Origin: Amycolatopsis granulosa
Lineage (GTDB): Bacteria; Actinomycetota; Actinomycetes; Mycobacteriales; Pseudonocardiaceae
DNA length: 64,000 nt
Assembly: GCF_011758745.1 (NCBI RefSeq)
Contig: NZ_JAANOV010000001.1
Location: 1,550,001 to 1,614,000, forward strand
Direction of reading: 5' to 3'
Program-made: the position numbers and the translations under genes
In this document: positions 1-64,000 of the stretch, piece by piece
Position numbering within the stretch: the stretch's first letter is position 1
How the letters are laid out: every line of letters begins with the position of its first letter
The notes under the pieces: generated by a model
Databases searched by the model: none
What the model was told of the DNA's origin: nothing
What the model saw: the letters and a program-made list of their open reading frames with translations, nothing else

Positions 1-30
1 TTCGGGAGAATGGGCTTCAGACACTGACAT
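1..30 (-). CDS. start of a partner gene running off the left edge
   Basis: Only ten codons are inside the window. An ATG at 30..28 opens a +1 frame (M-S-V-S-E-A-H-S-P-E) that overlaps the last 14 nt of the preceding gene, an arrangement typical of translationally coupled operons. If the upstream gene is an ABC-three-component effector, this could be the middle component or the SMC-like ABC ATPase, but nothing in ten residues shows that. The start is inferred only from the overlap and the open frame. Confidence 0.4.
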   Translation of the reverse strand, partial: MSVSEAHSPE

Positions 31-1219
31 CAACAAGAAGACTCTCGAGTTTCAACTGAAAATCAGGGTGCCATCCGATCCTGTAACCAGCATATCCGTC
101 AGCGATAGCGTGGATCATTCCTCTTGTAAACCATGGCTGATCGAAGCGGTCGCGCAGGCGTGCGCGTGCGTCGCGCGCTAAGAGAGAAAGAACCTCCCGG
201 CCAGCATGCTTCTCCTCAATTTCTCCCCTTGCTACTTGCTCGACCTTCTCGTCAAAAATTTGCTCCCATTCATCGTGCAGAGCACAGGCGAACCGATCCA
301 ACTCCACTTCGGCAACCAAATTATTCCTCAGCCACTCAGAGCGCTGGGCATACGATCTGTGATAGTCACGTATCGCTTTCCAGAGTCTTCTGTTATCGAG
401 GGCTATCCAGAAGAGTTGCTGCACGAATTCGCGGTCGTGGAATGCCCGCGAATCCTCTTCAACGAAGGGAGAGTTTTGAATCGCTAAAGAAACTGGAAGC
501 GTATCCGATCTGAATTGATCCACAAGGTCTTCCACGTAGCTTTGCAGATCGTGGCCCGTTATCGCTGGCAGGGAACCGTCCAGTAGGCGGACCGCGATAC
601 CCGCCCACCACCCCTTAATCTGCTGCAGAAAGCTGTCCTCATTGCCTCGTGCGATAGCGTATCGAAGAATACTAAGCAGTGGTGCGTCGATCTCACGCGC
701 AATTGTTGAACCGTCTTCTACTACAATGCATTCGACTAGACTCAAACGGTCATGTACTTGGAGGTCGAGAAATTTTTTACGCCAGTCAGCTGTTTTCTTG
801 CTCTTGGATTCCTCTGCAGCCGTAACGAGAGCCTGTAGTGCAGCCTGTACGTCTCGTCCCGAATCTGAGCGAAGGCACGCAAGCGGGCTGCCCACCGGCG
901 CAGTTGCTGTGGTGACTAGCCGGAGGATCGGACTACTACCTTCCCAGCTTCTCCTCATGTCCATCCAGACATTCAGACTTCGCCACACGTCCGCGTTGTA
1001 GGCTGTGAGGTCGGATGCAGGTTGTACCTGATGTTTCGTTTGCAGCAACTCGGAAGGAGTGCCGTCGATCCCGAACTCGATATCGTCCAGCGCTTCCAGC
1101 CTAAGCTGACACGCCGGATCATCACTCGCTCGCTTCGCCAACTCGACTAGCGCCCACATGCACTGATGAAAGTAGCCGAGCGCGTTGCCTGCTGCACCGT
1201 GCGAGCTATCGGGCGACAT
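17..1219 (-). CDS. PD-(D/E)XK-like protein, probable ABC-three-component conflict-system effector
   Basis: A 400-residue protein. Seen: an N-terminal GYFHQ..WAL helix (15-24), then E42, D45-D46 and QTKH at 60-63. This spacing resembles the PD-(D/E)XK core of Cap4/DUF4297-type nucleases. The C-terminal third has QRSEWLRNNL, a DEWEQIF helix and a closing GYRIGWHPDF motif. I associate these from memory with the C-terminal domain shared by ABC-3C anti-invader systems. No signal peptide or membrane segment is visible. The base composition is clearly more AT-rich than the rest of the window, with codons rare elsewhere here. It is the first visible gene of an operon leaving the window, with a plausible promoter just upstream. 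The nuclease and ABC-3C assignments are inferred from motifs; a DUF of unrelated function is possible. Confidence 0.6.
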   Translation of the reverse strand: MSPDSSHGAAGNALGYFHQCMWALVELAKRASDDPACQLRLEALDDIEFGIDGTPSELLQTKHQVQPASDLTAYNADVWRSLNVWMDMRRSWEGSSPILRLVTTATAPVGSPLACLRSDSGRDVQAALQALVTAAEESKSKKTADWRKKFLDLQVHDRLSLVECIVVEDGSTIAREIDAPLLSILRYAIARGNEDSFLQQIKGWWAGIAVRLLDGSLPAITGHDLQSYVEDLVDQFRSDTLPVSLAIQNSPFVEEDSRAFHDREFVQQLFWIALDNRRLWKAIRDYHRSYAQRSEWLRNNLVAEVELDRFACALHDEWEQIFDEKVEQVARGEIEEKHAGREVLSLLARDARARLRDRFDQPWFTRGMIHAIADGYAGYRIGWHPDFQLKLESLLVDVSV

Positions 1220-1227
1220 GGCAATAG

Positions 1228-1256
1228 AACTTACGGTGATCGATGTTCAACGGCAA
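1228..1256 (-). promoter_or_regulatory. promoter of the element gene, probably leaderless
   Basis: On the minus strand, TTGCCG (1256..1251), a 17-nt spacer and TAAGTT (1233..1228) precede the ATG at 1219 by only 8 nt. There is no Shine-Dalgarno sequence in the gap, so transcription probably starts at or next to the ATG. Confidence 0.45.
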
Positions 1257-1487
1257 GACGGCAATCGGGCGGCGCCTCAGCACCCTCACTCACCTCCGCG
1301 TAGGTTTCCTGTAGTTGAGAAGTTTCTGTACGTCTTCAAGCCGCCCTGCCGGGCGGGCGCGCGGGCCGAACTGGCGCGCGGCCGAGCTGTCCCGCTCCGC
1401 TCTGCACGGCCGCGCTCAACGCCGTCGGCCGGCGCGCGCAGGGCGGGGGAAGGCGCACGAGAAAGACACGGAGCACCCGAGACAGGC
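1257..1487. other. intergenic stretch without a recognisable gene
   Basis: This stretch lies between the promoter of the element gene and the long palindrome. The composition changes within it, from the AT-richer element side to very GC-rich sequence with runs of CGCGCG after about 1340. Frames open through it give only Arg/Ala/Pro-rich translations typical of shadows. I see no gene, tRNA or repeat. Confidence 0.5.
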
Positions 1488-1716
1488 GGCTGACGGTAGG
1501 CGCCACCTTTCCGCGATCGCCGGATGGTCAAAGCCGGGCCGGGTGCCGTCAACCCCGCTTCGCGCCGATCACGCCTCCGGTGGTCGGCTCGTGCACGCAC
1601 AGTCACGTCTCGTAGTTCGGCTGTGCGGCGTGATCGGTTACAAGGGTTGACGGCACCCGGCCCGGCTGTAGACGGCTTTGGATCGCGGAAAGGTGACGAG
1701 CGGCCAGTCAGCAGCC
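1488..1716. repeat. long imperfect palindrome (about 195-230 bp)
   Basis: The left arm 1503-1556 and right arm 1644-1697 are near-complete reverse complements. Shared blocks include CACCTTTCCGCGATC at the outer ends and GCCGGGCCGGGTGCCGTCAA at the inner ends. The inverted match continues inward (CCGATCACGCC near 1566-1576 against GGCGTGATCGG near 1627-1637, and GCACAG against CTGTGC) and outward (GGCTGAC near 1490 against GTCAGCAGCC near 1707). The whole can fold as one cruciform or RNA hairpin. No open frame in it resembles a protein. It could be a non-autonomous mobile element or a dispersed intergenic palindrome. Confidence 0.8.
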
Positions 1717-1855
1717 CGTTGAACAGCGTTGTTGCGCCCGCGCGGCCCGCCGTGGCTGACATCCAATTGTGACATCAACAGGGGCGGTGGGGAAATCCGA
1801 AGGACGAGGACGAGCCGAAGCAGCGAAAGCCCAGGTCGCCAGCAGCCACCATGTA

Positions 1856-1898
1856 GCTGTTAACCGAAGGGTTGTTGGTTCGAGTCCAACCGGGGGAG
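1856..1898 (+). other. truncated tRNA-Asn(GUU) 3' part, probable integration attachment site
   Basis: The sequence from the anticodon loop (CTGTTAA) through the variable region, the T arm (GTTGG-TTCGAGT-CCAAC), the acceptor strand CGGGGGA and discriminator G matches an actinobacterial tRNA-Asn. The 5' half is absent. The bases before the loop (CATGTAG) cannot pair with CCGAA, and no D arm or 5' acceptor strand lies upstream. A 3' tRNA fragment of this length next to atypical-composition DNA is the usual signature of the distal att site left by a tRNA-targeting integrase. The intact gene would then lie at the other end of the element, left of the window. Confidence 0.8.
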
Positions 1899-1904
1899 CT
1901 TCCA

Positions 1905-1929
1905 CCCCAGGTCAGCGACCTGGGGTTTT
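1905..1929 (+). terminator. intrinsic terminator behind the tRNA-Asn fragment
   Basis: A 9-bp perfect stem CCCCAGGTC / GACCTGGGG with a 3-nt loop is followed by TTTT. It sits 7 nt after the tRNA 3' end, so it is probably the native terminator of the tRNA-Asn gene carried with the attachment site. Confidence 0.85.
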
Positions 1930-2172
1930 GTCATTCCAGGAACTCGGCGGGCCCGACCCGCCAGAAACCCGCCACTTTCACTCGGCGAACACAACCCAAA
2001 GGGCCGCCTGGACGAGCTGGACACTCGCGCTGCGCATCGACGGGATCGAGAACCCTGGGAACGTCCGGTTGGCGGCCGGGCGGCGGAAACGGGATTCCCG
2101 TCCACGCAGGGTCAAATGCGGTTCGGTCGCCAGCACGGCGAAGGAGTGACCGGCGCCGTCGACCGGCAGAGC

Positions 2173-2853
2173 TCACACGCTGCGCAGCACCGACACCACG
2201 GCACCCAGGATCACGGCCCGGTCCCCGTCGATGACCTCGTAGGCCGGGTTGCGGGGTTCGAGGTAGACGTGCCCGTTGCGGCGCCGGTAGACCTTCACGG
2301 TGGCCTCGTCGTCGATCATCGCGGCGACGATCTGTCCCGAGTGGGCCTCCGACTGCTGGCGCACCACCACGATGTCGCCGTCACAGATCGCGGCGTCGAT
2401 CATCGAGTCGCCGCGCACTCGCAGGCCGAAGACCGTGCCGCGGCCGGTCAGCTCGCGCGGCAGGGTCAGGGTGTCGTCCTGGTGCTCGATCGCCGAGATC
2501 GGCGTGCCGGCCGCGATGTCGCCCACCACGGGCACCGGCACCGAATCTCCCGGCGTGGAACGACCGGGCGACGCCAGGAAGGCCCGCACGTCGATCGGGC
2601 GGGACATCGTCGCGCTGCGGCGCAGGAAACCCTTGTCCTCCAAGGCCGCCAGGTGCTTCGACACCGACGACGAGGACCGCAGCCCCACCGCCTCCCCGAT
2701 CTCCCGCGTGTTCGGCGCGTACCCGTAACGGTTCACCCAATCGCGGATCGCGACGAGGATGCGCTGCTGCCGCTCCGGCAGCGCCGACGGGTCCAGGTGC
2801 TCGAACAGGTCAAGATCGTCGTAGGAGGCCACCCGCAGAGGGTAGAGGCTCAC
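2173..2853 (-). CDS. LexA-family repressor with autocleavage domain (LexA paralogue)
   Basis: 226 residues. An N-terminal winged helix (about 25-80) has recognition-helix residues SSSSVSKHL. The peptidase S24 half has the cleavage pair A115-G116 (DIAAG), catalytic S150 (RGDSM) and K187 (ATVK). All parts needed for RecA-stimulated self-cleavage are present. The start is the GTG at 2853, which overlaps the TGA of the upstream methyltransferase as GTGA, so the two are translationally coupled. In actinobacteria the housekeeping lexA normally sits beside nrdR, not dnaG, and the HTH here departs from the usual STSSVAxHL. I therefore read it as a second LexA-like regulator with its own regulon. No classical SOS box (TCGAAC-N4-GTTCGA) was found nearby. 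Confidence 0.85.
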
Positions 2854-3605
2854 ACCCGCGCCACCGCGAACACCCGCCGGAACGGGAACCACGTCGTCCC
2901 GTCCGCACGCGGCGGGTACGCCTCGGTCAGCAGCGGCGCCAGCTGCGCCCGGAACCGCTGCCACTCGTCGTCGTCCAGCACGGCCCGCACCGGGCGCAAC
3001 GCCGTCCCGGTGATCCACTCCAGCACCGCGTCCGGCCCGCTCAGCCGCTGGAGGTAGGTCGTCTCCCAGACATCCACCGCGCACCCCGCGTCGGCGAGCA
3101 GGTTCGCGTACTCGGCGGGCGAGGAGACCGCATCCTCGCCGCGCAGCACCCCGTGCAACGCCGGCCACTCCGGACGGGAAGCCAGCTCACGGGTCAGCAC
3201 GTGCGACGGCGACCCCATGTTGCCCGGCACCTGCATCGCGAACCAAGCGCCGGACGGCAGCGCCGCCACCCACCGGCGCAGCAGAGCGCGGTGCTCCGAC
3301 ACCCACTGCAGCACCGCGTTCGTCACCACGACATCGGTGTCCGGCGCCGGCATCCACTCACGCACGTCCGCCACCCGGGCGTCGATCCCCGCCGCGCGAG
3401 CCTGCGCCACCATCTCGGGCGAGCTGTCCAGCGCCTCCAACACCGCGTCCGGCCACCGCTTCGCCAGCGACACGGTGAGGTTGCCGGGCCCGCAGCCCAG
3501 ATCGACCACGCGGCGCGGCGCGGCGGCGTCGATCCGCCCGATCAGGTCGTAGAACGGGCGTCCCCGCAGGTCCGCGTAGTCGAGGTACTTCGCCGGATCC
3601 CACAC
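2850..3605 (-). CDS. tam: trans-aconitate 2-methyltransferase
   Basis: A 251-residue class I SAM-dependent methyltransferase. Motif [11 protein letters not shown] lies near 35-44, followed by an acidic LDSSP loop and NAVLQW in the motif IV area. The start [24 protein letters not shown] and the late WFPFRRVF segment are characteristic of Tam. Tam methylates trans-aconitate, a spontaneous isomerisation product of cis-aconitate that inhibits aconitase, in the cytosol. The GTG start at 3605 coincides with the last base of a perfect 16-bp palindrome whose TACGAT lies 6 nt upstream, so the gene appears to have a leaderless internal promoter. It is coupled to the downstream lexA-like gene. Confidence 0.9.
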
Positions 3606-3620
3606 AGTACGATCGTACTG
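3605..3620. promoter_or_regulatory. perfect 16-bp palindrome over the tam-lexA promoter
   Basis: CAGTACGATCGTACTG fills the whole gap between the hypothetical gene and tam and touches the tam start codon. On the minus strand it contains TACGAT (3617..3612), a fit to the actinobacterial -10 (TANNNT), six bases before GTG. A repressor bound here would block transcription directly. The obvious candidate is the LexA-like protein from the same transcript (inference). Confidence 0.65.
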
Positions 3621-4142
3621 CTATGCCGGGGGTGGCGCCAGCTTCTCCACGGCCTCCCGCGCGATCGCGGCGACCACCTCGAGATCCACCCCGGGATCCG
3701 GCCGCGCCTGCAGCACCACGCCGTCCCGCCCGGGCAGCTTCCGCTGGACGAACCACACCCCGCCGCTGGCCAGCTCAGCGCGGTGCCGTGCCCGGATCGA
3801 CCCGTCCACGCGCTGCCGGACCAGCCACGGCACCTTGCCCGGCCGAGGCAGCTCGAACCGCACCGCCACCCGGTCGCGCAGCACCACGGCCGGCCCGGCG
3901 GTGCCGGTCTCGTCGGCTTCGGTGACCGCCAGCGTCCCGTCGCCCCAGATCGCCTTGCTGATCAGGTGCCAGCCGATCCGCCGCGCGCCCGCCCCGTCCG
4001 GGACCCACAACCCCAGCTCGGTGACCACGAGATACCCGCCGCCGCGCACCGGCGCCGAACCGATCGCGTTCTCCGACTCCACCAGCCGGCCGGGGAAGTC
4101 CTCCGGCAGCGGGTCGCCGATGAGCCGCCGCAGCCACCGCAC
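3621..4142 (-). CDS. conserved hypothetical protein next to dnaG
   Basis: 173 residues, no signal peptide or membrane segment. The sequence is rich in Trp and short beta-strand-like stretches (GGYLVVTELGLWVPDG, RRIGWHLISKAIWGDGTL, VWFVQRKL), suggesting a compact beta-rich cytosolic domain, and ends with a helix REAVEKL. It starts with GTG three bases after the dnaG stop, so it is co-transcribed with dnaG. I do not recognise a characterised family. The position suggests a gene conserved downstream of dnaG in this group, with no function implied. Confidence 0.7.
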   Translation of the reverse strand: MRWLRRLIGDPLPEDFPGRLVESENAIGSAPVRGGGYLVVTELGLWVPDGAGARRIGWHLISKAIWGDGTLAVTEADETGTAGPAVVLRDRVAVRFELPRPGKVPWLVRQRVDGSIRARHRAELASGGVWFVQRKLPGRDGVVLQARPDPGVDLEVVAAIAREAVEKLAPPPA

Positions 4143-4145
4143 GCG

Positions 4146-6032
4146 CTAGTCCATCCCGCCGATCGCCTGGACCTTGAGCGCCTTGCGGTACTCCTCCAGC
4201 GCGACGAGGTCCCCGAACAGGGCCCGGTAGTCGTCCGCGGCCTCGATCGGCGACAGCCGCTGCAGCCGTGACTTGATCTCCGCGATCTGCCGTCCCACCA
4301 GGTTCTCCTGCACCGCCGCGATCATGCTGCCGATGTAGCGCCCATCGGCCTCGCCCTTGGCGCGCAACGGTTCCACCGCCAGCTCCGACAGCAGCGACCG
4401 CACCGGGCCCTCCGGCGTGTACGGGCTCGCGGCGTCGATCAGTCCCGGGCCGGCCAGCCCGCTGCTCGTGCCCCCCGCCTTGAGCACCGCCCGGTGCACG
4501 GCCACATACGCCGGATGGGTGAACGCCTCCTCGGGCAGCGCGTCGTACTCCGGGCCCGCATACGCCGGTTCCTGCAGCGCCGCCTTGAGCACCTCGCGCT
4601 GCGCCATCAGCCGCGGGTCGTGCGGATCCGGCCGCGGCACGTCCGCCACCGCGGTGCCGTTGACCCGCTGCGCGGGCCTGCGCCCGTTGCCGCGCACCGC
4701 CCCGCCCGCGCTCTCCCGCACCCGGCGCACCACCATGGCTTCGTCCTGCCAGCCCACCCACCAGGACAGCTTGGTGGCGTAGCCGTCCCGCTTCGCGCGG
4801 TCCTTGATCTGCGCGACCAGCGGCACGGTGCGCTGCAACGCGGCGACCTGACCGTCGACGGAGTCCAGGTCGTACTCCTTGAGGATGCTGCGGATCGCGA
4901 ACTCGAACAGCGGCGTCCGGCGGGCCACCAGGTCCCGCACCGACGCCTCGCCCTTGGCCAGCCGCAGGTCGCACGGGTCCATGTCGTCCGGGGCGACCGC
5001 GATGTAGGTCTGCCCGGCGAAGGTCTGCTCCCCCTCGAACGCCTTCAGGGCCGCCTTCTGGCCCGCCTCGTCGCCGTCGAACGTGAAGATGATCTCGCCG
5101 CGGAACGCGTCGTCGTCCATCAGCAGCCGGCGCAGCACCTTCATGTGCTCCTCGCCGAACGCCGTGCCGCAGGACGCGACCGCCGTGGGAACCCCGGAGG
5201 CGTGCATGGCCATCACGTCCGTGTAGCCCTCGACGACGACCACCTGATGCCGCTTGGCGATCTCCCGCTTGGCCAGGTCGAGCCCGAACAGCACCTGGGA
5301 CTTCTTGTAGATCGGGCTCTCGCTGGTGTTGAGGTACTTGGCCTGGATCGGGTCGTCGTCGAACAGCCGCCGCGCGCCGAACCCGACGACGTCGCCGCCG
5401 AGGTCGCGGATCGGCCACACCAGCCGCCGGTGGAACCGGTCGATGGGGCCCTGACGGCCCTCCTTGACCAGCTGGGCCTTGAGCAGCTCGGTGAGCTCGA
5501 AGCCGCGGTTGAGCAGGTACTTCGTCAGCTTGTCCCAGCCGGCCGGGGCGTAGCCGCAGCTGAACGTGCGGGCGGCGGTCTCGTCGAAGCCACGCTCGGC
5601 GAGGAACTCGCGGGCCTTCTGCGCTTCCGGGGTGCGCAGCTGCTCGGCGTAGAACTCGGCGGCCGCCTTGTGCGCCTCGACCATGCGGGTGCGGGTGCCG
5701 CGGTCACGCTGGACGCTGCCCCCGCCACCTTCGTAGGTGAGGCGGAACCCGACGCGGTCGGCCAGCCGCTCGACCGACTCGACGAAACCGAGGTGGTCGA
5801 TCTTCATCAGGAACTTGATGACGTCGCCGCCCTCGCCGCAGCCGAAGCAGTGGAAGGTGCCGTGCGTGGGGCGGACGTTGAACGACGGGGTCTTCTCGTC
5901 GTGGAACGGGCACAACCCCTTGAGCGCTCCCCCGCCCGCGTTGCGCAGGGCCACGTAGTCGCCCACGACCTCGTCGATCCGGTTGCGCTGGCGAACCTCC
6001 GCGATGTCACTGTCCCGGATCCGGCCTGCCAC
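4146..6032 (-). CDS. dnaG: DNA primase DnaG
   Basis: 628 residues, the usual length for actinobacterial DnaG. The N-terminal CHC2 zinc site is C41, H44, C62, C65. The TOPRIM catalytic core contains VVEGYTDVMAMH and FTFDGDEAG with the metal-binding acidic residues. A C-terminal helical domain for DnaB binding follows. It makes RNA primers at the replication fork. Open frame continues upstream, but homology begins at AGRIRDSDIAEVR, so GTG at 6032 is chosen. There is no Shine-Dalgarno sequence; a TAGACT hexamer 7 nt upstream suggests leaderless transcription. The hypothetical gene, tam and lexA-like gene follow on the same strand. Confidence 0.97.
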   Translation of the reverse strand: MAGRIRDSDIAEVRQRNRIDEVVGDYVALRNAGGGALKGLCPFHDEKTPSFNVRPTHGTFHCFGCGEGGDVIKFLMKIDHLGFVESVERLADRVGFRLTYEGGGGSVQRDRGTRTRMVEAHKAAAEFYAEQLRTPEAQKAREFLAERGFDETAARTFSCGYAPAGWDKLTKYLLNRGFELTELLKAQLVKEGRQGPIDRFHRRLVWPIRDLGGDVVGFGARRLFDDDPIQAKYLNTSESPIYKKSQVLFGLDLAKREIAKRHQVVVVEGYTDVMAMHASGVPTAVASCGTAFGEEHMKVLRRLLMDDDAFRGEIIFTFDGDEAGQKAALKAFEGEQTFAGQTYIAVAPDDMDPCDLRLAKGEASVRDLVARRTPLFEFAIRSILKEYDLDSVDGQVAALQRTVPLVAQIKDRAKRDGYATKLSWWVGWQDEAMVVRRVRESAGGAVRGNGRRPAQRVNGTAVADVPRPDPHDPRLMAQREVLKAALQEPAYAGPEYDALPEEAFTHPAYVAVHRAVLKAGGTSSGLAGPGLIDAASPYTPEGPVRSLLSELAVEPLRAKGEADGRYIGSMIAAVQENLVGRQIAEIKSRLQRLSPIEAADDYRALFGDLVALEEYRKALKVQAIGGMD

Positions 6033-6039
6033 GACGACC

Positions 6040-6045
6040 AGTCTA
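6040..6045 (-). promoter_or_regulatory. -10 hexamer of dnaG (leaderless)
   Basis: TAGACT on the minus strand ends 7 nt before the dnaG GTG. This spacing places the transcription start at the start codon itself. Confidence 0.5.
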
Positions 6046-6083
6046 GTGACCACGGGCCGCGCCTCGTGCGGCACACTCGATCC

Positions 6084-7028
6084 GTGAGCACGCTCGACGG
6101 GGTGGCCGAGGAGTTCGCGGCGCTGCGCCCCCACCTGACGGCCGTGGCCTACCGGCTGACCGGCTCGGTGAGCGACGCCGAGGACGCGGTCCAGGAGTCG
6201 TGGCTGCGGCTGTCCGCGCTGGACGAGGCGAAGCGCACCCGGATCGTGGACCTGGGCGCCTGGCTGACGACGGTCGTCGGGCGGATCTGCCTCGACCGGT
6301 TGCGGTCGGCCGCGGTGCGGCGCGAGAAGTACGTCGGGCAGTGGCTGCCCGAGCCGATCGTCACCCCGCTGGGCGCGCCGGCCGGGGACGACCCGCTGGA
6401 GGCCGCCGTCCGTGACGAAGGGGTGCGGATGGCGGCGATGGTCGTGCTGGACCGGCTCACCCCGGAGCAGCGGGTGGCGTTCGTGCTGCACGACGCCTTC
6501 GCGGTGCCGTTCGACGAGATCGCGGACATCCTGGGTGTCACCACCGCGACGGCGCGTCAGCACGCCTCCCGGGGGCGCCGCGCGCTGGAGGACGCGCAGC
6601 CGCCACCGCGGGCGGACCTGGCCGAGCAGCAGGAGGTGCTCGACCGGTTCATGCGGGCACTCGCCAGCGGGGACGTGCGGGCGGTGGCGGAGGTGCTGCA
6701 CCCCGAGGTGGTGCTCATCGGCGACAGCGGCGGCAAGGCCAAGACCGCCGTGCAGGTCGTCGCCGGCGCGGACAAGGTCGCCCGCTTCTTCTTCGGGCTG
6801 CTGCGGCTCTACCGCCCCAGCGCGCTCACCGCGGGCCGTCCGGTGCTGGTCAACGGCGACCTGGGCGCGTACACCCCGCCCGATCCCGGCGGCGACGGCT
6901 ACCGGCGGCTGGACGCGCGCCTGCAAACGTTCACCGTGCGGGACGGGCGGATCGCCGCGATCTACGACCAGGCCAACCCGGACAAGCTCACCCGGGTAGC
7001 GGAACCCGGCACGCCTCCCCGGACGTGA
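6084..7028 (+). CDS. ECF41-type RNA polymerase sigma factor (SigJ-like)
   Basis: 314 residues. Sigma region 2 spans about 12-80 (AYRLTGSVSDAEDAVQE.WL) and region 4 about 115-170 (RLTPEQRVAFVLHDAF...FDEIADILG...ARQHASRGR). A C-terminal SnoaL-like extension follows. The three signatures reported for ECF41 are all present: WLPEP in the linker, a DxGGK-type motif (DSGGK) and NPDKL near the end. In this group the extension both activates and restrains the sigma factor in place of an anti-sigma factor. The start is GTG at 6084. It converges with the decarboxylase-family gene, overlapping it by 41 nt at the 3' ends, which is the classical ECF41-COE gene pair. Confidence 0.92.
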   Translation: MSTLDGVAEEFAALRPHLTAVAYRLTGSVSDAEDAVQESWLRLSALDEAKRTRIVDLGAWLTTVVGRICLDRLRSAAVRREKYVGQWLPEPIVTPLGAPAGDDPLEAAVRDEGVRMAAMVVLDRLTPEQRVAFVLHDAFAVPFDEIADILGVTTATARQHASRGRRALEDAQPPPRADLAEQQEVLDRFMRALASGDVRAVAEVLHPEVVLIGDSGGKAKTAVQVVAGADKVARFFFGLLRLYRPSALTAGRPVLVNGDLGAYTPPDPGGDGYRRLDARLQTFTVRDGRIAAIYDQANPDKLTRVAEPGTPPRT

Positions 7029-7557
7029 ACCCCTGGTCGGTGATGCCGAGCGCGCTGTTGGTGCGGCCGCGCTGGTTCTCCAGGGCGATCAGGTAGGTGA
7101 GCTCGACCAGGCCCGCACGGCCGAACTCGCGTTCGAGCTCGGCGACCTGCTCGTCGGTGACCGCGACCGGGGTCTCCGACATCGCGTCGGCGTAGGCCAG
7201 GGCGAGGCGTTCCGGGCGGGTGTAGAGGTCGGAGGTGGCGTAGTCGTCGATGTGCTTCAGGCGCTCGATGTCCAGGCCCGCGTGCTTCTGCAGCATGGTG
7301 CCGAAGTCGACGCACCACGAGCAGCCCAGCCGCACGGCCGTCCGGTACTGGGCGAGCTCGCGCACGCTCACCGGCAGGTGCTTGACCGCCCGCTCGACGA
7401 GCAGCTCGTGGATCCCGCTCGCGCGCATCAGGGCCGGCTGGTGCGCCGAGACGGCGAACGGCTCGGGCACGGCGCCGAACCGCCTCTTCGCGTAGCGGTA
7501 CAGGAGCTTGGTGAGCGGTCCGGCGTCCTTCGCGGACACCGCGGGAATGCGGGGCAT
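6988..7557 (-). CDS. carboxymuconolactone decarboxylase / AhpD-family protein, ECF41 target
   Basis: 189 residues. An AhpD-like helical fold with the redox motif CSWC near 80-83 (LGCSWCVDFG) and a following His (QKHAG). A long C-terminal helical part ends in NQRGRTNSALGI. Such proteins act as thiol peroxidase or alkylhydroperoxidase-like enzymes; the substrate is unknown. The start is ATG at 7557, with a strong AAGGAGG upstream. A sequence fitting the ECF41 consensus promoter lies 30 nt before that, so it is the expected target of the convergent sigma factor. Its partner's stop lies inside this gene's 3' end. Confidence 0.9.
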   Translation of the reverse strand: MPRIPAVSAKDAGPLTKLLYRYAKRRFGAVPEPFAVSAHQPALMRASGIHELLVERAVKHLPVSVRELAQYRTAVRLGCSWCVDFGTMLQKHAGLDIERLKHIDDYATSDLYTRPERLALAYADAMSETPVAVTDEQVAELEREFGRAGLVELTYLIALENQRGRTNSALGITDQGFTSGEACRVPLPG

Positions 7558-7586
7558 GGCGTCCTCCTTCGTGGTCCTACCGAGGG

Positions 7587-7613
7587 GACGAGACGGTGTG
7601 GCGAGACGTGACA
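7587..7613 (-). promoter_or_regulatory. ECF41-dependent promoter
   Basis: On the minus strand, TGTCACG (7613..7607), 16 bases and CGTC (7590..7587) lie upstream of the AhpD-like gene. The published ECF41 consensus is TGTCACA-N16-CGTC, so there is one mismatch and exact spacing. Confidence 0.8.
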
Positions 7614-7707
7614 CGTCGGCTCAGGACACCTGCCGCACCCGCCGGTCGCGGACCGCCGAGGCCGATGAGCTCCGCGCCGGGCTACGCCGCGCCGGCAGTC
7701 TATTCGC

Positions 7708-8051
7708 ATGACGAACGACCAATCAGCAAGCGCGCGACAGGCGCCCGTCACCGTCGTCGGCCTCGGTCCCATGGGCCTCGCCCTCGCCGGAACGCTGCTG
7801 GACCACGGCGCTGGGCCCGATGCTCGCCCAGGCGGCTCCCGTCCTGGACAGGGTGCTACCCAGGCGATCTCGGCACCTTGGAGATGAACCTGAACGCACT
7901 GGACCACATCACCCGCACCGCCCAGGAGCAGGGCGTGCACACGGGCCAGCCGCGCCTGATGCGGGAGATCGCGGCACGGGCGATCGCGGACGGCCACGGC
8001 GGCAAGAGCTACCTGGCCGTGTCCGAGGTTTTCAAGAACACGGCACGCTAG
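7708..8051 (+). pseudogene. remnant of an imine-reductase-like / 6PGDH-type NAD(P)-binding gene
   Basis: The first 36 codons after ATG 7708 encode a Rossmann start (VTVVGLGPMGLALAGTLLDHG). A different frame then gives the end of the same family (DLGTLEMNLNALDHI...KSYLAVSEVFKN) to a TAG at 8051. Full-length proteins of this family are about 290 residues, so roughly 170 central residues are deleted, with at least one frameshift. The last 4 bases overlap the end of the convergent membrane-protein gene. No function should remain. Confidence 0.8.
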
Positions 8052-9832
8052 CCACGCAGGGCGCGGACGTCCCAGACCCAGACGCCGTCGACGTAGCGGG
8101 CCGAGGCGCCGATGAGCTGGTCCACCGCCTGGTGCAGCGCGTTGCCGTTGGCGATCGGCGCGAGCACCACCGCATCGGCCTTCCAGTACTTCAGGTCCTC
8201 GATCGCCTGGGCGCGCTGCGCACCCGTCACGTCCGGGACGTCGCCGCTGGACCGGACCTGGGCCAGCAGCTCCGCGGTCGGCCGGTTCGCCGCGCCGTAC
8301 CGGCCGCGCCGGTCGTCCGGTCCGATCGGCCCGACGAAGTACCCGCCGGGCACCGGGAAACCGAGCCCCGCCTGCACCTGCCAGTTCAGCGCCCTGGCGT
8401 CACCATCGCTGGGCAGCGGCACCGTGACCAGCGAACCGGACCCGACGTACTGCCGCCACGCCCCGTCGGTGAAGAACGCGGGCGTGTCCGGCCGGAGCTC
8501 GGTCTTCAGCGGCGTCGGCGCGACCGGGATCAGCACCGCGGCGAGGGCTCCCAGCCACAGGAACCGCACCGGCAGGTCCCGGTCGCGGAAGTTCGGGGCC
8601 GCCCGGAAGACGCGCTCGGTGGCGATCGCCAGCAGCGCGGCGATCGCCGGGATGCAGCCGATCGCCAGCCGTGACTCGAGCAGCGAGTCGAACAGCGGCT
8701 GCTCGAACAGCAGCTTCCACGGGCCCGGGATACCGGTCTCCCGGTGGTTGACGATGATCTGGACACCCAGCGACAGCCACGCCATCAGGAACATCGAGAT
8801 CGCTGCGGCGCGCGCCAGGACGTTGCGCCACAACCACACGGTCAGCACCACCATCAGGATGATGAGCGGCCAGCCGAAGAACGCGTTCTCCTCGGTGCGG
8901 TTCATCGACACGTCCGCGGCGGCCTGCGGCGCGCCCGCGATCGACTCCGTCGCGAACCGGGTGAGGGCCGCGGTGTCGTTGCCGACCGGGCCGTGCTCGA
9001 TCGTGCGGTAGCTCTGCGACCCGAAGAACTGCCACCACAGCGGGTAGATCGTGATCGCGACGGCGATGATCGCGGCGATGGCCAGTCCCCCGGCCATCGG
9101 CTTGACCATGCGCAGCGCCTCGCGTGGCCGCGACACCGCGTAACCCGCGGCGAACAGCACGAACGCCATCATCATGATCAGCAACGGTTCCTCGCCCAGG
9201 AACACCTGGTAGGCGAGCATCAGACCGAGGATGATGCCGTCGCGCACCGGCCGCCGGCCCTGCGCGAGCCGGATCAGCCGCAGCACGATGAACGGGATCA
9301 GGAACAGCACCACGAAGTTCGGGTGCGCGTTGCCGTGCGAGACCATCGCCGGCGCGTACCCGCAGAAGGCGCCACCGATCGCGGCGGCCGTGCGGGAACC
9401 GACCAGGTGCCGGGAGAACACCCAGTACCAGGCGGTCGCGGTGCCGGCGAGGCCACCGGTGAGCGCGATCGCCCAGGTGACGGTGGGGCCGAACAGCTGG
9501 GTGACCGGCGACAGCGGGATACCGAGGCCGAACATCGCCGTGTTGGCCATCAGGTTGACGCCGACCGGGTAGTTCTGCAGGTCGCTGAAGAGCGGGTTCT
9601 CCCAGTGGAAGACCGCGTGCGCGGTGACCGCGAAGAACCACTCCCACATGTTCTGGTCCTGGAAGCTGTTGGCCATGTAGCCGCCGCGGCCCAGGTTGGT
9701 CCACAAACCCGCGTAGAGCACGAACGCGGCGACGACGTAGCAGCCGATCACCAGCGCATCCGCGCGGGTGAACCGGCGACGTTCTCCTCCGGCCTCGGGC
9801 ACGTTTTCGGGCGCCTCCAGCAAAGCGGTCAC
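8048..9832 (-). CDS. polytopic membrane protein, GT-C/YfhO-like
   Basis: 594 residues with about ten to eleven hydrophobic segments between 25 and 430, then a C-terminal extracytoplasmic domain of about 160 residues (AFFTDGAWRQYV to VWVWDVRALRG). The first loop contains QDQNMWEWFF, acidic as in GT-C lipid-linked glycosyltransferases, and an HGNAHPN motif lies further on. A role in transferring sugars to cell-envelope glycans is plausible but unproven; YfhO/DUF2079-like membrane proteins are alternatives. The start chosen is GTG 9832 (V-T-A-L-L). The open frame further upstream runs through the serpin gene and is a shadow. It lies 11 nt downstream of the serpin gene and may share its transcript. 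Confidence 0.75.
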   Translation of the reverse strand: MTALLEAPENVPEAGGERRRFTRADALVIGCYVVAAFVLYAGLWTNLGRGGYMANSFQDQNMWEWFFAVTAHAVFHWENPLFSDLQNYPVGVNLMANTAMFGLGIPLSPVTQLFGPTVTWAIALTGGLAGTATAWYWVFSRHLVGSRTAAAIGGAFCGYAPAMVSHGNAHPNFVVLFLIPFIVLRLIRLAQGRRPVRDGIILGLMLAYQVFLGEEPLLIMMMAFVLFAAGYAVSRPREALRMVKPMAGGLAIAAIIAVAITIYPLWWQFFGSQSYRTIEHGPVGNDTAALTRFATESIAGAPQAAADVSMNRTEENAFFGWPLIILMVVLTVWLWRNVLARAAAISMFLMAWLSLGVQIIVNHRETGIPGPWKLLFEQPLFDSLLESRLAIGCIPAIAALLAIATERVFRAAPNFRDRDLPVRFLWLGALAAVLIPVAPTPLKTELRPDTPAFFTDGAWRQYVGSGSLVTVPLPSDGDARALNWQVQAGLGFPVPGGYFVGPIGPDDRRGRYGAANRPTAELLAQVRSSGDVPDVTGAQRAQAIEDLKYWKADAVVLAPIANGNALHQAVDQLIGASARYVDGVWVWDVRALRG

Positions 9833-9843
9833 TTTCTCAACCC

Positions 9844-10959
9844 TCAAGGTTCGACAACGCGGGCGAAAAAGTAGAACACACCTGTCGCGGCATGCCGTAC
9901 GAGGAGCAGGAAAGGCCGGTCCACACGCACCTCGACCGGGTCGGCCGGTTTCACCAGCGACAGGGTGCGGATCATGACCGCGGTGGCCGCGGCGCCCTCC
10001 AGGCCCTGCTCGTCGAGCCTGAGCACGGACTGGTGCTGCACGGCCGAGACGTGCGCGCGCGGGTCCGCGGTGAGACGGCTCAGCGGGGCTGCACCCGCCG
10101 CGAAGAGCGCGCGCACACCGAGCTGCCGAAGCGCTCCGGTGAGGTCCGACGGGCGGTTCAGGTCGATCTTCGGCAGGCGCAGGTCGACCTGGACCGGCCG
10201 GGGCGCGGCGAGCAGGGTGGTGAGCTGGTCGGTGCCCAGGCCGGGCTCCTGGTCCGCGAGGTCGCCGTCGGGCAGCAGGACGGTCGCGGTGACGCCGCCG
10301 GCGCCGGGCAGCTCGACGACCTGCCAGCCGTCCCGGTGCGCGTAGCCGAGGCGCTCGGACTGGCGCATCATGCGTACCCGGCGAGGGCCGCCCGGGCTGT
10401 GGAACTGCTCGTCGCGGGTGGTCGCGGCGCGGAACGGGTGCTGCCAGGCGACCTTGAGGTAGAGGGCGTTGACCAGGCTGGCGACGGTGTCCGCGTCGAC
10501 CGATCCCGGCGGCAGCAGCTCCGGGATGAGACCGCGAGTGGTCTCGGCGACGTCGGCGTTGATGGCGCGGCGGGCGGCGTCGGGGTCGGCGACGAACGGT
10601 GCGGTGCGGGTGGCCGCCCCCGGCCACCCGGCGAGGTCGGTGCGGAAGCCGTCGTGGACGGGCAGCCGGTCCCAGACCCAGAGCGTGTTCGCGACGGCGA
10701 GGAGCGGGTCCTCCTGGCGCGTGCGGTTGTGGAGGACGGCGGCGGCGCGGAGCAGGTCGGCCTGCTTGGCGATGTCCGGGTCGCCGCCGGTGAGCAGCTG
10801 GAGCAGCTCGTCGGCGGCCGGTCCCCCGGCGGCCTGCGTGGCCAGCCCCAGCGCGCTGGCGATCGAGTAGGGCGAGACGACCGAGTCGCCCCCGCCTCCG
10901 GCGACGACCCGGTGCACCGCGAGGCTGAAGCGCAGATGCTCACGTTCCGGCGTGGTCAC
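9844..10959 (-). CDS. serpin-family serine protease inhibitor
   Basis: 371 residues, a full-length serpin core. Seen: VVSPYSIASALGLATQAAGG (helix B region), NALYLKVAWQHPF, the hinge GLEGAAATAVMI and the closing strand VDRPFLLLVRHAATGVFYFFARV. Aligning the hinge with antithrombin puts P1-P1' at Leu-Ser in the segment RTLSL, suggesting inhibition of chymotrypsin-, elastase- or subtilisin-like proteases. P14 is Leu where Thr/Ser is usual, which could weaken loop insertion. No signal peptide is visible from GTG 10959, so it may act inside the cell or need a different start. The membrane-protein gene follows closely. Confidence 0.9.
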   Translation of the reverse strand: MTTPEREHLRFSLAVHRVVAGGGGDSVVSPYSIASALGLATQAAGGPAADELLQLLTGGDPDIAKQADLLRAAAVLHNRTRQEDPLLAVANTLWVWDRLPVHDGFRTDLAGWPGAATRTAPFVADPDAARRAINADVAETTRGLIPELLPPGSVDADTVASLVNALYLKVAWQHPFRAATTRDEQFHSPGGPRRVRMMRQSERLGYAHRDGWQVVELPGAGGVTATVLLPDGDLADQEPGLGTDQLTTLLAAPRPVQVDLRLPKIDLNRPSDLTGALRQLGVRALFAAGAAPLSRLTADPRAHVSAVQHQSVLRLDEQGLEGAAATAVMIRTLSLVKPADPVEVRVDRPFLLLVRHAATGVFYFFARVVEP

Positions 10960-11467
10960 GTCCCCGACGCTACCCGACCGGTGGTGAGCTTTTCGTGGAG
11001 CGCCGCCCGGCCCCACCGGGTGGGGGCGGGCGGAAGTGGCACCAGCGGGCAGCACTCGCGCCGCAACCACGGACGTGACCGGGCAGCCGGTGCTGCCGGT
11101 TCCGGTCCGCCGGCACCCCGCCGCACCGTCTGCTGTGGACCGTCCACGTCGGTCACCTGAACCGGATCGCCGACCATGCAGGCCCTTGCCGGTCCACAGC
11201 TCGCACGGCGCATCGAGGCACGCGTGGTGCGCTGAGCGCCACCGGCACGAGGGCCGCGCAGCCACCACGGGATCAGCGGCACCATCGCGCCATCACCACC
11301 CCGCACCGGCCGCCGGCGTCGAACCCGGGCCTCCCGTCCCCGTCACAGCCGGCACCGCACACCGAGGCACGCGTGGCACGCGTGGCACGCCGGAGCTCAC
11401 CAGGCACGCGCGGCCCGTGCCGGGGTAACCACGCGAACGGGCCGGGCGGCGCCCCGAGGCCGCCAGT
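10960..11467. other. 508-bp intergenic region with short direct repeats
   Basis: This lies between dgt and the serpin gene, both on the minus strand. I find no convincing gene. CGAGGCACGCGTGG occurs exactly twice (11214-11227 and 11363-11376). The second copy runs on into two more GTGGCACGC units and a CAGGCACGCGCGG relative near 11401. Frames through here are Arg/Ala/Pro-rich shadows. Confidence 0.5.
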
Positions 11468-12718
11468 TCAGGGGCGGCCGGTGTGCCAGCGGTGCCACGC
11501 GTGCGCCTGCGCATCCGTGAGCGAGGCGACCTGGTCGATCACCACCCGCAACCGCGCGGCGTCGTCGGGGGCGGCGTGCCACGCCGGGTGGAAGGCGGCC
11601 TCCAGCGGGTCCGGTGCGCGGGCCGCCAGGACCGTGACCAGCTCGGCCAGCAACTCCCGCTGGCCCTCCAGCACGGCCAGCCGCTGTGGGTCGCTCATCA
11701 CGTAACGCAGCGCCAGCGCCTTGAGCAGCGCGACCTCGGCCGCCACGCGGTCCGGCACCACCAGGGCCGCGTCGTAGCGGGTGAGCGGGCCCTCGCCGTA
11801 CTCGGCGCGGGTGCCGGTGACCGCCGCGGAGGCGAACCGGCCGACCAGCTCGCTCGTCATCCGTTTCACCGCGATCTGCGCCCGCGGCGTCGCGTCGAAC
11901 CCAGCGCGCGCCAGACCGGCGACGACCGGCAGGTCGAGCAGGTCACGGGCGGCGCCCTCCAGCGCGGACACCGACAGGTGCGAGAAGTGCTTGGCCGCCA
12001 GCTCCGCGACCGCGGCGCGCTCCCCCGGATCGGCGAGCACGGCCAGCGACAACCGGCCGGCCAGCACGCCGTCCTCGACGTCGTGCACCGAGTACGCCAC
12101 GTCGTCGGCCCAGTCCATGATCTGCGCCTCCAGGCAGGTGCGATCCTCCGGCGCACCCGCCCGCATCCAGTCGAACACCTCCCGGTCGTCGTCGTACACG
12201 CCGAACTTCACCGTGCCGGCCCGCCGCGGCCACGGGTACTTCGTGGCCGCGTCCAGGCACGCGCGGGTCAGGTTCAACCCCGCGTGCTCGACCTTGGGCT
12301 CGAGCCGGGTCAGGATGCGCAACGTCTGCGCGTTGGCCTCGAACCCGCCGCACGCCTGCCCCACCTCGTCGAGCGCCCGCTCACCGTTGTGGCCGAACGG
12401 CGGGTGCCCGATGTCGTGCGCCAGCCCCGCCGTGTCCGCCAGGTCCGGATCGGCCCCCAGCTCCTCGGCGATTCCGCGCCCGATCTGCGCGACCTCCAGC
12501 GAATGCGTCAACCGCGTGCGGGGCACACCGCTGATCTCGGTGCCCTCCCCCGGCCCGACCACCTGGGTCTTGCCCGCCAGCCGGCGCAGCGCGGCGGAGT
12601 GCAGCACGCGGGCGCGGTCCCGCGCGAAGGCGCTCCGGCCGTCCGGCCGCGACCCGGGAAGCGCCGCCCGCTTCGGCGCCTCGCCGAGCCACCGTTGTCG
12701 ATCGTGCTCGCTGTACAC
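11468..12718 (-). CDS. dgt: deoxyguanosinetriphosphate triphosphohydrolase-like protein
   Basis: 416 residues. HD-domain signatures: [15 protein letters not shown] (first metal His), [15 protein letters not shown] (HD pair) and the later [15 protein letters not shown] aspartate. The family cleaves dNTPs to the deoxynucleoside plus triphosphate, lowering dNTP pools. The position near dnaG parallels mycobacteria, where dgt is adjacent to dnaG. The GTG start (Y-S-E-H-D-R follows) fits homologues. A 7-bp inverted repeat lies 53 nt upstream. Confidence 0.95.
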
Positions 12719-12770
12719 CCCGCAACTCTACGGGCGGGAACCGACGGTTTCGGTGCCCGCACGCCCGGAT

Positions 12771-12793
12771 CGCACGAGATGCCCGGTCGTGCG
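12771..12793. repeat. inverted repeat upstream of dgt
   Basis: CGCACGA (12771-12777) and TCGTGCG (12787-12793) are separated by 9 bases. It lies between the YdcF-like gene start side and dgt. The GCACGAG/CTCGTGC core recurs in the paired hairpins at 22787-22839. Confidence 0.5.
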
Positions 12794-12861
12794 GGTGCGG
12801 GATGCGGCAGGCGGAGCGGTCGCGCCGTCGCACACCTGGATCGAGAGGCGCCGGAGGAGGG

Positions 12862-13494
12862 TCAGCGGAGCCCCGTGCCCCCGATGTCGTCGGCCGGGGT
12901 CTTGGTCAGGCGGTAGAACAACAGGGCGCCCGTTTCGCGGTAGATGTAGGCGAACTGGGTCTGCCGGGTCATCACGATGGGTCCGCTGTGGGTCGGCGAG
13001 GTCCAGGTGCTCAGGCCCGAGTCGTCGGCCATCGTGCGCGCCCGCAGCGAGTGCCACGGGTCGCTGACCAGCACCGCCGTCCGCAACCCCCGTGAGGTGA
13101 GGGCAGTGGCCACCGCACGCAGGCTGCCGAGCGTGTCGCTCCCCTCGCCGACCGCCAGCGTTGCGGTGCGCGGCACCCCGTTCTCGACCAGCCAGTTCGC
13201 CCCGGCCGAGGCCTCGGTGTAGGCGTCGCCCGCCCGGTTGCCCCCCGCGGTGACGATCCGGTCGGCCACCCCGGCCTCGTACAACTGGATCGCGTGCCGC
13301 AGCCGTGCCTGGAAGATCGGCGACGGCTTGCCGTTGTACTGCGCCGCGCCGAGGACCACGATCGCGTCGGCATGGCTGCGATCGTCGTCCCGCGCGACCT
13401 GCCACACGCGGAACGCCGTCCCGCCCACCACCATCGCCAGCACCAGCACCGTGCCCAGCACGGCCCGGCGCACCCAGCTCACCCGATCACCCAT
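12862..13494 (-). CDS. YdcF/ElyC-family (DUF218) membrane-anchored protein
   Basis: 210 residues from the ATG at 13494, preferred over the ATG 9 nt upstream because GGGAGG then has proper spacing. One N-terminal membrane segment (RRAVLGTVLVLAMVVGGTAFRVW) is followed by the DUF218 domain: ADAIVVLGAAQYNGKPSP, a GVADRIVTAGGN block, the acidic EASAGANWL stretch and VLVSDPWHS. The family includes ElyC and SanA, envelope proteins linked to peptidoglycan precursor integrity; its biochemical activity is unclear. It probably faces outside the membrane. Confidence 0.88.
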   Translation of the reverse strand: MGDRVSWVRRAVLGTVLVLAMVVGGTAFRVWQVARDDDRSHADAIVVLGAAQYNGKPSPIFQARLRHAIQLYEAGVADRIVTAGGNRAGDAYTEASAGANWLVENGVPRTATLAVGEGSDTLGSLRAVATALTSRGLRTAVLVSDPWHSLRARTMADDSGLSTWTSPTHSGPIVMTRQTQFAYIYRETGALLFYRLTKTPADDIGGTGLR

Positions 13495-13518
13495 CCCGGT
13501 CATCCTCCCAGATGGGTT

Positions 13519-14124
13519 TCACAGCCAGCCGCGCTCCTCCGCCAACCGGATCGCCTCGGCACGCGTGCGGGCACCCGTCTTGCCGATCGCGGCCGACAGG
13601 TGGTTGCGCACGGTCCCGTCGGACAGTTGCAGCCGCCGCGCCACATCGGACACCGTGCCGCCGTCGCTGGCCGCCCGCAGCACCTCGTGCTCGCGCGGCG
13701 TGAGCGGGCTCGCCCCCGTCACCAGCGACTCGGCGGCCAGCGCCGGATCCACCACCCGGAGTCCGCTGTGGACCCGTCGCACGGCGTCGACCAGCTGTTC
13801 CGGCGGCGAGTCCTTCACCACGAACCCGGCCGCGCCCGCCGCCATCGCCCGCGCCAGGTACCCGGGCCTGCCGAAGGTCGTGCACACGATGATCCGGCAC
13901 GACGGCAGCGCCACGTGCAGCTCGGCCGCCGCGGTCAGGCCGTCCTTGCCCGGCATCTGCACGTCGAGCAGCGCGACGTCCGGCGCGCTCCGCGTCGCCG
14001 CGGCCACCACCTCGTCCCCTGCCCCGACCTGGCCGACCACCTCGATGTCCGGCTCCAGTCCGAGCACGGTCGCCAGCGCGCCCCGCACCATCGCCTGGTC
14101 GTCGGCCAGCAGCACCCGGATCAC
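13519..14124 (-). CDS. NarL/FixJ (LuxR-type) response regulator
   Basis: 201 residues. The receiver domain (1-120) has LLADDQ, phospho-acceptor Asp in ALLDVQMPG near 54, T in VCTTF and K in FVVKDS. The LuxR HTH (about 140-195) contains LTPREHEVL and SDVARRLQLSDGTVRNHLSAAIGKTGARTR. It starts by GTGA overlap with the histidine kinase gene and closes the four-gene operon with the ABC exporter. It presumably activates that exporter when phosphorylated (inference). Confidence 0.95.
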   Translation of the reverse strand: MIRVLLADDQAMVRGALATVLGLEPDIEVVGQVGAGDEVVAAATRSAPDVALLDVQMPGKDGLTAAAELHVALPSCRIIVCTTFGRPGYLARAMAAGAAGFVVKDSPPEQLVDAVRRVHSGLRVVDPALAAESLVTGASPLTPREHEVLRAASDGGTVSDVARRLQLSDGTVRNHLSAAIGKTGARTRAEAIRLAEERGWL

Positions 14125-15260
14125 GGCGCCTCCACCTGATCGCGCACGGGCACCTCGGCCCGCAACCCGAACCCCTCCCCGGGCCGCGCCCGGACCTGCA
14201 ACGTCCCGCCGAGCTCGGCCAGCCGCTCCCGCAGCCCGCGCAACCCGTTGCCCGCCCGGCCCGGTTCCGTCCCCCGGCCGTTGTCGGAGATCTCCATCCA
14301 GGTGCGGCCCAGCCGCACCTTGACGCGGCTCGCCCCGGAATGCCGCAGCACGTTGGTCACCGCCTCCCGCAGCACGTACCCGAAGGCGCTCTGCAGCTCC
14401 GGCCGCACGTTGTCGACCGCGCTCGGCAGGTCCGCGTCGACCTCCGCGGCCCGCAGCGCCGCCCGCGCCCCCGCCAGCTCCGCCGACAGCGACACCTCGC
14501 GGTACTCCGACACGGTGGCCCGCACGTCGGTCAGCGCGCTGCGCGCCAGGCCCTCCACCTCACGGATCTCGGCGATCGCCCGTTCCGGGTCCGCGGCGGT
14601 CTCGATCAGGCGTCGCGCCAGCCCGGCCTTGACGGCGATGGTGGTGAGGCTGTGGCCGAGGATGTCGTGCAGGTCCCGCGCCAGCCGCTCGCGTTCGGCG
14701 CTCACCGCGAGGGCGGCGATCTCCTCGTTCGCCCGGCGCAGCCGCCGCACCGTCTGCGCGAGCCGGCCCATGAAGAACATCGCGGTGGTGATGCCTACGA
14801 CCGTGCCGATGTCGGAGGCGTTCCCGTGCACGTCGTTGTGGACGAGCAGGAGCACGCCGCACCCGGACGTCGCGATGCCGTCGAGCACCAGCACCCAGCC
14901 GGGCGGCAGGCTCATCGCGATCGCGATCGTGGCGTAGAGGAGCATGTAGACGCTGGTGCCCTGCAGCAGTACCGCCCAGCCGAGCACCAGCATCACCAGA
15001 GCGAACGGCAGGCGGACCCGCATCCGCCGGTGCGAGAGCAGGAAGAACGGGAAGGTCACGTAGCACAGGCCGTAGGCGGCGAGCAGCAGCACGAGCAGCG
15101 GGTCCAGGTGCCGGCCGACCGGCACCGCGGTGACGAGGTAGAAGACCGCCCCGAAGAACGGCCAGCGCAGCACGAACGTCGGACGGGGCCGTCCGGCCGC
15201 GTGCTCGTCCCACCAGTGCGCCCTGTCGTCGGCGTCGGCCACCGTGCTGCTCCCCATCAC
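14121..15260 (-). CDS. sensor histidine kinase, DesK/NarX type
   Basis: 379 residues. Five to six membrane segments within about 30-165 form the sensor, with little extracytoplasmic domain. The HisKA_3 dimerisation helix has RERLARDLHDILGHSL (phospho-acceptor His), and the HATPase domain has REAVTNVLRHSGAS, MEISDNGRG and GNGLRGLRERL. The architecture is intramembrane-sensing as in DesK/LiaS, so membrane stress or an antibiotic handled by the adjacent ABC exporter is the likely signal. It overlaps its neighbours by 4 nt on both sides. Confidence 0.95.
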   Translation of the reverse strand: MMGSSTVADADDRAHWWDEHAAGRPRPTFVLRWPFFGAVFYLVTAVPVGRHLDPLLVLLLAAYGLCYVTFPFFLLSHRRMRVRLPFALVMLVLGWAVLLQGTSVYMLLYATIAIAMSLPPGWVLVLDGIATSGCGVLLLVHNDVHGNASDIGTVVGITTAMFFMGRLAQTVRRLRRANEEIAALAVSAERERLARDLHDILGHSLTTIAVKAGLARRLIETAADPERAIAEIREVEGLARSALTDVRATVSEYREVSLSAELAGARAALRAAEVDADLPSAVDNVRPELQSAFGYVLREAVTNVLRHSGASRVKVRLGRTWMEISDNGRGTEPGRAGNGLRGLRERLAELGGTLQVRARPGEGFGLRAEVPVRDQVEAP

Positions 15261-15985
15261 ACCCGTGCGGAGTCCTTACGGTAACGGCGGATCACCACGA
15301 ATCCGACCGCGACCGTCCACCCCGCGAGCCACAGCACGTCCTGTCCCAGGCCGGCGCTCAGGTCGGCGGTCACCGCACCACGCCCGACCTGCGCCATCCA
15401 GTAGCTGGGCAGCACGTGCGACACCTGCAGCAGCCAGTGCGGCATCGCGTCGATGGGGATGAAGATGCCGCCCAGCAGGGCCATCGGCAGCATCACCAGC
15501 TGGGTCATCGGCTGCACCGAGTCGGCCGTGGCGACCTGCCCGATGAGCAACCCGATCAGGGCGAACGGGATGGCGGCGAGCCACACCCCCAGCGTGACTC
15601 GCAGCCAGCTCCCCGCGTCGAGGGACACGCCCTCGGCGACCGCGCCGACCAGCGGCACGAGGACCACCGGTGCCAGCGCGAGCGTCAGTCCCGTCGCGGC
15701 TTTCGCGGTGAGGTAACCGGCGCCGGAGAGCGGGGTCAGCCGCAGCTGGCGCTGCCAGCCGGCTTTCCGGTCCATCGCCACCCGCGCCCCGACGAACAGC
15801 GCCGACGCCATCGCCCCGAACGAGGTCATGCTGACCATGAGCGCGGCGACCACGCCGTTGTCCCCCTTGGCGAAAATCCCCACGTACAGCAGGAACAGCA
15901 GCACCGGGAAGGCCACGGTGAAGATCAGGAACCGCGGCGAGCGCAGCACCCGGCGGATCTCCAGCAGCACGTACTTCAGGCTCAT
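15257..15985 (-). CDS. ABC-2 type exporter permease
   Basis: 242 residues, six hydrophobic segments (VAFPVLLFLLYVGIF, MASALFVGARVAM, LALAPVVLVPLVGAV, IPFALIGLLIGQVA, MPMALLGGIFIPI, LWLAGWTVAVGFVVI). The AMDRKAGWQRQLRLTPLS segment is typical of DrrB-like ABC-2 permeases. ATG 15985 overlaps the ATPase stop by 1 nt (TGATG). It forms a drug- or lipid-type exporter with the ATPase before it. Confidence 0.93.
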   Translation of the reverse strand: MSLKYVLLEIRRVLRSPRFLIFTVAFPVLLFLLYVGIFAKGDNGVVAALMVSMTSFGAMASALFVGARVAMDRKAGWQRQLRLTPLSGAGYLTAKAATGLTLALAPVVLVPLVGAVAEGVSLDAGSWLRVTLGVWLAAIPFALIGLLIGQVATADSVQPMTQLVMLPMALLGGIFIPIDAMPHWLLQVSHVLPSYWMAQVGRGAVTADLSAGLGQDVLWLAGWTVAVGFVVIRRYRKDSARV

Positions 15986-16899
15986 CAATCGTTCTCCTCG
16001 TCGGCGGTGAGGGTCAGGAAGGCACCTTCCAGCCTGATTGCGGTGATTTCGATGTCGTGCGCGTCCGGGAACCGGGCCAGCAGCGCGCGCAGGGTCGCGT
16101 CGGAGTCCGAACTGGACACCGCGACCCGGCCGCCGCGCACCTCGTACTCGGTGACGCCGGGCAGCTCGACGACGGCCGTGACGGTGGCTCCCGGGACCGC
16201 GGCACGCAGGGTGCGGCCGCCGGCCAGCGCCCGGACCTGGGCGACGGAACCGTCCGCGGCGATCCGCCCGGCGCGCATCAGCACGACCCGGTCGGCGAAC
16301 TCCTCGGCTTCCTCCAGGTAGTGCGTCGCGAACAGCACGGTGCGGCCGGTGTTGGTGAACGCGTGCATCGACTTCCAGAACTCCCGGCGGCTGCTGACGT
16401 CCATCGCGGCCGTGGGCTCGTCAAGCACCAGCAGGTCCGGGTCGCTCACCAGGGCGATCGCGAACCGCACCCGCTGCTTCTGGCCGCCGGAGAGCTTGGT
16501 GCCCCGCCGGTTCGCCAGGTCCTCGATGCCCGCGCGCCGCAGGGCCGCGGTGACCGGCATCGGGTTGCGGTGCAGCGAGGCGACCATGCCGACCATCTCC
16601 CCGACGGTCGCGTCGTCCAGGAGCGCCGCGCCCTGGAGCATCGCGCCGATCGCGCCCCGCGCCACGGCCTCGGCCGGCGTCGCACCGAAGATCGATACCT
16701 CGCCGGAATCGGGCCTGGTCAGGCCCAGCATCATGTCGACCGTCGTGGACTTGCCCGCGCCGTTGGGGCCGAGCAGCGCGACCACCTCGCCGGGCGCGAT
16801 CGTGAGGTCGACGCCATCGACAGCACGCACGTCGCCGTAGTGTTTGCGCAACCCGGTCAGCCGCACCGCGGCCCGGGTCATCGTCTCTGTTCCCGCCAT
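15985..16899 (-). CDS. ABC exporter ATP-binding protein (DrrA-like)
   Basis: 304 residues. Walker A GPNGAGKST near 45, signature LSGGQKQR, Walker B LLVLDEPTAAMD and the H-loop ATHYLEEA. The C-terminal 80-residue extension is typical of antibiotic exporters of the DrrA type. ATG 16899 has GAAGG upstream. It is first gene of the exporter-kinase-regulator operon and is transcribed away from the XRE-cupin gene, sharing a 109-bp intergenic region. Confidence 0.94.
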   Translation of the reverse strand: MAGTETMTRAAVRLTGLRKHYGDVRAVDGVDLTIAPGEVVALLGPNGAGKSTTVDMMLGLTRPDSGEVSIFGATPAEAVARGAIGAMLQGAALLDDATVGEMVGMVASLHRNPMPVTAALRRAGIEDLANRRGTKLSGGQKQRVRFAIALVSDPDLLVLDEPTAAMDVSSRREFWKSMHAFTNTGRTVLFATHYLEEAEEFADRVVLMRAGRIAADGSVAQVRALAGGRTLRAAVPGATVTAVVELPGVTEYEVRGGRVAVSSSDSDATLRALLARFPDAHDIEITAIRLEGAFLTLTADEEND

Positions 16900-16987
16900 G
16901 CCTTCAGCGTGCCGCCGCGGGGGCAGGGGGCCACAGGCCGAGCGTCACGACCTGACCATGACAAGTGTCAGGGTTCGATTTTCCCAC

Positions 16988-17014
16988 ATATGAGATAGTG
17001 TCCCTGATATGAGA
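16988..17014. promoter_or_regulatory. direct repeats and leaderless promoter of the XRE-cupin gene
   Basis: ATATGAGA occurs at 16988-16995 and again at 17007-17014, where it contains the ATG start. Between them TAGTGT (16996-17001) fits a -10 hexamer 7 nt before the ATG. The repeats bracket the promoter, so they are candidate autoregulatory sites, which could also control the divergent ABC operon. Confidence 0.45.
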
Positions 17015-17566
17015 ACCATGGAGGATCGCCTGGCGGCCCGCCTCGCCCAACTGCGGGCGGACCGGGGGTGGTCGCTGGACGACCTCGCGGACCGGGCCGG
17101 CGTGAGCCGGTCGACGCTGTCGCGGGTGGAACGGGGCGAAATCAGCCCCACCGCGACACTGCTGGGCAAGCTGTGCACCGTCTACGAACGACCGATGTCC
17201 CGGCTGCTGACCGAGGTCGAAGCGGACGGGCCGCAGCTGGTCCGCGCACCGGAGCAGACCGTGTGGACGGACGACGACAGCGGCTTCACCCGGCGGTCGG
17301 TGTCGCCACCGCACCCGGCGTTCCGGGCGGAGGTGGTCGAGGGCACGCTCCGGCCCGGCGCCGACATCCACTACGACGCACCGTCCGTGCCCGGGCTCGA
17401 GCAGCACCTGTGGGTGCTGGCGGGCAGCGTCGAGGTGACGGCCGACGGCGAAACCCACCTGCTCGGGCAGGGCGACTGCCTGCGGTTCCGGCTGTGGGGA
17501 CCGACGCGGTTCCGCTGCCCGGGGCCGACGGCGGCGCGGTACCTGCTGGTCCTGGTGATGCCGTGA
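17009..17566 (+). CDS. XRE-family regulator with C-terminal cupin
   Basis: 185 residues. An HTH_3 domain at about 8-62 (LRADRGWSLDDLADRAGVSRSTLSRVERGEISPTATLLGKL) is followed by a small cupin (about 110-183) with LEQHLWVLAGSVEV and the GDCLRF strand. Proteins of this layout sense small molecules through the cupin and repress neighbouring detoxification or catabolic genes. The start is ATG 17009, supported by a -10 hexamer 7 nt upstream and absence of an SD. It is translationally coupled to the GNAT gene by a GTGA overlap. Confidence 0.9.
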   Translation: MRTMEDRLAARLAQLRADRGWSLDDLADRAGVSRSTLSRVERGEISPTATLLGKLCTVYERPMSRLLTEVEADGPQLVRAPEQTVWTDDDSGFTRRSVSPPHPAFRAEVVEGTLRPGADIHYDAPSVPGLEQHLWVLAGSVEVTADGETHLLGQGDCLRFRLWGPTRFRCPGPTAARYLLVLVMP

Positions 17567-18087
17567 TCACGCGACTGTCCGCAGCCGGGTTCGCGGCCGC
17601 CGTGCCCGCCCTGGGCGAGGTGCTCGCCGACTGCACGAACGGCGGTGCGTCCGTGGGCTTCCTGGCGCCGCTCGACCCGGCCGAGTCCGCCGCCTGGTGG
17701 GCGGGACTGGCCGGCGACGTGGCCGAAGGCCGGGTGCTGGTGTGGGCGGCCTGGGACGGTGCCCGGCTGGTCGGAACCGTCCAGCTCCGGCCCGCGCCGC
17801 TGCCCAACGCACCGCACCGGGCCGAACTGGCGAAACTCCTGGTCCACCGGGACGCGCGGGGGCACGGACTGGGGCGCGCGCTGCTCGCGGAAGCCGAACA
17901 CGCGGCCCGCGCGGCGGGCATCACGCTGCTGGTGCTCGACACCGAAACCGGCAGCCCGGCCGAACGCCTGTACCGGTCGGCGGGCTGGACCGAGGCCGGA
18001 ACCGTGCCGGGTTACGCCGCCGATCCGGGCGGCACGCTGAAGCCGACAACGTTCTTCTACAAGAACGCCCTGCTCACCGCGCGGTGA
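17563..18087 (+). CDS. GNAT-family N-acetyltransferase
   Basis: 174 residues, one GNAT domain. Motif A is visible as AELAKLLVHRDARGHGLGRALLAEAEHAARAAGITLLVLDT (about 85-128), with the acetyl-CoA pyrophosphate loop RGHGLG. The end has the RLYRSAGW motif. The substrate is unknown. GTG 17563 overlaps the regulator's stop codon. The pairing with an XRE-cupin regulator suggests acetylation of the ligand sensed by that regulator (inference). Its stop codon lies within a 38-bp perfect palindrome. Confidence 0.9.
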   Translation: MITRLSAAGFAAAVPALGEVLADCTNGGASVGFLAPLDPAESAAWWAGLAGDVAEGRVLVWAAWDGARLVGTVQLRPAPLPNAPHRAELAKLLVHRDARGHGLGRALLAEAEHAARAAGITLLVLDTETGSPAERLYRSAGWTEAGTVPGYAADPGGTLKPTTFFYKNALLTAR

Positions 18088-18099
18088 GCAGGGCGTTCT
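18062..18099. terminator. 38-bp perfect palindrome, bidirectional terminator
   Basis: AGAACGCCCTGCTCACCGC (18062-18080) is followed at once by its exact reverse complement (18081-18099). It covers the GNAT stop codon and lies 12 nt before the glyS stop on the other strand, so it probably terminates both convergent transcripts. No T tract follows. Confidence 0.8.
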
Positions 18100-18110
18100 C
18101 GGGTGTCCCG

Positions 18111-19496
18111 TCAGCAGCCGGGCAGGCGGGCGGCGAGGTAGGACTCGACCTTGTCGAGCGCCACGCGCTCCTGCTGCATGCTGTCGCGCTCCCGCACCGT
18201 CACGGCCTGGTCCTCGAGGGTGTCGAAGTCGACCGTGACGCAGAACGGGGTGCCGACCTCCTCCTGCCGGCGGTAGCGCTTGCCGATCGAGCCGGCGTCG
18301 TCGAAGTCGACGTTCCAGTTGCGGCGCAGCTGGGCCGCCAGGTCCTTCGCCTTCGGCGTCAGGTCGGCGTTGCGGGACAGCGGCAGCACCGCGGCCTTGA
18401 ACGGCGCCAGCCGCGGGTCGAGCCGGAGCACGGTCCGCTTGTCGACCCCGCCCTTGGCGTTGGGCACCTCGTCCTCGTGGTAGGCGTCCAGCAGGAACGC
18501 CATCATCGGGCGGCCGACACCGGCCGCCGGCTCGATGACGAACGGCCGGTAGCGCTGCTTCGTGGTCTGGTCGAAGTACGCCAGGTCCACACCGGAGTGG
18601 TTGGAGTGCGTGGTGAGGTCGAAGTCGGTGCGGTTCGCGATGCCCTCGAGCTCACCCCATTCCTGGCCGGCGGAGAAACCGAAGCGGTACTCGATGTCGA
18701 CGGTGCGCTTCGAGTAGTGCGACAGCTTCTCCTTCGGGTGCTCGTAGTGCCGCAGGTTCTCGCGGTTGATGCCGAGGTCGGTGTACCAGTCGGTGCGCAG
18801 GTCGATCCAGTACTGGTGCCAGCGCTCGTCCTCACCCGGCTCGACGAAGAACTCCATCTCCATCTGCTCGAACTCGCGGGTGCGGAAGATGAAGTTGCCC
18901 GGGGTGATCTCGTTGCGGAACGACTTGCCGATCTGGCCGATGCCGAACGGCGGCTTCTTCCGCGACGTGGTGAGCACGTTGAGGAAGTTCACGAAGATGC
19001 CCTGCGCGGTCTCGGGGCGCAGGTAGTGCAGCCCTTCCTCGGTCTCCACCGGGCCGAGGTGGGTCTTGAGCATCATGTTGAACTCGCGCGGCGCCGTGTA
19101 CTGCCCCCGTGTGCCGCAGTTCGGGCAGGGGACGTCGGACAGGTCGTCCTCCGAGGTCTCCTTGCCGGTGCGCGCGCTGTACTCCTCGGCCAGCTGGTCG
19201 GACCGGAAGCGGCGGTGGCACGAAGTGCACTCGACCAGCGGGTCGTTGAAAGCGTTGACGTGGCCGGAGGCCACCCACACCTGGCGCGGCAGGATCACGG
19301 AGGAGTCGAGGCCGACGACGTCGTCACGGCTCTGCACCATCGTGCGCCACCACTGGCGCTTGATGTTCTCCTTGAGCTCGACGCCGAGCGGTCCGTAGTC
19401 CCACGCCGACCGGGTTCCGCCGTAGATCTCCCCGCTCGGGAAGACGAAGCCACGACGCTTGCACAAGCTGACGACGGTCTCAATGTTGGCGGGCAC
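18111..19496 (-). CDS. glyS: glycyl-tRNA synthetase (single-chain type)
   Basis: 461 residues, the length of the dimeric bacterial/eukaryal-type GlyRS. Class II motif 1 lies near [23 protein letters not shown], motif 2 in [28 protein letters not shown] and motif 3 in [16 protein letters not shown]-x2-C / C-x2-C zinc element (CTSCHRRF ... CPNCG) is inserted. It charges tRNA-Gly, for which a gene lies at 45707. GTG 19496 is selected because GGAGAG precedes it and the conserved start ([25 protein letters not shown]) follows. It is divergent from smtB-zur, as in mycobacteria. Confidence 0.97.
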
Positions 19497-19671
19497 TCCA
19501 CGCTCTCCATCAGATGCGGGGACGGTTAACAGTTGTTGACAAGCGTATCCGGCGGTGCTGCCGAGGCCCGGCGCGGGGCTTGACACGGTCCGGGCGAGGC
19601 GATAACGGCAACCACTACCGGAAGAACACTAGGATGGAGGGACACCGACCGACGCGAGGCTGGAGATGGCT

Positions 19672-20055
19672 ATGCCGATGGTTCGCCCGGACGCCGCGTT
19701 GCCCGGACTGCCCGACGAGGCCGAGCAGGTGCACGCCGCCGACGAGCTGAACCCGCGGACGCCACCGCAGCCGGCCACGACGCTGTCCGAGGCCGGTGAG
19801 CTGCTGCGGGCCTTGTCGGCGCCGGTGCGCATCGCGATCGTGCTCCAGCTGCGCGACGCCGACCGGTGCGTGCACGAACTGGTGGATGCGCTGGACGTCG
19901 CGCAGCCGTTGATCAGCCAGCACCTGCGGGTGCTCAAGGCGGCCGGGGTGGTGCGGGGTGAGCGCCGGGGCCGCGAAGTGGTCTACCGGCTCGTCGACGA
20001 TCATCTTGCGCACATCGTGATGGACGCGGTGGCCCACGTCCAGGAGGGTTCATGA
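19672..20055 (+). CDS. smtB: SmtB/ArsR-family zinc-responsive repressor
   Basis: 127 residues. A winged HTH (about 45-100) has CVHELVDALDVAQPLISQHLRVLKAAGVV. The alpha-5 metal site DDH-x10-H-x2-E (Asp, His, His, Glu) exactly fits the zinc-sensing SmtB/CzrA pattern. Zinc binding releases such repressors from DNA. ATG 19672 is preferred to ATG 19666 because TGGAG then has 6-nt spacing. TAGGAT at 19630-19635 is a candidate -10. It overlaps zur by 4 nt (ATGA). The same smtB-zur pair beside glyS is found in mycobacteria (Rv2358-Rv2359). Confidence 0.93.
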   Translation: MPMVRPDAALPGLPDEAEQVHAADELNPRTPPQPATTLSEAGELLRALSAPVRIAIVLQLRDADRCVHELVDALDVAQPLISQHLRVLKAAGVVRGERRGREVVYRLVDDHLAHIVMDAVAHVQEGS

Positions 20056-20489
20056 CGAGTAGCGAGGTCCGCCGCGCACCGGTACCCGGTCGCCGGTCCA
20101 CCAAGCAGCGGGCGGCCGTGGTCGACCTGCTGGCCGAGGTCGACGACTTCCGGTCCGCGCAGGAGCTGCACGACGAGCTGCGCAAGCGCGGCGACGGCAT
20201 CGGGCTGACCACCGTGTACCGGACGCTGCAATCGCTGTCCGAGGCCGGCGAGATCGACGTGCTGCGCACCGAGTCCGGCGAGGCGGTTTACCGCCGCTGC
20301 TCGACGCACCACCATCACCACCTCGTGTGCCGGCACTGCGGGTTCACCGTCGAGGTCGAGGGCCCCGCGGTGGAGCGCTGGGCCGAGAAGGTGGCGACCG
20401 GCAACGGGTTCTCCGAGATCCGCCACACGGTGGAGATCGTCGGCACCTGCGCCGAGTGCACCCAGCGCCGGGAGAGCCGGGTGTCCTGA
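20052..20489 (+). CDS. zur: zinc uptake regulator Zur (FurB)
   Basis: A 145-residue Fur-family repressor. A winged HTH covers about 18-80 (TKQRAAVVDLL...GIGLTTVYRTLQSL). The regulatory metal region contains the HHHHH run in STHHHHHLVC. The structural zinc site is CRHC ... CAEC. Zur-Zn represses zinc import and zinc-free ribosomal paralogue genes. The C-terminal tail is short. It is co-transcribed with smtB, which in mycobacteria represses the pair when zinc is low. Confidence 0.95.
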   Translation: MTSSEVRRAPVPGRRSTKQRAAVVDLLAEVDDFRSAQELHDELRKRGDGIGLTTVYRTLQSLSEAGEIDVLRTESGEAVYRRCSTHHHHHLVCRHCGFTVEVEGPAVERWAEKVATGNGFSEIRHTVEIVGTCAECTQRRESRVS

Positions 20490-20643
20490 CGCTGTCGTCG
20501 TGCCCGGCGTGCGGCCGAGCGGCGACCCACCGCCGGGCTTGTGCCTGTCGGCGTGCGTGCCGAAGGCGAGCGGGTACCCGTCCTGGCTTCCGCGGCGATC
20601 CCGGTTGGTGTGCTGGTGACGCCCTCACGCGAGGAAACAGAAC

Positions 20644-21363
20644 CTAGTACTCGTACGGATCGTGCGGCGCCGGGATCGGCCGCAGCGAGTCGACCGTGAG
20701 GTCCGGCGTGTAGCCGTTCCCGGCGACGGCCGTGCCGGGGACGACCTGGCCGGTGACCACGAGCCAGCTGTCGTCGCGGAAGCGGGCCGCCGCGGGGCCG
20801 GTGAGGCGGACGGTCACCGGCGCGGCGTCGGCCGCGCAGCAGCGGATCACCATCCGTGCCAGCAGCACCCCGTCCCTGCCGTGCACGACGAACCCCGTGA
20901 GCTCGACGGTGCGACCGGTGAGGGAGCCGCGCGCGTCCCAGCCCGCGCGGGTGACGAACTCGGTCAGGGTCAGCGGCACCACGCTCCCGCCCGGCAGCGG
21001 CGGGAACGCGGCCGCGTCCTGCGTGGCGGCCCGGGGTGCGGCCGGGGCGCGCAGCACCGAGTCGGAGCCGAGCGCGGGCGGGGCCACGAGGAACACCGCG
21101 AGGACGGGCACGGCCAGCAGCCACGCCGAGCGCGCCGCGTGGTGGTGGCCGTGCACGGCCGGGACAGCGGCCCGGGCCTGCCGCGCGGCCAGCACGTCCC
21201 GCACGATCGCCACCACGCCGAGCAGCAGGATCACCGCTCCCCCGGCGATCACCCACGGGTGCTGCGCCGGCTTGACGTAGCGCAGGTAGTCGCCGTTGAT
21301 CCCGATCTTGAGCAGCGCCCCGCCCAGGAGCACCAGCAGGACGTTCTGCGTTTCGCGCCGCAT
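20644..21363 (-). CDS. TIGR03943 / DUF1980 membrane protein
   Basis: 239 residues. Two N-terminal membrane helices (VLLVLLGGALLKIGINGDYLRYV and PWVIAGGAVILLLGVVAIV), a His-rich loop HGHHHAAR, a third helix, then an extracytoplasmic OB-fold-like domain (VELTGFVV, RMVIRCCAADAAPVTV). The RCCAAD motif is characteristic of the YcgQ/TIGR03943 family, always paired with a DUF318 permease (two genes upstream). The cysteines and histidines and the nearby zur gene suggest a metal-linked transport role (inference). It ends in a loosely conserved Asp/Tyr-rich tail. Confidence 0.87.
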   Translation of the reverse strand: MRRETQNVLLVLLGGALLKIGINGDYLRYVKPAQHPWVIAGGAVILLLGVVAIVRDVLAARQARAAVPAVHGHHHAARSAWLLAVPVLAVFLVAPPALGSDSVLRAPAAPRAATQDAAAFPPLPGGSVVPLTLTEFVTRAGWDARGSLTGRTVELTGFVVHGRDGVLLARMVIRCCAADAAPVTVRLTGPAAARFRDDSWLVVTGQVVPGTAVAGNGYTPDLTVDSLRPIPAPHDPYEY

Positions 21364-21372
21364 CGGGCTCCC

Positions 21373-21735
21373 CTACCGTTGCCGTGGGACGACGACGAGC
21401 CAGTCGGTGGCGGTGACCAGGAACGCGACGGCCCCGGCCAGCGCGAGCAACGCGGCGACCGCGCCGAACGCCGCTCCGGCCCGGGCCGGTCCCACCGCAG
21501 CGCGCCGGCCGAGGACGCCGAACAGCACGGCCAGCACCGCCATCACCAGGATCAGCACCCACAGCGCGCCGAGCACCAGCATCAGCACCACGGCGGCCGG
21601 TGACGGCAGCGCGTCCCCGGCCCGCGGGTGCACGAACGCCCAGGTCACCCACGTCGACACGGCCATCACGACCGCGACGGCACCCAGTGCGGCCGACGCC
21701 ACGGCCAGCCCGGCTCGCGGCTGCTGCGCGCTCAT
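21373..21735 (-). CDS. small four-helix membrane protein
   Basis: 120 residues with about three to four hydrophobic helices (ALGAVAVVMAVSTWVTWAFV, VVLMLVLGALWVLILVMAVLAVLFGVLG, AFGAVAALLALAGAVAFLV). No family recognised. ATG 21735 overlaps the permease stop (ATGA) and the gene ends 9 nt before the TIGR03943 gene, so it belongs to the same three-gene operon. It may be a third membrane subunit. Confidence 0.75.
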   Translation of the reverse strand: MSAQQPRAGLAVASAALGAVAVVMAVSTWVTWAFVHPRAGDALPSPAAVVLMLVLGALWVLILVMAVLAVLFGVLGRRAAVGPARAGAAFGAVAALLALAGAVAFLVTATDWLVVVPRQR

Positions 21736-22742
21736 CCCGCACCGCCGAGGACGAGGATCCCGGTGATCACCGCGCACGCCGCGGCGACGACGAACGTCAC
21801 CGGCGCGAACCGCAGCGCGAACGACCGGCCGAAGGTGCCGGCCTGGAGGGCGAACAGCTTGACGTCGATGGCCGGGCCGACCACCAGGAACACGAGCCGT
21901 GGCAGAAGCGGGAGGCCGGTGAGGGAGGCAGCCACGAACGCATCGGCCTCGCTGCACAGGGCGAGCACCACCGCCAGCACGGCCATGACCGCGACACCGA
22001 GCGCGATCTGGTGACCGAGGACCTCGAACCAGGCGGCCGGCACGAGGATGTTCATCGCGGCGGCGATGAGCGCGCCGAGCACCAGGAACCCGGCCGACTC
22101 GACCAGATCGGCGCGTGCGGTCTCGGTGAAGGTGCGCCACCGGTCACCGCCCTCGGGCAGCCGCTCCAGCGCGCGCCGCACGATCCAGTCGAGCTTGCCC
22201 CACCGCGCCCAGAGCAGGCCCATCACCACGGCGGTGGCGAAGGAGCCGAGGAACCGGGCGAGCACCATCTCGGGCCGCCCCGGGAACGCGACCGCGGTGG
22301 CGACGAGCACCACCGGGTTCACCGCCGGGGCTGCCAGCAGGAAGGTCAGCGCCGCGGCCGGCGCCACCCCCTGCCCGATCAGCCGGCGCGCCACCGGCAC
22401 CGACGCGCATTCACAGCCCGGCAGGGCGACCCCGGCGAGCCCCGCGACGCCCACCGCGCCCACCCGGTTGCGCGGGATCACGCGGCGCAGCGCTCGCGCC
22501 GGGACGAACGCCGCGATCGCGCCGCTGATCAGCACGCCGAGCACCAGGAACGGCAGGGCCTGCACGCACACCGCGACGAACACCGTGGAGCCGGTGCGCA
22601 GAGCCGGCACCCCGAGCACCTCACGCAGCCAGCCCTGCCCCAGCACGGCGACGATCAGCAGCGCGCAGAGCACCTCGAGGGAGGTGATCCGGCCACGCCG
22701 CCGCGTGCGCCCGGGCTCGGTCCGGTCCAGTGCTTCGCTCAC
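21732..22742 (-). CDS. DUF318-family permease (YcgR/YraQ-like)
   Basis: 336 residues from GTG 22742 (S-E-A-L-D-R-T). Eight or so membrane segments. The conserved block VGVAGLAGVALPGCECASVPVARRLIGQGV carries the paired Cys of the family, and FLLAAPAVNPVVLVAT follows. The second half repeats the topology (LCSEADAFVAASLTGLPLLPRLVFLVVGPAIDVKLFAL). These permeases occur with TIGR03943 partners and are often metal-associated. Zur is the neighbouring regulator; I could not find an unambiguous Zur box upstream. Two hairpins lie 45-100 bp upstream. Confidence 0.85.
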   Translation of the reverse strand: MSEALDRTEPGRTRRRGRITSLEVLCALLIVAVLGQGWLREVLGVPALRTGSTVFVAVCVQALPFLVLGVLISGAIAAFVPARALRRVIPRNRVGAVGVAGLAGVALPGCECASVPVARRLIGQGVAPAAALTFLLAAPAVNPVVLVATAVAFPGRPEMVLARFLGSFATAVVMGLLWARWGKLDWIVRRALERLPEGGDRWRTFTETARADLVESAGFLVLGALIAAAMNILVPAAWFEVLGHQIALGVAVMAVLAVVLALCSEADAFVAASLTGLPLLPRLVFLVVGPAIDVKLFALQAGTFGRSFALRFAPVTFVVAAACAVITGILVLGGAG

Positions 22743-22786
22743 CGGGCCGATACTGCCAGGCAGGACCGACAGGAGTCGCGGAACGG

Positions 22787-22839
22787 GTGCACGAGTGGAC
22801 CCCTCGTGCACTTTCCGGCACGAGATGACCATCTCGTGC
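22787..22839. terminator. pair of adjacent 9-bp hairpins sharing GCACGAG
   Basis: GTGCACGAG/CTCGTGCAC (22787-22811, 7-nt loop) is followed after 6 bases by GCACGAGAT/ATCTCGTGC (22818-22839, 4-nt loop). They lie downstream of the uppS-YbjN genes and upstream of the permease operon, both on the minus strand. A tandem-hairpin terminator or a repressor binding pair are both possible. Confidence 0.55.
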
Positions 22840-22985
22840 GCGGCCCGCGGCACTGCGGCCGAGGCGAACCCGCGCGCGCTCGCAGCAAGCCGGGGCAGCC
22901 CGGTTCGGTTTCACCAGCGGCGCGCCGCCTGCGGTGGGGGGCCAACCGGCACCGCCGCAGGATCCGCCACCCGCACCACCGCGCC

Positions 22986-23390
22986 CTACGTCAGCTCCGA
23001 CCGCAGTTGCGACGCCGTCGACACCACGAGCATCAACAGCGTCCCCAGGGCGGGGATCTCCAGCCCCTGCGCCGGGAACGCGTAGCGCAGCGTCAGGTCC
23101 AGCCCGCGCTCCGCGTGCTGCACCCCGAGCGTCCCGAACAGGCCCTGCCCCGCCCGCTCGGCCGCCTTCGCCGCGAAGGCCGGGTCGTCGGGCAGGTCCC
23201 ACCCCACCACGCAGGTCAGGCTGAGTACCGTCAGCCCCTCCGCGAGCTGCGTCGACTGCACCACGCACGGCACCCCGTTGTGCGAGAACGTGAGCGCACC
23301 GTCGTCGTCGACGTGGACCTCGAGGTAGGTCTCCAGCGCCGACCGCGCCCGGTTCAGCAGCTCCGCCGTGTCGGCCGCCTCCGTGTTCAC
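22986..23390 (-). CDS. YbjN-domain protein
   Basis: 134 residues, soluble, alpha/beta with the type III chaperone-like YbjN fold. Visible: an N-terminal helix [22 protein letters not shown], core strands [10 protein letters not shown] and [12 protein letters not shown], and a C-terminal segment [25 protein letters not shown]. Mycobacteria carry a gene at the same place beside uppS (Rv2360c). GTG 23390 overlaps the uppS stop (GTGA). Function unknown; YbjN proteins are thought of as stress-related chaperone-like factors. Confidence 0.8.
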
Positions 23391-24205
23391 GATGCCCCCT
23401 TCGCCGCGTCCACCGCGGCACCGAACCGGCGATCCCGGCGCGCGTACTCCTCGCACGCCGCCCACAGCTGACGCCGGTCGAAGTCCGGGAACAGCGTGTC
23501 CTGGAAGACGAACTCCGCGTAGGCCGACTGCCAGAGCAGGAAGTTCGAGGTGCGCAGCTCCCCGGACGGGCGCAGGAACAGGTCCACGTCCGGCATGTCC
23601 GGCTGGTACAGGTACTTCGCGAGCATCCGCTCGTCCACCTTGTCCGGGTTGATCTTGCCCTCGGCGGCCAGCTGCGCCACGCGGCGGGCGGCGTCGGCGA
23701 TCTCCGCGCGGCCACCGTAGTTCACGCACATCGTCATGTTCAGCAGCGTGTTGTGCCGGGTCTTCTCCTCCGCGGCCTGCAGCTCCTTGATCACGCTGCG
23801 CCACAGCCGCGGCGCCCGCCCGGCCCACCGGATCCGCACACCGATCGAGCCCAGGTAGTCGACCTGCCGCCGGATGGTGTCGCGGTTGAAGCCCATCAGG
23901 AACCGCACCTCGTCCGGGCTGCGCTTCCAGTTCTCCGTGGAGAACGCGTACACCGACAGCCACTTGACACCCAGCTCGACCGCGCCGCTGGCGACGTCGA
24001 TCATCACCGCCTCACCGCGCTTGTGCCCCTCGATCCGCGGCAGGCCGCGCTGGTTCGCCCAGCGGCCGTTGCCGTCCATCACCAGGGCGACGTGCTTCGG
24101 CACCAGTTCGGCGGGGATCACCGGCGGGCGCGCGCCGGAGGGGTGCGGGTCCGGTGCCCGCAGTTCCACCGCCGCCGACCGCGCCGCACGTGCCTTGAGC
24201 CGCAC
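23387..24205 (-). CDS. uppS: Z-type polyprenyl diphosphate synthase (decaprenyl/undecaprenyl)
   Basis: 272 residues from GTG 24205. The start was chosen because GGGAGG lies 5 nt upstream; the ATG at 24271 would run back into recO. cis-prenyltransferase motifs: [27 protein letters not shown] (catalytic Asp and FPP phosphate site), [20 protein letters not shown], and the end block [27 protein letters not shown]. It makes the lipid carrier for peptidoglycan and arabinogalactan assembly at the membrane. It sits between recO and the YbjN gene as in mycobacteria. Confidence 0.96.
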
Positions 24206-24242
24206 CAGATCCTCCCACTGCTTCGGGTTGCGGCCTCCGACC

Positions 24243-24998
24243 CTACTTGCCCGCCTGGAGCTCCCTGGCACGCCTCTCGACGAGCGGCAGCGACTTCAGC
24301 TGCCGCTCGAGGTGCCACTGCAGGTGGGCTGCGACGATTCCGCTCGCGTCCCGGCGGATCGGCGGTACCGAAGCCTCCGCCACGTCCCAGTCGCCGTGCA
24401 GCAGCGACTCCAGCAGCACCAGCACCTCGGGCGCGGGATGCACCGAACCGGGCGCCCGGCAGTCGCCGCACAGCGAACCGCCGGCCTGCACGTTGAACGC
24501 CGCGTGCGGACCGGGCAGGCCGCACCGCGCGCACTCGGTGATCGCCGGCGCCCAGCCGGCGAACACCATCGCCCGCAGCAGGAACGCGTCCAGCACCAGG
24601 GAGGCGTCCCGCCGGCCGTCGGCCAGCGCCCGCAGCGCCCCGACCACCAGCAGGTACAGCCGCATCGCCGGCTCACCCTCTTCGGCGGTGAGCCGGTCGG
24701 CGGTCTCGGCGATCGCGCTGGCCGCGGTGTACCGCTGGTAGTCGCCCACCAGGGGCAGCGCGAACGCGTCGACCGTCTGGACCTGGGTGATCACGTCCAG
24801 CGAGCGCCCGGTGTAGAACTGCACGTCGACGTGCCCGAACGGCTCCAGCCGCGCCCCGAACCGCGACGTCGTGCGGCGCACGCCCTTCGCGACGGCCCGG
24901 ACCTTGCCGTACCGCCGCGTCAGGAACGTGATGATGCGGTCCGCCTCACCCAGCTTGTGGACCCGCAGCACCACGCCGGTGTCGCGATAAAGACTCAC
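24243..24998 (-). CDS. recO: DNA repair protein RecO
   Basis: 251 residues. An N-terminal OB fold ([41 protein letters not shown]) precedes a helical domain with a four-Cys zinc finger CARCGLPG ... CGDCRAPG. RecO loads RecA onto SSB-coated DNA with RecR. The GTG start gives the canonical SLYRD N-terminus. It is followed by uppS after 37 nt. Confidence 0.96.
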
Positions 24999-25010
24999 GT
25001 CCCCATCGTC

Positions 25011-25433
25011 TCACGCGTACGCGGACAGGTCCGTGAACGGCGCGAACGGCAGGTTCCGCACCAGCCACCAGATGATCGCGAGCCCGGCGAGGGCCACGGT
25101 CAGCCGCGTCCCCCCGGCGCCCTCGGGCCACCACCGGCGGGCCCGGCCGGCCTCCCAGCGCACCGCCGCGACCAGGGTCACCACCGTGAGCGGCAGCAGC
25201 ACCACCAGCGCGAACGCGTTGTACGACAGTGCGGCGGGCAGGTCGCCGTGCAGGAGCGCACCCAGCATCCGGCTGCCGCCGCAGAACGGGCAGTCCAGGC
25301 CGGTCAGCGCGTGGAACCAGCACGGGATGCGGAGCGTGCCGGTAGCCAGCGCCGCGCCCGCGCCGAGCACACCGGCGGCCACGGCGGGCGTCACCCGCAC
25401 GCTCCGCCAGGACCGCTCAGCCCGCGTCGTCAC
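25011..25433 (-). CDS. DUF2752 membrane protein
   Basis: 140 residues with three hydrophobic segments. The diagnostic DUF2752 motif IPCWFHALTGLDCPFCGGSRM (about 37-57) has a Cys-x2-Cys pair. The C-terminal helix is RLTVALAGLAIIWWLVRNL. Function unknown; these small proteins are common beside RDD proteins in actinobacteria, as here. It ends 13 nt before recO. Confidence 0.85.
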   Translation of the reverse strand: MTTRAERSWRSVRVTPAVAAGVLGAGAALATGTLRIPCWFHALTGLDCPFCGGSRMLGALLHGDLPAALSYNAFALVVLLPLTVVTLVAAVRWEAGRARRWWPEGAGGTRLTVALAGLAIIWWLVRNLPFAPFTDLSAYA

Positions 25434-25437
25434 GGGT

Positions 25438-26181
25438 TCAGTACAGCGCCTTCGTGGAAATCGCGTAAGTCTTCGCGGCCTTGTCGTGCCAGCCCTGCCG
25501 TGCCTGCTCGTCGAAGAACGGCGAGAGGACGACCAGCAGCTCGACCAGGCCGCCGAGGCACGGGATCAGGCCGGGCAGGACCATCGTGGCCAGGCGGGTG
25601 AACGCGGGGCCGCCACCGATACCGGCTCCCGGCACTCCCGCCGACTGCTCGGTGACCAGCCGGACACCGGCGACGTCCTTGCCGACCGTCGCGCCCCGGG
25701 TGGCGAGCATCGTGCCTTCGTAGACCAGCATCGAGATCGACGCGAGCGGCATGATCAGGAAGAGCAGCCACCACGAGTCCGGATCGCCCGCGACCACCGC
25801 GACCTGCAGGATCACGAACAGGATGCCCAGCGGCACGCCGATGATGAGCCCGTCCACGATCCGGGCCAGGAACCGGCTGCCCATGGTGGCCAGCACCAGC
25901 GGCGGGGTGTGCGGGAACTGGATCTGCGAGCCCGGCACCACGATGTGCGCCTGCCCCGGCATCGGCGGGCGGAAGCCCGGACCGCCGTACCCCGGCTGCC
26001 CCGGGTAGCCCTGCGGCACGCCGTACCCCGGGCTCTGCGGATACCCGGGCTGGCCGTACGGCTGCTGCGCCGGGAACCCGCCGGACGGCTGCCCGTAAGG
26101 CTGGCCGTACTGCCCCGGCTGTCCGTACGGGACCTGCCCGTAGGGCTGCTGACCCGGCTGCTGGCCGTAGGGATTGGTCAC
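25438..26181 (-). CDS. RDD-family membrane protein with Pro/Gly/Gln/Tyr-rich N-tail
   Basis: 247 residues. The first about 75 residues are low complexity repeats of PYGQPGQ/YGQP type, likely cytoplasmic and disordered. An RDD domain follows: GSRFLARIVDGLIIGVPLGILF gives the R..D signature, then a second membrane pair and TRGATVGKDVAGVRLV. The C-terminal part ends in QARQGWHDKAAKTYAI. RDD proteins are proposed ion/Na+ transporters or lipid-associated proteins. GTG 26181 is preceded by GGGGGAG. Confidence 0.88.
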   Translation of the reverse strand: MTNPYGQQPGQQPYGQVPYGQPGQYGQPYGQPSGGFPAQQPYGQPGYPQSPGYGVPQGYPGQPGYGGPGFRPPMPGQAHIVVPGSQIQFPHTPPLVLATMGSRFLARIVDGLIIGVPLGILFVILQVAVVAGDPDSWWLLFLIMPLASISMLVYEGTMLATRGATVGKDVAGVRLVTEQSAGVPGAGIGGGPAFTRLATMVLPGLIPCLGGLVELLVVLSPFFDEQARQGWHDKAAKTYAISTKALY

Positions 26182-26252
26182 TGAACTCCCCCTCCGATGG
26201 ATCATCGTCGGGCGGCAGCGTAACCGGTGGTGCCGACAGGGGCGCGCGGAGC

Positions 26253-27146
26253 CTAGAAACCGAGACGGCGCAACTGCTTCGGGTCGCGCTGCCAGTCCTT
26301 GGCGACCTTCACGTGCAGGCTCAGGTACACCTTCGTGCCCAGCAGCTTCTGGATCTGCTGCCGCGCCTGCGCGCCGACCGCCTTCATCCGCTCGCCCTGG
26401 TGCCCCAGGATGATCCCCTTCTGACTGGGCCGCTCCACGTAGACCGTCGCGTAGATGTCGAGCAGGTCTCGCTTGTCCTCGCGGGGCAGCATCTCCTCGA
26501 CCGTCACCGCGATCGAGTGCGGCAGCTCGTCGCGCACGCCCTCCAGCGCCGCCTCCCGGATCAGCTCCGCCACCAGCGTCTGCTCGGGCTCGTCGGTCAG
26601 GTCACCGTCCGGGTAGAGCTGCGGTCCCTCCGGCAGCCGCGCGACCAGCAGGTCCTCCAGCTGCCTGACCTGGAACCCGTCCACGGCGGAGACCGGGATC
26701 AGCTCCTCGAAGTCCAGCACGTCCTGCAGCGCCACCAGCTGCTCGGCGATCTGCTCCGGCTTGGCCAGGTCGGTCTTGGTCACGATGCCGATCACCGGGG
26801 TGCGCTGCGCGACCTTGCGCAGCTCGCTCGCGATGTAGCGGTCACCGGGGCCGACCTTCTCGTTCGCCGGCACACAGAATCCGACGACGTCCACTTCGGA
26901 CCAGGTTTCGCGCACCACGTCGTTGAGCCGCTGCCCGAGCAGCGTGCGCGGCTTGTGCACGCCGGGGGTGTCCACGATGACCAGCTGCGCGTCCTCGCGG
27001 TGCACGATGCCGCGGATGGCGTGCCGGGTGGTCTGCGGCTTGCTCGAGGTGATCGCGACCTTGGTGCCGACCAGCGCGTTGGTCAGGGTCGACTTGCCGG
27101 CGTTGGGACGGCCGACGAAGCAGGCGAAACCGGACCGGTGGCTCAC
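26253..27146 (-). CDS. era: GTPase Era, ribosome assembly factor
   Basis: 297 residues. G1 GRPNAGKST, switch TTRHAIRGI, G3 VDTPGVHKP, G4 TKTD, G5 SAVDG. The C-terminal KH domain contains KGIILGHQGERMKAVGAQARQQIQKLLG. It binds the 3' end of 16S rRNA in 30S maturation. It overlaps the preceding cytidine-deaminase-like gene by 4 nt (GTGA), the order seen in mycobacteria. Confidence 0.97.
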   Translation of the reverse strand: MSHRSGFACFVGRPNAGKSTLTNALVGTKVAITSSKPQTTRHAIRGIVHREDAQLVIVDTPGVHKPRTLLGQRLNDVVRETWSEVDVVGFCVPANEKVGPGDRYIASELRKVAQRTPVIGIVTKTDLAKPEQIAEQLVALQDVLDFEELIPVSAVDGFQVRQLEDLLVARLPEGPQLYPDGDLTDEPEQTLVAELIREAALEGVRDELPHSIAVTVEEMLPREDKRDLLDIYATVYVERPSQKGIILGHQGERMKAVGAQARQQIQKLLGTKVYLSLHVKVAKDWQRDPKQLRRLGF

Positions 27147-27475
27147 AGGACTTCCTGGACCGCGCCGGACGGGTCGGCCCGCAGGATCGGCGCCGTCTCC
27201 GCCAGGTCCCGCACGGCCTGCACGGACGCCTCCGCGACGAACGGCTCGGCGGTGACGACCGCGGCCGCCTCCAGCCCCTCCGCACCGCTGGAGACCGCGG
27301 CGGCGATGGCCGCCTGCAACGCGGTGATCTGGAACGAGGGCAGGTCGACCGTGGTGGCCGCGTACGTGCGGCCGTCGGTGTCGCGCACCGCGGCGCCCTC
27401 GGCGGCCTGGGTGCGCGCCCGTGCGGTTCGGGCGAGGATGACGATCTTCTCGTCCTCCGGGTCCAGCTCAGGCAT
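27143..27475 (-). CDS. cytidine-deaminase-fold protein lacking the zinc site
   Basis: 110 residues. The fold order matches small cytidine deaminases: KIVILARTARARTQAAEGAAVRDTDGRTYAATTVDLPSFQITALQAAIAAAVSSGAEGLEAAAVV. The expected HAE and PCxxC zinc ligands are absent (no Cys at all), so it cannot be a normal deaminase. A homologue sits at the same place in mycobacteria (Rv2365c), between the CBS/CNNM protein and era. It is probably a non-catalytic RNA- or nucleotide-binding relative (inference). ATG 27475 overlaps the upstream gene by 8 nt. Confidence 0.8.
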   Translation of the reverse strand: MPELDPEDEKIVILARTARARTQAAEGAAVRDTDGRTYAATTVDLPSFQITALQAAIAAAVSSGAEGLEAAAVVTAEPFVAEASVQAVRDLAETAPILRADPSGAVQEVL

Positions 27476-28805
27476 GGTCCACACTCCTGTCGGCCTCGTC
27501 GTGGTCACCGTTTCCGGTACGCACCCTACGTCCGGCCAGCTCGTCGCTCTCCGCCTGCACCACCACCGTCGTGATGCGCATCCGGCCGCGACGGTCCTTG
27601 CCGCCCTCGGCGTGCAGCCGCAGGCCGTCCACCTCGGCTTCCGCGCCGGGCAGCGGTACGCGGCCGAGCCGCTGCGCGAGCAGGCCGCCGACCGTCTCCA
27701 CGTCGTGGCCGGTCAGGTCCAGGCCGAACAGCTCGCCCAGGTCACCGACGCCCAGTCGGGCGGACACCCGCACCGTGCGCTCGTCCACGTGCTCGACCGG
27801 CGGACGTTCCTCCAGATCGGACTCGTCGGTGATCTCGCCGACGATCTCCTCGAGGATGTCCTCGATGGTCAGCAGGCCCGCGGTGCCGCCGTACTCGTCG
27901 ACGGCGATCGCCAGGTGGTTGTGCGACACCTGCATCTCGCGCAGCAGGTCGTCCAGCCGCTTGGAGTCCGGCACGAAGCTCGCCGGGTACATCAGCTCCG
28001 ACACCGGCCGGGCCTCACCACCGTCGAGCTGCGCGCGCACCAGGTCCTTGATGTTCACCACGCCGACGACGTCGTCCACGGACTCGCCGATCGCCGGCAG
28101 CCGGGTGTAGCCCGTGCGCAGCGACAGGGCCAGCGCCTGGCGGACGCTCTTGGTCTGCTCGATCCAGATGATCTCGGTGCGCGGCACCATCACCTCCCGC
28201 GCGACCGTGTCGCCCAGCTCGAACACCGAGTGGATCATCTCCCGCTCGCCGGGCTCCACCACCCCGCGCTCCTCGGCCAGGTCGACCAGCTCGCGCAGTT
28301 CGATTTCGGTGGTGAACGGGCCTTCCCGGAAGCCCTGGCCGGGGGTGATCGCGTTACCGATGATGATCAGCAGCCGGGACAGCGGCCCCAGGACCGACCC
28401 GAGCACGCGGACGGGCCAGGCCACGACCGTGCCGACCCGGTACGGGTGCTGCCGGCCGATGGTGCGCGGCCCGACACCGATGAGGACGTAGCTGACCAGC
28501 AGCATCACCAGTGCCGCCACCAGCAGCGCGAGCCCCTCGGGGCGGATCCAGCGCAGGAACACGACGGTGACCAGCACCGTCGCGGTCAGCTCACACCCGA
28601 GTCGCAGCAGCACCAGCAGGTTGATGTGCCGCCGCCGCTCGTCGATCACCGCGGCCAGCTGGCGCGCGCCCGGCCGGCCCATCCGGACCAGCCCGTCGGC
28701 GCGGGCCTTGGACACGCTGCTGACCGCCGCGTCGGCGGCCGCGAGCACGCCGCCCAGCAGGACCAGCGCCACGGCGATCACCAGCAGAGCGGCCGAACTC
28801 GCCAT
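27468..28805 (-). CDS. CNNM/CorC-type hemolysin-family protein (DUF21-CBS-CorC)
   Basis: 445 residues. A DUF21 membrane domain (about 1-190, with four hydrophobic segments), two CBS domains (MVPRTEIIWIEQTKSVRQALAL ... GVVNIKDLV and YPASFVPDSKRLDDLLREM ... GLLTIEDILEEIVGEI) and a C-terminal CorC_HlyC domain (VRVSARLGVGDLGELFGL). Such proteins are implicated in Mg2+/Co2+ export. The C-terminal tail is acidic and probably disordered. It is in the ybeY-era operon as in mycobacteria (Rv2366c). Confidence 0.94.
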   Translation of the reverse strand: MASSAALLVIAVALVLLGGVLAAADAAVSSVSKARADGLVRMGRPGARQLAAVIDERRRHINLLVLLRLGCELTATVLVTVVFLRWIRPEGLALLVAALVMLLVSYVLIGVGPRTIGRQHPYRVGTVVAWPVRVLGSVLGPLSRLLIIIGNAITPGQGFREGPFTTEIELRELVDLAEERGVVEPGEREMIHSVFELGDTVAREVMVPRTEIIWIEQTKSVRQALALSLRTGYTRLPAIGESVDDVVGVVNIKDLVRAQLDGGEARPVSELMYPASFVPDSKRLDDLLREMQVSHNHLAIAVDEYGGTAGLLTIEDILEEIVGEITDESDLEERPPVEHVDERTVRVSARLGVGDLGELFGLDLTGHDVETVGGLLAQRLGRVPLPGAEAEVDGLRLHAEGGKDRRGRMRITTVVVQAESDELAGRRVRTGNGDHDEADRSVDHA

Positions 28806-28816
28806 CTCCGGCGGCC

Positions 28817-29365
28817 TCAGCTCTCGGCGTCGGCGGGGCCGTCCAGGCCCGCGGCACCCAGCAGCCGGTCGTCGGTGGTGCGCTGCGCGTCCTGCCGCTT
28901 CGCCTCGGCCACCGCGGCCTTGAAGTCGGCGAGGATCCGCTTCTGCAGCCCGAACATCTCGCGCTCCTCGGCGGGTTCGGCGTGGTCGTAGCCGAGCAGG
29001 TGCAGCACGCCGTGCACGGTCAGCAGGTGCAGTTCGTCGAGCAGCGAGTGGCCGGCCGTCCGGGCCTGGTCCCTGGCGAACGCCGGGCACAGCACGATGT
29101 CGCCCAGCAGCGCCGGTGACGGGTCGCCCGCGTCGGGGCGGCGGGCGGCGTCCAGCTCGTCCATCGGGAAGGCCATGACGTCCGTGGGACCGGGCAGGTC
29201 CATCCACCGTTCGTGCAGGTCCGACATGACGTCCAGGGTCACCAGCACCACCGACAGCTCGGCGAGCGGGCTGACCTCCATGCGGTCCAGCGCGAAGCGG
29301 GCGGCGGAGACGATCGACGTCTCGTCCACCGCGACACCGGACTCGTTCGCGATTTCGATGGTCAT
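28817..29365 (-). CDS. ybeY: endoribonuclease YbeY
   Basis: 182 residues. The zinc-binding [11 protein letters not shown] motif (UPF0054 signature) is intact. [16 protein letters not shown] and LLGDIVLCP are the typical preceding strands. It acts in 16S rRNA 3' processing and ribosome quality control. A tail of about 30 residues beyond the catalytic motif is longer than in E. coli but usual in actinobacteria. ATG 29365 begins 2 nt after the phoH stop. Confidence 0.96.
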
Positions 29366-29367
29366 GC

Positions 29368-30462
<1,095 letters not shown>

Positions 30463-30552
30463 GTGTCCTCGGGCCTGCCTTCTGCGTGTCCGCTGCTCGC
30501 TTCCTGCCTACCCCGTCGATGCTAGCGGGCCGGGCACGGGAGGCGCAGGCGG

Positions 30553-30912
30553 TTACTTGGCGAGTCGCCCGAAGAACCCGAGCTGTTCCCCGCCGAGGAC
30601 GTGCGCGTGCACGTGGAAGACGGTCTGCCCGGCGTCACTGTCCGTGTTGAAGACCACGCGGTAGCCGGACTCGGCGATGCCCTCCAGTTCCGCGACCTTG
30701 GCGGCCGTGGTCAGCATGTCGGCGAGCAGTTGCGGATCGCCCGCGGCCAGCTCGGCGACATTGCGGTAGCGCTTCTTCGGAACCACGAGTACGTGTACGC
30801 GCGCCTGCGGCTGGATATCGCGAAATGCGAAAGTCGTTTCAGTTTCGTACACCTTGTCGCTGGGAATCTCGCCCGCGATGATCCGCTCGAACAAGGTCTC
30901 GGCATCACTCAT
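30553..30912 (-). CDS. HIT-family nucleotide hydrolase
   Basis: 119 residues. Histidine triad HVHAHVLGG near 98-106, with the N-terminal IIAGEIPSDKVYE and the HVLVVPKKR strand of the Hint/HinT branch. It hydrolyses purine nucleoside phosphoramidates such as AMP-lysine. ATG 30912 has no convincing SD; TAGGGT lies 7 nt upstream, suggesting a leaderless message. It precedes phoH on the same strand. Confidence 0.95.
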   Translation of the reverse strand: MSDAETLFERIIAGEIPSDKVYETETTFAFRDIQPQARVHVLVVPKKRYRNVAELAAGDPQLLADMLTTAAKVAELEGIAESGYRVVFNTDSDAGQTVFHVHAHVLGGEQLGFFGRLAK

Positions 30913-30919
30913 GCGGCGA

Positions 30920-30925
30920 ACCCTA
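30920..30925 (-). promoter_or_regulatory. -10 hexamer of the HIT gene (leaderless)
   Basis: TAGGGT on the minus strand ends 7 nt before the ATG at 30912, the same geometry as dnaG and the XRE-cupin regulator. Confidence 0.45.
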
Positions 30926-31391
30926 TCGCGCGGCGGGATACCCGGCGCCACAACGGAAGCAATGAGTCACGGGAGACGCCGCGGGGCGGTGGAGCCTGGG
31001 GGTCGCTCCACCGCCTCCGCGGCTCCGCCGGACCGAGGGGGGAGGTGTCCGGCGGGGCTTCGGGGCACCCGGGGACGGCCCCAGGTGGTGTGGTGGTCAG
31101 GGTAATGGCTGGGTCGCCGCGCGCGCCACAGTCGACACCCAATTTTTTCCAGTTTCGAAGACGATGGGTATGCGAGGGCATGCGAATGGTCCGGACGGCT
31201 GCTTGCGATTCCGTTTCGGATGTGCTGTGGCAGGCCGGTTCCGTCCCGTTGCGGTGACGACAGCGCGTGACGGAACCACCGGCGGCCGGGGTCCCCCGCA
31301 CGAAAGAGCCAACACGCTGCCCAGGACGGCGAACACGGCGGCCGTGACGGCGAACACGATGCCCGGAGCGGCGAACACGACGACGGGGGTG
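30926..31391. other. 466-bp intergenic region, partly AT-richer, with a 21-bp tandem repeat
   Basis: This lies between rsmE and the HIT gene. It holds an unusual AT-rich patch near 31138-31165 (AATTTTTTCCAGTTTCG) and the tandem repeat described separately. A short minus-strand frame (31097-31378) begins with the repeat-encoded VFA heptads but degenerates; I do not call it a gene. Confidence 0.5.
31307..31379. repeat. 21-bp tandem repeat, about 3.5 copies
   Basis: GGCGAACACG recurs with exact 21-nt spacing at 31328, 31349 and 31370, with a diverged unit AGCCAACACG at 31307. Read on the minus strand it encodes a hydrophobic heptad VFAVxxx, just behind the rsmE stop codon. Confidence 0.75.
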
Positions 31392-32144
31392 TCAGGTCCA
31401 GCGGGACGTGAGCGCGCCCAGGGCGCCCAGCGCGACCGCCGCCGCGGTCGAGGTGCGCAGCACGGTGGTGCCCAGCCGGACTCCCGTGGCGCCCGCGTCG
31501 GTCAGGGCGGTCAGCTCGCCGTCGGTGATGCCGCCCTCCGGGCCCACCACCAGCAGCAGGTCGCCGGACGCGGGCAGCCGCAGATCGGTCAGCCGGGAAC
31601 CCGCACCGCCCTCCAGCACGAGCGCGCAGGCGGCCCGGGTGGCGAGGGCCGCGAGCTGCTTCGTGCTCACCGGTTCCCGCACCGGCGGCACCCACGCGCG
31701 GCGGGCCTGCTTGGCCGCCGCCCGCACGGTGCTCTGCCACCGGGCCAGCGCCTTCGCCCCGCGCGGGCCCTCCTCCCAGCGAACCACACTGCGCTCGGCC
31801 CGCCACGGCACGATCTCGTCGGCGCCGGCCTCGGTCGCCAGTTCGACCGCCAGCTCGCCGCGGTCGCCCTTGGCCAGCGCCTGCGCCACCACGACGCGCA
31901 GCGCGGGCGCCTCCTCGGCCCAGCGGCGCGCCACCGCCAGCTCCAGCACGGGATCCCGGCCCGGGCGGACCTGCGTGATCACGCACTCCGCGGCCGAGCC
32001 ACGCCCGTCCGAGACGACCAGCCGCTCCCCCGCGCGCATGCGCCGCACGGTCGCCGCGTGCCGGGCCTCCTCGCCGTCCAGCACCAGATCATCCGATGCG
32101 GGCAGCGCCTCGACGAGGAAGACCGGCGGGGTGGTGGCCGGCAT
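31392..32144 (-). CDS. rsmE: 16S rRNA m3U1498 methyltransferase RsmE
   Basis: 250 residues. An N-terminal PUA-like part has HAATVRRMRAGERLVVSDGRG. The SPOUT knot contains LLLVVGPEGGITDGEL and VRLGTTVLRTSTAAA, the SAM-binding trefoil motifs. It methylates U1498 of 16S rRNA. ATG overlaps the dnaJ stop by 1 nt (TAATG), so translation is coupled. Confidence 0.95.
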   Translation of the reverse strand: MPATTPPVFLVEALPASDDLVLDGEEARHAATVRRMRAGERLVVSDGRGSAAECVITQVRPGRDPVLELAVARRWAEEAPALRVVVAQALAKGDRGELAVELATEAGADEIVPWRAERSVVRWEEGPRGAKALARWQSTVRAAAKQARRAWVPPVREPVSTKQLAALATRAACALVLEGGAGSRLTDLRLPASGDLLLVVGPEGGITDGELTALTDAGATGVRLGTTVLRTSTAAAVALGALGALTSRWT

Positions 32145-33304
32145 TACTTGTGGCTCTTGGCACGCAGCTTCGAGAACAGCCCGCCCTGGTGCCGCCCGTT
32201 CGCCGTCACACCGGACTCCTCGCCGCGCAGCTGAGCCAGCTGCTGCAGCAGCTCCCGCTGGGCCTCGTCCAGCTTCGTGGGCACCGTGACGTCCACGTGG
32301 ACGTGCAGGTCACCCCGCCCGTCGACACGCCCGGACGACCGCAACCGCGGCATGCCCATCCCGGCCAGCACCAGTTCGGTGCCCGCCTGCGTGCCGGGGT
32401 CGACGGTCAGCTCGTACTCGCCGTCGACCAGTGTCTCCAGCGGCACGGTGGCGCCGAGCGCGGCCGCGGTCATCGGGATGCGCAGGTTGCAGTGCAGGTC
32501 GTGACCCTCGCGGACGAACACCTCGTGCGGTTCCTCGTCGACCTCGATGTAGAGGTCGCCGGCCGGGCCGCCGCCGGGACCGACCTCGCCCTGCGCGGAC
32601 AGCCGGATCCGCATCCCGTCCCCGACGCCGGCCGGGATCTTGGCCGTCACGGCGCGCCGGGCACGCACGCGGCCGTCACCACCGCACTGGCGGCACGGGT
32701 CGGTGATGACCTCGCCGAAGCCACGGCACACCGGGCACGGCCGGGACGTGACGACCTGGCCGAGGAACGACCGCTGCACCGACTGGATCTCGCCCTGTCC
32801 GTGACAGGTGTCGCAGGTCTTGACCGTGCCACCGGGCGCGGTGCCGTTGCCGTGGCACTGGTCGCACAGCACCGCGGTGTCGACCGTGATCTCCTTGTCG
32901 ACCCCGGTCGCGCACTCCTCGAGGCTCAGGCTGATGCGGATCAGCGCGTCCGAGCCCGGCTGGACACGGCTGCGCGGGCCACGCCCGCGGCCACCGCCGG
33001 TGGCCGCCCCGAAGAAGGCGTCCATGATGTCGCCGAGACCACCGAAGCCGCCGAACGGGTCGCCGGCACCGGCACCGCGGGCGCCGTTGTCCAGCGGGTC
33101 GCCGCCGAGGTCCACGATCTTGCGCTTCTGCGGATCCGACAGGACCTCGTAGGCCGTGGTGACCTCGCCGAACCTGTGCTGGGCGTCCTCGGACGGGTTG
33201 ACGTCGGGGTGCAGCTCGCGGGCGAGCTTGCGGTAGGCGCGCTTGATCTCCTGATCACTCGCGTTCTTGGGCACCCCGAGGATGCCGTAGTAGTCCCTGG
33301 CCAC
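32144..33304 (-). CDS. dnaJ: chaperone DnaJ (DnaJ2 type)
   Basis: 386 residues. J domain (1-68) with HPDVNP, a Gly-rich stretch ([25 protein letters not shown]), four CxxCxGxG zinc repeats ([32 protein letters not shown]) and the C-terminal substrate domain. Co-chaperone of DnaK. It follows hrcA directly, as DnaJ2 does in mycobacteria. The start is GTG 33304 with AGGAGG 12 nt upstream; a TTG further up is less likely. Confidence 0.96.
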
Positions 33305-33340
33305 CTTCTGAACCGTCCTCCTAGACAAGCATCGTCCTGG

Positions 33341-34366
33341 CTAGCCGCCGGCCAGGATCTGCCCCACGTAGTTGGCCACCGCGCGCACCGCGGCGATCGT
33401 GCCGGGGTAGTCCATCCGGGTCGGGCCGACCACCCCCATGCCGCCCAGCAGCATGTCGTTGCGGCCGTAGCCGATCGACACCACCGAGGTGCTGCGCATC
33501 TGCTCGTCCTCATTCTCTTCACCGATGCGAACGGTGACCGCACCGGGGTTGCGCGCCGCGGCGAGCAGCTTGAGCACCACGACCTGCTCCTCCAGCGCCT
33601 CCAGCACCTGGCGCAGCGATCCGGGGAAGTCCGCGACGCTGCGGGTGAGGTTCGCGGTGCCGCCCAGGACCAGGCGTTCCTCCGGGTGCTCGACCAGGTG
33701 CTCGACCAGCGTCGTGCAGATCCGCACGAGCGCGTCGCGCAGCTCGGCCGGCGCCTGGTCGGGCAGCTCGGTGACCCGGGAGGCGGCGTCGGTGAGACGG
33801 CGGCCGGCCAGCGCGGAGTTGAGCATGTCGCGGATGCGGGCGACGTTCTCCGCTGTCATCACGTCGCCGAGGTCGACGGTGCGCTGGTCGACCCGGCCGG
33901 CGTCGGTGATGATCACCAGCATCAGGCGCGCCGGTGTGAGCGGAACCACTTCCAGGTGCCGCAGCGTGGAGTTCGACATCGTCGGGTACTGGATGACCGC
34001 GACCTGGCGGGTCAGCTGGGCGAGCAGCCGCACCGAGCGGCGCAGTACGTCGTCCAGGTCGAGCGCCCCGTCCAGGAAACTGGTGATGGCCCGCCGCTCC
34101 GCCGTGCTCAGTGGTTTGACCTCGGACAACTTGTCGACGAAGAGCCGGTACCCCTTGTCCGTCGGGATGCGGCCCGCGCTGGTGTGCGGCTGGGTGATGT
34201 ACCCCTCCTCCTCCAGCACGGCCATGTCGTTGCGCACCGTCGCGCTGGACACGCCGAGACTGTGCCGGTCCACGAGGGCCTTGGAGCCGACCGGTTCGTG
34301 GGTCGACACGTAGTCCGCGACGATGGCGCGCAGGACCTCGAAGCGACGCTCCTCCGAGCTGGGCAC
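33341..34366 (-). CDS. hrcA: heat-inducible transcription repressor HrcA
   Basis: 341 residues. The wHTH at 1-80 includes [72 protein letters not shown]. The GAF-like and inserted dimerisation domains follow. HrcA represses chaperone genes at CIRCE elements (TTAGCACTC-N9-GAGTGCTAA). No CIRCE element is visible upstream of hrcA-dnaJ here, so its targets are elsewhere. The GTG start has GGAGGTGAGGC upstream. Confidence 0.96.
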
Positions 34367-34481
34367 GCCTCACCTCCGAACTCCTCCGGGTATCTCACCC
34401 CGAGTTTACGGAAAGCGAACGCGCGGCGCCCTGGCCTGTGACCGGGCCGCCGCTGGTGACGGCCCGGTCACGAGCGGGAGT

Positions 34482-35968
<1,487 letters not shown>

Positions 35969-35972
<4 letters not shown>

Positions 35973-37267
35973 GCCCGGGCCTCCTGTGCCGCGGCGACCG
36001 ATGCGCGCAGGATCTCCAGCGCCTCACCGGTCTCGTCGTCCGTGAGAGTCATCGGCGGCGCGAGCCGGATGACGTTGCCGTGCAGCCCGCCCTTGCCGAC
36101 CAGCAGCCCGCGGGCGCGCGTCTCCTCCAGCACCCGCCGCGCGGCGTCCGGGCTGGGCTCGCCGCCGGGCCCGACCAGTTCGACACCGATCATCAGGCCC
36201 TTGCCGCGCACGTCGCCGACGACGTCGTGGTGCTCGGCGATGTCGCGCAGCCCGGTCAGCAGCCGGGCGCCCTGCTTCGCCGCGTTGCCCTGCAGGTCGT
36301 GGCTGAGCAGGTAGTCCAGCGTCGCCTTGGCGCCCGCGGTGGACACCGGGTTGCCGCCGAAGGTCGAGATCGAGTTGGCCGTGATCGAGTCCATCAGCTC
36401 ACCGCGCGCCACCACACCCCCGATCGCCAGGCCGTTGCCCAGGCCCTTGGCGAACGTCATCGCGTCCGGCGTCACGCCGTGTGCCTGGATGCCCCAGAAG
36501 TGCTCGCCGGTGCGGCCCCAGCCGGTCTGCACCTCGTCCGAGATCAGCAGGATCCCGTACTCGCCGAGGACCTCCTGGAACGCGGCGAACAACCCGTCCG
36601 GCGGGACGTTGAACCCGCCGACGCCCTGGATCGGCTCGGCGATCAGCGCGGCGACGTCCCCGGAGGTGGTCGTCTCCAGGACGTCGCGGAGGTCGTCGGT
36701 GCACGCCTTGACGTAGTCCGCGTCCGACAGGCCCCGGAACGCGTCCCGGTAGCGGTAGCCGCCGTGGACGTAGCTGACCTTGACCGGGGACAGCGAGCTG
36801 GCCGACCAGCCGCGGTTGCCGGTGATGCCGACGGTGGCGAACGCCCGGCCGTGGTAGCTGTTGCGCAGCGCGAGCACCTGGTTGGACCGGCGGTACTGGG
36901 TCGCGAGCATCAGCGCGGTCTCGTTGGCCTCGGTGCCGGAGTTGGTGAAGAACACCTTGGCGCCGGGGATCCCGGACAGCTCGGCGATCTGCTCGGCCAG
37001 CTCGACCTGCTTGCGGATCAGGTACAGCGTCGAGGTGTGCAGCACCCCGGAGTCGACCTGGGCGCGGATCGCGTCGGAGATCTCGGCGATGTCGTAGCCG
37101 ATGGCGTTGGTGAGGATGCCGGCGAAGAAGTCCAGGTAGGTGGTGCCGGCGGAATCGGTGACCCGTCTCCCCTGCGCCCGCACGATCTCGATCGGTTCGT
37201 CGTAGTAGAGGGCCAGCCAGTTCGGCAGGACCGCCCGGTGCCGGGCCAGCAGCTCCGATTCGCTCAT
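35969..37267 (-). CDS. class III PLP aminotransferase, probably beta-alanine transaminase
   Basis: 432 residues. Fold type I class III features: FFTNSGTEANETALMLATQYRR, LISDEVQTGWGRTG and the PLP lysine in MTFAKGLGNGLAIGG. It resembles AGXT2/PydD2-like beta-alanine or beta-aminoisobutyrate transaminases. Context (dihydropyrimidinase, beta-ureidopropionase, mmsA) makes beta-alanine to malonate semialdehyde the likely reaction. ATG 37267; the longer open frame upstream runs antisense through pucR and is not real. Divergent from pucR. Confidence 0.92.
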
Positions 37268-37369
37268 GCCCGCCAGTCTCGGTGCCCGTCTCCCCCGCCC
37301 ACCACACACAACATGTACCCAATGGCCGGATCGGCCGTACAGTCTGCTTTCTGCGGGAGGTGGTGGCGC

Positions 37370-38986
37370 TTGTACCCGACGGTCGCGGACGTCCTGGCAC
37401 TGCCGGTGCTGCGGCACGGCCGTCCGAAGGTGGTCGCCGGCGGGAGCGGACTGGACACCCGGGTGCGGTGGGCGCACGTCGCCGAGCTCGCCGACATCGG
37501 GCACCTGCTCAAGGGCGGCGAACTGGTCCTGACTACCGGGATCGCGCTGCCGGACGACGCCGAGCAGCTGTCGAAGTACGTGGACGGGCTCGCCGAGGCC
37601 GGGGCCGCCGGGCTGGTGGTGGAGCTGGTCCGGCACTGGAACGACGTGCTGCCGCGGGCGCTGGTGGACGCCGCGGCGCGGCACGAACTGCCGCTGATCA
37701 CCCTGTCCCGGGAGACGCGCTACGTCGCGGTCACCGAGGCGGTGAACGGGCTGATCGTGGACGCCCAGGTCGCCGAGCTCCGGGCGGCCGAGCACGTGCA
37801 CCAGGTGTTCACCCGGCTCACCGTCGCCGGTGCGGAACCGGCGGAGGTGCTGCGCGAGGTCGCGCGCATGACCGAGCAGCCGGTCGTGCTGGAGACCCTG
37901 GCGCACGAGGTGCTCGCCTACGACGCCGCCGGCACCGATCCGGCCGAACTGCTCACCGGCTGGCCGGCCCGCTCCCGCACCGTGCACCTCGGCGAGCGCA
38001 CCGGCTACCACGCCGAGGCCGGCTGGCTCGTCACGGTCGTCGGGGCGCGCGGGCACGACTGGGGGCGCCTGGTGATCGTGTGCGACGAGCCGCCGCCGGA
38101 CCGGCACGTCGTGGTCGCCGAGCGGGCCGCGTCGGCACTGGCGGTGCACCGCCTGGTGGCCCGGGAGGCCGACAGCCTGGAGCGGCAGGCCCACCGCGCG
38201 GTGCTCGCCGAGCTGATGACCTCACCCGCGCCGTCGCGGGAACTCCTGGCCAGGGCGGCCGCCCTGGGCGCGGCGTTGTCCGGGCGGCTGATCGGCGTCG
38301 CCGTCCGGCCGCGGATGACCGCGTCGCCGCGGCAGGCCGCCTCCGCGCCGGTCGTGCTGCGCGACCTGGCGGACACGGTCTCCCTCGCCACGCGCCGGGC
38401 CAAGGTGTCCGCGCTGGTGGCGGTCGTCGACGACGTGAGTGTGCGGGCGCTGCTGTCGGTGTCGCGGCAGGCGAACGTGGACGCGGTGCTGCACCGCCTG
38501 TCCGCCGAGCTGCGGGCGCGGCCCACGTCGGTGCCGGTCGTGCTGGCGGCCGGCACGGTCGTGGAGAGCGCGGCCGAGGCACGCCGCAGCCTGGTCGAGG
38601 CCGCACACGTCGCCGCGGCGGCGCTGCGGTCGGGCGCGGACCGGGAGGTGCACCACCTGCGGGACGTGCGCCTGCGCGGGCTGCTGCACCTGCTCGCCGA
38701 CGACGAACGGATCCGGGCCTTCGCCGAGCGCGAGCTGGGCCCGCTGTTGTCCCGCGACGCGGCGTCGGGCACCCGCCTGCTCCAGGCCCTGCGGCACTAC
38801 TGCGAGCACGGGGGCAACAAATCGGCGGCCGCCGCGGCGGCGCACACCTCGCGCACCGCCTACTACCAGCAACTGGCGCGCATCGAAGGAGTACTCGGGG
38901 TGCCGCTGGAGGACCCTGAATCGATGCTGTCGCTCTACCTCGCGCTGCTGGCCCACGATCTCACCGAGGATCACCCGGACCGGTAG
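37370..38986 (+). CDS. PucR-family transcriptional regulator
   Basis: 538 residues. The N-terminal PucR domain (about 3-125) begins YPTVADVLALPVLRHGRPKVVAGG. A GGDEF-like/CdaR middle domain follows, with C-terminal HTH_30 (ALRHYCEHGGNKSAAAAAAHTSRTAYYQQLARIEGVLG). PucR proteins activate purine or pyrimidine catabolism genes in response to intermediates. The only in-frame start compatible with GGGAGG is TTG 37370. It lies in the middle of a divergent pyrimidine locus, so it is the likely pathway regulator; TACAGT at 37338-37343 is a candidate -10. Confidence 0.92.
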   Translation: MYPTVADVLALPVLRHGRPKVVAGGSGLDTRVRWAHVAELADIGHLLKGGELVLTTGIALPDDAEQLSKYVDGLAEAGAAGLVVELVRHWNDVLPRALVDAAARHELPLITLSRETRYVAVTEAVNGLIVDAQVAELRAAEHVHQVFTRLTVAGAEPAEVLREVARMTEQPVVLETLAHEVLAYDAAGTDPAELLTGWPARSRTVHLGERTGYHAEAGWLVTVVGARGHDWGRLVIVCDEPPPDRHVVVAERAASALAVHRLVAREADSLERQAHRAVLAELMTSPAPSRELLARAAALGAALSGRLIGVAVRPRMTASPRQAASAPVVLRDLADTVSLATRRAKVSALVAVVDDVSVRALLSVSRQANVDAVLHRLSAELRARPTSVPVVLAAGTVVESAAEARRSLVEAAHVAAAALRSGADREVHHLRDVRLRGLLHLLADDERIRAFAERELGPLLSRDAASGTRLLQALRHYCEHGGNKSAAAAAAHTSRTAYYQQLARIEGVLGVPLEDPESMLSLYLALLAHDLTEDHPDR

Positions 38987-39021
38987 CACAGTTCCGGTGC
39001 CGGAGGGCCGATAACTCCGGT

Positions 39022-39390
39022 ATGCCCTTGTCCGCTCTGGTCCCGGTGGCGGTGTCGGTCCTGGCACTGGCCGCGCCGCCGGCGCACCCGCCCGCCGCCG
39101 GCCTGGTGCTCTCCCTCACCGACGCCGGGGGCCGGGTCAGCACCGTCCGCCTCGAGTGCCACCCGGACGGCGGGGACCATCCGGACCCGGCCGGGGCGTG
39201 CGCCACCCTGACCACTGTGGACGGCGACTTCGACCGCATCCGGGATGCGGGCGCCGTGTGCCCGATGATCTACAGCCCGGTCACGGCCCGCGCCGGCGGC
39301 CACTGGCGCGGCAGGCCGGTGGTCTACGCCCGCACCTACGACAACAAGTGCGCGGCGGGCGCCCGATCCGGTGGGGTCTTCCAATTCTGA
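39022..39390 (+). CDS. subtilisin inhibitor-like (SSI) secreted protease inhibitor
   Basis: 122 residues with a signal peptide (LSALVPVAVSVLALAAPPAHP). The SSI fold has two disulfide pairs (Cys in RLECHPDGG and GACATL; Cys in AVCPM and NKCAA). The reactive-site loop CPMIYSPV matches the SSI loop CPMVYDPV, so P1 is Met and P1' Ile. It inhibits subtilisin-type proteases outside the cell. It ends in VFQF, as SSI ends in VFxF. It is not obviously connected with the pyrimidine genes on either side. Confidence 0.93.
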   Translation: MPLSALVPVAVSVLALAAPPAHPPAAGLVLSLTDAGGRVSTVRLECHPDGGDHPDPAGACATLTTVDGDFDRIRDAGAVCPMIYSPVTARAGGHWRGRPVVYARTYDNKCAAGARSGGVFQF

Positions 39391-39552
39391 TTCCGTGTTT
39401 CCGCGTTATTGACACGCGGTCACCGGCGGATTGCCCGGGTGCCTGATGCACCGGCCCGCGCCGGGCGCAATCGACACACTGCGTTTCGACGCGGGCAACG
39501 GTGAACACTCTGACAGTGCCTCCGCCGCACCGGGGGCGCGCAGGATTCCGCA

Positions 39553-41118
39553 ATGGAACCCACCTCGCAGATCACGCGACCCGACGGCCGGGTGGATCTC
39601 CGCGACACCGCGCCGATCCGGGGCAGCCGGTTCTTCAACGACGAGCTGGCTCCGGTACCGGTGGAAAAACGCACCTGGAGCACCTACAACTATTTCGCCC
39701 TGTGGATGGGAATGGCGCACAACATTCCCAGCTACGCGCTCGCCGCGTCGTTGATCGCACTGGGGATGAACTGGCTCCAGGCGCTGATCACGATCACCCT
39801 GGGCAACCTGATCGTGCTGGTGCCGATGCTGCTCAACAGCCACGCCGGCACCAAGTACGGAATCCCGTTCCCGGTGTTCGCCCGCGCGTTCTACGGCATC
39901 CGGGGCGCCAACCTGGCGGCGCTGCTGCGCGCGTTCATCGCGTGCGGGTGGTTCGGCATCCAGACCTGGGTCGGCGGCGAGGCGATCTACATCCTGGTGG
40001 GCAAGCTGGCCGGCAACGGCTGGCGGCACGCGGCTGAGGTGGGCGGCCAGCCGTGGACGCTGTGGCTGTCGTTCGGCGTGTTCTGGGTGGTCCAGATGCT
40101 GATCATCTGGCGCGGGATGGAGGCCGTGCGGCGGTTCGAGAACTGGACCGCGCCGCTGGTGTCGGCCGGGTTCCTGATCCTGCTCGCCTACGTGCTGATC
40201 AAGGCGGGCGGGCTGGGCCCGATCCTCGCCGAGCCGGCGAAGCTGGGCTGGGGCAGCGGGTTCTGGAAGATCTTCGCGCCGTCGCTGATGGCGATGATCG
40301 CGTTCTGGTCGACGCTGTCGCTGAACATGCCGGACTTCACCCGGTTCGGCGGCAGCCAGCGCAAGCAGGCCCGCGGCCAGGTGCTCGGCCTGCCGACGAC
40401 GATGACGTTCATCGCGGTCGTGGCGATCCTGACCACCTCGGGCGGGCAGGTGCTCTACGGCGAGGCGATCTGGGACCCGGCGAGGCTCGCCGACCGGTTC
40501 TCCAGCCCGGCGCTGGTCGTGGTGGCGCTGGTCGCGCTGGTGCTCGCGACGATCTCGGCGAACCTGGCCGCGAACGTGGTGAGCCCGTCCTACGACTTCT
40601 CCAACGCCTTCCCCAAGCGCATCACCTTCGCCATCGGCGGGCTGCTCACCGGCGTGATCGGCGTGGTGATCATGCCGTGGAAGCTGTACTCCGACCCGAG
40701 CATCTACATCTTCGCCTGGCTCGGCTTCTACGGCGGCATCCTCGGCGCGGTCGCCGGGGTGCTGGCGGCCGGCTACTGGGCGATCAAACGCACCAGGCTG
40801 GACCTGGCCGCGCTCTACACCGAACACGGGCGGTACTGGTTCCGTGCGGGATGGAACTGGCGGGCGCTGGTGGCCAGCGTCGCGGGTGGGCTGCTGGCGG
40901 TCGGCGGCGCCTACACCGCACCGGGTTCGCAGGGCCCGTTCCCCGCCGACGGGCTGATCCCCGTGCTCAAGCCCCTCTACGACTACAGCTGGGTGGCCGG
41001 CCTGGCCGGTGCTTTCGTCGTCTACACCGCGCTGTCGTGGGCGCAGCGTCAACCGAAGGAGGAAATCCGTGAGCAATCTGGTCCGAGCCGCGTTGGTACA
41101 GCAGCGGTGGACGGGTGA
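39553..41118 (+). CDS. NCS1-family nucleobase/hydantoin:cation symporter
   Basis: 521 residues, about twelve membrane helices. NCS1 signatures: RTWSTYNYFALWMGMAHNIPSYALAASLIALGMNW in helix 1, GTKYGIPFPVFARAFYGIRGANLAALLRAFIACGWFGIQTW in helices 3-4, and LSLNMPDFTRFG. It imports uracil, hydantoin or allantoin-type substrates. First gene of the pyrimidine operon; its last 50 nt overlap the amidase gene. Confidence 0.94.
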   Translation: MEPTSQITRPDGRVDLRDTAPIRGSRFFNDELAPVPVEKRTWSTYNYFALWMGMAHNIPSYALAASLIALGMNWLQALITITLGNLIVLVPMLLNSHAGTKYGIPFPVFARAFYGIRGANLAALLRAFIACGWFGIQTWVGGEAIYILVGKLAGNGWRHAAEVGGQPWTLWLSFGVFWVVQMLIIWRGMEAVRRFENWTAPLVSAGFLILLAYVLIKAGGLGPILAEPAKLGWGSGFWKIFAPSLMAMIAFWSTLSLNMPDFTRFGGSQRKQARGQVLGLPTTMTFIAVVAILTTSGGQVLYGEAIWDPARLADRFSSPALVVVALVALVLATISANLAANVVSPSYDFSNAFPKRITFAIGGLLTGVIGVVIMPWKLYSDPSIYIFAWLGFYGGILGAVAGVLAAGYWAIKRTRLDLAALYTEHGRYWFRAGWNWRALVASVAGGLLAVGGAYTAPGSQGPFPADGLIPVLKPLYDYSWVAGLAGAFVVYTALSWAQRQPKEEIREQSGPSRVGTAAVDG

Positions 41119-41911
41119 CAAGGACTCGATGACCGCGGCCGCCGTCGAGGCGATCGCGTCGGCGGCGTCGCAGGGCGCGCAGGTGGTGTGCCTGCAGGAG
41201 CTGTTCTACGGCCCGTACTTCTGCCAGGTGCAGGACGCCGACTACTACTCCTACACCGAGGGCATCCCGGACGGTCCGACGACGAAGCTGCTGCAGGAGG
41301 TCGCGGAGCGGCACGGCATCGTGATCGTCGCGCCGATGTACGAGGAGGAGCAGGCCGGCGTCTACTACAACACCGCCGCGGTGATCGACGCCGACGGCCG
41401 GTACCTGGGCAAGTACCGGAAGAACCACATCCCGCAGGTCAAGGGGTTCTGGGAGAAGTTCTACTTCCGGCCCGGCAACACCGGCTACCCGGTGTTCGAC
41501 AGCGCGGTCGGCCGCATCGGTGTCTACATCTGCTACGACCGGCACTTCCCGGAGGGCTGGCGCGCGCTCGGCCTGGCCGGCGCGAAGATCGTGTTCAACC
41601 CGTCGGCGACCAGCCGTGGCCTGTCGCAGTACCTGTGGCGGCTGGAGCAGCCGGCGGCGGCCGTGGCCAACGAGTACTACGTCGGCGCGATCAACCGCGT
41701 CGGGGTAGAGCCGTTGGGCGACAACGACTTCTACGGCCAGAGCTACTTCGCCGACCCGCGCGGCGAACTCGTCGGCGACGCGGCCGCCGACGACAAGGAC
41801 GAGGTCGTCGTGCGCGACCTGGACATGGACAAGCTGAGCGAGGTCCGCGACCTCTGGCAGTTCTACCGCGACCGCCGGCCGGACTCCTACGACCCGATCG
41901 TGGCACCGTAA
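41069..41911 (+). CDS. carbon-nitrogen hydrolase, probable beta-ureidopropionase
   Basis: 280 residues, nitrilase superfamily. The E-K-C triad is E44 (VVCLQELFYGP), Lys in GKYRKNHIPQ (about 118) and Cys in IGVYICYDRHFPEGWRALG (about 152). It is close to N-carbamoyl-beta-alanine amidohydrolases and N-carbamoylputrescine amidases. Adjacent hydA argues for N-carbamoyl-beta-alanine to beta-alanine, CO2 and NH3. GTG 41069 has AAGGAGG six bases upstream. Confidence 0.92.
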   Translation: MSNLVRAALVQQRWTGDKDSMTAAAVEAIASAASQGAQVVCLQELFYGPYFCQVQDADYYSYTEGIPDGPTTKLLQEVAERHGIVIVAPMYEEEQAGVYYNTAAVIDADGRYLGKYRKNHIPQVKGFWEKFYFRPGNTGYPVFDSAVGRIGVYICYDRHFPEGWRALGLAGAKIVFNPSATSRGLSQYLWRLEQPAAAVANEYYVGAINRVGVEPLGDNDFYGQSYFADPRGELVGDAAADDKDEVVVRDLDMDKLSEVRDLWQFYRDRRPDSYDPIVAP

Positions 41912-41920
41912 GGGGGATCG

Positions 41921-43306
41921 ATGCGCACGCTGATCCAGGGCGGCACCGTGCTGTCCACCACCGGGGCGAGCCGCGCGGACGTGCTCGTCGAGGGCGAGAC
42001 GATCGCCGCGGTCGCCGCGCCCGGGCTGTTCGGCACCGCCGACGAGGTGATCGACGCGACCGGGAAGTACGTGCTGCCCGGCGGGATCGACGCCCACACG
42101 CACATGGAGATGCCGTTCGGCGGCACGTTCTCCCACGACACGTTCGAGACCGGGACGATCGCCGCGGCGTGGGGCGGCACCACCACGATCATCGATTTCG
42201 CGGTGCAGCCCAAGGGATCGACGCTGCAACCGACGCTGGACAAGTGGCACGAGAAGGCCGACGGCAACTGCGCCGTGGACTACGGGTTCCACATGATCCT
42301 GTCCGATGTCAACGACACGACCCTGAAGGAGATGCAGGCCTGCATCGACGCCGGGGTGTCCAGCTTCAAGATGTTCATGGCCTATCCGGGCGTGTTCTAC
42401 TCCACCGACGGCGAGATCCTGCGCGCGATGCAGCAGGCGAGGCAGACCGGCGCCACGATCATGATGCACGCGGAGAACGGCATCGCGATCGACCAGCTGG
42501 TGGCGCAGGCGCTGGCCGCCGGCAAGGGCGATCCGGTGCAGCACGGGCTGACCCGGCCGCCGGAGCTGGAGGGCGAGGCGACCTCGCGCGCGATCCGGCT
42601 CGCGGAGGTCACCGGCGCACCGCTGTACATCGTGCACCTGTCGGCGTCGCAGGCGCTGGCCGCGGTCGCCCAGGCGCGCGACAGCGGGCAGAACGTGTTC
42701 GCCGAGACGTGCCCGCAGTACCTGTACCTGTCCATCGAGGACCTGGCGAAGCCGGGCTTCGAGGGCGCGAAGTACGTCGCTTCCCCGCCGCTGCGGGAGA
42801 AGTGGCACCAGGGCGACCTGTGGCGCGGGCTGCGCACCAACGACCTGTCGGTGGTGTCGACCGACCACTGCCCGTTCTGCTTCAAGGACCAGAAGGAGCT
42901 CGGCCGCGGGGACTTCAGCAAGATCCCCAACGGCATGCCGGGTGTGGAGCACCGGATGGACCTGTTGCACCAGGGCGTGGTGGCGGGCGAGATCTCGCTC
43001 GGCCGCTGGGTCGAGGCGTGCTCCACGACGCCGGCGCGCATGTTCGGGCTGTACCCGCGCAAGGGCGTGATCGCCCCGGGTTCGGACGCCGACATCGTGG
43101 TCTACGACCCGGCGGCGAAGCAGACCCTCTCGGCGCGGACGCACCACATGAACGTGGACTACTCGGCGTACGAGGGGTTCGAGATCACCGGCAAGGTGGA
43201 GACGGTGCTCTCGCGCGGCAGGGTGGTCGTGTCGCCGTCCGGGTTCAGCGGCAGCACCGGGCACGGGAAGTTCCTGTCCCGCGATCTGTGCCAGTACCTG
43301 AACTAG
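41921..43306 (+). CDS. hydA: dihydropyrimidinase / D-hydantoinase
   Basis: 461 residues, amidohydrolase TIM barrel. Metal ligands: GGIDAHTHMEMPF (HxH), the carboxylated Lys in SSFKMFMAYPG, His in IMMHAEN, IVHLSAS, and the Asp in VVSTDHCPF. It opens 5,6-dihydrouracil to N-carbamoyl-beta-alanine. It follows the amidase after 9 nt and precedes the broken LLM oxidoreductase gene. Confidence 0.95.
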   Translation: MRTLIQGGTVLSTTGASRADVLVEGETIAAVAAPGLFGTADEVIDATGKYVLPGGIDAHTHMEMPFGGTFSHDTFETGTIAAAWGGTTTIIDFAVQPKGSTLQPTLDKWHEKADGNCAVDYGFHMILSDVNDTTLKEMQACIDAGVSSFKMFMAYPGVFYSTDGEILRAMQQARQTGATIMMHAENGIAIDQLVAQALAAGKGDPVQHGLTRPPELEGEATSRAIRLAEVTGAPLYIVHLSASQALAAVAQARDSGQNVFAETCPQYLYLSIEDLAKPGFEGAKYVASPPLREKWHQGDLWRGLRTNDLSVVSTDHCPFCFKDQKELGRGDFSKIPNGMPGVEHRMDLLHQGVVAGEISLGRWVEACSTTPARMFGLYPRKGVIAPGSDADIVVYDPAAKQTLSARTHHMNVDYSAYEGFEITGKVETVLSRGRVVVSPSGFSGSTGHGKFLSRDLCQYLN

Positions 43307-43316
43307 GGAGCGCGTG

Positions 43317-44315
43317 ATGGACTTCGGTGTGGTGCTGCAGACCGACCCGCCCGCACGGGAGGTGGTCCGGCTGATGAAGGCCGCGGAGGACTGCGGGTTC
43401 GGCTACGGCTGGACCTTCGACTCCGTGGTGCTGTGGCAGGAGCCGTTCGTCATCTACTCCCAGATCCTCGCCGCCACCTCGGCGATGACGGTCGGGCCGA
43501 TGGTCACCAGCCCCGGCACGCGGGACTGGTCGGTGCTCGCGTCGCTGTTCGCCACGCTCAACGACATGTTCGGCAACCGCACGGTGTGCGGGATCGGGCG
43601 CGGTGACTCGGCGCACCGGGTGATCGGCAAACGTCCGTCCACTTTGGCCACCGTGCGGGACGCGATGCACGTGGTCAAGGAGCTGGCCGAGGGCCGGGAG
43701 GTCGTGCTCGGCGACGCGCCGGTGCGCATCCCGTGGGTGCGGGGCGGGCGGCTGGAGATGTGGATGGCGGGCTACGGGCCGAAGGCGCTGCAGCTGGCCG
43801 GTGAGCACGCCGACGGGTTCATCCTGCAGTGCGCCGACCCGGCGATCGCCGAGTAGACCATCGGGTCGGTACGGGAGGCGGCGCGGGCGGCCGGGCGGGA
43901 CCCCGCGGGCATCACGATCTGCGTCGCCGCACCCGCCTACGTCGGCGACGACCTGCCGCACCAGCGCGACCAGCTGCGGTGGTTCGGCGGGATGGTCGGC
44001 AACCACGTCGCCGACCTGGTGGCGCGCTACGGCGAGTCCGGCCCGGTGCCGCACGAGCTGACCGATTACATCCGTGAGCGGCACGGCTACGACTACAGCC
44101 ACCACGGCAAGGCGGGCAACCCGTCGACGGAGTTCGTCCCGGACGAGATCGTCGACCGGTTCTGCCTGACCGGGCCGGCGGGGGCGCACCTCACCCGGTT
44201 ACAGGAACTGGCCGCGCTGGGGGTCGACCAGTTCGCCGTGTACCTGATGCACGACCAGCGGGAACGGACCCTGCACGCCTACGGCGCGGACATCATCGGC
44301 GAGCTCGCCCGGTGA
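43317..44315 (+). pseudogene. TIGR03842-type LLM F420-dependent oxidoreductase broken by one TAG
   Basis: The first frame (43317-43856) encodes MDFGVVLQTDPPAREVV to ILQCADPAIAE and stops at TAG 43854-43856. The same frame then continues without interruption for 153 codons (TIGSVREAARAAGRDP ... FVPDEIVDRFCLTG ... GADIIGEL). Together they make a 332-residue luciferase-like oxidoreductase of normal length. Homologues, as I remember them, have Trp (TGG) at this position, so a single G-to-A change explains the stop. It sits in the pyrimidine operon where a reductase would be needed. Sequencing error or readthrough are alternatives. Confidence 0.88.
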
Positions 44316-44341
44316 CCGGGCGCCGCGGTCGCGGCGCCCGG

Positions 44342-45574
44342 TCAGTCCACGACCGCCTGGTACACGAGCTGCCGCAGGTACTGCCGGATCGGGTGGGTGC
44401 TGGAGGGCAGCAGCTGGGTGAAGAACAGTGCGGTGATCCCCTGCGCCGGGTCGACCCAGAACGCCGTGCTCGCCGCGCCACCCCAGGCGTACTCCCCCTT
44501 GCTGGACAGGGTTTTCGCCGCGACCGGGTCCGTCAGCACGGAGAACCCGAGGCCGAAGCCGAAGCCGTGGAAGGGCATTTCGGCGAACAAGGGCCGCCCG
44601 TAGGCCTCCAGGTCGGCACCGCCCGGCAGGTGGTTGCTCGCCATCAGGTCGACGGTGCGCGGCCCGAGCAGGCGGACACCGTCGAGCTCGCCGCGGCCGA
44701 GCAGGAACTGGGTGAACCGGTGGTAGTCGGCGGCGGTGGAGACCAGGCCGCCGCCGCCGGACAGGCAGGCCGGTTTCTCCTGCCCGGTCCGGCCGAACGC
44801 GTCGTTGCGGACGGCCTTGCCGGTGGACGGGTCGGGCACGTACAGCGCGGCGAGCTTGTCCACCGAGTCGGTGGCGAACCCGGTGCCGTTCATGCCCAGC
44901 GGCTCGAAGATGCGCCGGGCGAAGAACTCGTCGAGCGGCCGGCCGGACACGACCTCGACGAGCCGGCCGAGCACGTCGGTGGCGACGGAGTAGTTCCACT
45001 CCGCGCCCGGCTGGAAGACCAGCGGCAGCCCGGCCCACCGCCGGGTGCACTCGGCGAGATCGGCGCCGGGCGGCGTGCCCCATTCGAAACCGTGCGCGCG
45101 GTAGATCGCATCGACCGGGTGGGCGTGGTGGAAGCCGTAGGTGAGCCCGGCGGTGTGGGTGAGCAGGTGCCACACGCGGATCGGCTCGGTGGCCGGTTCG
45201 GTCACCGGTTTGAGGGCCGAGCCCTTGACGAACACGCGCGGTTCGGCGAACTCCGGGAGCCAGCGCGCGATCGGGTCGGTGAGCTCGAAGGCGCCCTCCT
45301 CGTACAACATCATCGCCGCGACGGAGGTGATCGGCTTGGTCATGGAGAAGATGCGCCAGCGGGTGTCCACCTCGACGGGGAGACCCGCCTCGACGTCCCG
45401 GTGGCCCCGCTGTGCGACGTAGGCGATCTTCCCGTGCCGCGCGACCACGGCGAGCCAGCCGGGCAGCAGCCCGTCATCGACGTAGCGGGCGAAATGCCGC
45501 TCGATCCGCTCCAGCCGCCGCGCGTCGAATCCCGCTTCCGCGGGATCGGTGTCCACCTTCAGCTCCGTCGCCAT
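44342..45574 (-). CDS. serine hydrolase, beta-lactamase/esterase (EstB-like) family
   Basis: 410 residues. The class C beta-lactamase-type SxxK motif is SMTK (RIFSMTKPITSVAAM, near 78-81), with the YSV motif in GAEWNYSVATDVLGRLVE and the late GGAASTAFWVDP segment in the HxG/KTG position. No signal peptide is apparent, so cytosolic esterase activity (EstB/LovD-like transacylase) is more likely than penicillin binding. Convergent with the pyrimidine operon. Confidence 0.92.
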   Translation of the reverse strand: MATELKVDTDPAEAGFDARRLERIERHFARYVDDGLLPGWLAVVARHGKIAYVAQRGHRDVEAGLPVEVDTRWRIFSMTKPITSVAAMMLYEEGAFELTDPIARWLPEFAEPRVFVKGSALKPVTEPATEPIRVWHLLTHTAGLTYGFHHAHPVDAIYRAHGFEWGTPPGADLAECTRRWAGLPLVFQPGAEWNYSVATDVLGRLVEVVSGRPLDEFFARRIFEPLGMNGTGFATDSVDKLAALYVPDPSTGKAVRNDAFGRTGQEKPACLSGGGGLVSTAADYHRFTQFLLGRGELDGVRLLGPRTVDLMASNHLPGGADLEAYGRPLFAEMPFHGFGFGLGFSVLTDPVAAKTLSSKGEYAWGGAASTAFWVDPAQGITALFFTQLLPSSTHPIRQYLRQLVYQAVVD

Positions 45575-45630
45575 GCAGCCGTTGTACCCGAGTAGGGGTG
45601 ACCGGGACCAGCCGCGAAGCCGGTGAATGG

Positions 45631-45702
45631 TGCGCGATACTGGGATTGAACCAGTGACCTCTACCGTGTCAAGGTAGCGCTCTCCCGCTGAGCTAATCGC
45701 GC
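45631..45702 (-). tRNA. tRNA-Val (GAC)
   Basis: A 72-nt cloverleaf. Acceptor GCGCGAT/ATCGCGC, discriminator A, D arm GCTC..GAGC, anticodon stem CTACC/GGTAG around TTGACAC with anticodon GAC, and T arm ACTGG-TTCAATC-CCAGT. CCA is not encoded. It lies 4 nt behind tRNA-Gly on the same strand, probably one transcript. Confidence 0.97.
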
Positions 45703-45706
45703 GTGG

Positions 45707-45779
45707 AGCGGACGACGGGATTCGAACCCGCGACCCTCACCTTGGCAAGGTGATGCGCTACCAGCTGCGCTACGTCCGC
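45707..45779 (-). tRNA. tRNA-Gly (GCC)
   Basis: A 73-nt cloverleaf. Acceptor GCGGACG/CGTCCGC with discriminator T as usual for bacterial tRNA-Gly, anticodon stem TCACC/GGTGA around TTGCCAA with anticodon GCC, and T arm GCGGG-TTCGAAT-CCCGT. First gene of the pair. Confidence 0.97.
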
Positions 45780-46048
45780 GTGACGGGCCGGAACCCGCCG
45801 GGGAAGACAATAGCCGATGCCCGGGACGGCCCGCGCAACCACCCGGGGTGATCAACCGAGTCCGCGCGTGGGATCCCCACGAGGTGGATCAGCAGCTTGG
45901 GCGGGTCCGGCCGAATGGGTGACGTGGACCGGATCGATCGAAGTAACTGTTTCCCGGCAAGCCGCCGCAAACCCGGCAATGCGGTAGTGATGGGACAGGC
46001 CGCGCCGCGGCAGGCAGTGCGGGGACACGACCGAGGGGATGAGCACTC

Positions 46049-46363
46049 GTGGGCAGAACCGGCAGGACCTTGTTCGCCGTGGCTTCGGTCGCGGTGGCCG
46101 TCGCGACCGGCACCACCACCGCGCACGCCGACCCCGCCTCGACGATGCCGCTGGGGCCGGCACCGAACTGCGTGGAAACCGATCTGACGGACGGCAAGCT
46201 CGATGACTACGTGTGGGTGACCAACAAGTGCCCGTACCGGTTGCGGCTCAAGGTCGTCCTCGCGTTCGCGACCGACAAGCCGTGCGACAGTTACGAGCCG
46301 AACACCGGCAGGCTCTACTACTGGCCCTACCCGGGCCGTTTCGACGGCGTGGTCACCTGCTAG
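46049..46363 (+). CDS. small secreted four-cysteine protein, possibly tendamistat-like
   Basis: 104 residues from GTG 46049. The signal peptide (RTLFAVASVAVAVATGTTTAHA) is followed by a mature domain of about 75 residues. Its four Cys are spaced as in the alpha-amylase inhibitor tendamistat: PNC, NKC followed by a KVV strand, KPC, and a final C. The Trp-Arg-Tyr inhibitory triplet of tendamistat is absent, so only the fold similarity is suggested. The YYWPYPGRFDG segment near the end recurs in many small secreted actinobacterial proteins. Function unknown. Confidence 0.75.
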   Translation: MGRTGRTLFAVASVAVAVATGTTTAHADPASTMPLGPAPNCVETDLTDGKLDDYVWVTNKCPYRLRLKVVLAFATDKPCDSYEPNTGRLYYWPYPGRFDGVVTC

Positions 46364-46397
46364 CCGCTCACCATCTGGGGCGGAAGCCGGGCCGTCC

Positions 46398-47237
46398 CTA
46401 CGCCTGGGACCGCGGGAGGGATCCAGCCGTCCCCGCGGCGGCCTCGGCGGCACGCTCCGCCGCCTTCTCCGCGCGCCACTCCTCGTCGGTCCGGCCGCGC
46501 CGCCAGTAGCCCGAGATCGACAGCAGGTCCTTGCGCACCCCGCGCTCGTTGAGCAGGTACCGGCGCAGCTCCCGCACGAACCCGGCCTCGCCGTGGACGA
46601 ACGCCTGCACCGTGCCCGCGGGGAAGTCCAGGGCGCGCACCGCGGCCACCAGGTCATCCCCTGCGGAGCGGTGCAGCCACCGGATCTGCGCGTCACCCTT
46701 GGTGGCCAGCGGCTGCTCCTCGGCCGGATCGGCCACCTCGACGAACACCCGGACCGGAACCCCGGCCGGCATCATCTCCAGCGCGACCGCGATCGCCGGC
46801 AGGGCGCTCTCGTCGCCGGCCAGCAGGTGCCAGTCCGCCTCGTCGCCCGGCGCGTACGCCCCGCCCGGACCGGTCAGCAGCAACTCGTCGCCCGGCTGGG
46901 CGGCCGCGGCCCACGGCCCGCCCAGCCCCTGGTCGCCGTGGTGCACGAAGTCCAGCGCCAGCTCACCGGCATCGGGGTCGAAGTAACGCACGGTGTAGGT
47001 CCGCATGACCGGCCACTGCTCGCGCGGCAGCTCGGCGCGGACGGCCTCCAGGTCGAACGGTTCCGGGTACGCCACGCCCGGGCGCGGGAACAGCACCTTC
47101 ACGTACGCGTCGGCGAACCCGTTCGGCTGGAAGCCGGCCAGCCCCGGCCCGCCGGCGACGATGCGGATCATGTGCGGGGTCAGCCGCTGGGTGCGCAGCA
47201 CCCGCAACCGGACCGCCGGCCGGGACCTGCCTGCCAT
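46398..47237 (-). CDS. siderophore-interacting protein (SIP-type ferric reductase)
   Basis: 279 residues. The FAD-binding domain has RTYTVRYFDPDAGELALDFVHHGDQGLGGPWA, with the NAD(P)H domain LLAGDESALPAIA and FVHGEAGFVRELRRYLLNERGV. YWRRGRTDEEWRAEK is the SIP-specific C-terminal block. It reduces ferric siderophores in the cytosol. An iron box centred about 40 nt upstream of the ATG indicates IdeR/DmdR repression. Confidence 0.94.
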   Translation of the reverse strand: MAGRSRPAVRLRVLRTQRLTPHMIRIVAGGPGLAGFQPNGFADAYVKVLFPRPGVAYPEPFDLEAVRAELPREQWPVMRTYTVRYFDPDAGELALDFVHHGDQGLGGPWAAAAQPGDELLLTGPGGAYAPGDEADWHLLAGDESALPAIAVALEMMPAGVPVRVFVEVADPAEEQPLATKGDAQIRWLHRSAGDDLVAAVRALDFPAGTVQAFVHGEAGFVRELRRYLLNERGVRKDLLSISGYWRRGRTDEEWRAEKAAERAAEAAAGTAGSLPRSQA

Positions 47238-47267
47238 ACCGCGCTCCTCACTCGCCTTCGGGATCTG

Positions 47268-47286
47268 GGTGGTTAGGCTACCCTAA
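47268..47286 (-). promoter_or_regulatory. iron box (IdeR/DmdR1 operator)
   Basis: TTAGGGTAGCCTAACCACC on the minus strand matches the consensus TTAGGTTAGSCTAACCTAA at 15 of 19 positions by eye, and lies 31 nt upstream of the siderophore-interacting protein start. Confidence 0.8.
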
Positions 47287-47313
47287 TCCGGACGAGAGAA
47301 ACCCGGGCGCCCG

Positions 47314-48177
47314 CTAACGCGCGGCGGCGGAGGCGGCGATCGCGTCCACCACCGCCTGGCTGCCGCTTTCCGTCTCCACGGTGAGCTCCGTGTCCTGGTC
47401 GAGCTGGCGACGCACCGATTTGACCGGCACGGGAGGCAGCGACGTGAACGTCGGCGCCGGAACGCTCGCCGGCTCAGCTGCCGTCACGAAGTAGCACCGG
47501 CCGTCCCCATGTCCTGATGAAGGGGCGGGAACCTCGGCCGGGCACAGCGTCAGTGACTCCCTGTGACTGCTTCCCAATCGTTCCCGGACGGTGAACCCCG
47601 CAGGCACGCGCAGGGCGCGCAGCGGCGTCGGCAAGATCGACGGCACCCACCGGACGGAATCGGCTATCGCCTGCCTCTGCTCGGGCGGTAACCCACTCGT
47701 GGACCACACGCTGACCACCTGACCAGACTCCAGCCGCCGCTCCACCTTGCCTCTGCTATTGCCCTCCAGTTGAGCGTCCGGTCCCGCGGCGACGACCCTG
47801 ACCTCCACTTGCTCGAGCTCCCGTCCACCGCGCCACTCGTAATACGCGGTCGCCCAGGCACCGAAGGTAGACCAGTTGGTCAACGTGAACCCCGGTGGCA
47901 CGTCGACGGTGAACGGCAGCACCGGCGCCGGGAGCGGCACGTCGGCCGTCCCGGCGGCGGCCTCGATCGACTCCGGCTCGGCACCGGGGCGCAGCAGGCT
48001 CATCCCGGCGCCCACGCCGGCGATCACGACCGCCACCGCGGCCACCGCCCCGGCCACGCGCCGCCGGGTGCGGCGCCGCCGGATGCGGCCGTGTGCCCCG
48101 GCGAGCATCGCGTCGGGGTCGGGCGCGAGCGCTTCCCGCGTCCGCAGCGCTTCCCGCAGTCCCCGCAGGTCGGACAT
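47314..48177 (-). CDS. single-pass membrane protein paired with a SigE-type sigma factor
   Basis: 287 residues. A charged cytoplasmic start (MSDLRGLREALRTREALAPDPDAMLAGAHGRIRRRRTRRR) precedes one membrane helix (VAGAVAAVAVVIAGVGAGMSLL), then an extracytoplasmic domain with two repeated PPGFTL/PAGFTV modules. No ZAS zinc motif is seen. It is the second gene behind the sigma factor and so a candidate anti-sigma or sensor protein. Family unassigned. Confidence 0.75.
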   Translation of the reverse strand: MSDLRGLREALRTREALAPDPDAMLAGAHGRIRRRRTRRRVAGAVAAVAVVIAGVGAGMSLLRPGAEPESIEAAAGTADVPLPAPVLPFTVDVPPGFTLTNWSTFGAWATAYYEWRGGRELEQVEVRVVAAGPDAQLEGNSRGKVERRLESGQVVSVWSTSGLPPEQRQAIADSVRWVPSILPTPLRALRVPAGFTVRERLGSSHRESLTLCPAEVPAPSSGHGDGRCYFVTAAEPASVPAPTFTSLPPVPVKSVRRQLDQDTELTVETESGSQAVVDAIAASAAAR

Positions 48178-48179
48178 GA

Positions 48180-48674
48180 TCAGGCCACCTCCATCTCGGC
48201 GCCGAGGCGAACCCGCAGCACGGACAGGCCGCGAGAGATGTGACTGCGCACGGTGCCCACCGCGCAGCCGAGGACCGAGGCGATCTCGTGATCGTCCCGG
48301 TCCTCGTAGAACCGCAGCACGATGGCGGCCTGCTGGGAGCGGCTCAGCCCCGCCAGCAGCTCCTTCAACTGCGCGCCGTCGGCGATGCGCCCGGCCGGGT
48401 CGGCGGTGCGCGGTTCGCGGAACCAGGTCGGGTCGGCCACCGACCGCACGGCCCGCTGGTACCAGCGGCGCCGCCACGACAGGTGCCCGTTGACGACCAT
48501 CTTCCGCAGGTACAGGTCCGGGCGATCGGCGCCGGTGATGCGGGCCCACTGGGTGTGGGCCCGCACCAGCGCCTCCTGCACCAGGTCCTGGGCCAGCTCC
48601 GGGTCCCCGGTCAGGACCGCCGCGAACCGCACCAGCCCCGGCAGCTGCTCGCGGGCGAAGTCGTCGAAGTGCAC
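48180..48674 (-). CDS. SigE-family (streptomycete type) ECF sigma factor
   Basis: 164 residues. Region 2 starts FDDFAREQLPGLVRFAAVLTGDPELAQDLVQEALVRAHTQW; region 4 has LSRSQQAAIVLRFYEDRDDHEIASVLGCAVGTVRSHISRGLSVLR. It is the short SigE-type lacking extensions. The GTG start fits. It is co-transcribed with the membrane protein downstream, the likely regulator of its activity. Confidence 0.93.
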   Translation of the reverse strand: MHFDDFAREQLPGLVRFAAVLTGDPELAQDLVQEALVRAHTQWARITGADRPDLYLRKMVVNGHLSWRRRWYQRAVRSVADPTWFREPRTADPAGRIADGAQLKELLAGLSRSQQAAIVLRFYEDRDDHEIASVLGCAVGTVRSHISRGLSVLRVRLGAEMEVA

Positions 48675-48745
48675 GCTCAGCAGATGCCGGCACCCGGGCC
48701 ACCGGTTGCAGTCGGTCAGCCGTTCGGGCCGAGATGAGACCTAGA

Positions 48746-49237
48746 TCACTCCAGGGCGGCTGCGTGGTTCGCGGGACTGGTGAAGCGCAGCACGTCGCCG
48801 TCGTCGGCGACGCACGTGAAGCCGGCCGCTTCGAGCACCCGCACCGAGGCCGGGTTGCTCCGCTCGACCTGCGCGGACACGCTGCGCACCTGCGGCGAGC
48901 CGAGCGCGAACCGGGTCAGGGCGACGGTGGCCTCGGCGGCGTAGCGGCGGCCGCGGCGGCTCGGCACGATGCCGTAGCCGATCTCCACGGTGCCGTCCTC
49001 GGGCGGCCAGAACAGGCCGATCGAACCGACCACCTCACCGGTGGCCCGCTCGACCACGAGGTGGTGCCCGAATTCGGTGAGCCAGTCCGGCCGCTCGGCG
49101 AGCAACCCGGCGATCACGACATCCCCTTCCGCGGGGAAGTCGGGCGCCCAGCCCTGGTGGCGCTCACCGGCGCGGACGGCGGCGGCCTCCGCCTCGGTCC
49201 ACGGACGCAGCAGCAGACGATCAGTAATCAGGGACAA
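48746..49237 (-). CDS. GNAT N-acetyltransferase (RimJ/RimL-like)
   Basis: 163 residues. Pattern of RimJ/RimL-type GNATs: ITDRLLLRPWTEAEA at the start, GYGIVPSRRGRRYAAEATVALTRFAL carrying the acetyl-CoA loop, and VERSNPASVRVLEAAGF. The target is unknown. The start is TTG 49237 with AGGAG six bases upstream. No clear operon partner. Confidence 0.9.
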   Translation of the reverse strand: MSLITDRLLLRPWTEAEAAAVRAGERHQGWAPDFPAEGDVVIAGLLAERPDWLTEFGHHLVVERATGEVVGSIGLFWPPEDGTVEIGYGIVPSRRGRRYAAEATVALTRFALGSPQVRSVSAQVERSNPASVRVLEAAGFTCVADDGDVLRFTSPANHAAALE

Positions 49238-49367
49238 GGAGAACTCCTGGTGAGAGAAAATGGGCAGGCGAAAGACGGCCGCTGACAGGCATATTCCCGA
49301 CCTCCCGAAGTCACCAGGTTGTCCCGGGAAGGTAGCAGGGCCGGCAGCGGCCGGGCGACCGAATTGA

Positions 49368-50573
49368 TCAGGCCGCCAGCCGCCGCACCAGGCCGTCGGC
49401 CAGCAGGCGCCCGCGGAAGGTCAGCACGCACCGCCCGTTGTCCGCGAACGCGGCCGCGTCCAGCAGACCTTCGGCCACCGCCGCCTCGGCCTCGCGCAAC
49501 CCCGGCGCGTCCAGCGCCGACACCGGCAGCCCCTCGGCCAGCCGCAGCTCCAGCATGATCCGCTCGAACGCCTGTTCCCCGGCGGTCAGCACCTCGCGGC
49601 CGGCCTCGGGTGCCGCACCGTCCGCCAGCACGGACGCGTACCGCGCCGGGTGCTTCACGTTCCACCAGCGCACGCCGCCGACGTGGCTGTGCGCGCCCGG
49701 CCCCGCACCCCACCAGTCGCCGCCCCGCCAGTAGCCCAGGTTGTGCCGGCAGGCGGCGGCTTCCGACGCCGCCCAGTTCGACACCTCGTACCAGCTCAGC
49801 CCGGCTCCGGACAGCACCGAGTCGATCAGTTCGTAGTCCGCGGCCAGCACGTCCTCGTCCGGCGCGGGCAGCTCGCCCCGCCGCACCCGCCGGGCCAGCG
49901 CGGTGCCGTCCTCGACGATCAGCGAGTACGCCGACACGTGGTCGACCCCGGCTTCGAGCACCGCGTCGAGCGAGGCACGCAGGTCCGAAGCCCGCTCCCC
50001 CGGCGTGCCGTAGATCAGGTCGAGGTTCACGTGCTCGAACCCGGCCGCCGTGGCCTCCTTGGCGGCGGCGACCGCCCGGCCGGGCGTGTGCGTGCGGTCC
50101 AGCACCCGCAGCACGTGCGGCGCGGCCGACTGCATGCCCAGCGAGACGCGGGTGTACCCGGCCGCGCGGATCGCCGTGAAGAACTCCGGCGACGTCGACT
50201 CCGGGTTCGACTCCGTGGTCACCTCGGCGCCGGGCGCCAGGCCGAACGCATCCCGCACCGCGTCCAGCACGGCCGCCAGCCCGTGGGCCCCCAGCAGTGA
50301 CGGGGTGCCGCCGCCGACGAACACGGTCTCGGCGGCCGGGGCGGTGCCCAGCGCCCGCGCGCCCAGGTCCAGCTCGCGCCGCAGCCCCTCCAGCCACGAC
50401 TCCGGCGAGGCGCTCGTGCCCAGCTCACCCGCGGTGTAGGTGTTGAAGTCGCAGTACCCGCAGCGGGTCGCGCAGAAGGGTACGTGCACGTACACGCCGA
50501 AGGGTCGCGTCCCCAGTCCGGCCAGCGCGTGCTCCGGCAGCGTGAACGCCGCCGGCGCGGAAGTCTCACTCAC
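49368..50573 (-). CDS. hemW: radical SAM heme chaperone HemW
   Basis: 401 residues. The radical SAM cluster CPFxxxCxYCDF is seen as VPFCATRCGYCDFNTYTAGELG; GGGTPSLL and the TTESNPE block follow. HemW-specific C-terminal winged region GYWRGGDWWGAGPGAHSHVGGVRWWNVKHPARYA. It lacks the fourth N-terminal Cys of true coproporphyrinogen oxidase HemN. It delivers heme to membrane proteins. The position beside the sulfite reductase genes matches mycobacteria (Rv2388c). Confidence 0.94.
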   Translation of the reverse strand: MSETSAPAAFTLPEHALAGLGTRPFGVYVHVPFCATRCGYCDFNTYTAGELGTSASPESWLEGLRRELDLGARALGTAPAAETVFVGGGTPSLLGAHGLAAVLDAVRDAFGLAPGAEVTTESNPESTSPEFFTAIRAAGYTRVSLGMQSAAPHVLRVLDRTHTPGRAVAAAKEATAAGFEHVNLDLIYGTPGERASDLRASLDAVLEAGVDHVSAYSLIVEDGTALARRVRRGELPAPDEDVLAADYELIDSVLSGAGLSWYEVSNWAASEAAACRHNLGYWRGGDWWGAGPGAHSHVGGVRWWNVKHPARYASVLADGAAPEAGREVLTAGEQAFERIMLELRLAEGLPVSALDAPGLREAEAAVAEGLLDAAAFADNGRCVLTFRGRLLADGLVRRLAA

Positions 50574-50675
50574 GTCGTCCAGTGTCCCTGATCCGGTCCG
50601 CCGACCGGCTGGGCGGAGATATTTTCAGCGTGACGCGTATCCCAGCATGCGGTGCGGGCTGGACCACATCCTCAG

Positions 50676-50690
50676 CAGCGTGGCACGCTG
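50676..50690. promoter_or_regulatory. short inverted repeat before the leader ORF
   Basis: CAGCGT-GGC-ACGCTG, a perfect 6-bp inverted repeat, ends 5 nt before the leader-peptide start. A related CAGCGTGACGCG lies near 50628. It may be an operator or an early RNA hairpin of the sulfur operon. Confidence 0.4.
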
Positions 50691-50695
50691 AGGCG

Positions 50696-50782
50696 GTGAC
50701 TTCTGCCGGAGTGCTCCTCGTGGTGCGTCGCCACGTCGACTTCCGGCGTGTCGCGAGCGCCCTGTGCCGCGAGACGAACTGA
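50696..50782 (+). CDS. Cys-responsive leader peptide of the sulfur operon
   Basis: A 28-codon ORF starting with GTG. The pattern VLLVVRRHVDFRRVASALC carries the RxHVDxxRVxSxLC signature of actinobacterial leader peptides annotated upstream of cysteine biosynthesis genes. The single Cys codon lies near the end. Work in mycobacteria on the sulfite-reductase operon showed that stalling at Cys codons in such short ORFs controls downstream translation. Here nirA starts 133 nt later with pairing sequences between. It was recognised from sequence alone and is too short for routine gene calling. Confidence 0.85.
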   Translation: MTSAGVLLVVRRHVDFRRVASALCRETN

Positions 50783-50815
50783 CGCCGCCACCCGCCACCC
50801 CAGCTAGGACGAGCG

Positions 50816-50887
50816 GGCGCCGTCACGCCGCGGACTGCCGACTCCCCACCACGGGTTCGACCAGGGCTTTTCCGTGCGCACGGCGCC
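50816..50887 (+). promoter_or_regulatory. attenuator-like RNA pairing between leader and nirA
   Basis: GGCGCCGT at 50816-50823 is exactly complementary to ACGGCGCC at 50880-50887, just before the nirA ribosome-binding site (GGAAGGAC). Ribosome stalling at the leader Cys codon could change this fold and free the nirA start (inference). Confidence 0.5.
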
Positions 50888-50915
50888 TTCGCGAGAGCCC
50901 CGGAAGGACTCGAAC

Positions 50916-52616
50916 ATGGCTTCGCCGACGCGCGACAACCCGGCCGCCGCCCGGACCCCGCGAGCCCGGCAGCGTCGTGGTGAGGGCCAGTGGGCCCTCG
51001 GCTACCGCGAACCGCTGAACCCGAACGAGCGCTCCAAGAAGGACGACCATCCGCTCAACGTTCGATCGCGGATCGAAAACATCTACGCCAACGGCGGCTT
51101 CGCCTCGATCGACCCGGGCGACCTGCGTGGCCGCTTCCGCTGGTACGGCCTCTACACCCAGCGCAAGCCCGGGATCGACGGTGGCCGCACCGCGACGCTG
51201 GAGCCGGAGGAGCTGGACGACGAGTACTTCATGCTCCGCGTCCGCATCGACGGCGGTGTCCTGACCACCGAGCAGCTCGCGGTGATCGGCGAGGTCTCGC
51301 AGACCTACGCCCGCGACACCGCCGACATCACCGACCGGCAGAACATCCAGTACCACTGGATCCGGATCGAGGACATGCCCACGATCTGGGAGAAGCTCGA
51401 GGGCGTCGGCCTCACCACGATGACGGCCTGTGGCGACAGCCCGCGCGTCATGCTCGGCTCCCCGGTGGCCGGGATCGCCGAGGACGAGATCGTCGACGGC
51501 ACCCCGGCATTGGACGAGATCAAGCGCCGCTACCTGGGCAAGCCCGAATACGCGAACCTGCCGCGCAAGTTCAAGACCGCGGTGTCCGGTTTGCCGGACG
51601 TGGCCCACGAGATCCACGACGTCGCGTTCGTCGGCGTGCGCCACCCCGAGCACGGCCCCGGCTTCGACGTGTGGGTCGGCGGCGGCCTGTCCACCAACCC
51701 GATGATCGGCCAGCGGCTCGGCGCGTGGGTGCCCTCCGACGAGGTGCCCGAGGTGTGGGAAGGCGTCATCGGCATCTTCCGCGACTACGGCTACCGCCGC
51801 CTGCGGTCCCGCGCCCGGTTGAAGTTCCTGGTCAAGGACTGGGGCGCCGCGAAGTTCCGTGAGGTTCTCGAATCCGAGTACCTCAAGCGGAAGCTGATCG
51901 ACGGCCCGGCGCCCGAGGTGCCCGCGGTGCAGCGCGACCACGTCGGTGTGCACAAGCAGAAGGACGGCAAGTTCTACGTCGGCGCCGCCCCCATCGCCGG
52001 CCGGGTGTCCGGCTCGACCCTGATCAACGTCGCCAAGGCGGCCGAGCGCGCCGGCTCCAGCCGGGTGCGGCTGACGCCGCTGCAGAAACTGCTCGTCCTC
52101 GACGTCGCCGCCGAGGACGTCGCGGGGCTGCGGTCCGAGCTCGCCGAGCTGGGCCTGCCGACCGACGCGAGCCCGTGGCGGCGGGGTGTGATGGCCTGCA
52201 CCGGGATCGAGTTCTGCAAGCTCGCGATCGTGGAGACCAAGGTCCGCGCCAAGGAGCTGGTGGCCGCGCTGGAGGAACGCCTGGCCGGCATCCAGGACCA
52301 GGTGGACAACCCGGTCAGCGTGCACATCAACGGCTGCCCGAACTCGTGCGCCCGCATCCAGACCGCGGACATCGGCCTCAAGGGCCAGATCGTGACCGAC
52401 GACGACGGCAACCAGGTCGAGGGCTTCCAGGTGCACCTGGGCGGCGGGCTCGGGCTGGACGCCGGGTTCGGCCGGAAGCTGCGCGGCCACAAGGTGACCG
52501 GCGACGAGCTGATCGACTACGTCGAGCGGGTCGTGCGCAACTACCTGAGCCAGCGCGACGAGGGCGAGCGCTTCCCGCAGTGGGTGGCCCGCGCCGACGA
52601 GGCCGACCTGCGATGA
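50916..52616 (+). CDS. nirA: ferredoxin-dependent sulfite reductase
   Basis: 566 residues. Siroheme-[4Fe4S] ligands CTGIEFCKLA and HINGCPNSCAR, the typical C-x5-C and C-x3-C pairs. The residues forming the Tyr-Cys covalent link in M. tuberculosis SirA are present: Y77 in FRWYGLYTQRKPG and a Cys near 170 in TMTACGDSPR. That link marks sulfite rather than nitrite reductases. It reduces sulfite to sulfide with ferredoxin. ATG 50916 has AAGGA upstream and follows the attenuator. Confidence 0.95.
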   Translation: MASPTRDNPAAARTPRARQRRGEGQWALGYREPLNPNERSKKDDHPLNVRSRIENIYANGGFASIDPGDLRGRFRWYGLYTQRKPGIDGGRTATLEPEELDDEYFMLRVRIDGGVLTTEQLAVIGEVSQTYARDTADITDRQNIQYHWIRIEDMPTIWEKLEGVGLTTMTACGDSPRVMLGSPVAGIAEDEIVDGTPALDEIKRRYLGKPEYANLPRKFKTAVSGLPDVAHEIHDVAFVGVRHPEHGPGFDVWVGGGLSTNPMIGQRLGAWVPSDEVPEVWEGVIGIFRDYGYRRLRSRARLKFLVKDWGAAKFREVLESEYLKRKLIDGPAPEVPAVQRDHVGVHKQKDGKFYVGAAPIAGRVSGSTLINVAKAAERAGSSRVRLTPLQKLLVLDVAAEDVAGLRSELAELGLPTDASPWRRGVMACTGIEFCKLAIVETKVRAKELVAALEERLAGIQDQVDNPVSVHINGCPNSCARIQTADIGLKGQIVTDDDGNQVEGFQVHLGGGLGLDAGFGRKLRGHKVTGDELIDYVERVVRNYLSQRDEGERFPQWVARADEADLR

Positions 52617-52774
52617 CGGCACCGTCCGAACGGGCGACGCCGTTCCACTGCCCGTACTGCGGGGACGAGGACCTGCGTCCGGAGGAAGGCGGGGCCTGGC
52701 TGTGCGGCGCGTGCCGCCGCGTGTTCACCGTCAAGTTCATCGGGCTGCGCTTGGGAGAAGGAGCGAACGAGTGA
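52613..52774 (+). CDS. 53-residue zinc-ribbon protein between nirA and cysH
   Basis: Two CxxC pairs, CPYC near 13-16 and CGAC near 31-34, form a rubredoxin-like zinc ribbon. It begins by ATGA overlap with nirA and ends by GTGA overlap with cysH, so it is tightly inside the operon. A small gene occupies the same slot in streptomycetes. It may assist electron transfer or cluster assembly for the reductases (inference). Confidence 0.88.
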   Translation: MTAPSERATPFHCPYCGDEDLRPEEGGAWLCGACRRVFTVKFIGLRLGEGANE

Positions 52775-53475
52775 CCACCGCGACGAGGACCGGGGAACTG
52801 AAAGCACTGGCGGAGAAGGCGTCCGCCGAGCTGGCCGGCGCGACCGCCCTGGAGGCGCTGCGCTGGACCGCGGAGACCTTCGGCGACGACTTCATCGTCG
52901 CCTCCAACATGCAGGACGCGGTGCTCATCGACCTCGCCACCCAGGTGAAGTCCGATGTGGACATCCTGTTCCTGGAGACCGGCTACCACTTCGCCGAGAC
53001 GATCGGCACCCGGGACGCGGTGGCGACCGTCTACCCGGACGTGCGGATCGTCAACGCCGCCGCCGAGCAGACCGTGGCGCAGCAGGACGCCGAGCACGGC
53101 CCGAAACTGCACGAGCGGGACCCGAACCTGTGCTGTCACCTGCGCAAGGTGGTGCCGCTGCGCACGACACTGGCGAACTACTCGGCGTGGGTCACCGGGG
53201 TGCGCCGGGTGGACGCGCCGACCCGGGCGAACACCCCGATCGTGACCTGGGACGAGCGCAACGGCCTGGTCAAGGTGAACCCGATCGCGCCGTGGACCGA
53301 CGAGGAGTTCAACGCCTACATCGACGAGCACGGCATCCTGCAGAACCCACTGGTGGGTGAGGGATACCTGTCGATCGGCTGCGCGCCGTGCACCGCCAAG
53401 GTGGCGCCGGGGGCCGATCCCCGCAGCGGCCGGTGGGCCGGCAAGTCCAAGACCGAGTGCGGCCTGCACGCGTAG
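52771..53475 (+). CDS. cysH: adenylylsulfate (APS) reductase
   Basis: 234 residues. Two Cys pairs CC (NLCCHLRKVVPL) and CxxC (IGCAPCTAKV) bind the 4Fe-4S cluster that marks assimilatory APS reductases rather than PAPS reductases. The catalytic Cys is in the C-terminal ECGLH. The nucleotide loop is at VASNMQDAVLIDL. No APS kinase (cysC) gene is in the operon, which agrees with APS as substrate. GTG start. Confidence 0.95.
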   Translation: MTTATRTGELKALAEKASAELAGATALEALRWTAETFGDDFIVASNMQDAVLIDLATQVKSDVDILFLETGYHFAETIGTRDAVATVYPDVRIVNAAAEQTVAQQDAEHGPKLHERDPNLCCHLRKVVPLRTTLANYSAWVTGVRRVDAPTRANTPIVTWDERNGLVKVNPIAPWTDEEFNAYIDEHGILQNPLVGEGYLSIGCAPCTAKVAPGADPRSGRWAGKSKTECGLHA

Positions 53476-53485
53476 GGAGAGGGAA

Positions 53486-54415
53486 TTGACGACTACGGCG
53501 CACGTGAACTCGGCGGCGGTGCCCGACCTGGACAACCTGGCCGCGCTGGAATCCGAAGCCATCCACATCTTCCGTGAAGTGGCGGGTGAGTTCGACCGGC
53601 CGGTGATCCTGTTCTCCGGCGGCAAGGACTCGACGTTGCTGCTGCACCTGGCGATCAAGGCGTTCTGGCCGGCACCGGTGCCGTTCCCGCTGCTGCACGT
53701 CGACACCGGGCACAATTTCGACGAGGTCATCGCGTTCCGCGACCACGTCGTGGAGAAGCACGGCCTGCGGCTGATCGTCGCGAAGGTCCAGGACTGGATC
53801 GACGACGGGCGCCTGGCGGAACGGCCCGACGGCACCCGGAACCCGTTGCAGACGCAGCCATTGCTGGACACGATCGCGGAGCACAAGTTCGACGCGGTGT
53901 TCGGCGGCGGGCGCCGCGACGAGGAGCGGGCGCGCGCCAAGGAGCGGATCTTCAGCCTGCGCAACGCCTTCGGGCAGTGGGACCCGCGCCGCCAGCGTCC
54001 CGAATTGTGGAACCTCTACAACGGCAGGCACCGTCCGGGGGAACATGTGCGGGTGTTCCCGCTCTCCAACTGGACCGAAGCCGATGTGTGGAACTACATC
54101 GCCCGTGAACAGGTGGAGCTGCCCTCGATCTACTACGCGCACCGGCGCAGGGTCTTCAAGCGCGACGGCATGTGGCTGACCGAGGGGCCGTGGGGCGGTC
54201 CGCGCGACGGTGAGGAGGTGACGGAGCTGACGGTGCGCTACCGCACGGTCGGTGACGGCTCCTGCACCGGCGCGGTCGAGTCGACGGCGTCCACCGTCGA
54301 CGAGGTGATCGCCGAGGTGCTGGCGAGCCGGCTCACCGAGCGCGGCGCCACCCGGGCCGACGACCGCCTGTCGGAGGCCGCCATGGAGGACCGCAAGCGG
54401 GAGGGTTACTTCTGA
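53486..54415 (+). CDS. cysD: sulfate adenylyltransferase subunit 2
   Basis: 309 residues, PP-loop family: VILFSGGKDSTLLLHLA near 35-50, LLHVDTGHNFDEVIAFRD, GGGRRDEERARAKERIFS. The C-terminal DRLSEAAMEDRKREGYF is typical. It transfers AMP from ATP to sulfate, driven by CysN GTPase. A TTG start with GGGAGAGGG upstream; TGATG overlap to cysN. Confidence 0.96.
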   Translation: MTTTAHVNSAAVPDLDNLAALESEAIHIFREVAGEFDRPVILFSGGKDSTLLLHLAIKAFWPAPVPFPLLHVDTGHNFDEVIAFRDHVVEKHGLRLIVAKVQDWIDDGRLAERPDGTRNPLQTQPLLDTIAEHKFDAVFGGGRRDEERARAKERIFSLRNAFGQWDPRRQRPELWNLYNGRHRPGEHVRVFPLSNWTEADVWNYIAREQVELPSIYYAHRRRVFKRDGMWLTEGPWGGPRDGEEVTELTVRYRTVGDGSCTGAVESTASTVDEVIAEVLASRLTERGATRADDRLSEAAMEDRKREGYF

Positions 54416-55716
54416 TGAGCTCGTTGCTGCGCCTGGCCACGGCCGGGAGCGTGGACGACGGCAAGTCCACTCTGGTCGGCCGTCTGCTCTACGACACCAA
54501 GTCGGTCCTGGCCGACCAGCTGGACGCGGTCACCCGCGCCAGCGTCGACCGTGGTCTGTCCACTCCGGACCTCTCGCTGCTCGTCGACGGGCTGCGCTCG
54601 GAACGCGAGCAGGGCATCACGATCGACGTCGCCTACCGCTACTTCGCCACCCCGAAGCGCTCGTTCGTGCTCGCCGACACCCCGGGGCACGTGCAGTACA
54701 CCCGCAACACGGTCACCGGGGCTTCCACGGCGCAGCTGGCGGTACTGCTGGTCGACGCGCGCAAGGGCGTGATCGAGCAGACCCGCCGGCACGCCGCGGT
54801 GCTCGCGCTGCTCGGCGTGCCGCGCCTGGTACTGGCGGTGAACAAGATCGACCTGGTCGACCACGACGAGGAGACCTTCCGGGTCATCGCGAAGGAGTTC
54901 ACCGACCACGCCACGTCCCTGGGTTACGCCGACGGATCGGTGCTGACGATCCCGGTGTCCGCCCTGGCGGGGGACAACGTGGTCGAGCGCTCGGCGCGCA
55001 CCCCCTGGTACAGCGGCCCCACCCTGCTGGAGCACCTGGAGACCGTGCCGGTCGCGCCGGACCCGCACGACGCGCCGTTCCGCTTCCCGGTGCAGTACGT
55101 GATCCGGCCGCGCACGCCCGAGTACCCGGACTACCGCGGCTACGCCGGTCAGGTCGCGGCGGGCACCGTGCGGCCCGGGGACGAGGTGGTCGTGCTGCCC
55201 GCGGGCCTGCGCACCACGGTCGAGCGGATCGACACGCCGGACGGCGAGCTGGCCGAGGCCGGCGCCGGCCGGTCGGTGACGCTGGTGCTGGCCGACGACC
55301 TGGACATCGCGCGTGGTGACGTGATCGCGGTGGCGGGTTCGGCCCCGGTGCCCGCCGACGAGCTGGACGCGACGCTCGCCTGGCTGTCGGAGAAGCCGCT
55401 GCGCCCGGGCGCGCGCGTGCTGGTCAAGCACGGTGCGCGCACGGTGCAGGCGTTCGTGGAGGAGTTGTCCTCCCGCTTCGACGAGCAGAAGCTGTCCACT
55501 GTGGAGTCCCCGGAGACGTTGCAGCTCAACGAGATCGGCCGCGCCAGGGTCCGCCTCGCGGAGCCGTTGCCGGTCGACGAGTACGAGGTGAGCCGGCGCA
55601 CCGGCGCCTTCCTGGTGATCGACCCGGCCGACGGCACCACGCTGGCGGCCGGGATGGTCGGTGCGCCGCTTCCCGTGCTGCGCAGCGACCGGGACGTGGT
55701 TTCCCCCGGCCCGTGA
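54415..55716 (+). CDS. cysN: sulfate adenylyltransferase subunit 1 (GTPase)
   Basis: 433 residues. EF-Tu-like G domain: AGSVDDGKSTLVGRLLYD (G1), DTPGH (G3), NKIDLVD (G4), followed by beta-barrel domains 2 and 3. There is no fused APS kinase (CysC) module, which would give about 610 residues. It forms the ATP sulfurylase heterodimer with CysD. Confidence 0.96.
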   Translation: MSSLLRLATAGSVDDGKSTLVGRLLYDTKSVLADQLDAVTRASVDRGLSTPDLSLLVDGLRSEREQGITIDVAYRYFATPKRSFVLADTPGHVQYTRNTVTGASTAQLAVLLVDARKGVIEQTRRHAAVLALLGVPRLVLAVNKIDLVDHDEETFRVIAKEFTDHATSLGYADGSVLTIPVSALAGDNVVERSARTPWYSGPTLLEHLETVPVAPDPHDAPFRFPVQYVIRPRTPEYPDYRGYAGQVAAGTVRPGDEVVVLPAGLRTTVERIDTPDGELAEAGAGRSVTLVLADDLDIARGDVIAVAGSAPVPADELDATLAWLSEKPLRPGARVLVKHGARTVQAFVEELSSRFDEQKLSTVESPETLQLNEIGRARVRLAEPLPVDEYEVSRRTGAFLVIDPADGTTLAAGMVGAPLPVLRSDRDVVSPGP

Positions 55717-55745
55717 CTCCCCATCCCCAACCGAAAGGTCCGCCC

Positions 55746-56816
55746 GTGAAAACCATGCGACGCAGCATTCGTGTCGTGGCTCTGGCAGCAGCAGCGTTGT
55801 CCACGCTGGCCGTGGTCACCGGATGTTCGCGGGCGGACCGTTCGGAGGGGACCGCGGCGGCGGCCGATCAGGGCCCCGCCGGTGAGGTCCGGCTGGGGTA
55901 CTTCCCCAACGTCACCCACGCCTCCGCGCTGATCGGGCTGGACCAGAACCTGTTCGCCCAGCACCTCGGGAACACCAAGCTGGTGCCGACCAAGTTCAAC
56001 GCCGGCCCGGAAGAGGTGAACGCGCTGCTCGGCGGCTCGCTGGACATCGGCTTCATCGGCTCCGGCCCGGCCATCAACGCCTACGCCCAGTCCGGCGGCG
56101 AGGCGGTGCGGCTCATCGCGGGCGCCACCTCCGGCGGCGCGCAGCTGGTGGTGAAGCCGGAGATCAACACCCCGCAGGACCTGCAGGGCAAGACCGTGGC
56201 CTCACCGCAGCTGGGCAACACGCAGGACGTCTCGCTCAAGAAGTGGGTTGCCGACCAGAAACTGACCGGCGTGAACGTGCAGAACATCGACAACGCGCTG
56301 ACGCTGGACCAGTTCAAATCCGGCGCCATCCAGGGCGCGTGGCTGCCCGAGCCGTGGGCGTCCCGCCTGGTGCTCGAGGCCGGTGCGAAGGTCCTGGTCG
56401 ACGAGAAGAGCCTGTGGCCGGGCGGGCAGTTCCCCACCACGGTGCTGATCGTGCGCACCCAGTTCCTGCAGCAGCACCCCGCCACCGTCACCGCGGTCCT
56501 GCAGGGCCTGCTGGACGCGAACACGCTGGCAGGGACCGATCCGGCAAAGGCGAAGGCCGCGGTGAACACCCAGTTGCAGCAGCTCACCGGCAAGGCGCTC
56601 ACCGCACCGGTGCTCGACCGCGCCTGGCAGGGCATCCAGCTCACCACCGACCCGCTGGCGGCGCAGTTCCCGCAGCTGGCCCAGGACCAGGTGACCGCCG
56701 GGGTGAAGAACAAGGCGCCCGCACTCGGCGGGTTCGCCGACCTGGCCCTGCTCGACGCCGTGCTCGCCCAGGCCGGCAAGCCGCCCGTCAGCGCCGCCGG
56801 CCTGGACAAGAAGTAG
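55746..56816 (+). CDS. ABC transporter lipoprotein, sulfonate/aliphatic-sulfur type
   Basis: 356 residues. Signal peptide VVALAAAALSTLAVVTGCS with lipobox VTGC, so the mature protein is a lipoprotein on the outer face of the membrane. SsuA/TauA-like fold: EVRLGYFPNVTHASALIGL, the LLGGSLDIGFIGSGPAINAY substrate loop. Substrate probably a sulfonate; nitrate-type proteins are alternatives. GTG 55746 chosen over the upstream start because of the signal peptide (KTMRRSIR). Confidence 0.93.
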   Translation: MKTMRRSIRVVALAAAALSTLAVVTGCSRADRSEGTAAAADQGPAGEVRLGYFPNVTHASALIGLDQNLFAQHLGNTKLVPTKFNAGPEEVNALLGGSLDIGFIGSGPAINAYAQSGGEAVRLIAGATSGGAQLVVKPEINTPQDLQGKTVASPQLGNTQDVSLKKWVADQKLTGVNVQNIDNALTLDQFKSGAIQGAWLPEPWASRLVLEAGAKVLVDEKSLWPGGQFPTTVLIVRTQFLQQHPATVTAVLQGLLDANTLAGTDPAKAKAAVNTQLQQLTGKALTAPVLDRAWQGIQLTTDPLAAQFPQLAQDQVTAGVKNKAPALGGFADLALLDAVLAQAGKPPVSAAGLDKK

Positions 56817-56826
56817 GAGGTTGCTC

Positions 56827-57627
56827 ATGACCGCCACGCTGGGGCGTCCACCGGTGGAACCCGCCACCGGGCACGCCGTGCGGCTGTCCGGGGTGCACAA
56901 GAGCTTCGGGCAGGGACGCGACGCGGTGACCGCGCTCGCCGGCGTCGACCTCGACGTGGCGCCGGGCGAGTTCGTCTGCCTGCTCGGCGCGTCCGGTTGC
57001 GGCAAGACCACCCTGCTGAACCTGATCGCGAACCTCGACCGGCCGACCGCCGGTGCGATCGAGCTGACCACGTCCCGGCCGGCGGTCATGTTCCAGGAGG
57101 CGGCGCTCATGCCGTGGCTGACCGCCGCGGCGAACGTCGAGCTGCCGCTGAAACTGGCCGGGATGGGCCGCGCCGAGCGCCGGACCCGCACCGGCGAACT
57201 GCTGGAACTGGTGCGGTTGTCCGGTGTCGGCGGCAAGCGACCGCACGAGCTGTCCGGCGGCATGCGGCAGCGGGTGGCGCTGGCGCGCGCGCTCGCCTCG
57301 GCCACCCACACCGACGACGGTGAGCAGCGCCCGTCGCTGCTGCTGATGGACGAACCGTTCTCCGCGCTGGACGCCATCACCCGGGACGTGCTGCAGGCCG
57401 AGCTGGTGCGCATCTGGGAGGCGACCGGCACCGCGGTGGTGTTCGTGACGCACGACGTGCGCGAGGCGGTCCGGCTGGGTCAACGGGTCGTGCTGCTGTC
57501 GTCGCGACCGGGCAAGGTCGTGCAGCAGTGGCGGGTCGACGGGCTGACCGGGCAGGACGAGGTCACCGCCGTGGACGTGATCAACCGCCGCTTGCGTGAG
57601 GTGATCAGCAGCCATGCCGCCGCTTGA
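56827..57627 (+). CDS. ABC transporter ATPase (SsuB-like)
   Basis: 266 residues. Walker A GASGCGKTTL, Q-loop FQEAALMPWLT, signature ELSGGMRQRV, Walker B LLLMDEPFSALD, H-loop VTHDVREAVRLGQR. The MPWLT element is typical of nitrate/sulfonate/taurine importers. ATG 56827 with AGGAGG. Its 3' end overlaps the permease gene by 14 nt. Confidence 0.94.
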   Translation: MTATLGRPPVEPATGHAVRLSGVHKSFGQGRDAVTALAGVDLDVAPGEFVCLLGASGCGKTTLLNLIANLDRPTAGAIELTTSRPAVMFQEAALMPWLTAAANVELPLKLAGMGRAERRTRTGELLELVRLSGVGGKRPHELSGGMRQRVALARALASATHTDDGEQRPSLLLMDEPFSALDAITRDVLQAELVRIWEATGTAVVFVTHDVREAVRLGQRVVLLSSRPGKVVQQWRVDGLTGQDEVTAVDVINRRLREVISSHAAA

Positions 57628-58504
57628 GGGTCCGGCCGCGGAACCGGACGCCGCGGCGGTCGAAGCCGGCCTCGACGCGCTGGACACCCCGGCCCGGCCG
57701 GTGGAGAAGGCGGGTGGCTGGCGCCGGTTCGCCCGCTCCGTGCTGCCGCCGGTGGCGTTCCTGGTGCTGGTGATCGTGCTCTGGCAGGCGTTGTGGGCCG
57801 CCGCGTTCTGGCCGGAGTACCAGCTGCCCGCGCCGCTCGCGGTGTGGGACGAGCTGTGGTCGCAGTTCAGCAGCGCCCGCGCGTTCGGGTTCGTGTGGAC
57901 CTCGGTGCACCGCGCGGTGCTGGGGTTCCTCATCGCGATCGTGATCGCCACCCCGCTCGGGCTGCTGGTCGCCAAGGTGCGGCTGGTGCGCGCCGGGATC
58001 GGCCCGTTCCTGTCCGGCCTGCAGAGCCTGCCGTCGGTGGCGTGGGTGCCGGCCGCGGTGCTGTGGTTCGGGGTCGAGCCGGCCGCGATGTACGTCGTGC
58101 TGCTGCTGGGCAGCGTGCCCTCGATCGCGAACGGCCTGGTGGCCGGCATCGACCAGATCCCGCCGATCCTGCCGCGGGTGGGCAAGGTGCTCGGCGCGGG
58201 GCGGCTGGCGTCGGCGCGGCACATCCTGCTGCCCGCGGCCCTGCCGGGCTATCTGGCCGGGTTGAAGCAGGGGTGGGCGTTCTCCTGGCGGTCGCTGATG
58301 GCGGCGGAGATCATCGCCACGTCCCCGTTGCTGGGCAAGGGGCTGGGCGCCTACCTCGACGACGGCCGGTTCCTCAACGACATGTCGACGGTGATCGCCG
58401 CGATCGTGTTGATCCTGCTCGTCGGTGTCGGCATCGAGCTGCTCGTGTTCCGGCCGGTGGAGCGGTCCGTGCTGCGGGCCCGCGGACTGAACGGGTCGTT
58501 GTGA
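57614..58504 (+). CDS. ABC transporter permease (SsuC-like)
   Basis: 296 residues, six membrane helices. Coupling loop with AARHILLPAALPGYLAGLKQGWAFSWRSLMAAEII, the BPD_transp_1 EAA-type motif, and the GLQSLPSVAWVPAAVLWFG block typical of SsuC/TauC. Terminates by GTGA overlap with the chelatase gene. Confidence 0.94.
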   Translation: MPPLEGPAAEPDAAAVEAGLDALDTPARPVEKAGGWRRFARSVLPPVAFLVLVIVLWQALWAAAFWPEYQLPAPLAVWDELWSQFSSARAFGFVWTSVHRAVLGFLIAIVIATPLGLLVAKVRLVRAGIGPFLSGLQSLPSVAWVPAAVLWFGVEPAAMYVVLLLGSVPSIANGLVAGIDQIPPILPRVGKVLGAGRLASARHILLPAALPGYLAGLKQGWAFSWRSLMAAEIIATSPLLGKGLGAYLDDGRFLNDMSTVIAAIVLILLVGVGIELLVFRPVERSVLRARGLNGSL

Positions 58505-59214
58505 TCCCGCTCGTCGCCGTCGCGCACGGCAGCCGGGATCCACGGTCGGCGGCGACCGTGCGGGCGCTCGTGCGCCGGGTCGCGGCGCCCGGGCTCGACG
58601 TGCGGGTGTCGTTCCTCGACCTGTCCGCCCCGTTGGTGACCGACGTGCTGCGGGACCTCGTGCGCGCGGGGCACCGCGAGGCCGTGGTGGTGCCGTTGCT
58701 GCTCGGCAGCGCCTTCCACGCGCGGGTCGACCTGCCCGCGCTGGTGGCCGAGGTGCCCGAGCTGCGCGTGACGATCGCCGACGTGCTCGGCGCGGACCTG
58801 GAGGCGGTCGCGTTCGACCGGCTCGCCGCGGTGGCGGACGTGTCGGATCCGGAGCTGGGTGTGGTGCTGGCCGCGGTCGGTTCGTCCCGGCCGGCGGCGA
58901 ACGAGGCGGTCGCCGCGCTGGCCCGCCGGTGGCAGTCGCGGCACGGGTTCCCCGCGGTGGCGGCGTTCGCCAGCGCCGCGAAGCCGGACGTGCCGGCGGC
59001 GATCGCGAAGCTGCGCGCCCGCGGTGCGCGACGGATCGCCGTCGCGTCCTGGTTCCTCGCGCCCGGGTTGCTGCCCGACCGTATCGCGGAGCAGGCACGC
59101 GCCGCCGACCCGTCCGTCGTCCTCGCCGGCCCGCTGGCGGATGATCGCCGCGTGGCGGAGCTGGTGCTCGCGCGGTACACCACCGGCTTGGCCGCTGCGC
59201 GGTGGTCGGCCTGA
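58501..59214 (+). CDS. sirohydrochlorin ferrochelatase (CbiX/SirB-like)
   Basis: 237 residues. VAVAHGSRDPRS at the N-terminus carries the metal-binding His; PLLLGSAFHARVDLP supplies the second His of the CbiX fold; a second half repeats the domain. It inserts Fe2+ into sirohydrochlorin, the last step of siroheme formation, and so serves NirA encoded at the head of the operon. It could also be a cobaltochelatase, but the context favours siroheme. Confidence 0.93.
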   Translation: MIPLVAVAHGSRDPRSAATVRALVRRVAAPGLDVRVSFLDLSAPLVTDVLRDLVRAGHREAVVVPLLLGSAFHARVDLPALVAEVPELRVTIADVLGADLEAVAFDRLAAVADVSDPELGVVLAAVGSSRPAANEAVAALARRWQSRHGFPAVAAFASAAKPDVPAAIAKLRARGARRIAVASWFLAPGLLPDRIAEQARAADPSVVLAGPLADDRRVAELVLARYTTGLAAARWSA

Positions 59215-59231
59215 GCCGTACGGTGGGTGGG

Positions 59232-60107
59232 GTGAAGATCCGGATCGGGGTCGGGCTGGGCGCGGAGACGCCGCCCGCGGAGCTCCCGGGACTCGTGGAC
59301 CGTCTGGAGGCCGCCGGGGTGGACTCGGTGTGGTTCTCCGAGCAGGTGTACTCCGACGCGGTCGACCCGTTCATCGGGATGGCGCATGCGCTTGCGCGGA
59401 CGTCGCGGCTGAAGGCGGGCACGTCGGTGGCGGTCCTGCCCGGGCGCCACCCGGTGCTGGTGGCCAAGCAGATCGCCGCGCTGGCGGCGCTGGCGCCCAA
59501 GCGCGTGCTGCCGGTGTTCGGCCTGCGCCCGGCGCGGCGCGGCGAGCGGGACCTGTTCGAGGTTCCGGCCGGTTCACGAGCCGCGGTGTTCGACGAGTCG
59601 CTGCGGTTGCTGCGCGCGGCGTTGTCGGGTGCCGGGGACTTCGCCGGCGAGTTCTGGAAGCTGGACGGAATTTCCGTCGGGCCGCTGCCGCCCCGGCCGG
59701 TGGACATCTGGCTCGGCGGCAGTGCGCCCGCGGCGTTCCGGCGGATCGGCCGGTACGGCGACGGATGGCTGGGCAGTTTCCTCTCCCCCGCCGAAGCGCG
59801 GCGGGGGCGCGCGGAGATCGAGGCCGCCGCGGCCGCGGCGGGCCGCGAGATCGAACCGGACCACTACGGGATGAGCCTGCTGCTCAGCGAGGACGGCATC
59901 CCACCCGAACTGGCCGCCGCGACGCGGCAACGCCGCCCGGACACCGACCCGGCCGACGTGATCGCCACGAGCTGGCCCGCGCTCCACCGTCTCCTCGACG
60001 CCCACCTCGAAGCCGGCCTGACGAAGTTCGTGATCTACCACCGGGGCGGGTCGTCCGAGGAGTTCCTGGACCGCTTCGCCGAGGAACTGCTGCCCCGGCA
60101 GAACTGA
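59232..60107 (+). CDS. LLM-class F420-dependent oxidoreductase
   Basis: 291 residues from GTG 59232 (V-K-I-R-I-G-V-G-L). Luciferase-like monooxygenase fold: GVDSVWFSEQVYSDAVDPF, KAGTSVAVLPGRHPVLVAKQIAALAALAPKRVLPVFGLRP, and the GRYGDGWLGSF segment. The flavin is probably F420. Substrate unknown. It ends 3 nt before the convergent DUF3558 gene. It is a distinct paralogue from the broken gene at 43317. Confidence 0.9.
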   Translation: MKIRIGVGLGAETPPAELPGLVDRLEAAGVDSVWFSEQVYSDAVDPFIGMAHALARTSRLKAGTSVAVLPGRHPVLVAKQIAALAALAPKRVLPVFGLRPARRGERDLFEVPAGSRAAVFDESLRLLRAALSGAGDFAGEFWKLDGISVGPLPPRPVDIWLGGSAPAAFRRIGRYGDGWLGSFLSPAEARRGRAEIEAAAAAAGREIEPDHYGMSLLLSEDGIPPELAAATRQRRPDTDPADVIATSWPALHRLLDAHLEAGLTKFVIYHRGGSSEEFLDRFAEELLPRQN

Positions 60108-60110
60108 CGC

Positions 60111-60629
60111 CTACCGCACCTTCGGCAGCAGCGGCTCCAGCCGCTCCGCCAGCGCCTGGGCGTCCACGCACGCCTGCGGATCGCGTGGGCCGGTGGCGAG
60201 TGTCATCAGCACGAGAGCGCGCGCATGCTCACCCACCTCGACCGCAATGGCACAGCCGCCCAGCGGCATGGCAGCCTGCATGGCGCGACGTCCGTTGATC
60301 GAGGTCTGCACAGCCGCGACGTTCCGTTGCGCGAACTCATTGAGTCCCTGAACAGGATCAAGGGCCAGACTGTCGGTAGCGGCACCCGGTTTCGTCGCCG
60401 TGCATTCGTTTCGCCTGGTCTTGTTCTCCCCTGGAGCGTAACCCTGACCGGCGTTGAGCCGGTCCAGAACCTGACAAGCATTCAAGGTCGCGAACACGTT
60501 CGCGGTCGGAGTGGCATTCGCCCCAGACGCTGGCGATGGCGTCCCCGCCACTGTGGCAGTGCAAGCGGCTGTAGTAAGCCCCAGGGCAATGACCGCCACC
60601 GCCTGGAGGATACGCAAGCTGATGGTCAC
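60111..60629 (-). CDS. DUF3558 lipoprotein
   Basis: 172 residues. Lipobox LTTAAC with a hydrophobic leader; the mature part follows the DUF3558 pattern: NVFATLNACQVLDRLNAGQGYAPGENKTRRNEC, LALDPVQGLNEF, AVQTSINGRRAMQA, LGGCAIAVEVGEHARALV, QACVDAQALAERLEPLLPKVR. Four conserved Cys probably form two disulfides outside the membrane. GTG 60629 overlaps the helical-protein gene upstream (GTGA). Last gene of the array. Confidence 0.92.
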   Translation of the reverse strand: MTISLRILQAVAVIALGLTTAACTATVAGTPSPASGANATPTANVFATLNACQVLDRLNAGQGYAPGENKTRRNECTATKPGAATDSLALDPVQGLNEFAQRNVAAVQTSINGRRAMQAAMPLGGCAIAVEVGEHARALVLMTLATGPRDPQACVDAQALAERLEPLLPKVR

Positions 60630-61066
60630 TGGGATTCCCGTTTGAATGTCGTTAAGGCCTGGGTCGCCGCCTCGTCCGAGGTGTCGTATTTGCTGATCGC
60701 GATCTCGATCGCCTGACGCAGGGTCTCGAGCATTTCCTGTGCGGCTCGGAAAACCGGAACCAGCGATCGATCATCGGCGGTCATCGCTGCCAAGAAGTGC
60801 TTTGCAGCTTGCTTCGCGTACTGGTCGTCGCCGAACTTGGGCGCCTGCTCGAGCCGGAAGACCCTCTGACCAACGTCCCTCAGGCGGTCCTGCATCTGCG
60901 TCACCGCGCGCAGCAAGTGTGATCCGGTCTCCTCGTTCACCGCCCAGCTGCCGGCCTTCGCCTCCGCCAGCATGCGCTTCGCGTCCGCGTTCATCGTGTT
61001 CAGGTTGTCCTCACCGCCGAACACGGCCGCGATCCGACCCGCAGCCGTCGTGCTGTCCTCGGTCAC
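60626..61066 (-). CDS. helical protein A paired with DUF3558 lipoproteins
   Basis: 146 residues, mostly helical, with no Cys and no signal peptide. The N-terminal 60 residues (TEDSTTAAGRIAAVFGGEDNL ... HLLRAVTQMQD) are almost identical to its paralogue at 62863. The rest diverges but keeps a conserved end pattern (ETLRQAIEIAISKYDTSDEA). The length and helical heptads resemble WXG100-type proteins but the WXG motif is absent. GTG 61066 is preceded by GGAGGGGG and its own -35/-10. Role unknown. Confidence 0.8.
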   Translation of the reverse strand: MTEDSTTAAGRIAAVFGGEDNLNTMNADAKRMLAEAKAGSWAVNEETGSHLLRAVTQMQDRLRDVGQRVFRLEQAPKFGDDQYAKQAAKHFLAAMTADDRSLVPVFRAAQEMLETLRQAIEIAISKYDTSDEAATQALTTFKRESQ

Positions 61067-61130
61067 AGCCCACCCCCTCCGGCCTGCACCGTATCGCGAG
61101 CCTGACCCACTGTCACCAACTCGCCCCGGT
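60888..61130 (-). repeat. 243-bp duplicated segment, copy 1
   Basis: Covers the promoter, ribosome-binding site and first about 60 codons of helical protein A. Matches 63128-63370 at constant offset 2240 with no gaps and about 14 mismatches by hand count. Confidence 0.85.
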
Positions 61131-61269
61131 ACGCGAACACAGCGGAGCACCCCGCGCTCGATGTCGGTGCCGGTGCCGCTGTACCCGCCACCGTGGCTGT
61201 ACAGCCGGCTGTGGCGAACGCGAGGGCAGTAAGCGCGATGCCTTCGCGGACACTCCTGTTGATGTTCAC
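61063..61269 (-). CDS. truncated DUF3558-type lipoprotein (chimeric end)
   Basis: 68 residues. The first about 40 residues are a typical array-type lipoprotein leader (lipobox FATAGC). The remainder is translated from the duplicated promoter region of helical protein A and has no family similarity. It overlaps its neighbours by 4 nt on each side (GTGA). It is probably a recombination product, still able to make a short lipopeptide. Confidence 0.65.
   Translation of the reverse strand: MNINRSVREGIALTALAFATAGCTATVAGTAAPAPTSSAGCSAVFAYRGELVTVGQARDTVQAGGGGL
61088..61116 (-). promoter_or_regulatory. internal promoter of helical protein A
   Basis: GTGACA (61116..61111), 17 nt, TACGGT (61093..61088) on the minus strand, inside the truncated lipoprotein frame. 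Identical in -35, -10 and spacing to the copy at 63328-63356. Confidence 0.65.
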
Positions 61270-61751
61270 CTGATTTCACGGTCGTTGACGGACAGAGCGA
61301 GGGGCGTGGTATCGGTTAGCAACCGGGTCGTTACCTGGACCATGGCACGTGCGTGTTCGCCCACCTCGATCACGACGGCACACCCGCCCAGGCGGATCGG
61401 CGCCTGCAACGCGTCGCGACCGTTCACCGAGGTCTCCACGACGCTATCGTTCGCTGCTGCGTACTCTCGAAGCCCCTGCAGGGGATCCAACGCCAAACCA
61501 TAGGGAATTCGTGCTTGATCGCACCGCACTCGTTCCGACGGCTCTTGTTCTCTCCCGGATAGAACCCTTGGCCCGCGAGAAGCTGGTCGAGAATCTGACA
61601 TGCATTCAGACCGGCGAACACATCCGCGTTCGCAGTGGCCGAGGTCGGTACCGGCCACGCCGTCCCGGGCACCATGCTGTTGCATCCAGACGTGGCGAAT
61701 CCGATGGCTGCAATTGCCACAGCCTGGCAGACTGGACTGTTGATGATCACC
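61266..61751 (-). pseudogene. frameshifted DUF3558 lipoprotein
   Basis: Starting at GTG 61751 the frame gives a lipobox (FATSGC) and DVFAGLNACQILDQLLAGQGFYPGENKSRRNECGAIKHEF. Past about 61495-61515 homology resumes in another frame (LALDPLQGLREYAAANDSVVETSVNGRDALQAPIRLGGCAVVIEVGEHA) to a TGA at 61266. A small indel near the middle splits the reading frame. The C-terminus also lacks the usual QACVDAxxLAxxLEPLLP block. Confidence 0.8.
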
Positions 61752-61796
61752 TGTCTCCCGAGCGCGACGCCTGGCCAGTGAAGGCCAACGGCAAGT

Positions 61797-62315
61797 TCAC
61801 TGCGCCTTGGGCAACAGCGGCTCGAGTCGTTCCGCCAGGGCCTTGGCGTCCACACAAGCCTGCGGATCGTCCGGCCCAGTGGACAGTGTCATCAGCACCA
61901 GTGCCCGCGCATGGTCCGTGACCTCAACCGCGATCGCGCAACCACCTGTGGGGATGGGCGCTTGCATGGCGGCGCGTCCGTTGATGGAAATGCTCACCAC
62001 GTCCTTGTTCCTGCTCGCGAACTCGTCGAGCCCTTGCACAGGGTCGAGTGCGAGGCTGTTCCCCGAGACGCCCGATTTCGTGGCATTGCACTGATTCCGC
62101 CTGCTCTTGTTCTCCCCGGGCTCATAGCCCTGTCCAGCGTTGAGCTGGTCGAGCACCCGGCAAGCGTCGAGGCCTGCGAACACATCAGGGCGCTGCTGGG
62201 AACTCGTTTCGGACGCCCGTGATGCTGTTCCCGCCACCGTGGCGGTACACCCAGCCGCAGCGAAGACGACGGCAGTAAGAGCAACAGCCTCGCGGACTCT
62301 ACTGTTGATGGTCAC
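61797..62315 (-). CDS. DUF3558 lipoprotein
   Basis: 172 residues from GTG 62315. Lipobox FAAAGC; then DVFAGLDACRVLDQLNAGQGYEPGENKSRRNQC, LALDPVQGLDEF, SISINGRAAMQAPIPTGGCAIAVEV, and the end block QACVDAKALAERLEPLLPKAQ. The closest relative by eye is the gene at 60111. Separated by 35 nt from the preceding copy; same operon. Confidence 0.91.
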   Translation of the reverse strand: MTINSRVREAVALTAVVFAAAGCTATVAGTASRASETSSQQRPDVFAGLDACRVLDQLNAGQGYEPGENKSRRNQCNATKSGVSGNSLALDPVQGLDEFASRNKDVVSISINGRAAMQAPIPTGGCAIAVEVTDHARALVLMTLSTGPDDPQACVDAKALAERLEPLLPKAQ

Positions 62316-62350
62316 CTGAATTCCCGGTCCCCTTGAGTGCCTTAGCCGGG

Positions 62351-62866
62351 TCACTGCACCTTGGGCAGCAGCGGCTCGAGCTTCTCGGCAAGAGAGTGCG
62401 CGTCCACGCACGCCTGCGGATCACGGGGGCCGGTAACCAGGGTAGCCAGCACCAGCGCACGAGCGTGCTCACCCACCTCCACTGCGATCGCGCACCCACC
62501 GGTGGGGATGTCGGCCTGCAGCGCGTCGCGCCCGTTAACCGAGGTGCTCCTCACGGCCGCGTTCGCCTGGGCGAACTCACTCAGGCCCTGCTTGGGATCC
62601 AACGCGACACCGAGGGTTCCGAAGTCGTGCTTGGTCGCACCGCACTGGTTGCGGTGGCTCTTGTTCTCCCCGGGATCGAACCCTTGCCCCGCGACAAGTC
62701 GATCGAGTATCTGACATGCATTCAGACCGGCGAACACATCGGACTCAACCACACCTGAATTTGGTGCCGGCGATGCCGTGCCCGGCACCGTAGTGGTACA
62801 GGCCGCACTCGCCAACACCAGGCACGCCCAACCTATGATAGGCGTAATCCGAAACTTGATTCTCAA
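62351..62866 (-). CDS. DUF3558 lipoprotein
   Basis: 171 residues, TTG start overlapping the upstream helical-protein stop (TTGA). Lipobox LASAAC; DVFAGLNACQILDRLVAGQGFDPGENKSHRNQC, VALDPKQGLSEF, TSVNGRDALQADIPTGGCAIAVEVGEHA, QACVDAHSLAEKLEPLLPKVQ. All four family Cys are present. First lipoprotein after the 5' helical gene. Confidence 0.92.
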   Translation of the reverse strand: MRIKFRITPIIGWACLVLASAACTTTVPGTASPAPNSGVVESDVFAGLNACQILDRLVAGQGFDPGENKSHRNQCGATKHDFGTLGVALDPKQGLSEFAQANAAVRSTSVNGRDALQADIPTGGCAIAVEVGEHARALVLATLVTGPRDPQACVDAHSLAEKLEPLLPKVQ

Positions 62867-63306
62867 CGAAATTCCTGGTCCTTGAAGATGGTGAGAGCTC
62901 GAGTGGAAGCCTCTTCGGAGGCGTCATACTTGCTGATCGCGATCTCGATAGCCTGTCTGAGGCTGGCAAGCATCTCCTGAGTCGCATAGAACACGCGGAC
63001 GAGAGAGCGGTCATCCGAGTCCATAGCCACGAGGAAATGTACCGCTGCTCTCTTTGCATATTCATCGATACCAAACTTCGGCACCTGCTGGAGCAGATAG
63101 ATCCTCTGGCTCACAGCGGACATCCGCTCCTGCATCTGCGTCACCGCGCGCAGCAGGTGTGATCCGGTCTCCTCGTCCACCGCCCAGTGACCGGCCTTCG
63201 CTTCCGCCAGCATCCGCTTCGCGTCGGCGTTCATCGTGTTCAGGTTGCCCTCCCCGCCGAACACGGCCGCGATCCGACCCGCGGCCGTCGTGCTGTCCTC
63301 CGCCAC
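62863..63306 (-). CDS. helical protein B paired with DUF3558 lipoproteins
   Basis: 147 residues, paralogue of the protein at 60626. Residues 1-60 nearly identical (AEDSTTAAGRIAAVFGGEGNL ... HLLRAVTQMQE). After that SAVSQRIYLLQQVPKFGIDEYAKRAAVHFLVAMDSDDRSLV is recognisably related, then the end block SLRQAIEIAISKYDASEEA. First gene of the array with promoter GTGACA-N17-TACGGT and a strong GGAGGGGG. Function unknown. Confidence 0.8.
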   Translation of the reverse strand: MAEDSTTAAGRIAAVFGGEGNLNTMNADAKRMLAEAKAGHWAVDEETGSHLLRAVTQMQERMSAVSQRIYLLQQVPKFGIDEYAKRAAVHFLVAMDSDDRSLVRVFYATQEMLASLRQAIEIAISKYDASEEASTRALTIFKDQEFR

Positions 63307-63370
63307 AGCCCACCCCCTCCGGCCTGCACCGTATCGCGAGCCTGACTCACTGTCACCAACTCGCCCCGGT
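63128..63370 (-). repeat. 243-bp duplicated segment, copy 2
   Basis: The second copy, at the start of the array, with the same promoter and 5' coding sequence of helical protein B. Beyond both ends the copies are unrelated or much less alike. Confidence 0.85.
63328..63356 (-). promoter_or_regulatory. promoter of the DUF3558/helical array
   Basis: GTGACA (63356..63351), 17 nt, TACGGT (63333..63328) on the minus strand, 21 nt upstream of the GTG of helical protein B. Confidence 0.65.
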
Positions 63371-63426
63371 GCGCAGCCGCTCACCACGCACCGCCCGGGG
63401 CGGCCCCGCCCAACTATGGTGAGGCC

Positions 63427-64000
63427 GTGACTGATGAACTGGTGCATTACTCGGTGCGGAGTGGTGTCGCGACGATCACCCTGGACTCGCCGCACAACCG
63501 GAACGCCCTGTCCGCTCAGCTGCGCCGTGAGCTGTCCGGCGCGCTCACCCAGGCCGTGGGCGACGACGCCGTCCGCGTGATCGTGCTCACCCACACCGGC
63601 ACGGTGTTCTGCGCCGGCATGGACCTGAAGGAGGCGCGCGGGGCCGGGGCCGGGGACCAGGGCGTCAACGAGTTCCCGCGCATCCTCGAGCAGATCTGGA
63701 CCAGCCCCAAACCGGTCGTCGCGAAGCTGTCCGGGGTCGCCCGGGCCGGTGGGGTGGGCATGATCGCCGCCGCGGACATCGTGGTCGCCACCACGGCGGT
63801 CACCTTCGCGTTCTCCGAGGTCCGCATCGGCGTCGTGCCGGCGGTGATCTCGCTGACCGTGCTGCCGCGCGTCCACCCGCGCGCCGCCCAGGAGCTGTTC
63901 CTCACCGGCGAGGTGTTCGACGCCGAGCGGGCCGCCGAGATCGGGCTGATCACCAAGGCCGTCGACGCCGACCGGCTGGACGCCGAAACCGAGCGCTACG
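63427..64000 (+). CDS. enoyl-CoA hydratase/isomerase family protein (partial)
   Basis: 191 codons visible, continuing past the window. Crotonase fold: VATITLDSPHNRNALSAQLRREL, oxyanion-hole motif FCAGMDLKEARG, PKPVVAKLSGVARAGGVGMIAAADIVVATTAVTFAFSEVRIGVVPAVISLTVL. The catalytic acidic residue position in the second part reads VRIGVVP, so an ordinary hydratase Glu is not obvious and isomerase or other crotonase chemistry is possible. GTG 63427; TATGGT 6 nt upstream suggests a leaderless message. Confidence 0.92.
   Translation, partial: MTDELVHYSVRSGVATITLDSPHNRNALSAQLRRELSGALTQAVGDDAVRVIVLTHTGTVFCAGMDLKEARGAGAGDQGVNEFPRILEQIWTSPKPVVAKLSGVARAGGVGMIAAADIVVATTAVTFAFSEVRIGVVPAVISLTVLPRVHPRAAQELFLTGEVFDAERAAEIGLITKAVDADRLDAETERY

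Follow-up and report, generated by a model that had tools for sequence, protein, structure and literature searches.

The elements closest to the one described here are the AICEs of the pSAM2, pMEA100 and pSE211 type, which likewise have a tyrosine integrase at the 3′ end of a tRNA gene, an excisionase (Xis), the replication protein RepSA and a transfer protein of the FtsK/SpoIIIE kind (PMC3218068, available text). In pSAM2, RepSA nicks a double-strand origin and Pif limits redundant transfer, and the mdp-nud-xre cluster described in the same source matches the HD, Nudix and HTH genes of the present element. For the AICEs of Streptomyces, the available part of PMC9513070 describes cargo that varies within a family, integrases that switch between sites and different elements at one site, together with RM and AIPR abortive-infection cargo; the accessible text of PMC11706625 places AICE genes near defence genes. 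AICEs, the attR in a tRNA gene and the carriage of defence genes are all already known. The present locus departs from these descriptions in its particulars: the term “Asn” is absent from the main text of PMC3218068, whose available part describes no fixed origin-side defence slot, and the available part of PMC9513070 gives neither a single cargo position nor a base-precise junction at a conserved module. No report of a single cargo slot on the origin side was found in the available texts of the open-access literature; reviews or subscription papers may contain one.

The window, that is, the whole stretch of 64,000 nucleotides that was analysed, corresponds to C1:1550001-1614000 in the single-contig genome (5,623,989 bp) of Amycolatopsis granulosa. 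A first-pass annotation had read a 43-nt piece of it as the 3′ fragment of a tRNA-Asn left behind by an integrated element. Positions 1857-1899 do run from the anticodon loop to the discriminator base of tRNA-Asn, the 5′ half being absent, and ARAGORN calls no tRNA there. The full-length gene, tRNA-Asn(GTT), was found to the left of the window at C1:1539612-1539685; an integrase adjoins it, the tRNA gene ends in the same 43 nt, and its 3′ part is the partner of the scar. The length of the repeat needed correction: the tRNA part is 43 nt, as had been said, and the exact repeat is 45 bp, the attR core (Table 1) being identical to C1:1539642-1539686 at 45/45 positions (E 8e-17). The two copies lie 12,214 bp apart, core to core, and since they are identical the point of crossover within the 45 bp is not placeable. 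A 14-nt core of the fragment has two perfect matches in the genome, and the third match to the fragment is the end of a tRNA-Lys with a similar terminator. A second, intact tRNA-Asn elsewhere, which would have spoken against integration, was sought and is absent: ARAGORN, applied to the region of each of the 50 tRNA matches from Rfam (48 distinct sequences), assigned the Asn anticodon only once. As the genome has this single tRNA-Asn, the cell presumably depends on the attL copy remaining functional.

Table 1. Features of the scar and its surroundings, in window coordinates.
Feature	Position	Strand	Support or remark
LmuC-like / MC3 gene, 5′ end	1..30	-	Profile matches; remainder left of the window
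LmuA-like / ABC-3C CTD7 protein, cargo gene nearest the module	17..1219	-	CTD7 4.6e-31 (Pfam), LmuA 5.3e-50 (PADLOC)
Conserved non-coding module, ~383 bp, probable origin region	1316..1698	+	Left edge 1316 base-precise in 29 copies
Candidate double-strand origin: 21-nt motif 1320-1340, hairpin 1341-1356	1320..1356	-	Recurs in RepSA replicons
Inverted repeat, 24-nt perfect arms 1532-1555 / 1644-1667	1532..1667	+	Possibly single-strand origin or Rep-binding region
Two TGACATC repeats, candidate arm-type integrase sites, attR side	1757..1779	+	4/4 aligned elements
attR core, exact 45-bp copy of tRNA-Asn 3′ part	1856..1900	+	100% identity; contiguous with the tRNA in the empty-site genome
Native tRNA-Asn terminator, chromosome side	1904..1926	+	Same place in G018
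lexA, first chromosomal gene past the scar	2173..2880	-	Syntenic in the empty-site genome; 97% identical in G018

We read the fragment as the attR of an AICE, 12.2 kb long, that entered the only tRNA-Asn gene of the genome; this reading, to which we give a probability of about 0.96, follows from the exact repeat, the gene content, the empty site, the arm repeats and the sibling elements. The empty site is found in G018, a genome of another species of the genus, which of the 18 other genus genomes searched matched best (93% over 1,045 bp). There an intact tRNA-Asn is followed by the terminator and lexA with no element between, and the same two genes lie upstream. When the flanks of the element are joined at the 45-bp core they align with G018 without a gap over 385 bp, terminator included, with 367 identities and 18 mismatches (95%). 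The fragment standing by itself where the element is lacking, another observation that would have told against integration, was not seen either: in G018 the 43 nt are simply the 3′ half of an intact tRNA. The claim that the tRNA's own terminator follows the fragment also held: it forms a 10-bp stem (-18.9 kcal/mol, z -4.66, 0/200 shuffles equal) and stands directly 3′ of tRNA-Asn in G018. A terminator consensus scan, with one found against 0.5 expected, is not telling alone.

The tRNA-Asn region was compared in 16 of the 18 other genus genomes (all except G010 and G011). In G008, G009 and G001 the tRNA-Asn runs into a native-like terminator, and there is no match to the element probes. At L106, L107 and L110 an integrase of a different type lies beside tRNA-Asn and a native-like terminator is still found 3′ of the tRNA, so that a terminator alone does not mark an empty site and G018 is the only proven one; in G018 lexA follows the terminator. 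The integrase at L106, L107 and L110 is about 30% identical to that of the tRNA-Lys element of the present genome (see below).

The genes between the two copies are of the AICE kind. From the tRNA onwards they comprise a hairpin, the integrase, the excisionase, RepSA, a small ORF, a two-part Tra, a SCO3933-like protein, an HTH protein, Nudix and HD proteins, a GntR-type regulator, an XRE-like gene, LmuB, LmuC and LmuA, after which come the non-coding module and attR. The tyrosine integrase next to tRNA-Asn matches Phage_integrase at 2.7e-26 (Pfam) and the adjacent 59-aa excisionase matches HTH_17 at 1.1e-13. RepSA matches PF20199 over its full length (4.4e-148), its score of 343 bits being below the NCBIfam equivalog cut-off for RepSA of 700. 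Tra takes up two ORFs, the one lacking any match in Pfam and the other of the FtsK kind (FtsK_SpoIIIE PF01580, 1.9e-15; plasmid TraB weak, 37 bits against an NCBIfam cut-off of 800), and AICE2 is laid out alike. The NUDIX and HD domains are clear (5.7e-20 and 1.2e-11, Pfam). The remaining assignments are looser: the GntR-type (KorSA-like) regulator has HTH matches that are all under the NCBIfam cut-offs, the SCO3933-like protein reaches 66 of the 80 bits of that family (NCBIfam), the Pfam matches of the HTH protein are below cut-off, and the XRE-like gene (80 codons, L034:15311-15550) was named by eye from its HTH sequence. An Rfam search of the element gave only tRNA at E ≤ 0.1. TGACATC repeats are present in both arms of attP, including the int side (AICE1, G007, G005, G003). 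With att repeats at a tRNA 3′ end, Xis, RepSA, an FtsK-type Tra and GntR and Nudix regulators, the element is an AICE by every sequence feature tested, and it is probably self-transferring.

The supposition of a low-GC element whose boundary coincides with the scar has to be revised on two counts. The element is real and of the RepSA type, with low GC confined to its cargo (0.53, against 0.67 in the backbone), and the change of composition is not at the scar, the low-GC run stopping some 540-640 bp to its left: GC is 0.541 at 1-1219, 0.573 at 1220-1315, 0.702 at 1316-1698 and 0.643 at 1699-1855.

Tyrosine integrases at tRNA 3′ ends are common to AICEs and to prophages or phage satellites, and the scar might have come from one of the latter. 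The RepSA, FtsK-type Tra, Nudix and HD genes speak against this origin and no capsid, portal or terminase was found among the element proteins scanned with Pfam and NCBIfam, on which grounds we reject it as highly improbable. Partial tRNAs can also come from duplication, and a duplicated or chance pseudogene without any integration is the least probable reading of all, rejected in view of the base-exact 45-bp repeat flanking an integrase-bearing element, the native terminator still in place, and the gap-free empty site of a relative in which that terminator is contiguous with the tRNA.

Integration into tRNA-Asn can be pictured as follows. The tyrosine integrase recombined the tRNA-Asn gene with an attP in which the 3′ part of that gene is copied. 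The attL keeps a working tRNA-Asn whose 3′ part is probably derived from the element and which now reads into the hairpin of the element, and the attR keeps, as a scar, the original 3′ part with its native terminator. Int together with Xis could release the element as a circle, which RepSA would replicate by the rolling-circle mode from the module, and the FtsK-type Tra would move DNA between mycelia. The Nudix protein may act like Pif of pSAM2 in keeping redundant transfer down, and the cargo may protect the host, and hence the element, against phages or rival plasmids. Cargo would probably be swapped between co-resident siblings by homologous recombination through their shared flanks.

Such siblings exist in this genome, which has three RepSA elements in total, at tRNA-Asn, tRNA-Lys and tRNA-Pro. 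The AICE at tRNA-Lys(CTT) (C1:4490292-4501322, L042) has a backbone about 90% identical in DNA, another integrase and another cargo, namely a reverse-transcriptase defence gene (RT_UG22) paired with a HEPN gene; at its attR stands a 49-nt piece of tRNA-Lys (96%). The element at tRNA-Pro(GGG) is distant (C1:5249598-5260121, L175:1098-11621) and is bounded by a 38-bp repeat. A RepSA profile search of the genome contigs gave 17 loci, in Amycolatopsis, Prauserella and Actinophytocola. Relatives of Int at E ≤ 1e-60 occur in 4 of 19 genus genomes, and in each of these four genomes the closest relative (79-100% identical) adjoins tRNA-Asn, a scar marking the other end of the element. The same element occupies tRNA-Asn in G007 (Int 97%, RepSA 94%, Tra 98%, module 94%) with a different cargo.

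Some tRNA-Asn loci are rearranged. At L096 (G016) and L106/L043 (G017, A. tucumanensis) the tRNA-Asn and the attL side have the opposite orientation to lexA, and tRNA-Asn and scar are separated by a broken AICE; this suggests an inversion that broke in or close to repSA, or possibly an assembly error. L107/L044 (A. thermalba) shows an apparent tandem insertion, in which the AICE is followed by an internal att site (36 nt), beyond which come the end of an integrase, 85% identical to that of the present element across 114 residues, and a portion of another module. At L098:3963-11060 (G006) the interval between tRNA-Asn and scar yielded just the module and an operon of type I RM, with no match to RepSA, Tra or Int; this is either a decayed element that has retained its RM system or a cargo-only form.

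The cargo of the present element is, by its profile matches, an operon of the Lamassu/ABC-3C type, situated between the XRE-like gene and the origin-like module. The LmuA, LmuB and LmuC profiles are found together with CTD7, MC3 and DUF3732 in one gene row, as in the described systems: the LmuB-type ATPase (LmuB 1.9e-121) has a DUF3732 C-terminus (4.3e-47), the middle component matches MC3 (7.6e-31) and LmuC (1.6e-6), and the match of the LmuA-like protein to Pfam covers residues 265-388 only, its N-terminus having none. The element continues beyond the left end of the window, where C1:1539612-1549999 holds the remainder of LmuC, LmuB and the AICE backbone. The operon is divergent from its relatives in the family and its role in defence is putative; relatives of LmuA at E ≤ 1e-30 occur in 12 of 296 other family genomes and are at most 38% identical.

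Between cargo and attR lies the conserved module, which is probably a rolling-circle origin. Matches to it at E ≤ 1e-8 are found in 25 of 297 family genomes, this one included, and none among plasmid or phage records. An alignment of 24 copies has a mean column identity of 78%, and a 64-pair structure is formed in 98.2% of its cells, with two-sided changes at 13 of the 64 pairs (46 cells). Prediction of the structure from this very alignment and the relatedness of the copies both tilt the result in its favour. The covariation score is 0.110, compared with 0.044 when shuffled (0/500) and at most 0.027 when slid. RepSA and Tra accompany the module in 8 of ten further matched regions. The other two, L145 and L149, have an origin-like motif without RepSA or Tra in the 20-kb region and are possible remnants. 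At five matched places BLAST covers only the first 42-111 nt of the module, with L146 also retaining a weak piece of the stem.

The proposal that the 21-nt motif is the double-strand origin of RepSA draws on its recurrence outside the module. Motif and hairpin occur, with 3-6 mismatches, in four plasmid records with RepSA (4 of the 17 RepSA-bearing plasmid records were compared); as good a match was given by 0/100 first-order simulations in three of them and by 1/100 in L151, whose 6-mismatch motif is not relied on. The tRNA-Pro element, which was found via RepSA alone, has a 5-mismatch motif some 540 bp away from its attR (0/200 simulations as good); a hairpin goes with it, and the strand is the predicted one. 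The best motif match lies opposite rep in 29 of 30 loci; 26 of the 30 were obtained via the module and four independently (L046 and L101 being one element). The exception, L043, was scored as same-strand because two elements lie there in inverted orientation; taken one by one, both motifs are opposite the rep of their own element. The rep-sense strand at the motif reads hairpin-CTTGAAGACGTA, which would suit a CTTG-A nick as in phiX174. By eye, the 21-nt motif also resembles the pC194 origin as quoted in PMC5037232, a resemblance that would place the nick on the other strand than the CTTG-A reading.

The module could instead be a conserved RNA, or the transfer locus (clt), and not a replication origin. 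Covarying folds suit RNA as well as single-stranded DNA, and the element must have a clt somewhere, none having been identified. An RNA is disfavoured by the Rfam result, and both identities by the recurrence of motif and hairpin in distant RepSA replicons, where their orientation to rep is unchanged and the rest of the module is not recognisable; we hold both to be unlikely.

The cargo slot ends at the module. Twenty-eight slots were considered, from 20 elements, 7 more and L147, where about 55 bp separate backbone and module; L057 and L147 are essentially empty. Sibling AICEs, some with backbones at least 90% identical, carry other systems in the same slot. At least one protein from 22 of the 28 slots was scanned with PADLOC (all but L054, L057, L144, L146, L147 and L148; in some slots the scan covered a part of the ORFs, 1/4 in L052 and 2/3 in L050), and 11 of the 22 gave a match at E ≤ 1e-20, a match here meaning sequence likeness and not demonstrated defence. 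The 11 are Lmu, DRT RT_UG22 + HEPN, OLD-like, XhoI-like RM, type I RM (3), YobI-ATPase/Tmn-like, PDC-M36A, Shedu and PifA-like. Three further slots have a CHAT, NACHT or STAND NTPase in Pfam (STAND just under cut-off), and in the remaining 8 PADLOC matches are weak or absent; two backbone proteins (HTH and HD), scanned as controls, gave nothing better than 2.5e-7. Four low-GC slot proteins with weak or no PADLOC match (L106:16479-18752, L050:648-3269, L046:1963-3914 and L045:87-4044) are candidates for unknown defence systems.

Slot GC is 0.48-0.65, mostly 0.50-0.57. Among the first 20 elements 18 slots bear ORFs, and in 16 of these the module-proximal ORF points away from the module and starts 0-163 bp from it (longest-ORF starts); L052 of Actinophytocola and L056 of A. 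orientalis are the exceptions. A promoter at the edge was considered, given that cargo genes start near it, and by eye no common -10 element was found at the junctions. A group II intron or IS91-like end at the edge was considered from general motifs and dropped. On the backbone side the slot starts, among the matches listed, inside the XRE-like gene where that gene is present, the first 59 residues being conserved and the tail variable; of the first 20 loci examined for the gene, 13 have it clearly (L106 and L043 overlapping), L052 has it weakly and in six it was not found, and this limit is rougher in A. orientalis, A. oliviviridis, L098, L143 and L144.

The edge on the scar side is much sharper. 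In 29 copies the majority identity of the alignment columns is 0.28-0.41 from -20 to -2, 0.90 at -1 and 1.00 from +1 to +4; the count leaves out L132 and L137 (left end outside the BLAST alignment), L139 (which coincides with L113), the second of the L148 copies and those named loci that duplicate G loci. A left flank is common to one pair only, L112 and L120 (87%), both with type I RM. The degenerate module remnant of L145, which is the region of L132, has the edge TGGGG, as against TGAG in the 29.

It is rather probable that this edge simply marks the limit of selection on the origin and that cargo is turned over by ordinary homologous recombination with no special mechanism. The module, and the XRE-like gene where present, are conserved enough for it, and AICE families with exchanged cargo are described in the available part of PMC9513070. 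Against this stand the jump of column identity at one base in 29 copies and the lack, in our copy, of any leftover flank common to the copies that are 94-96% identical to it in the module; plain recombination accounts for exchange, and not for unrelated cargos having first met the same base. A more tentative proposal, which we consider doubtful, is that the RepSA AICEs of the Pseudonocardiaceae have a plug-in defence slot whose junction would be fixed to one base by the rolling-circle origin, cargo being exchanged through that origin (Rep-assisted or origin-to-origin). The DSO-gene-SSO elements of staphylococcal rolling-circle plasmids are alike in that their cargo borders a double-strand origin, and they have been proposed to spread without a transposase (PMC5037232, as available). 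The arrangement differs: in those elements the gene lies between DSO and SSO, whereas here the cargo lies between the backbone genes and the putative origin, with the covarying stem on the opposite side of the putative DSO from the cargo, and no SSO was recognised.

The attR scar itself is textbook, and its value is that it leads to a family of small conjugative elements whose backbone is conserved and in which a single slot varies. Half of the scanned slots contain a recognisable defence system, most of them unlike one another, and the slot is a handle for finding unknown defence systems in actinobacteria, PADLOC matches being weak or absent in 8 of 22. It also raises the question of how defence genes change carriers, and whether a rolling-circle origin serves as a docking point; if the plug-in proposal were true, these elements would import new anti-phage systems without a transposase.
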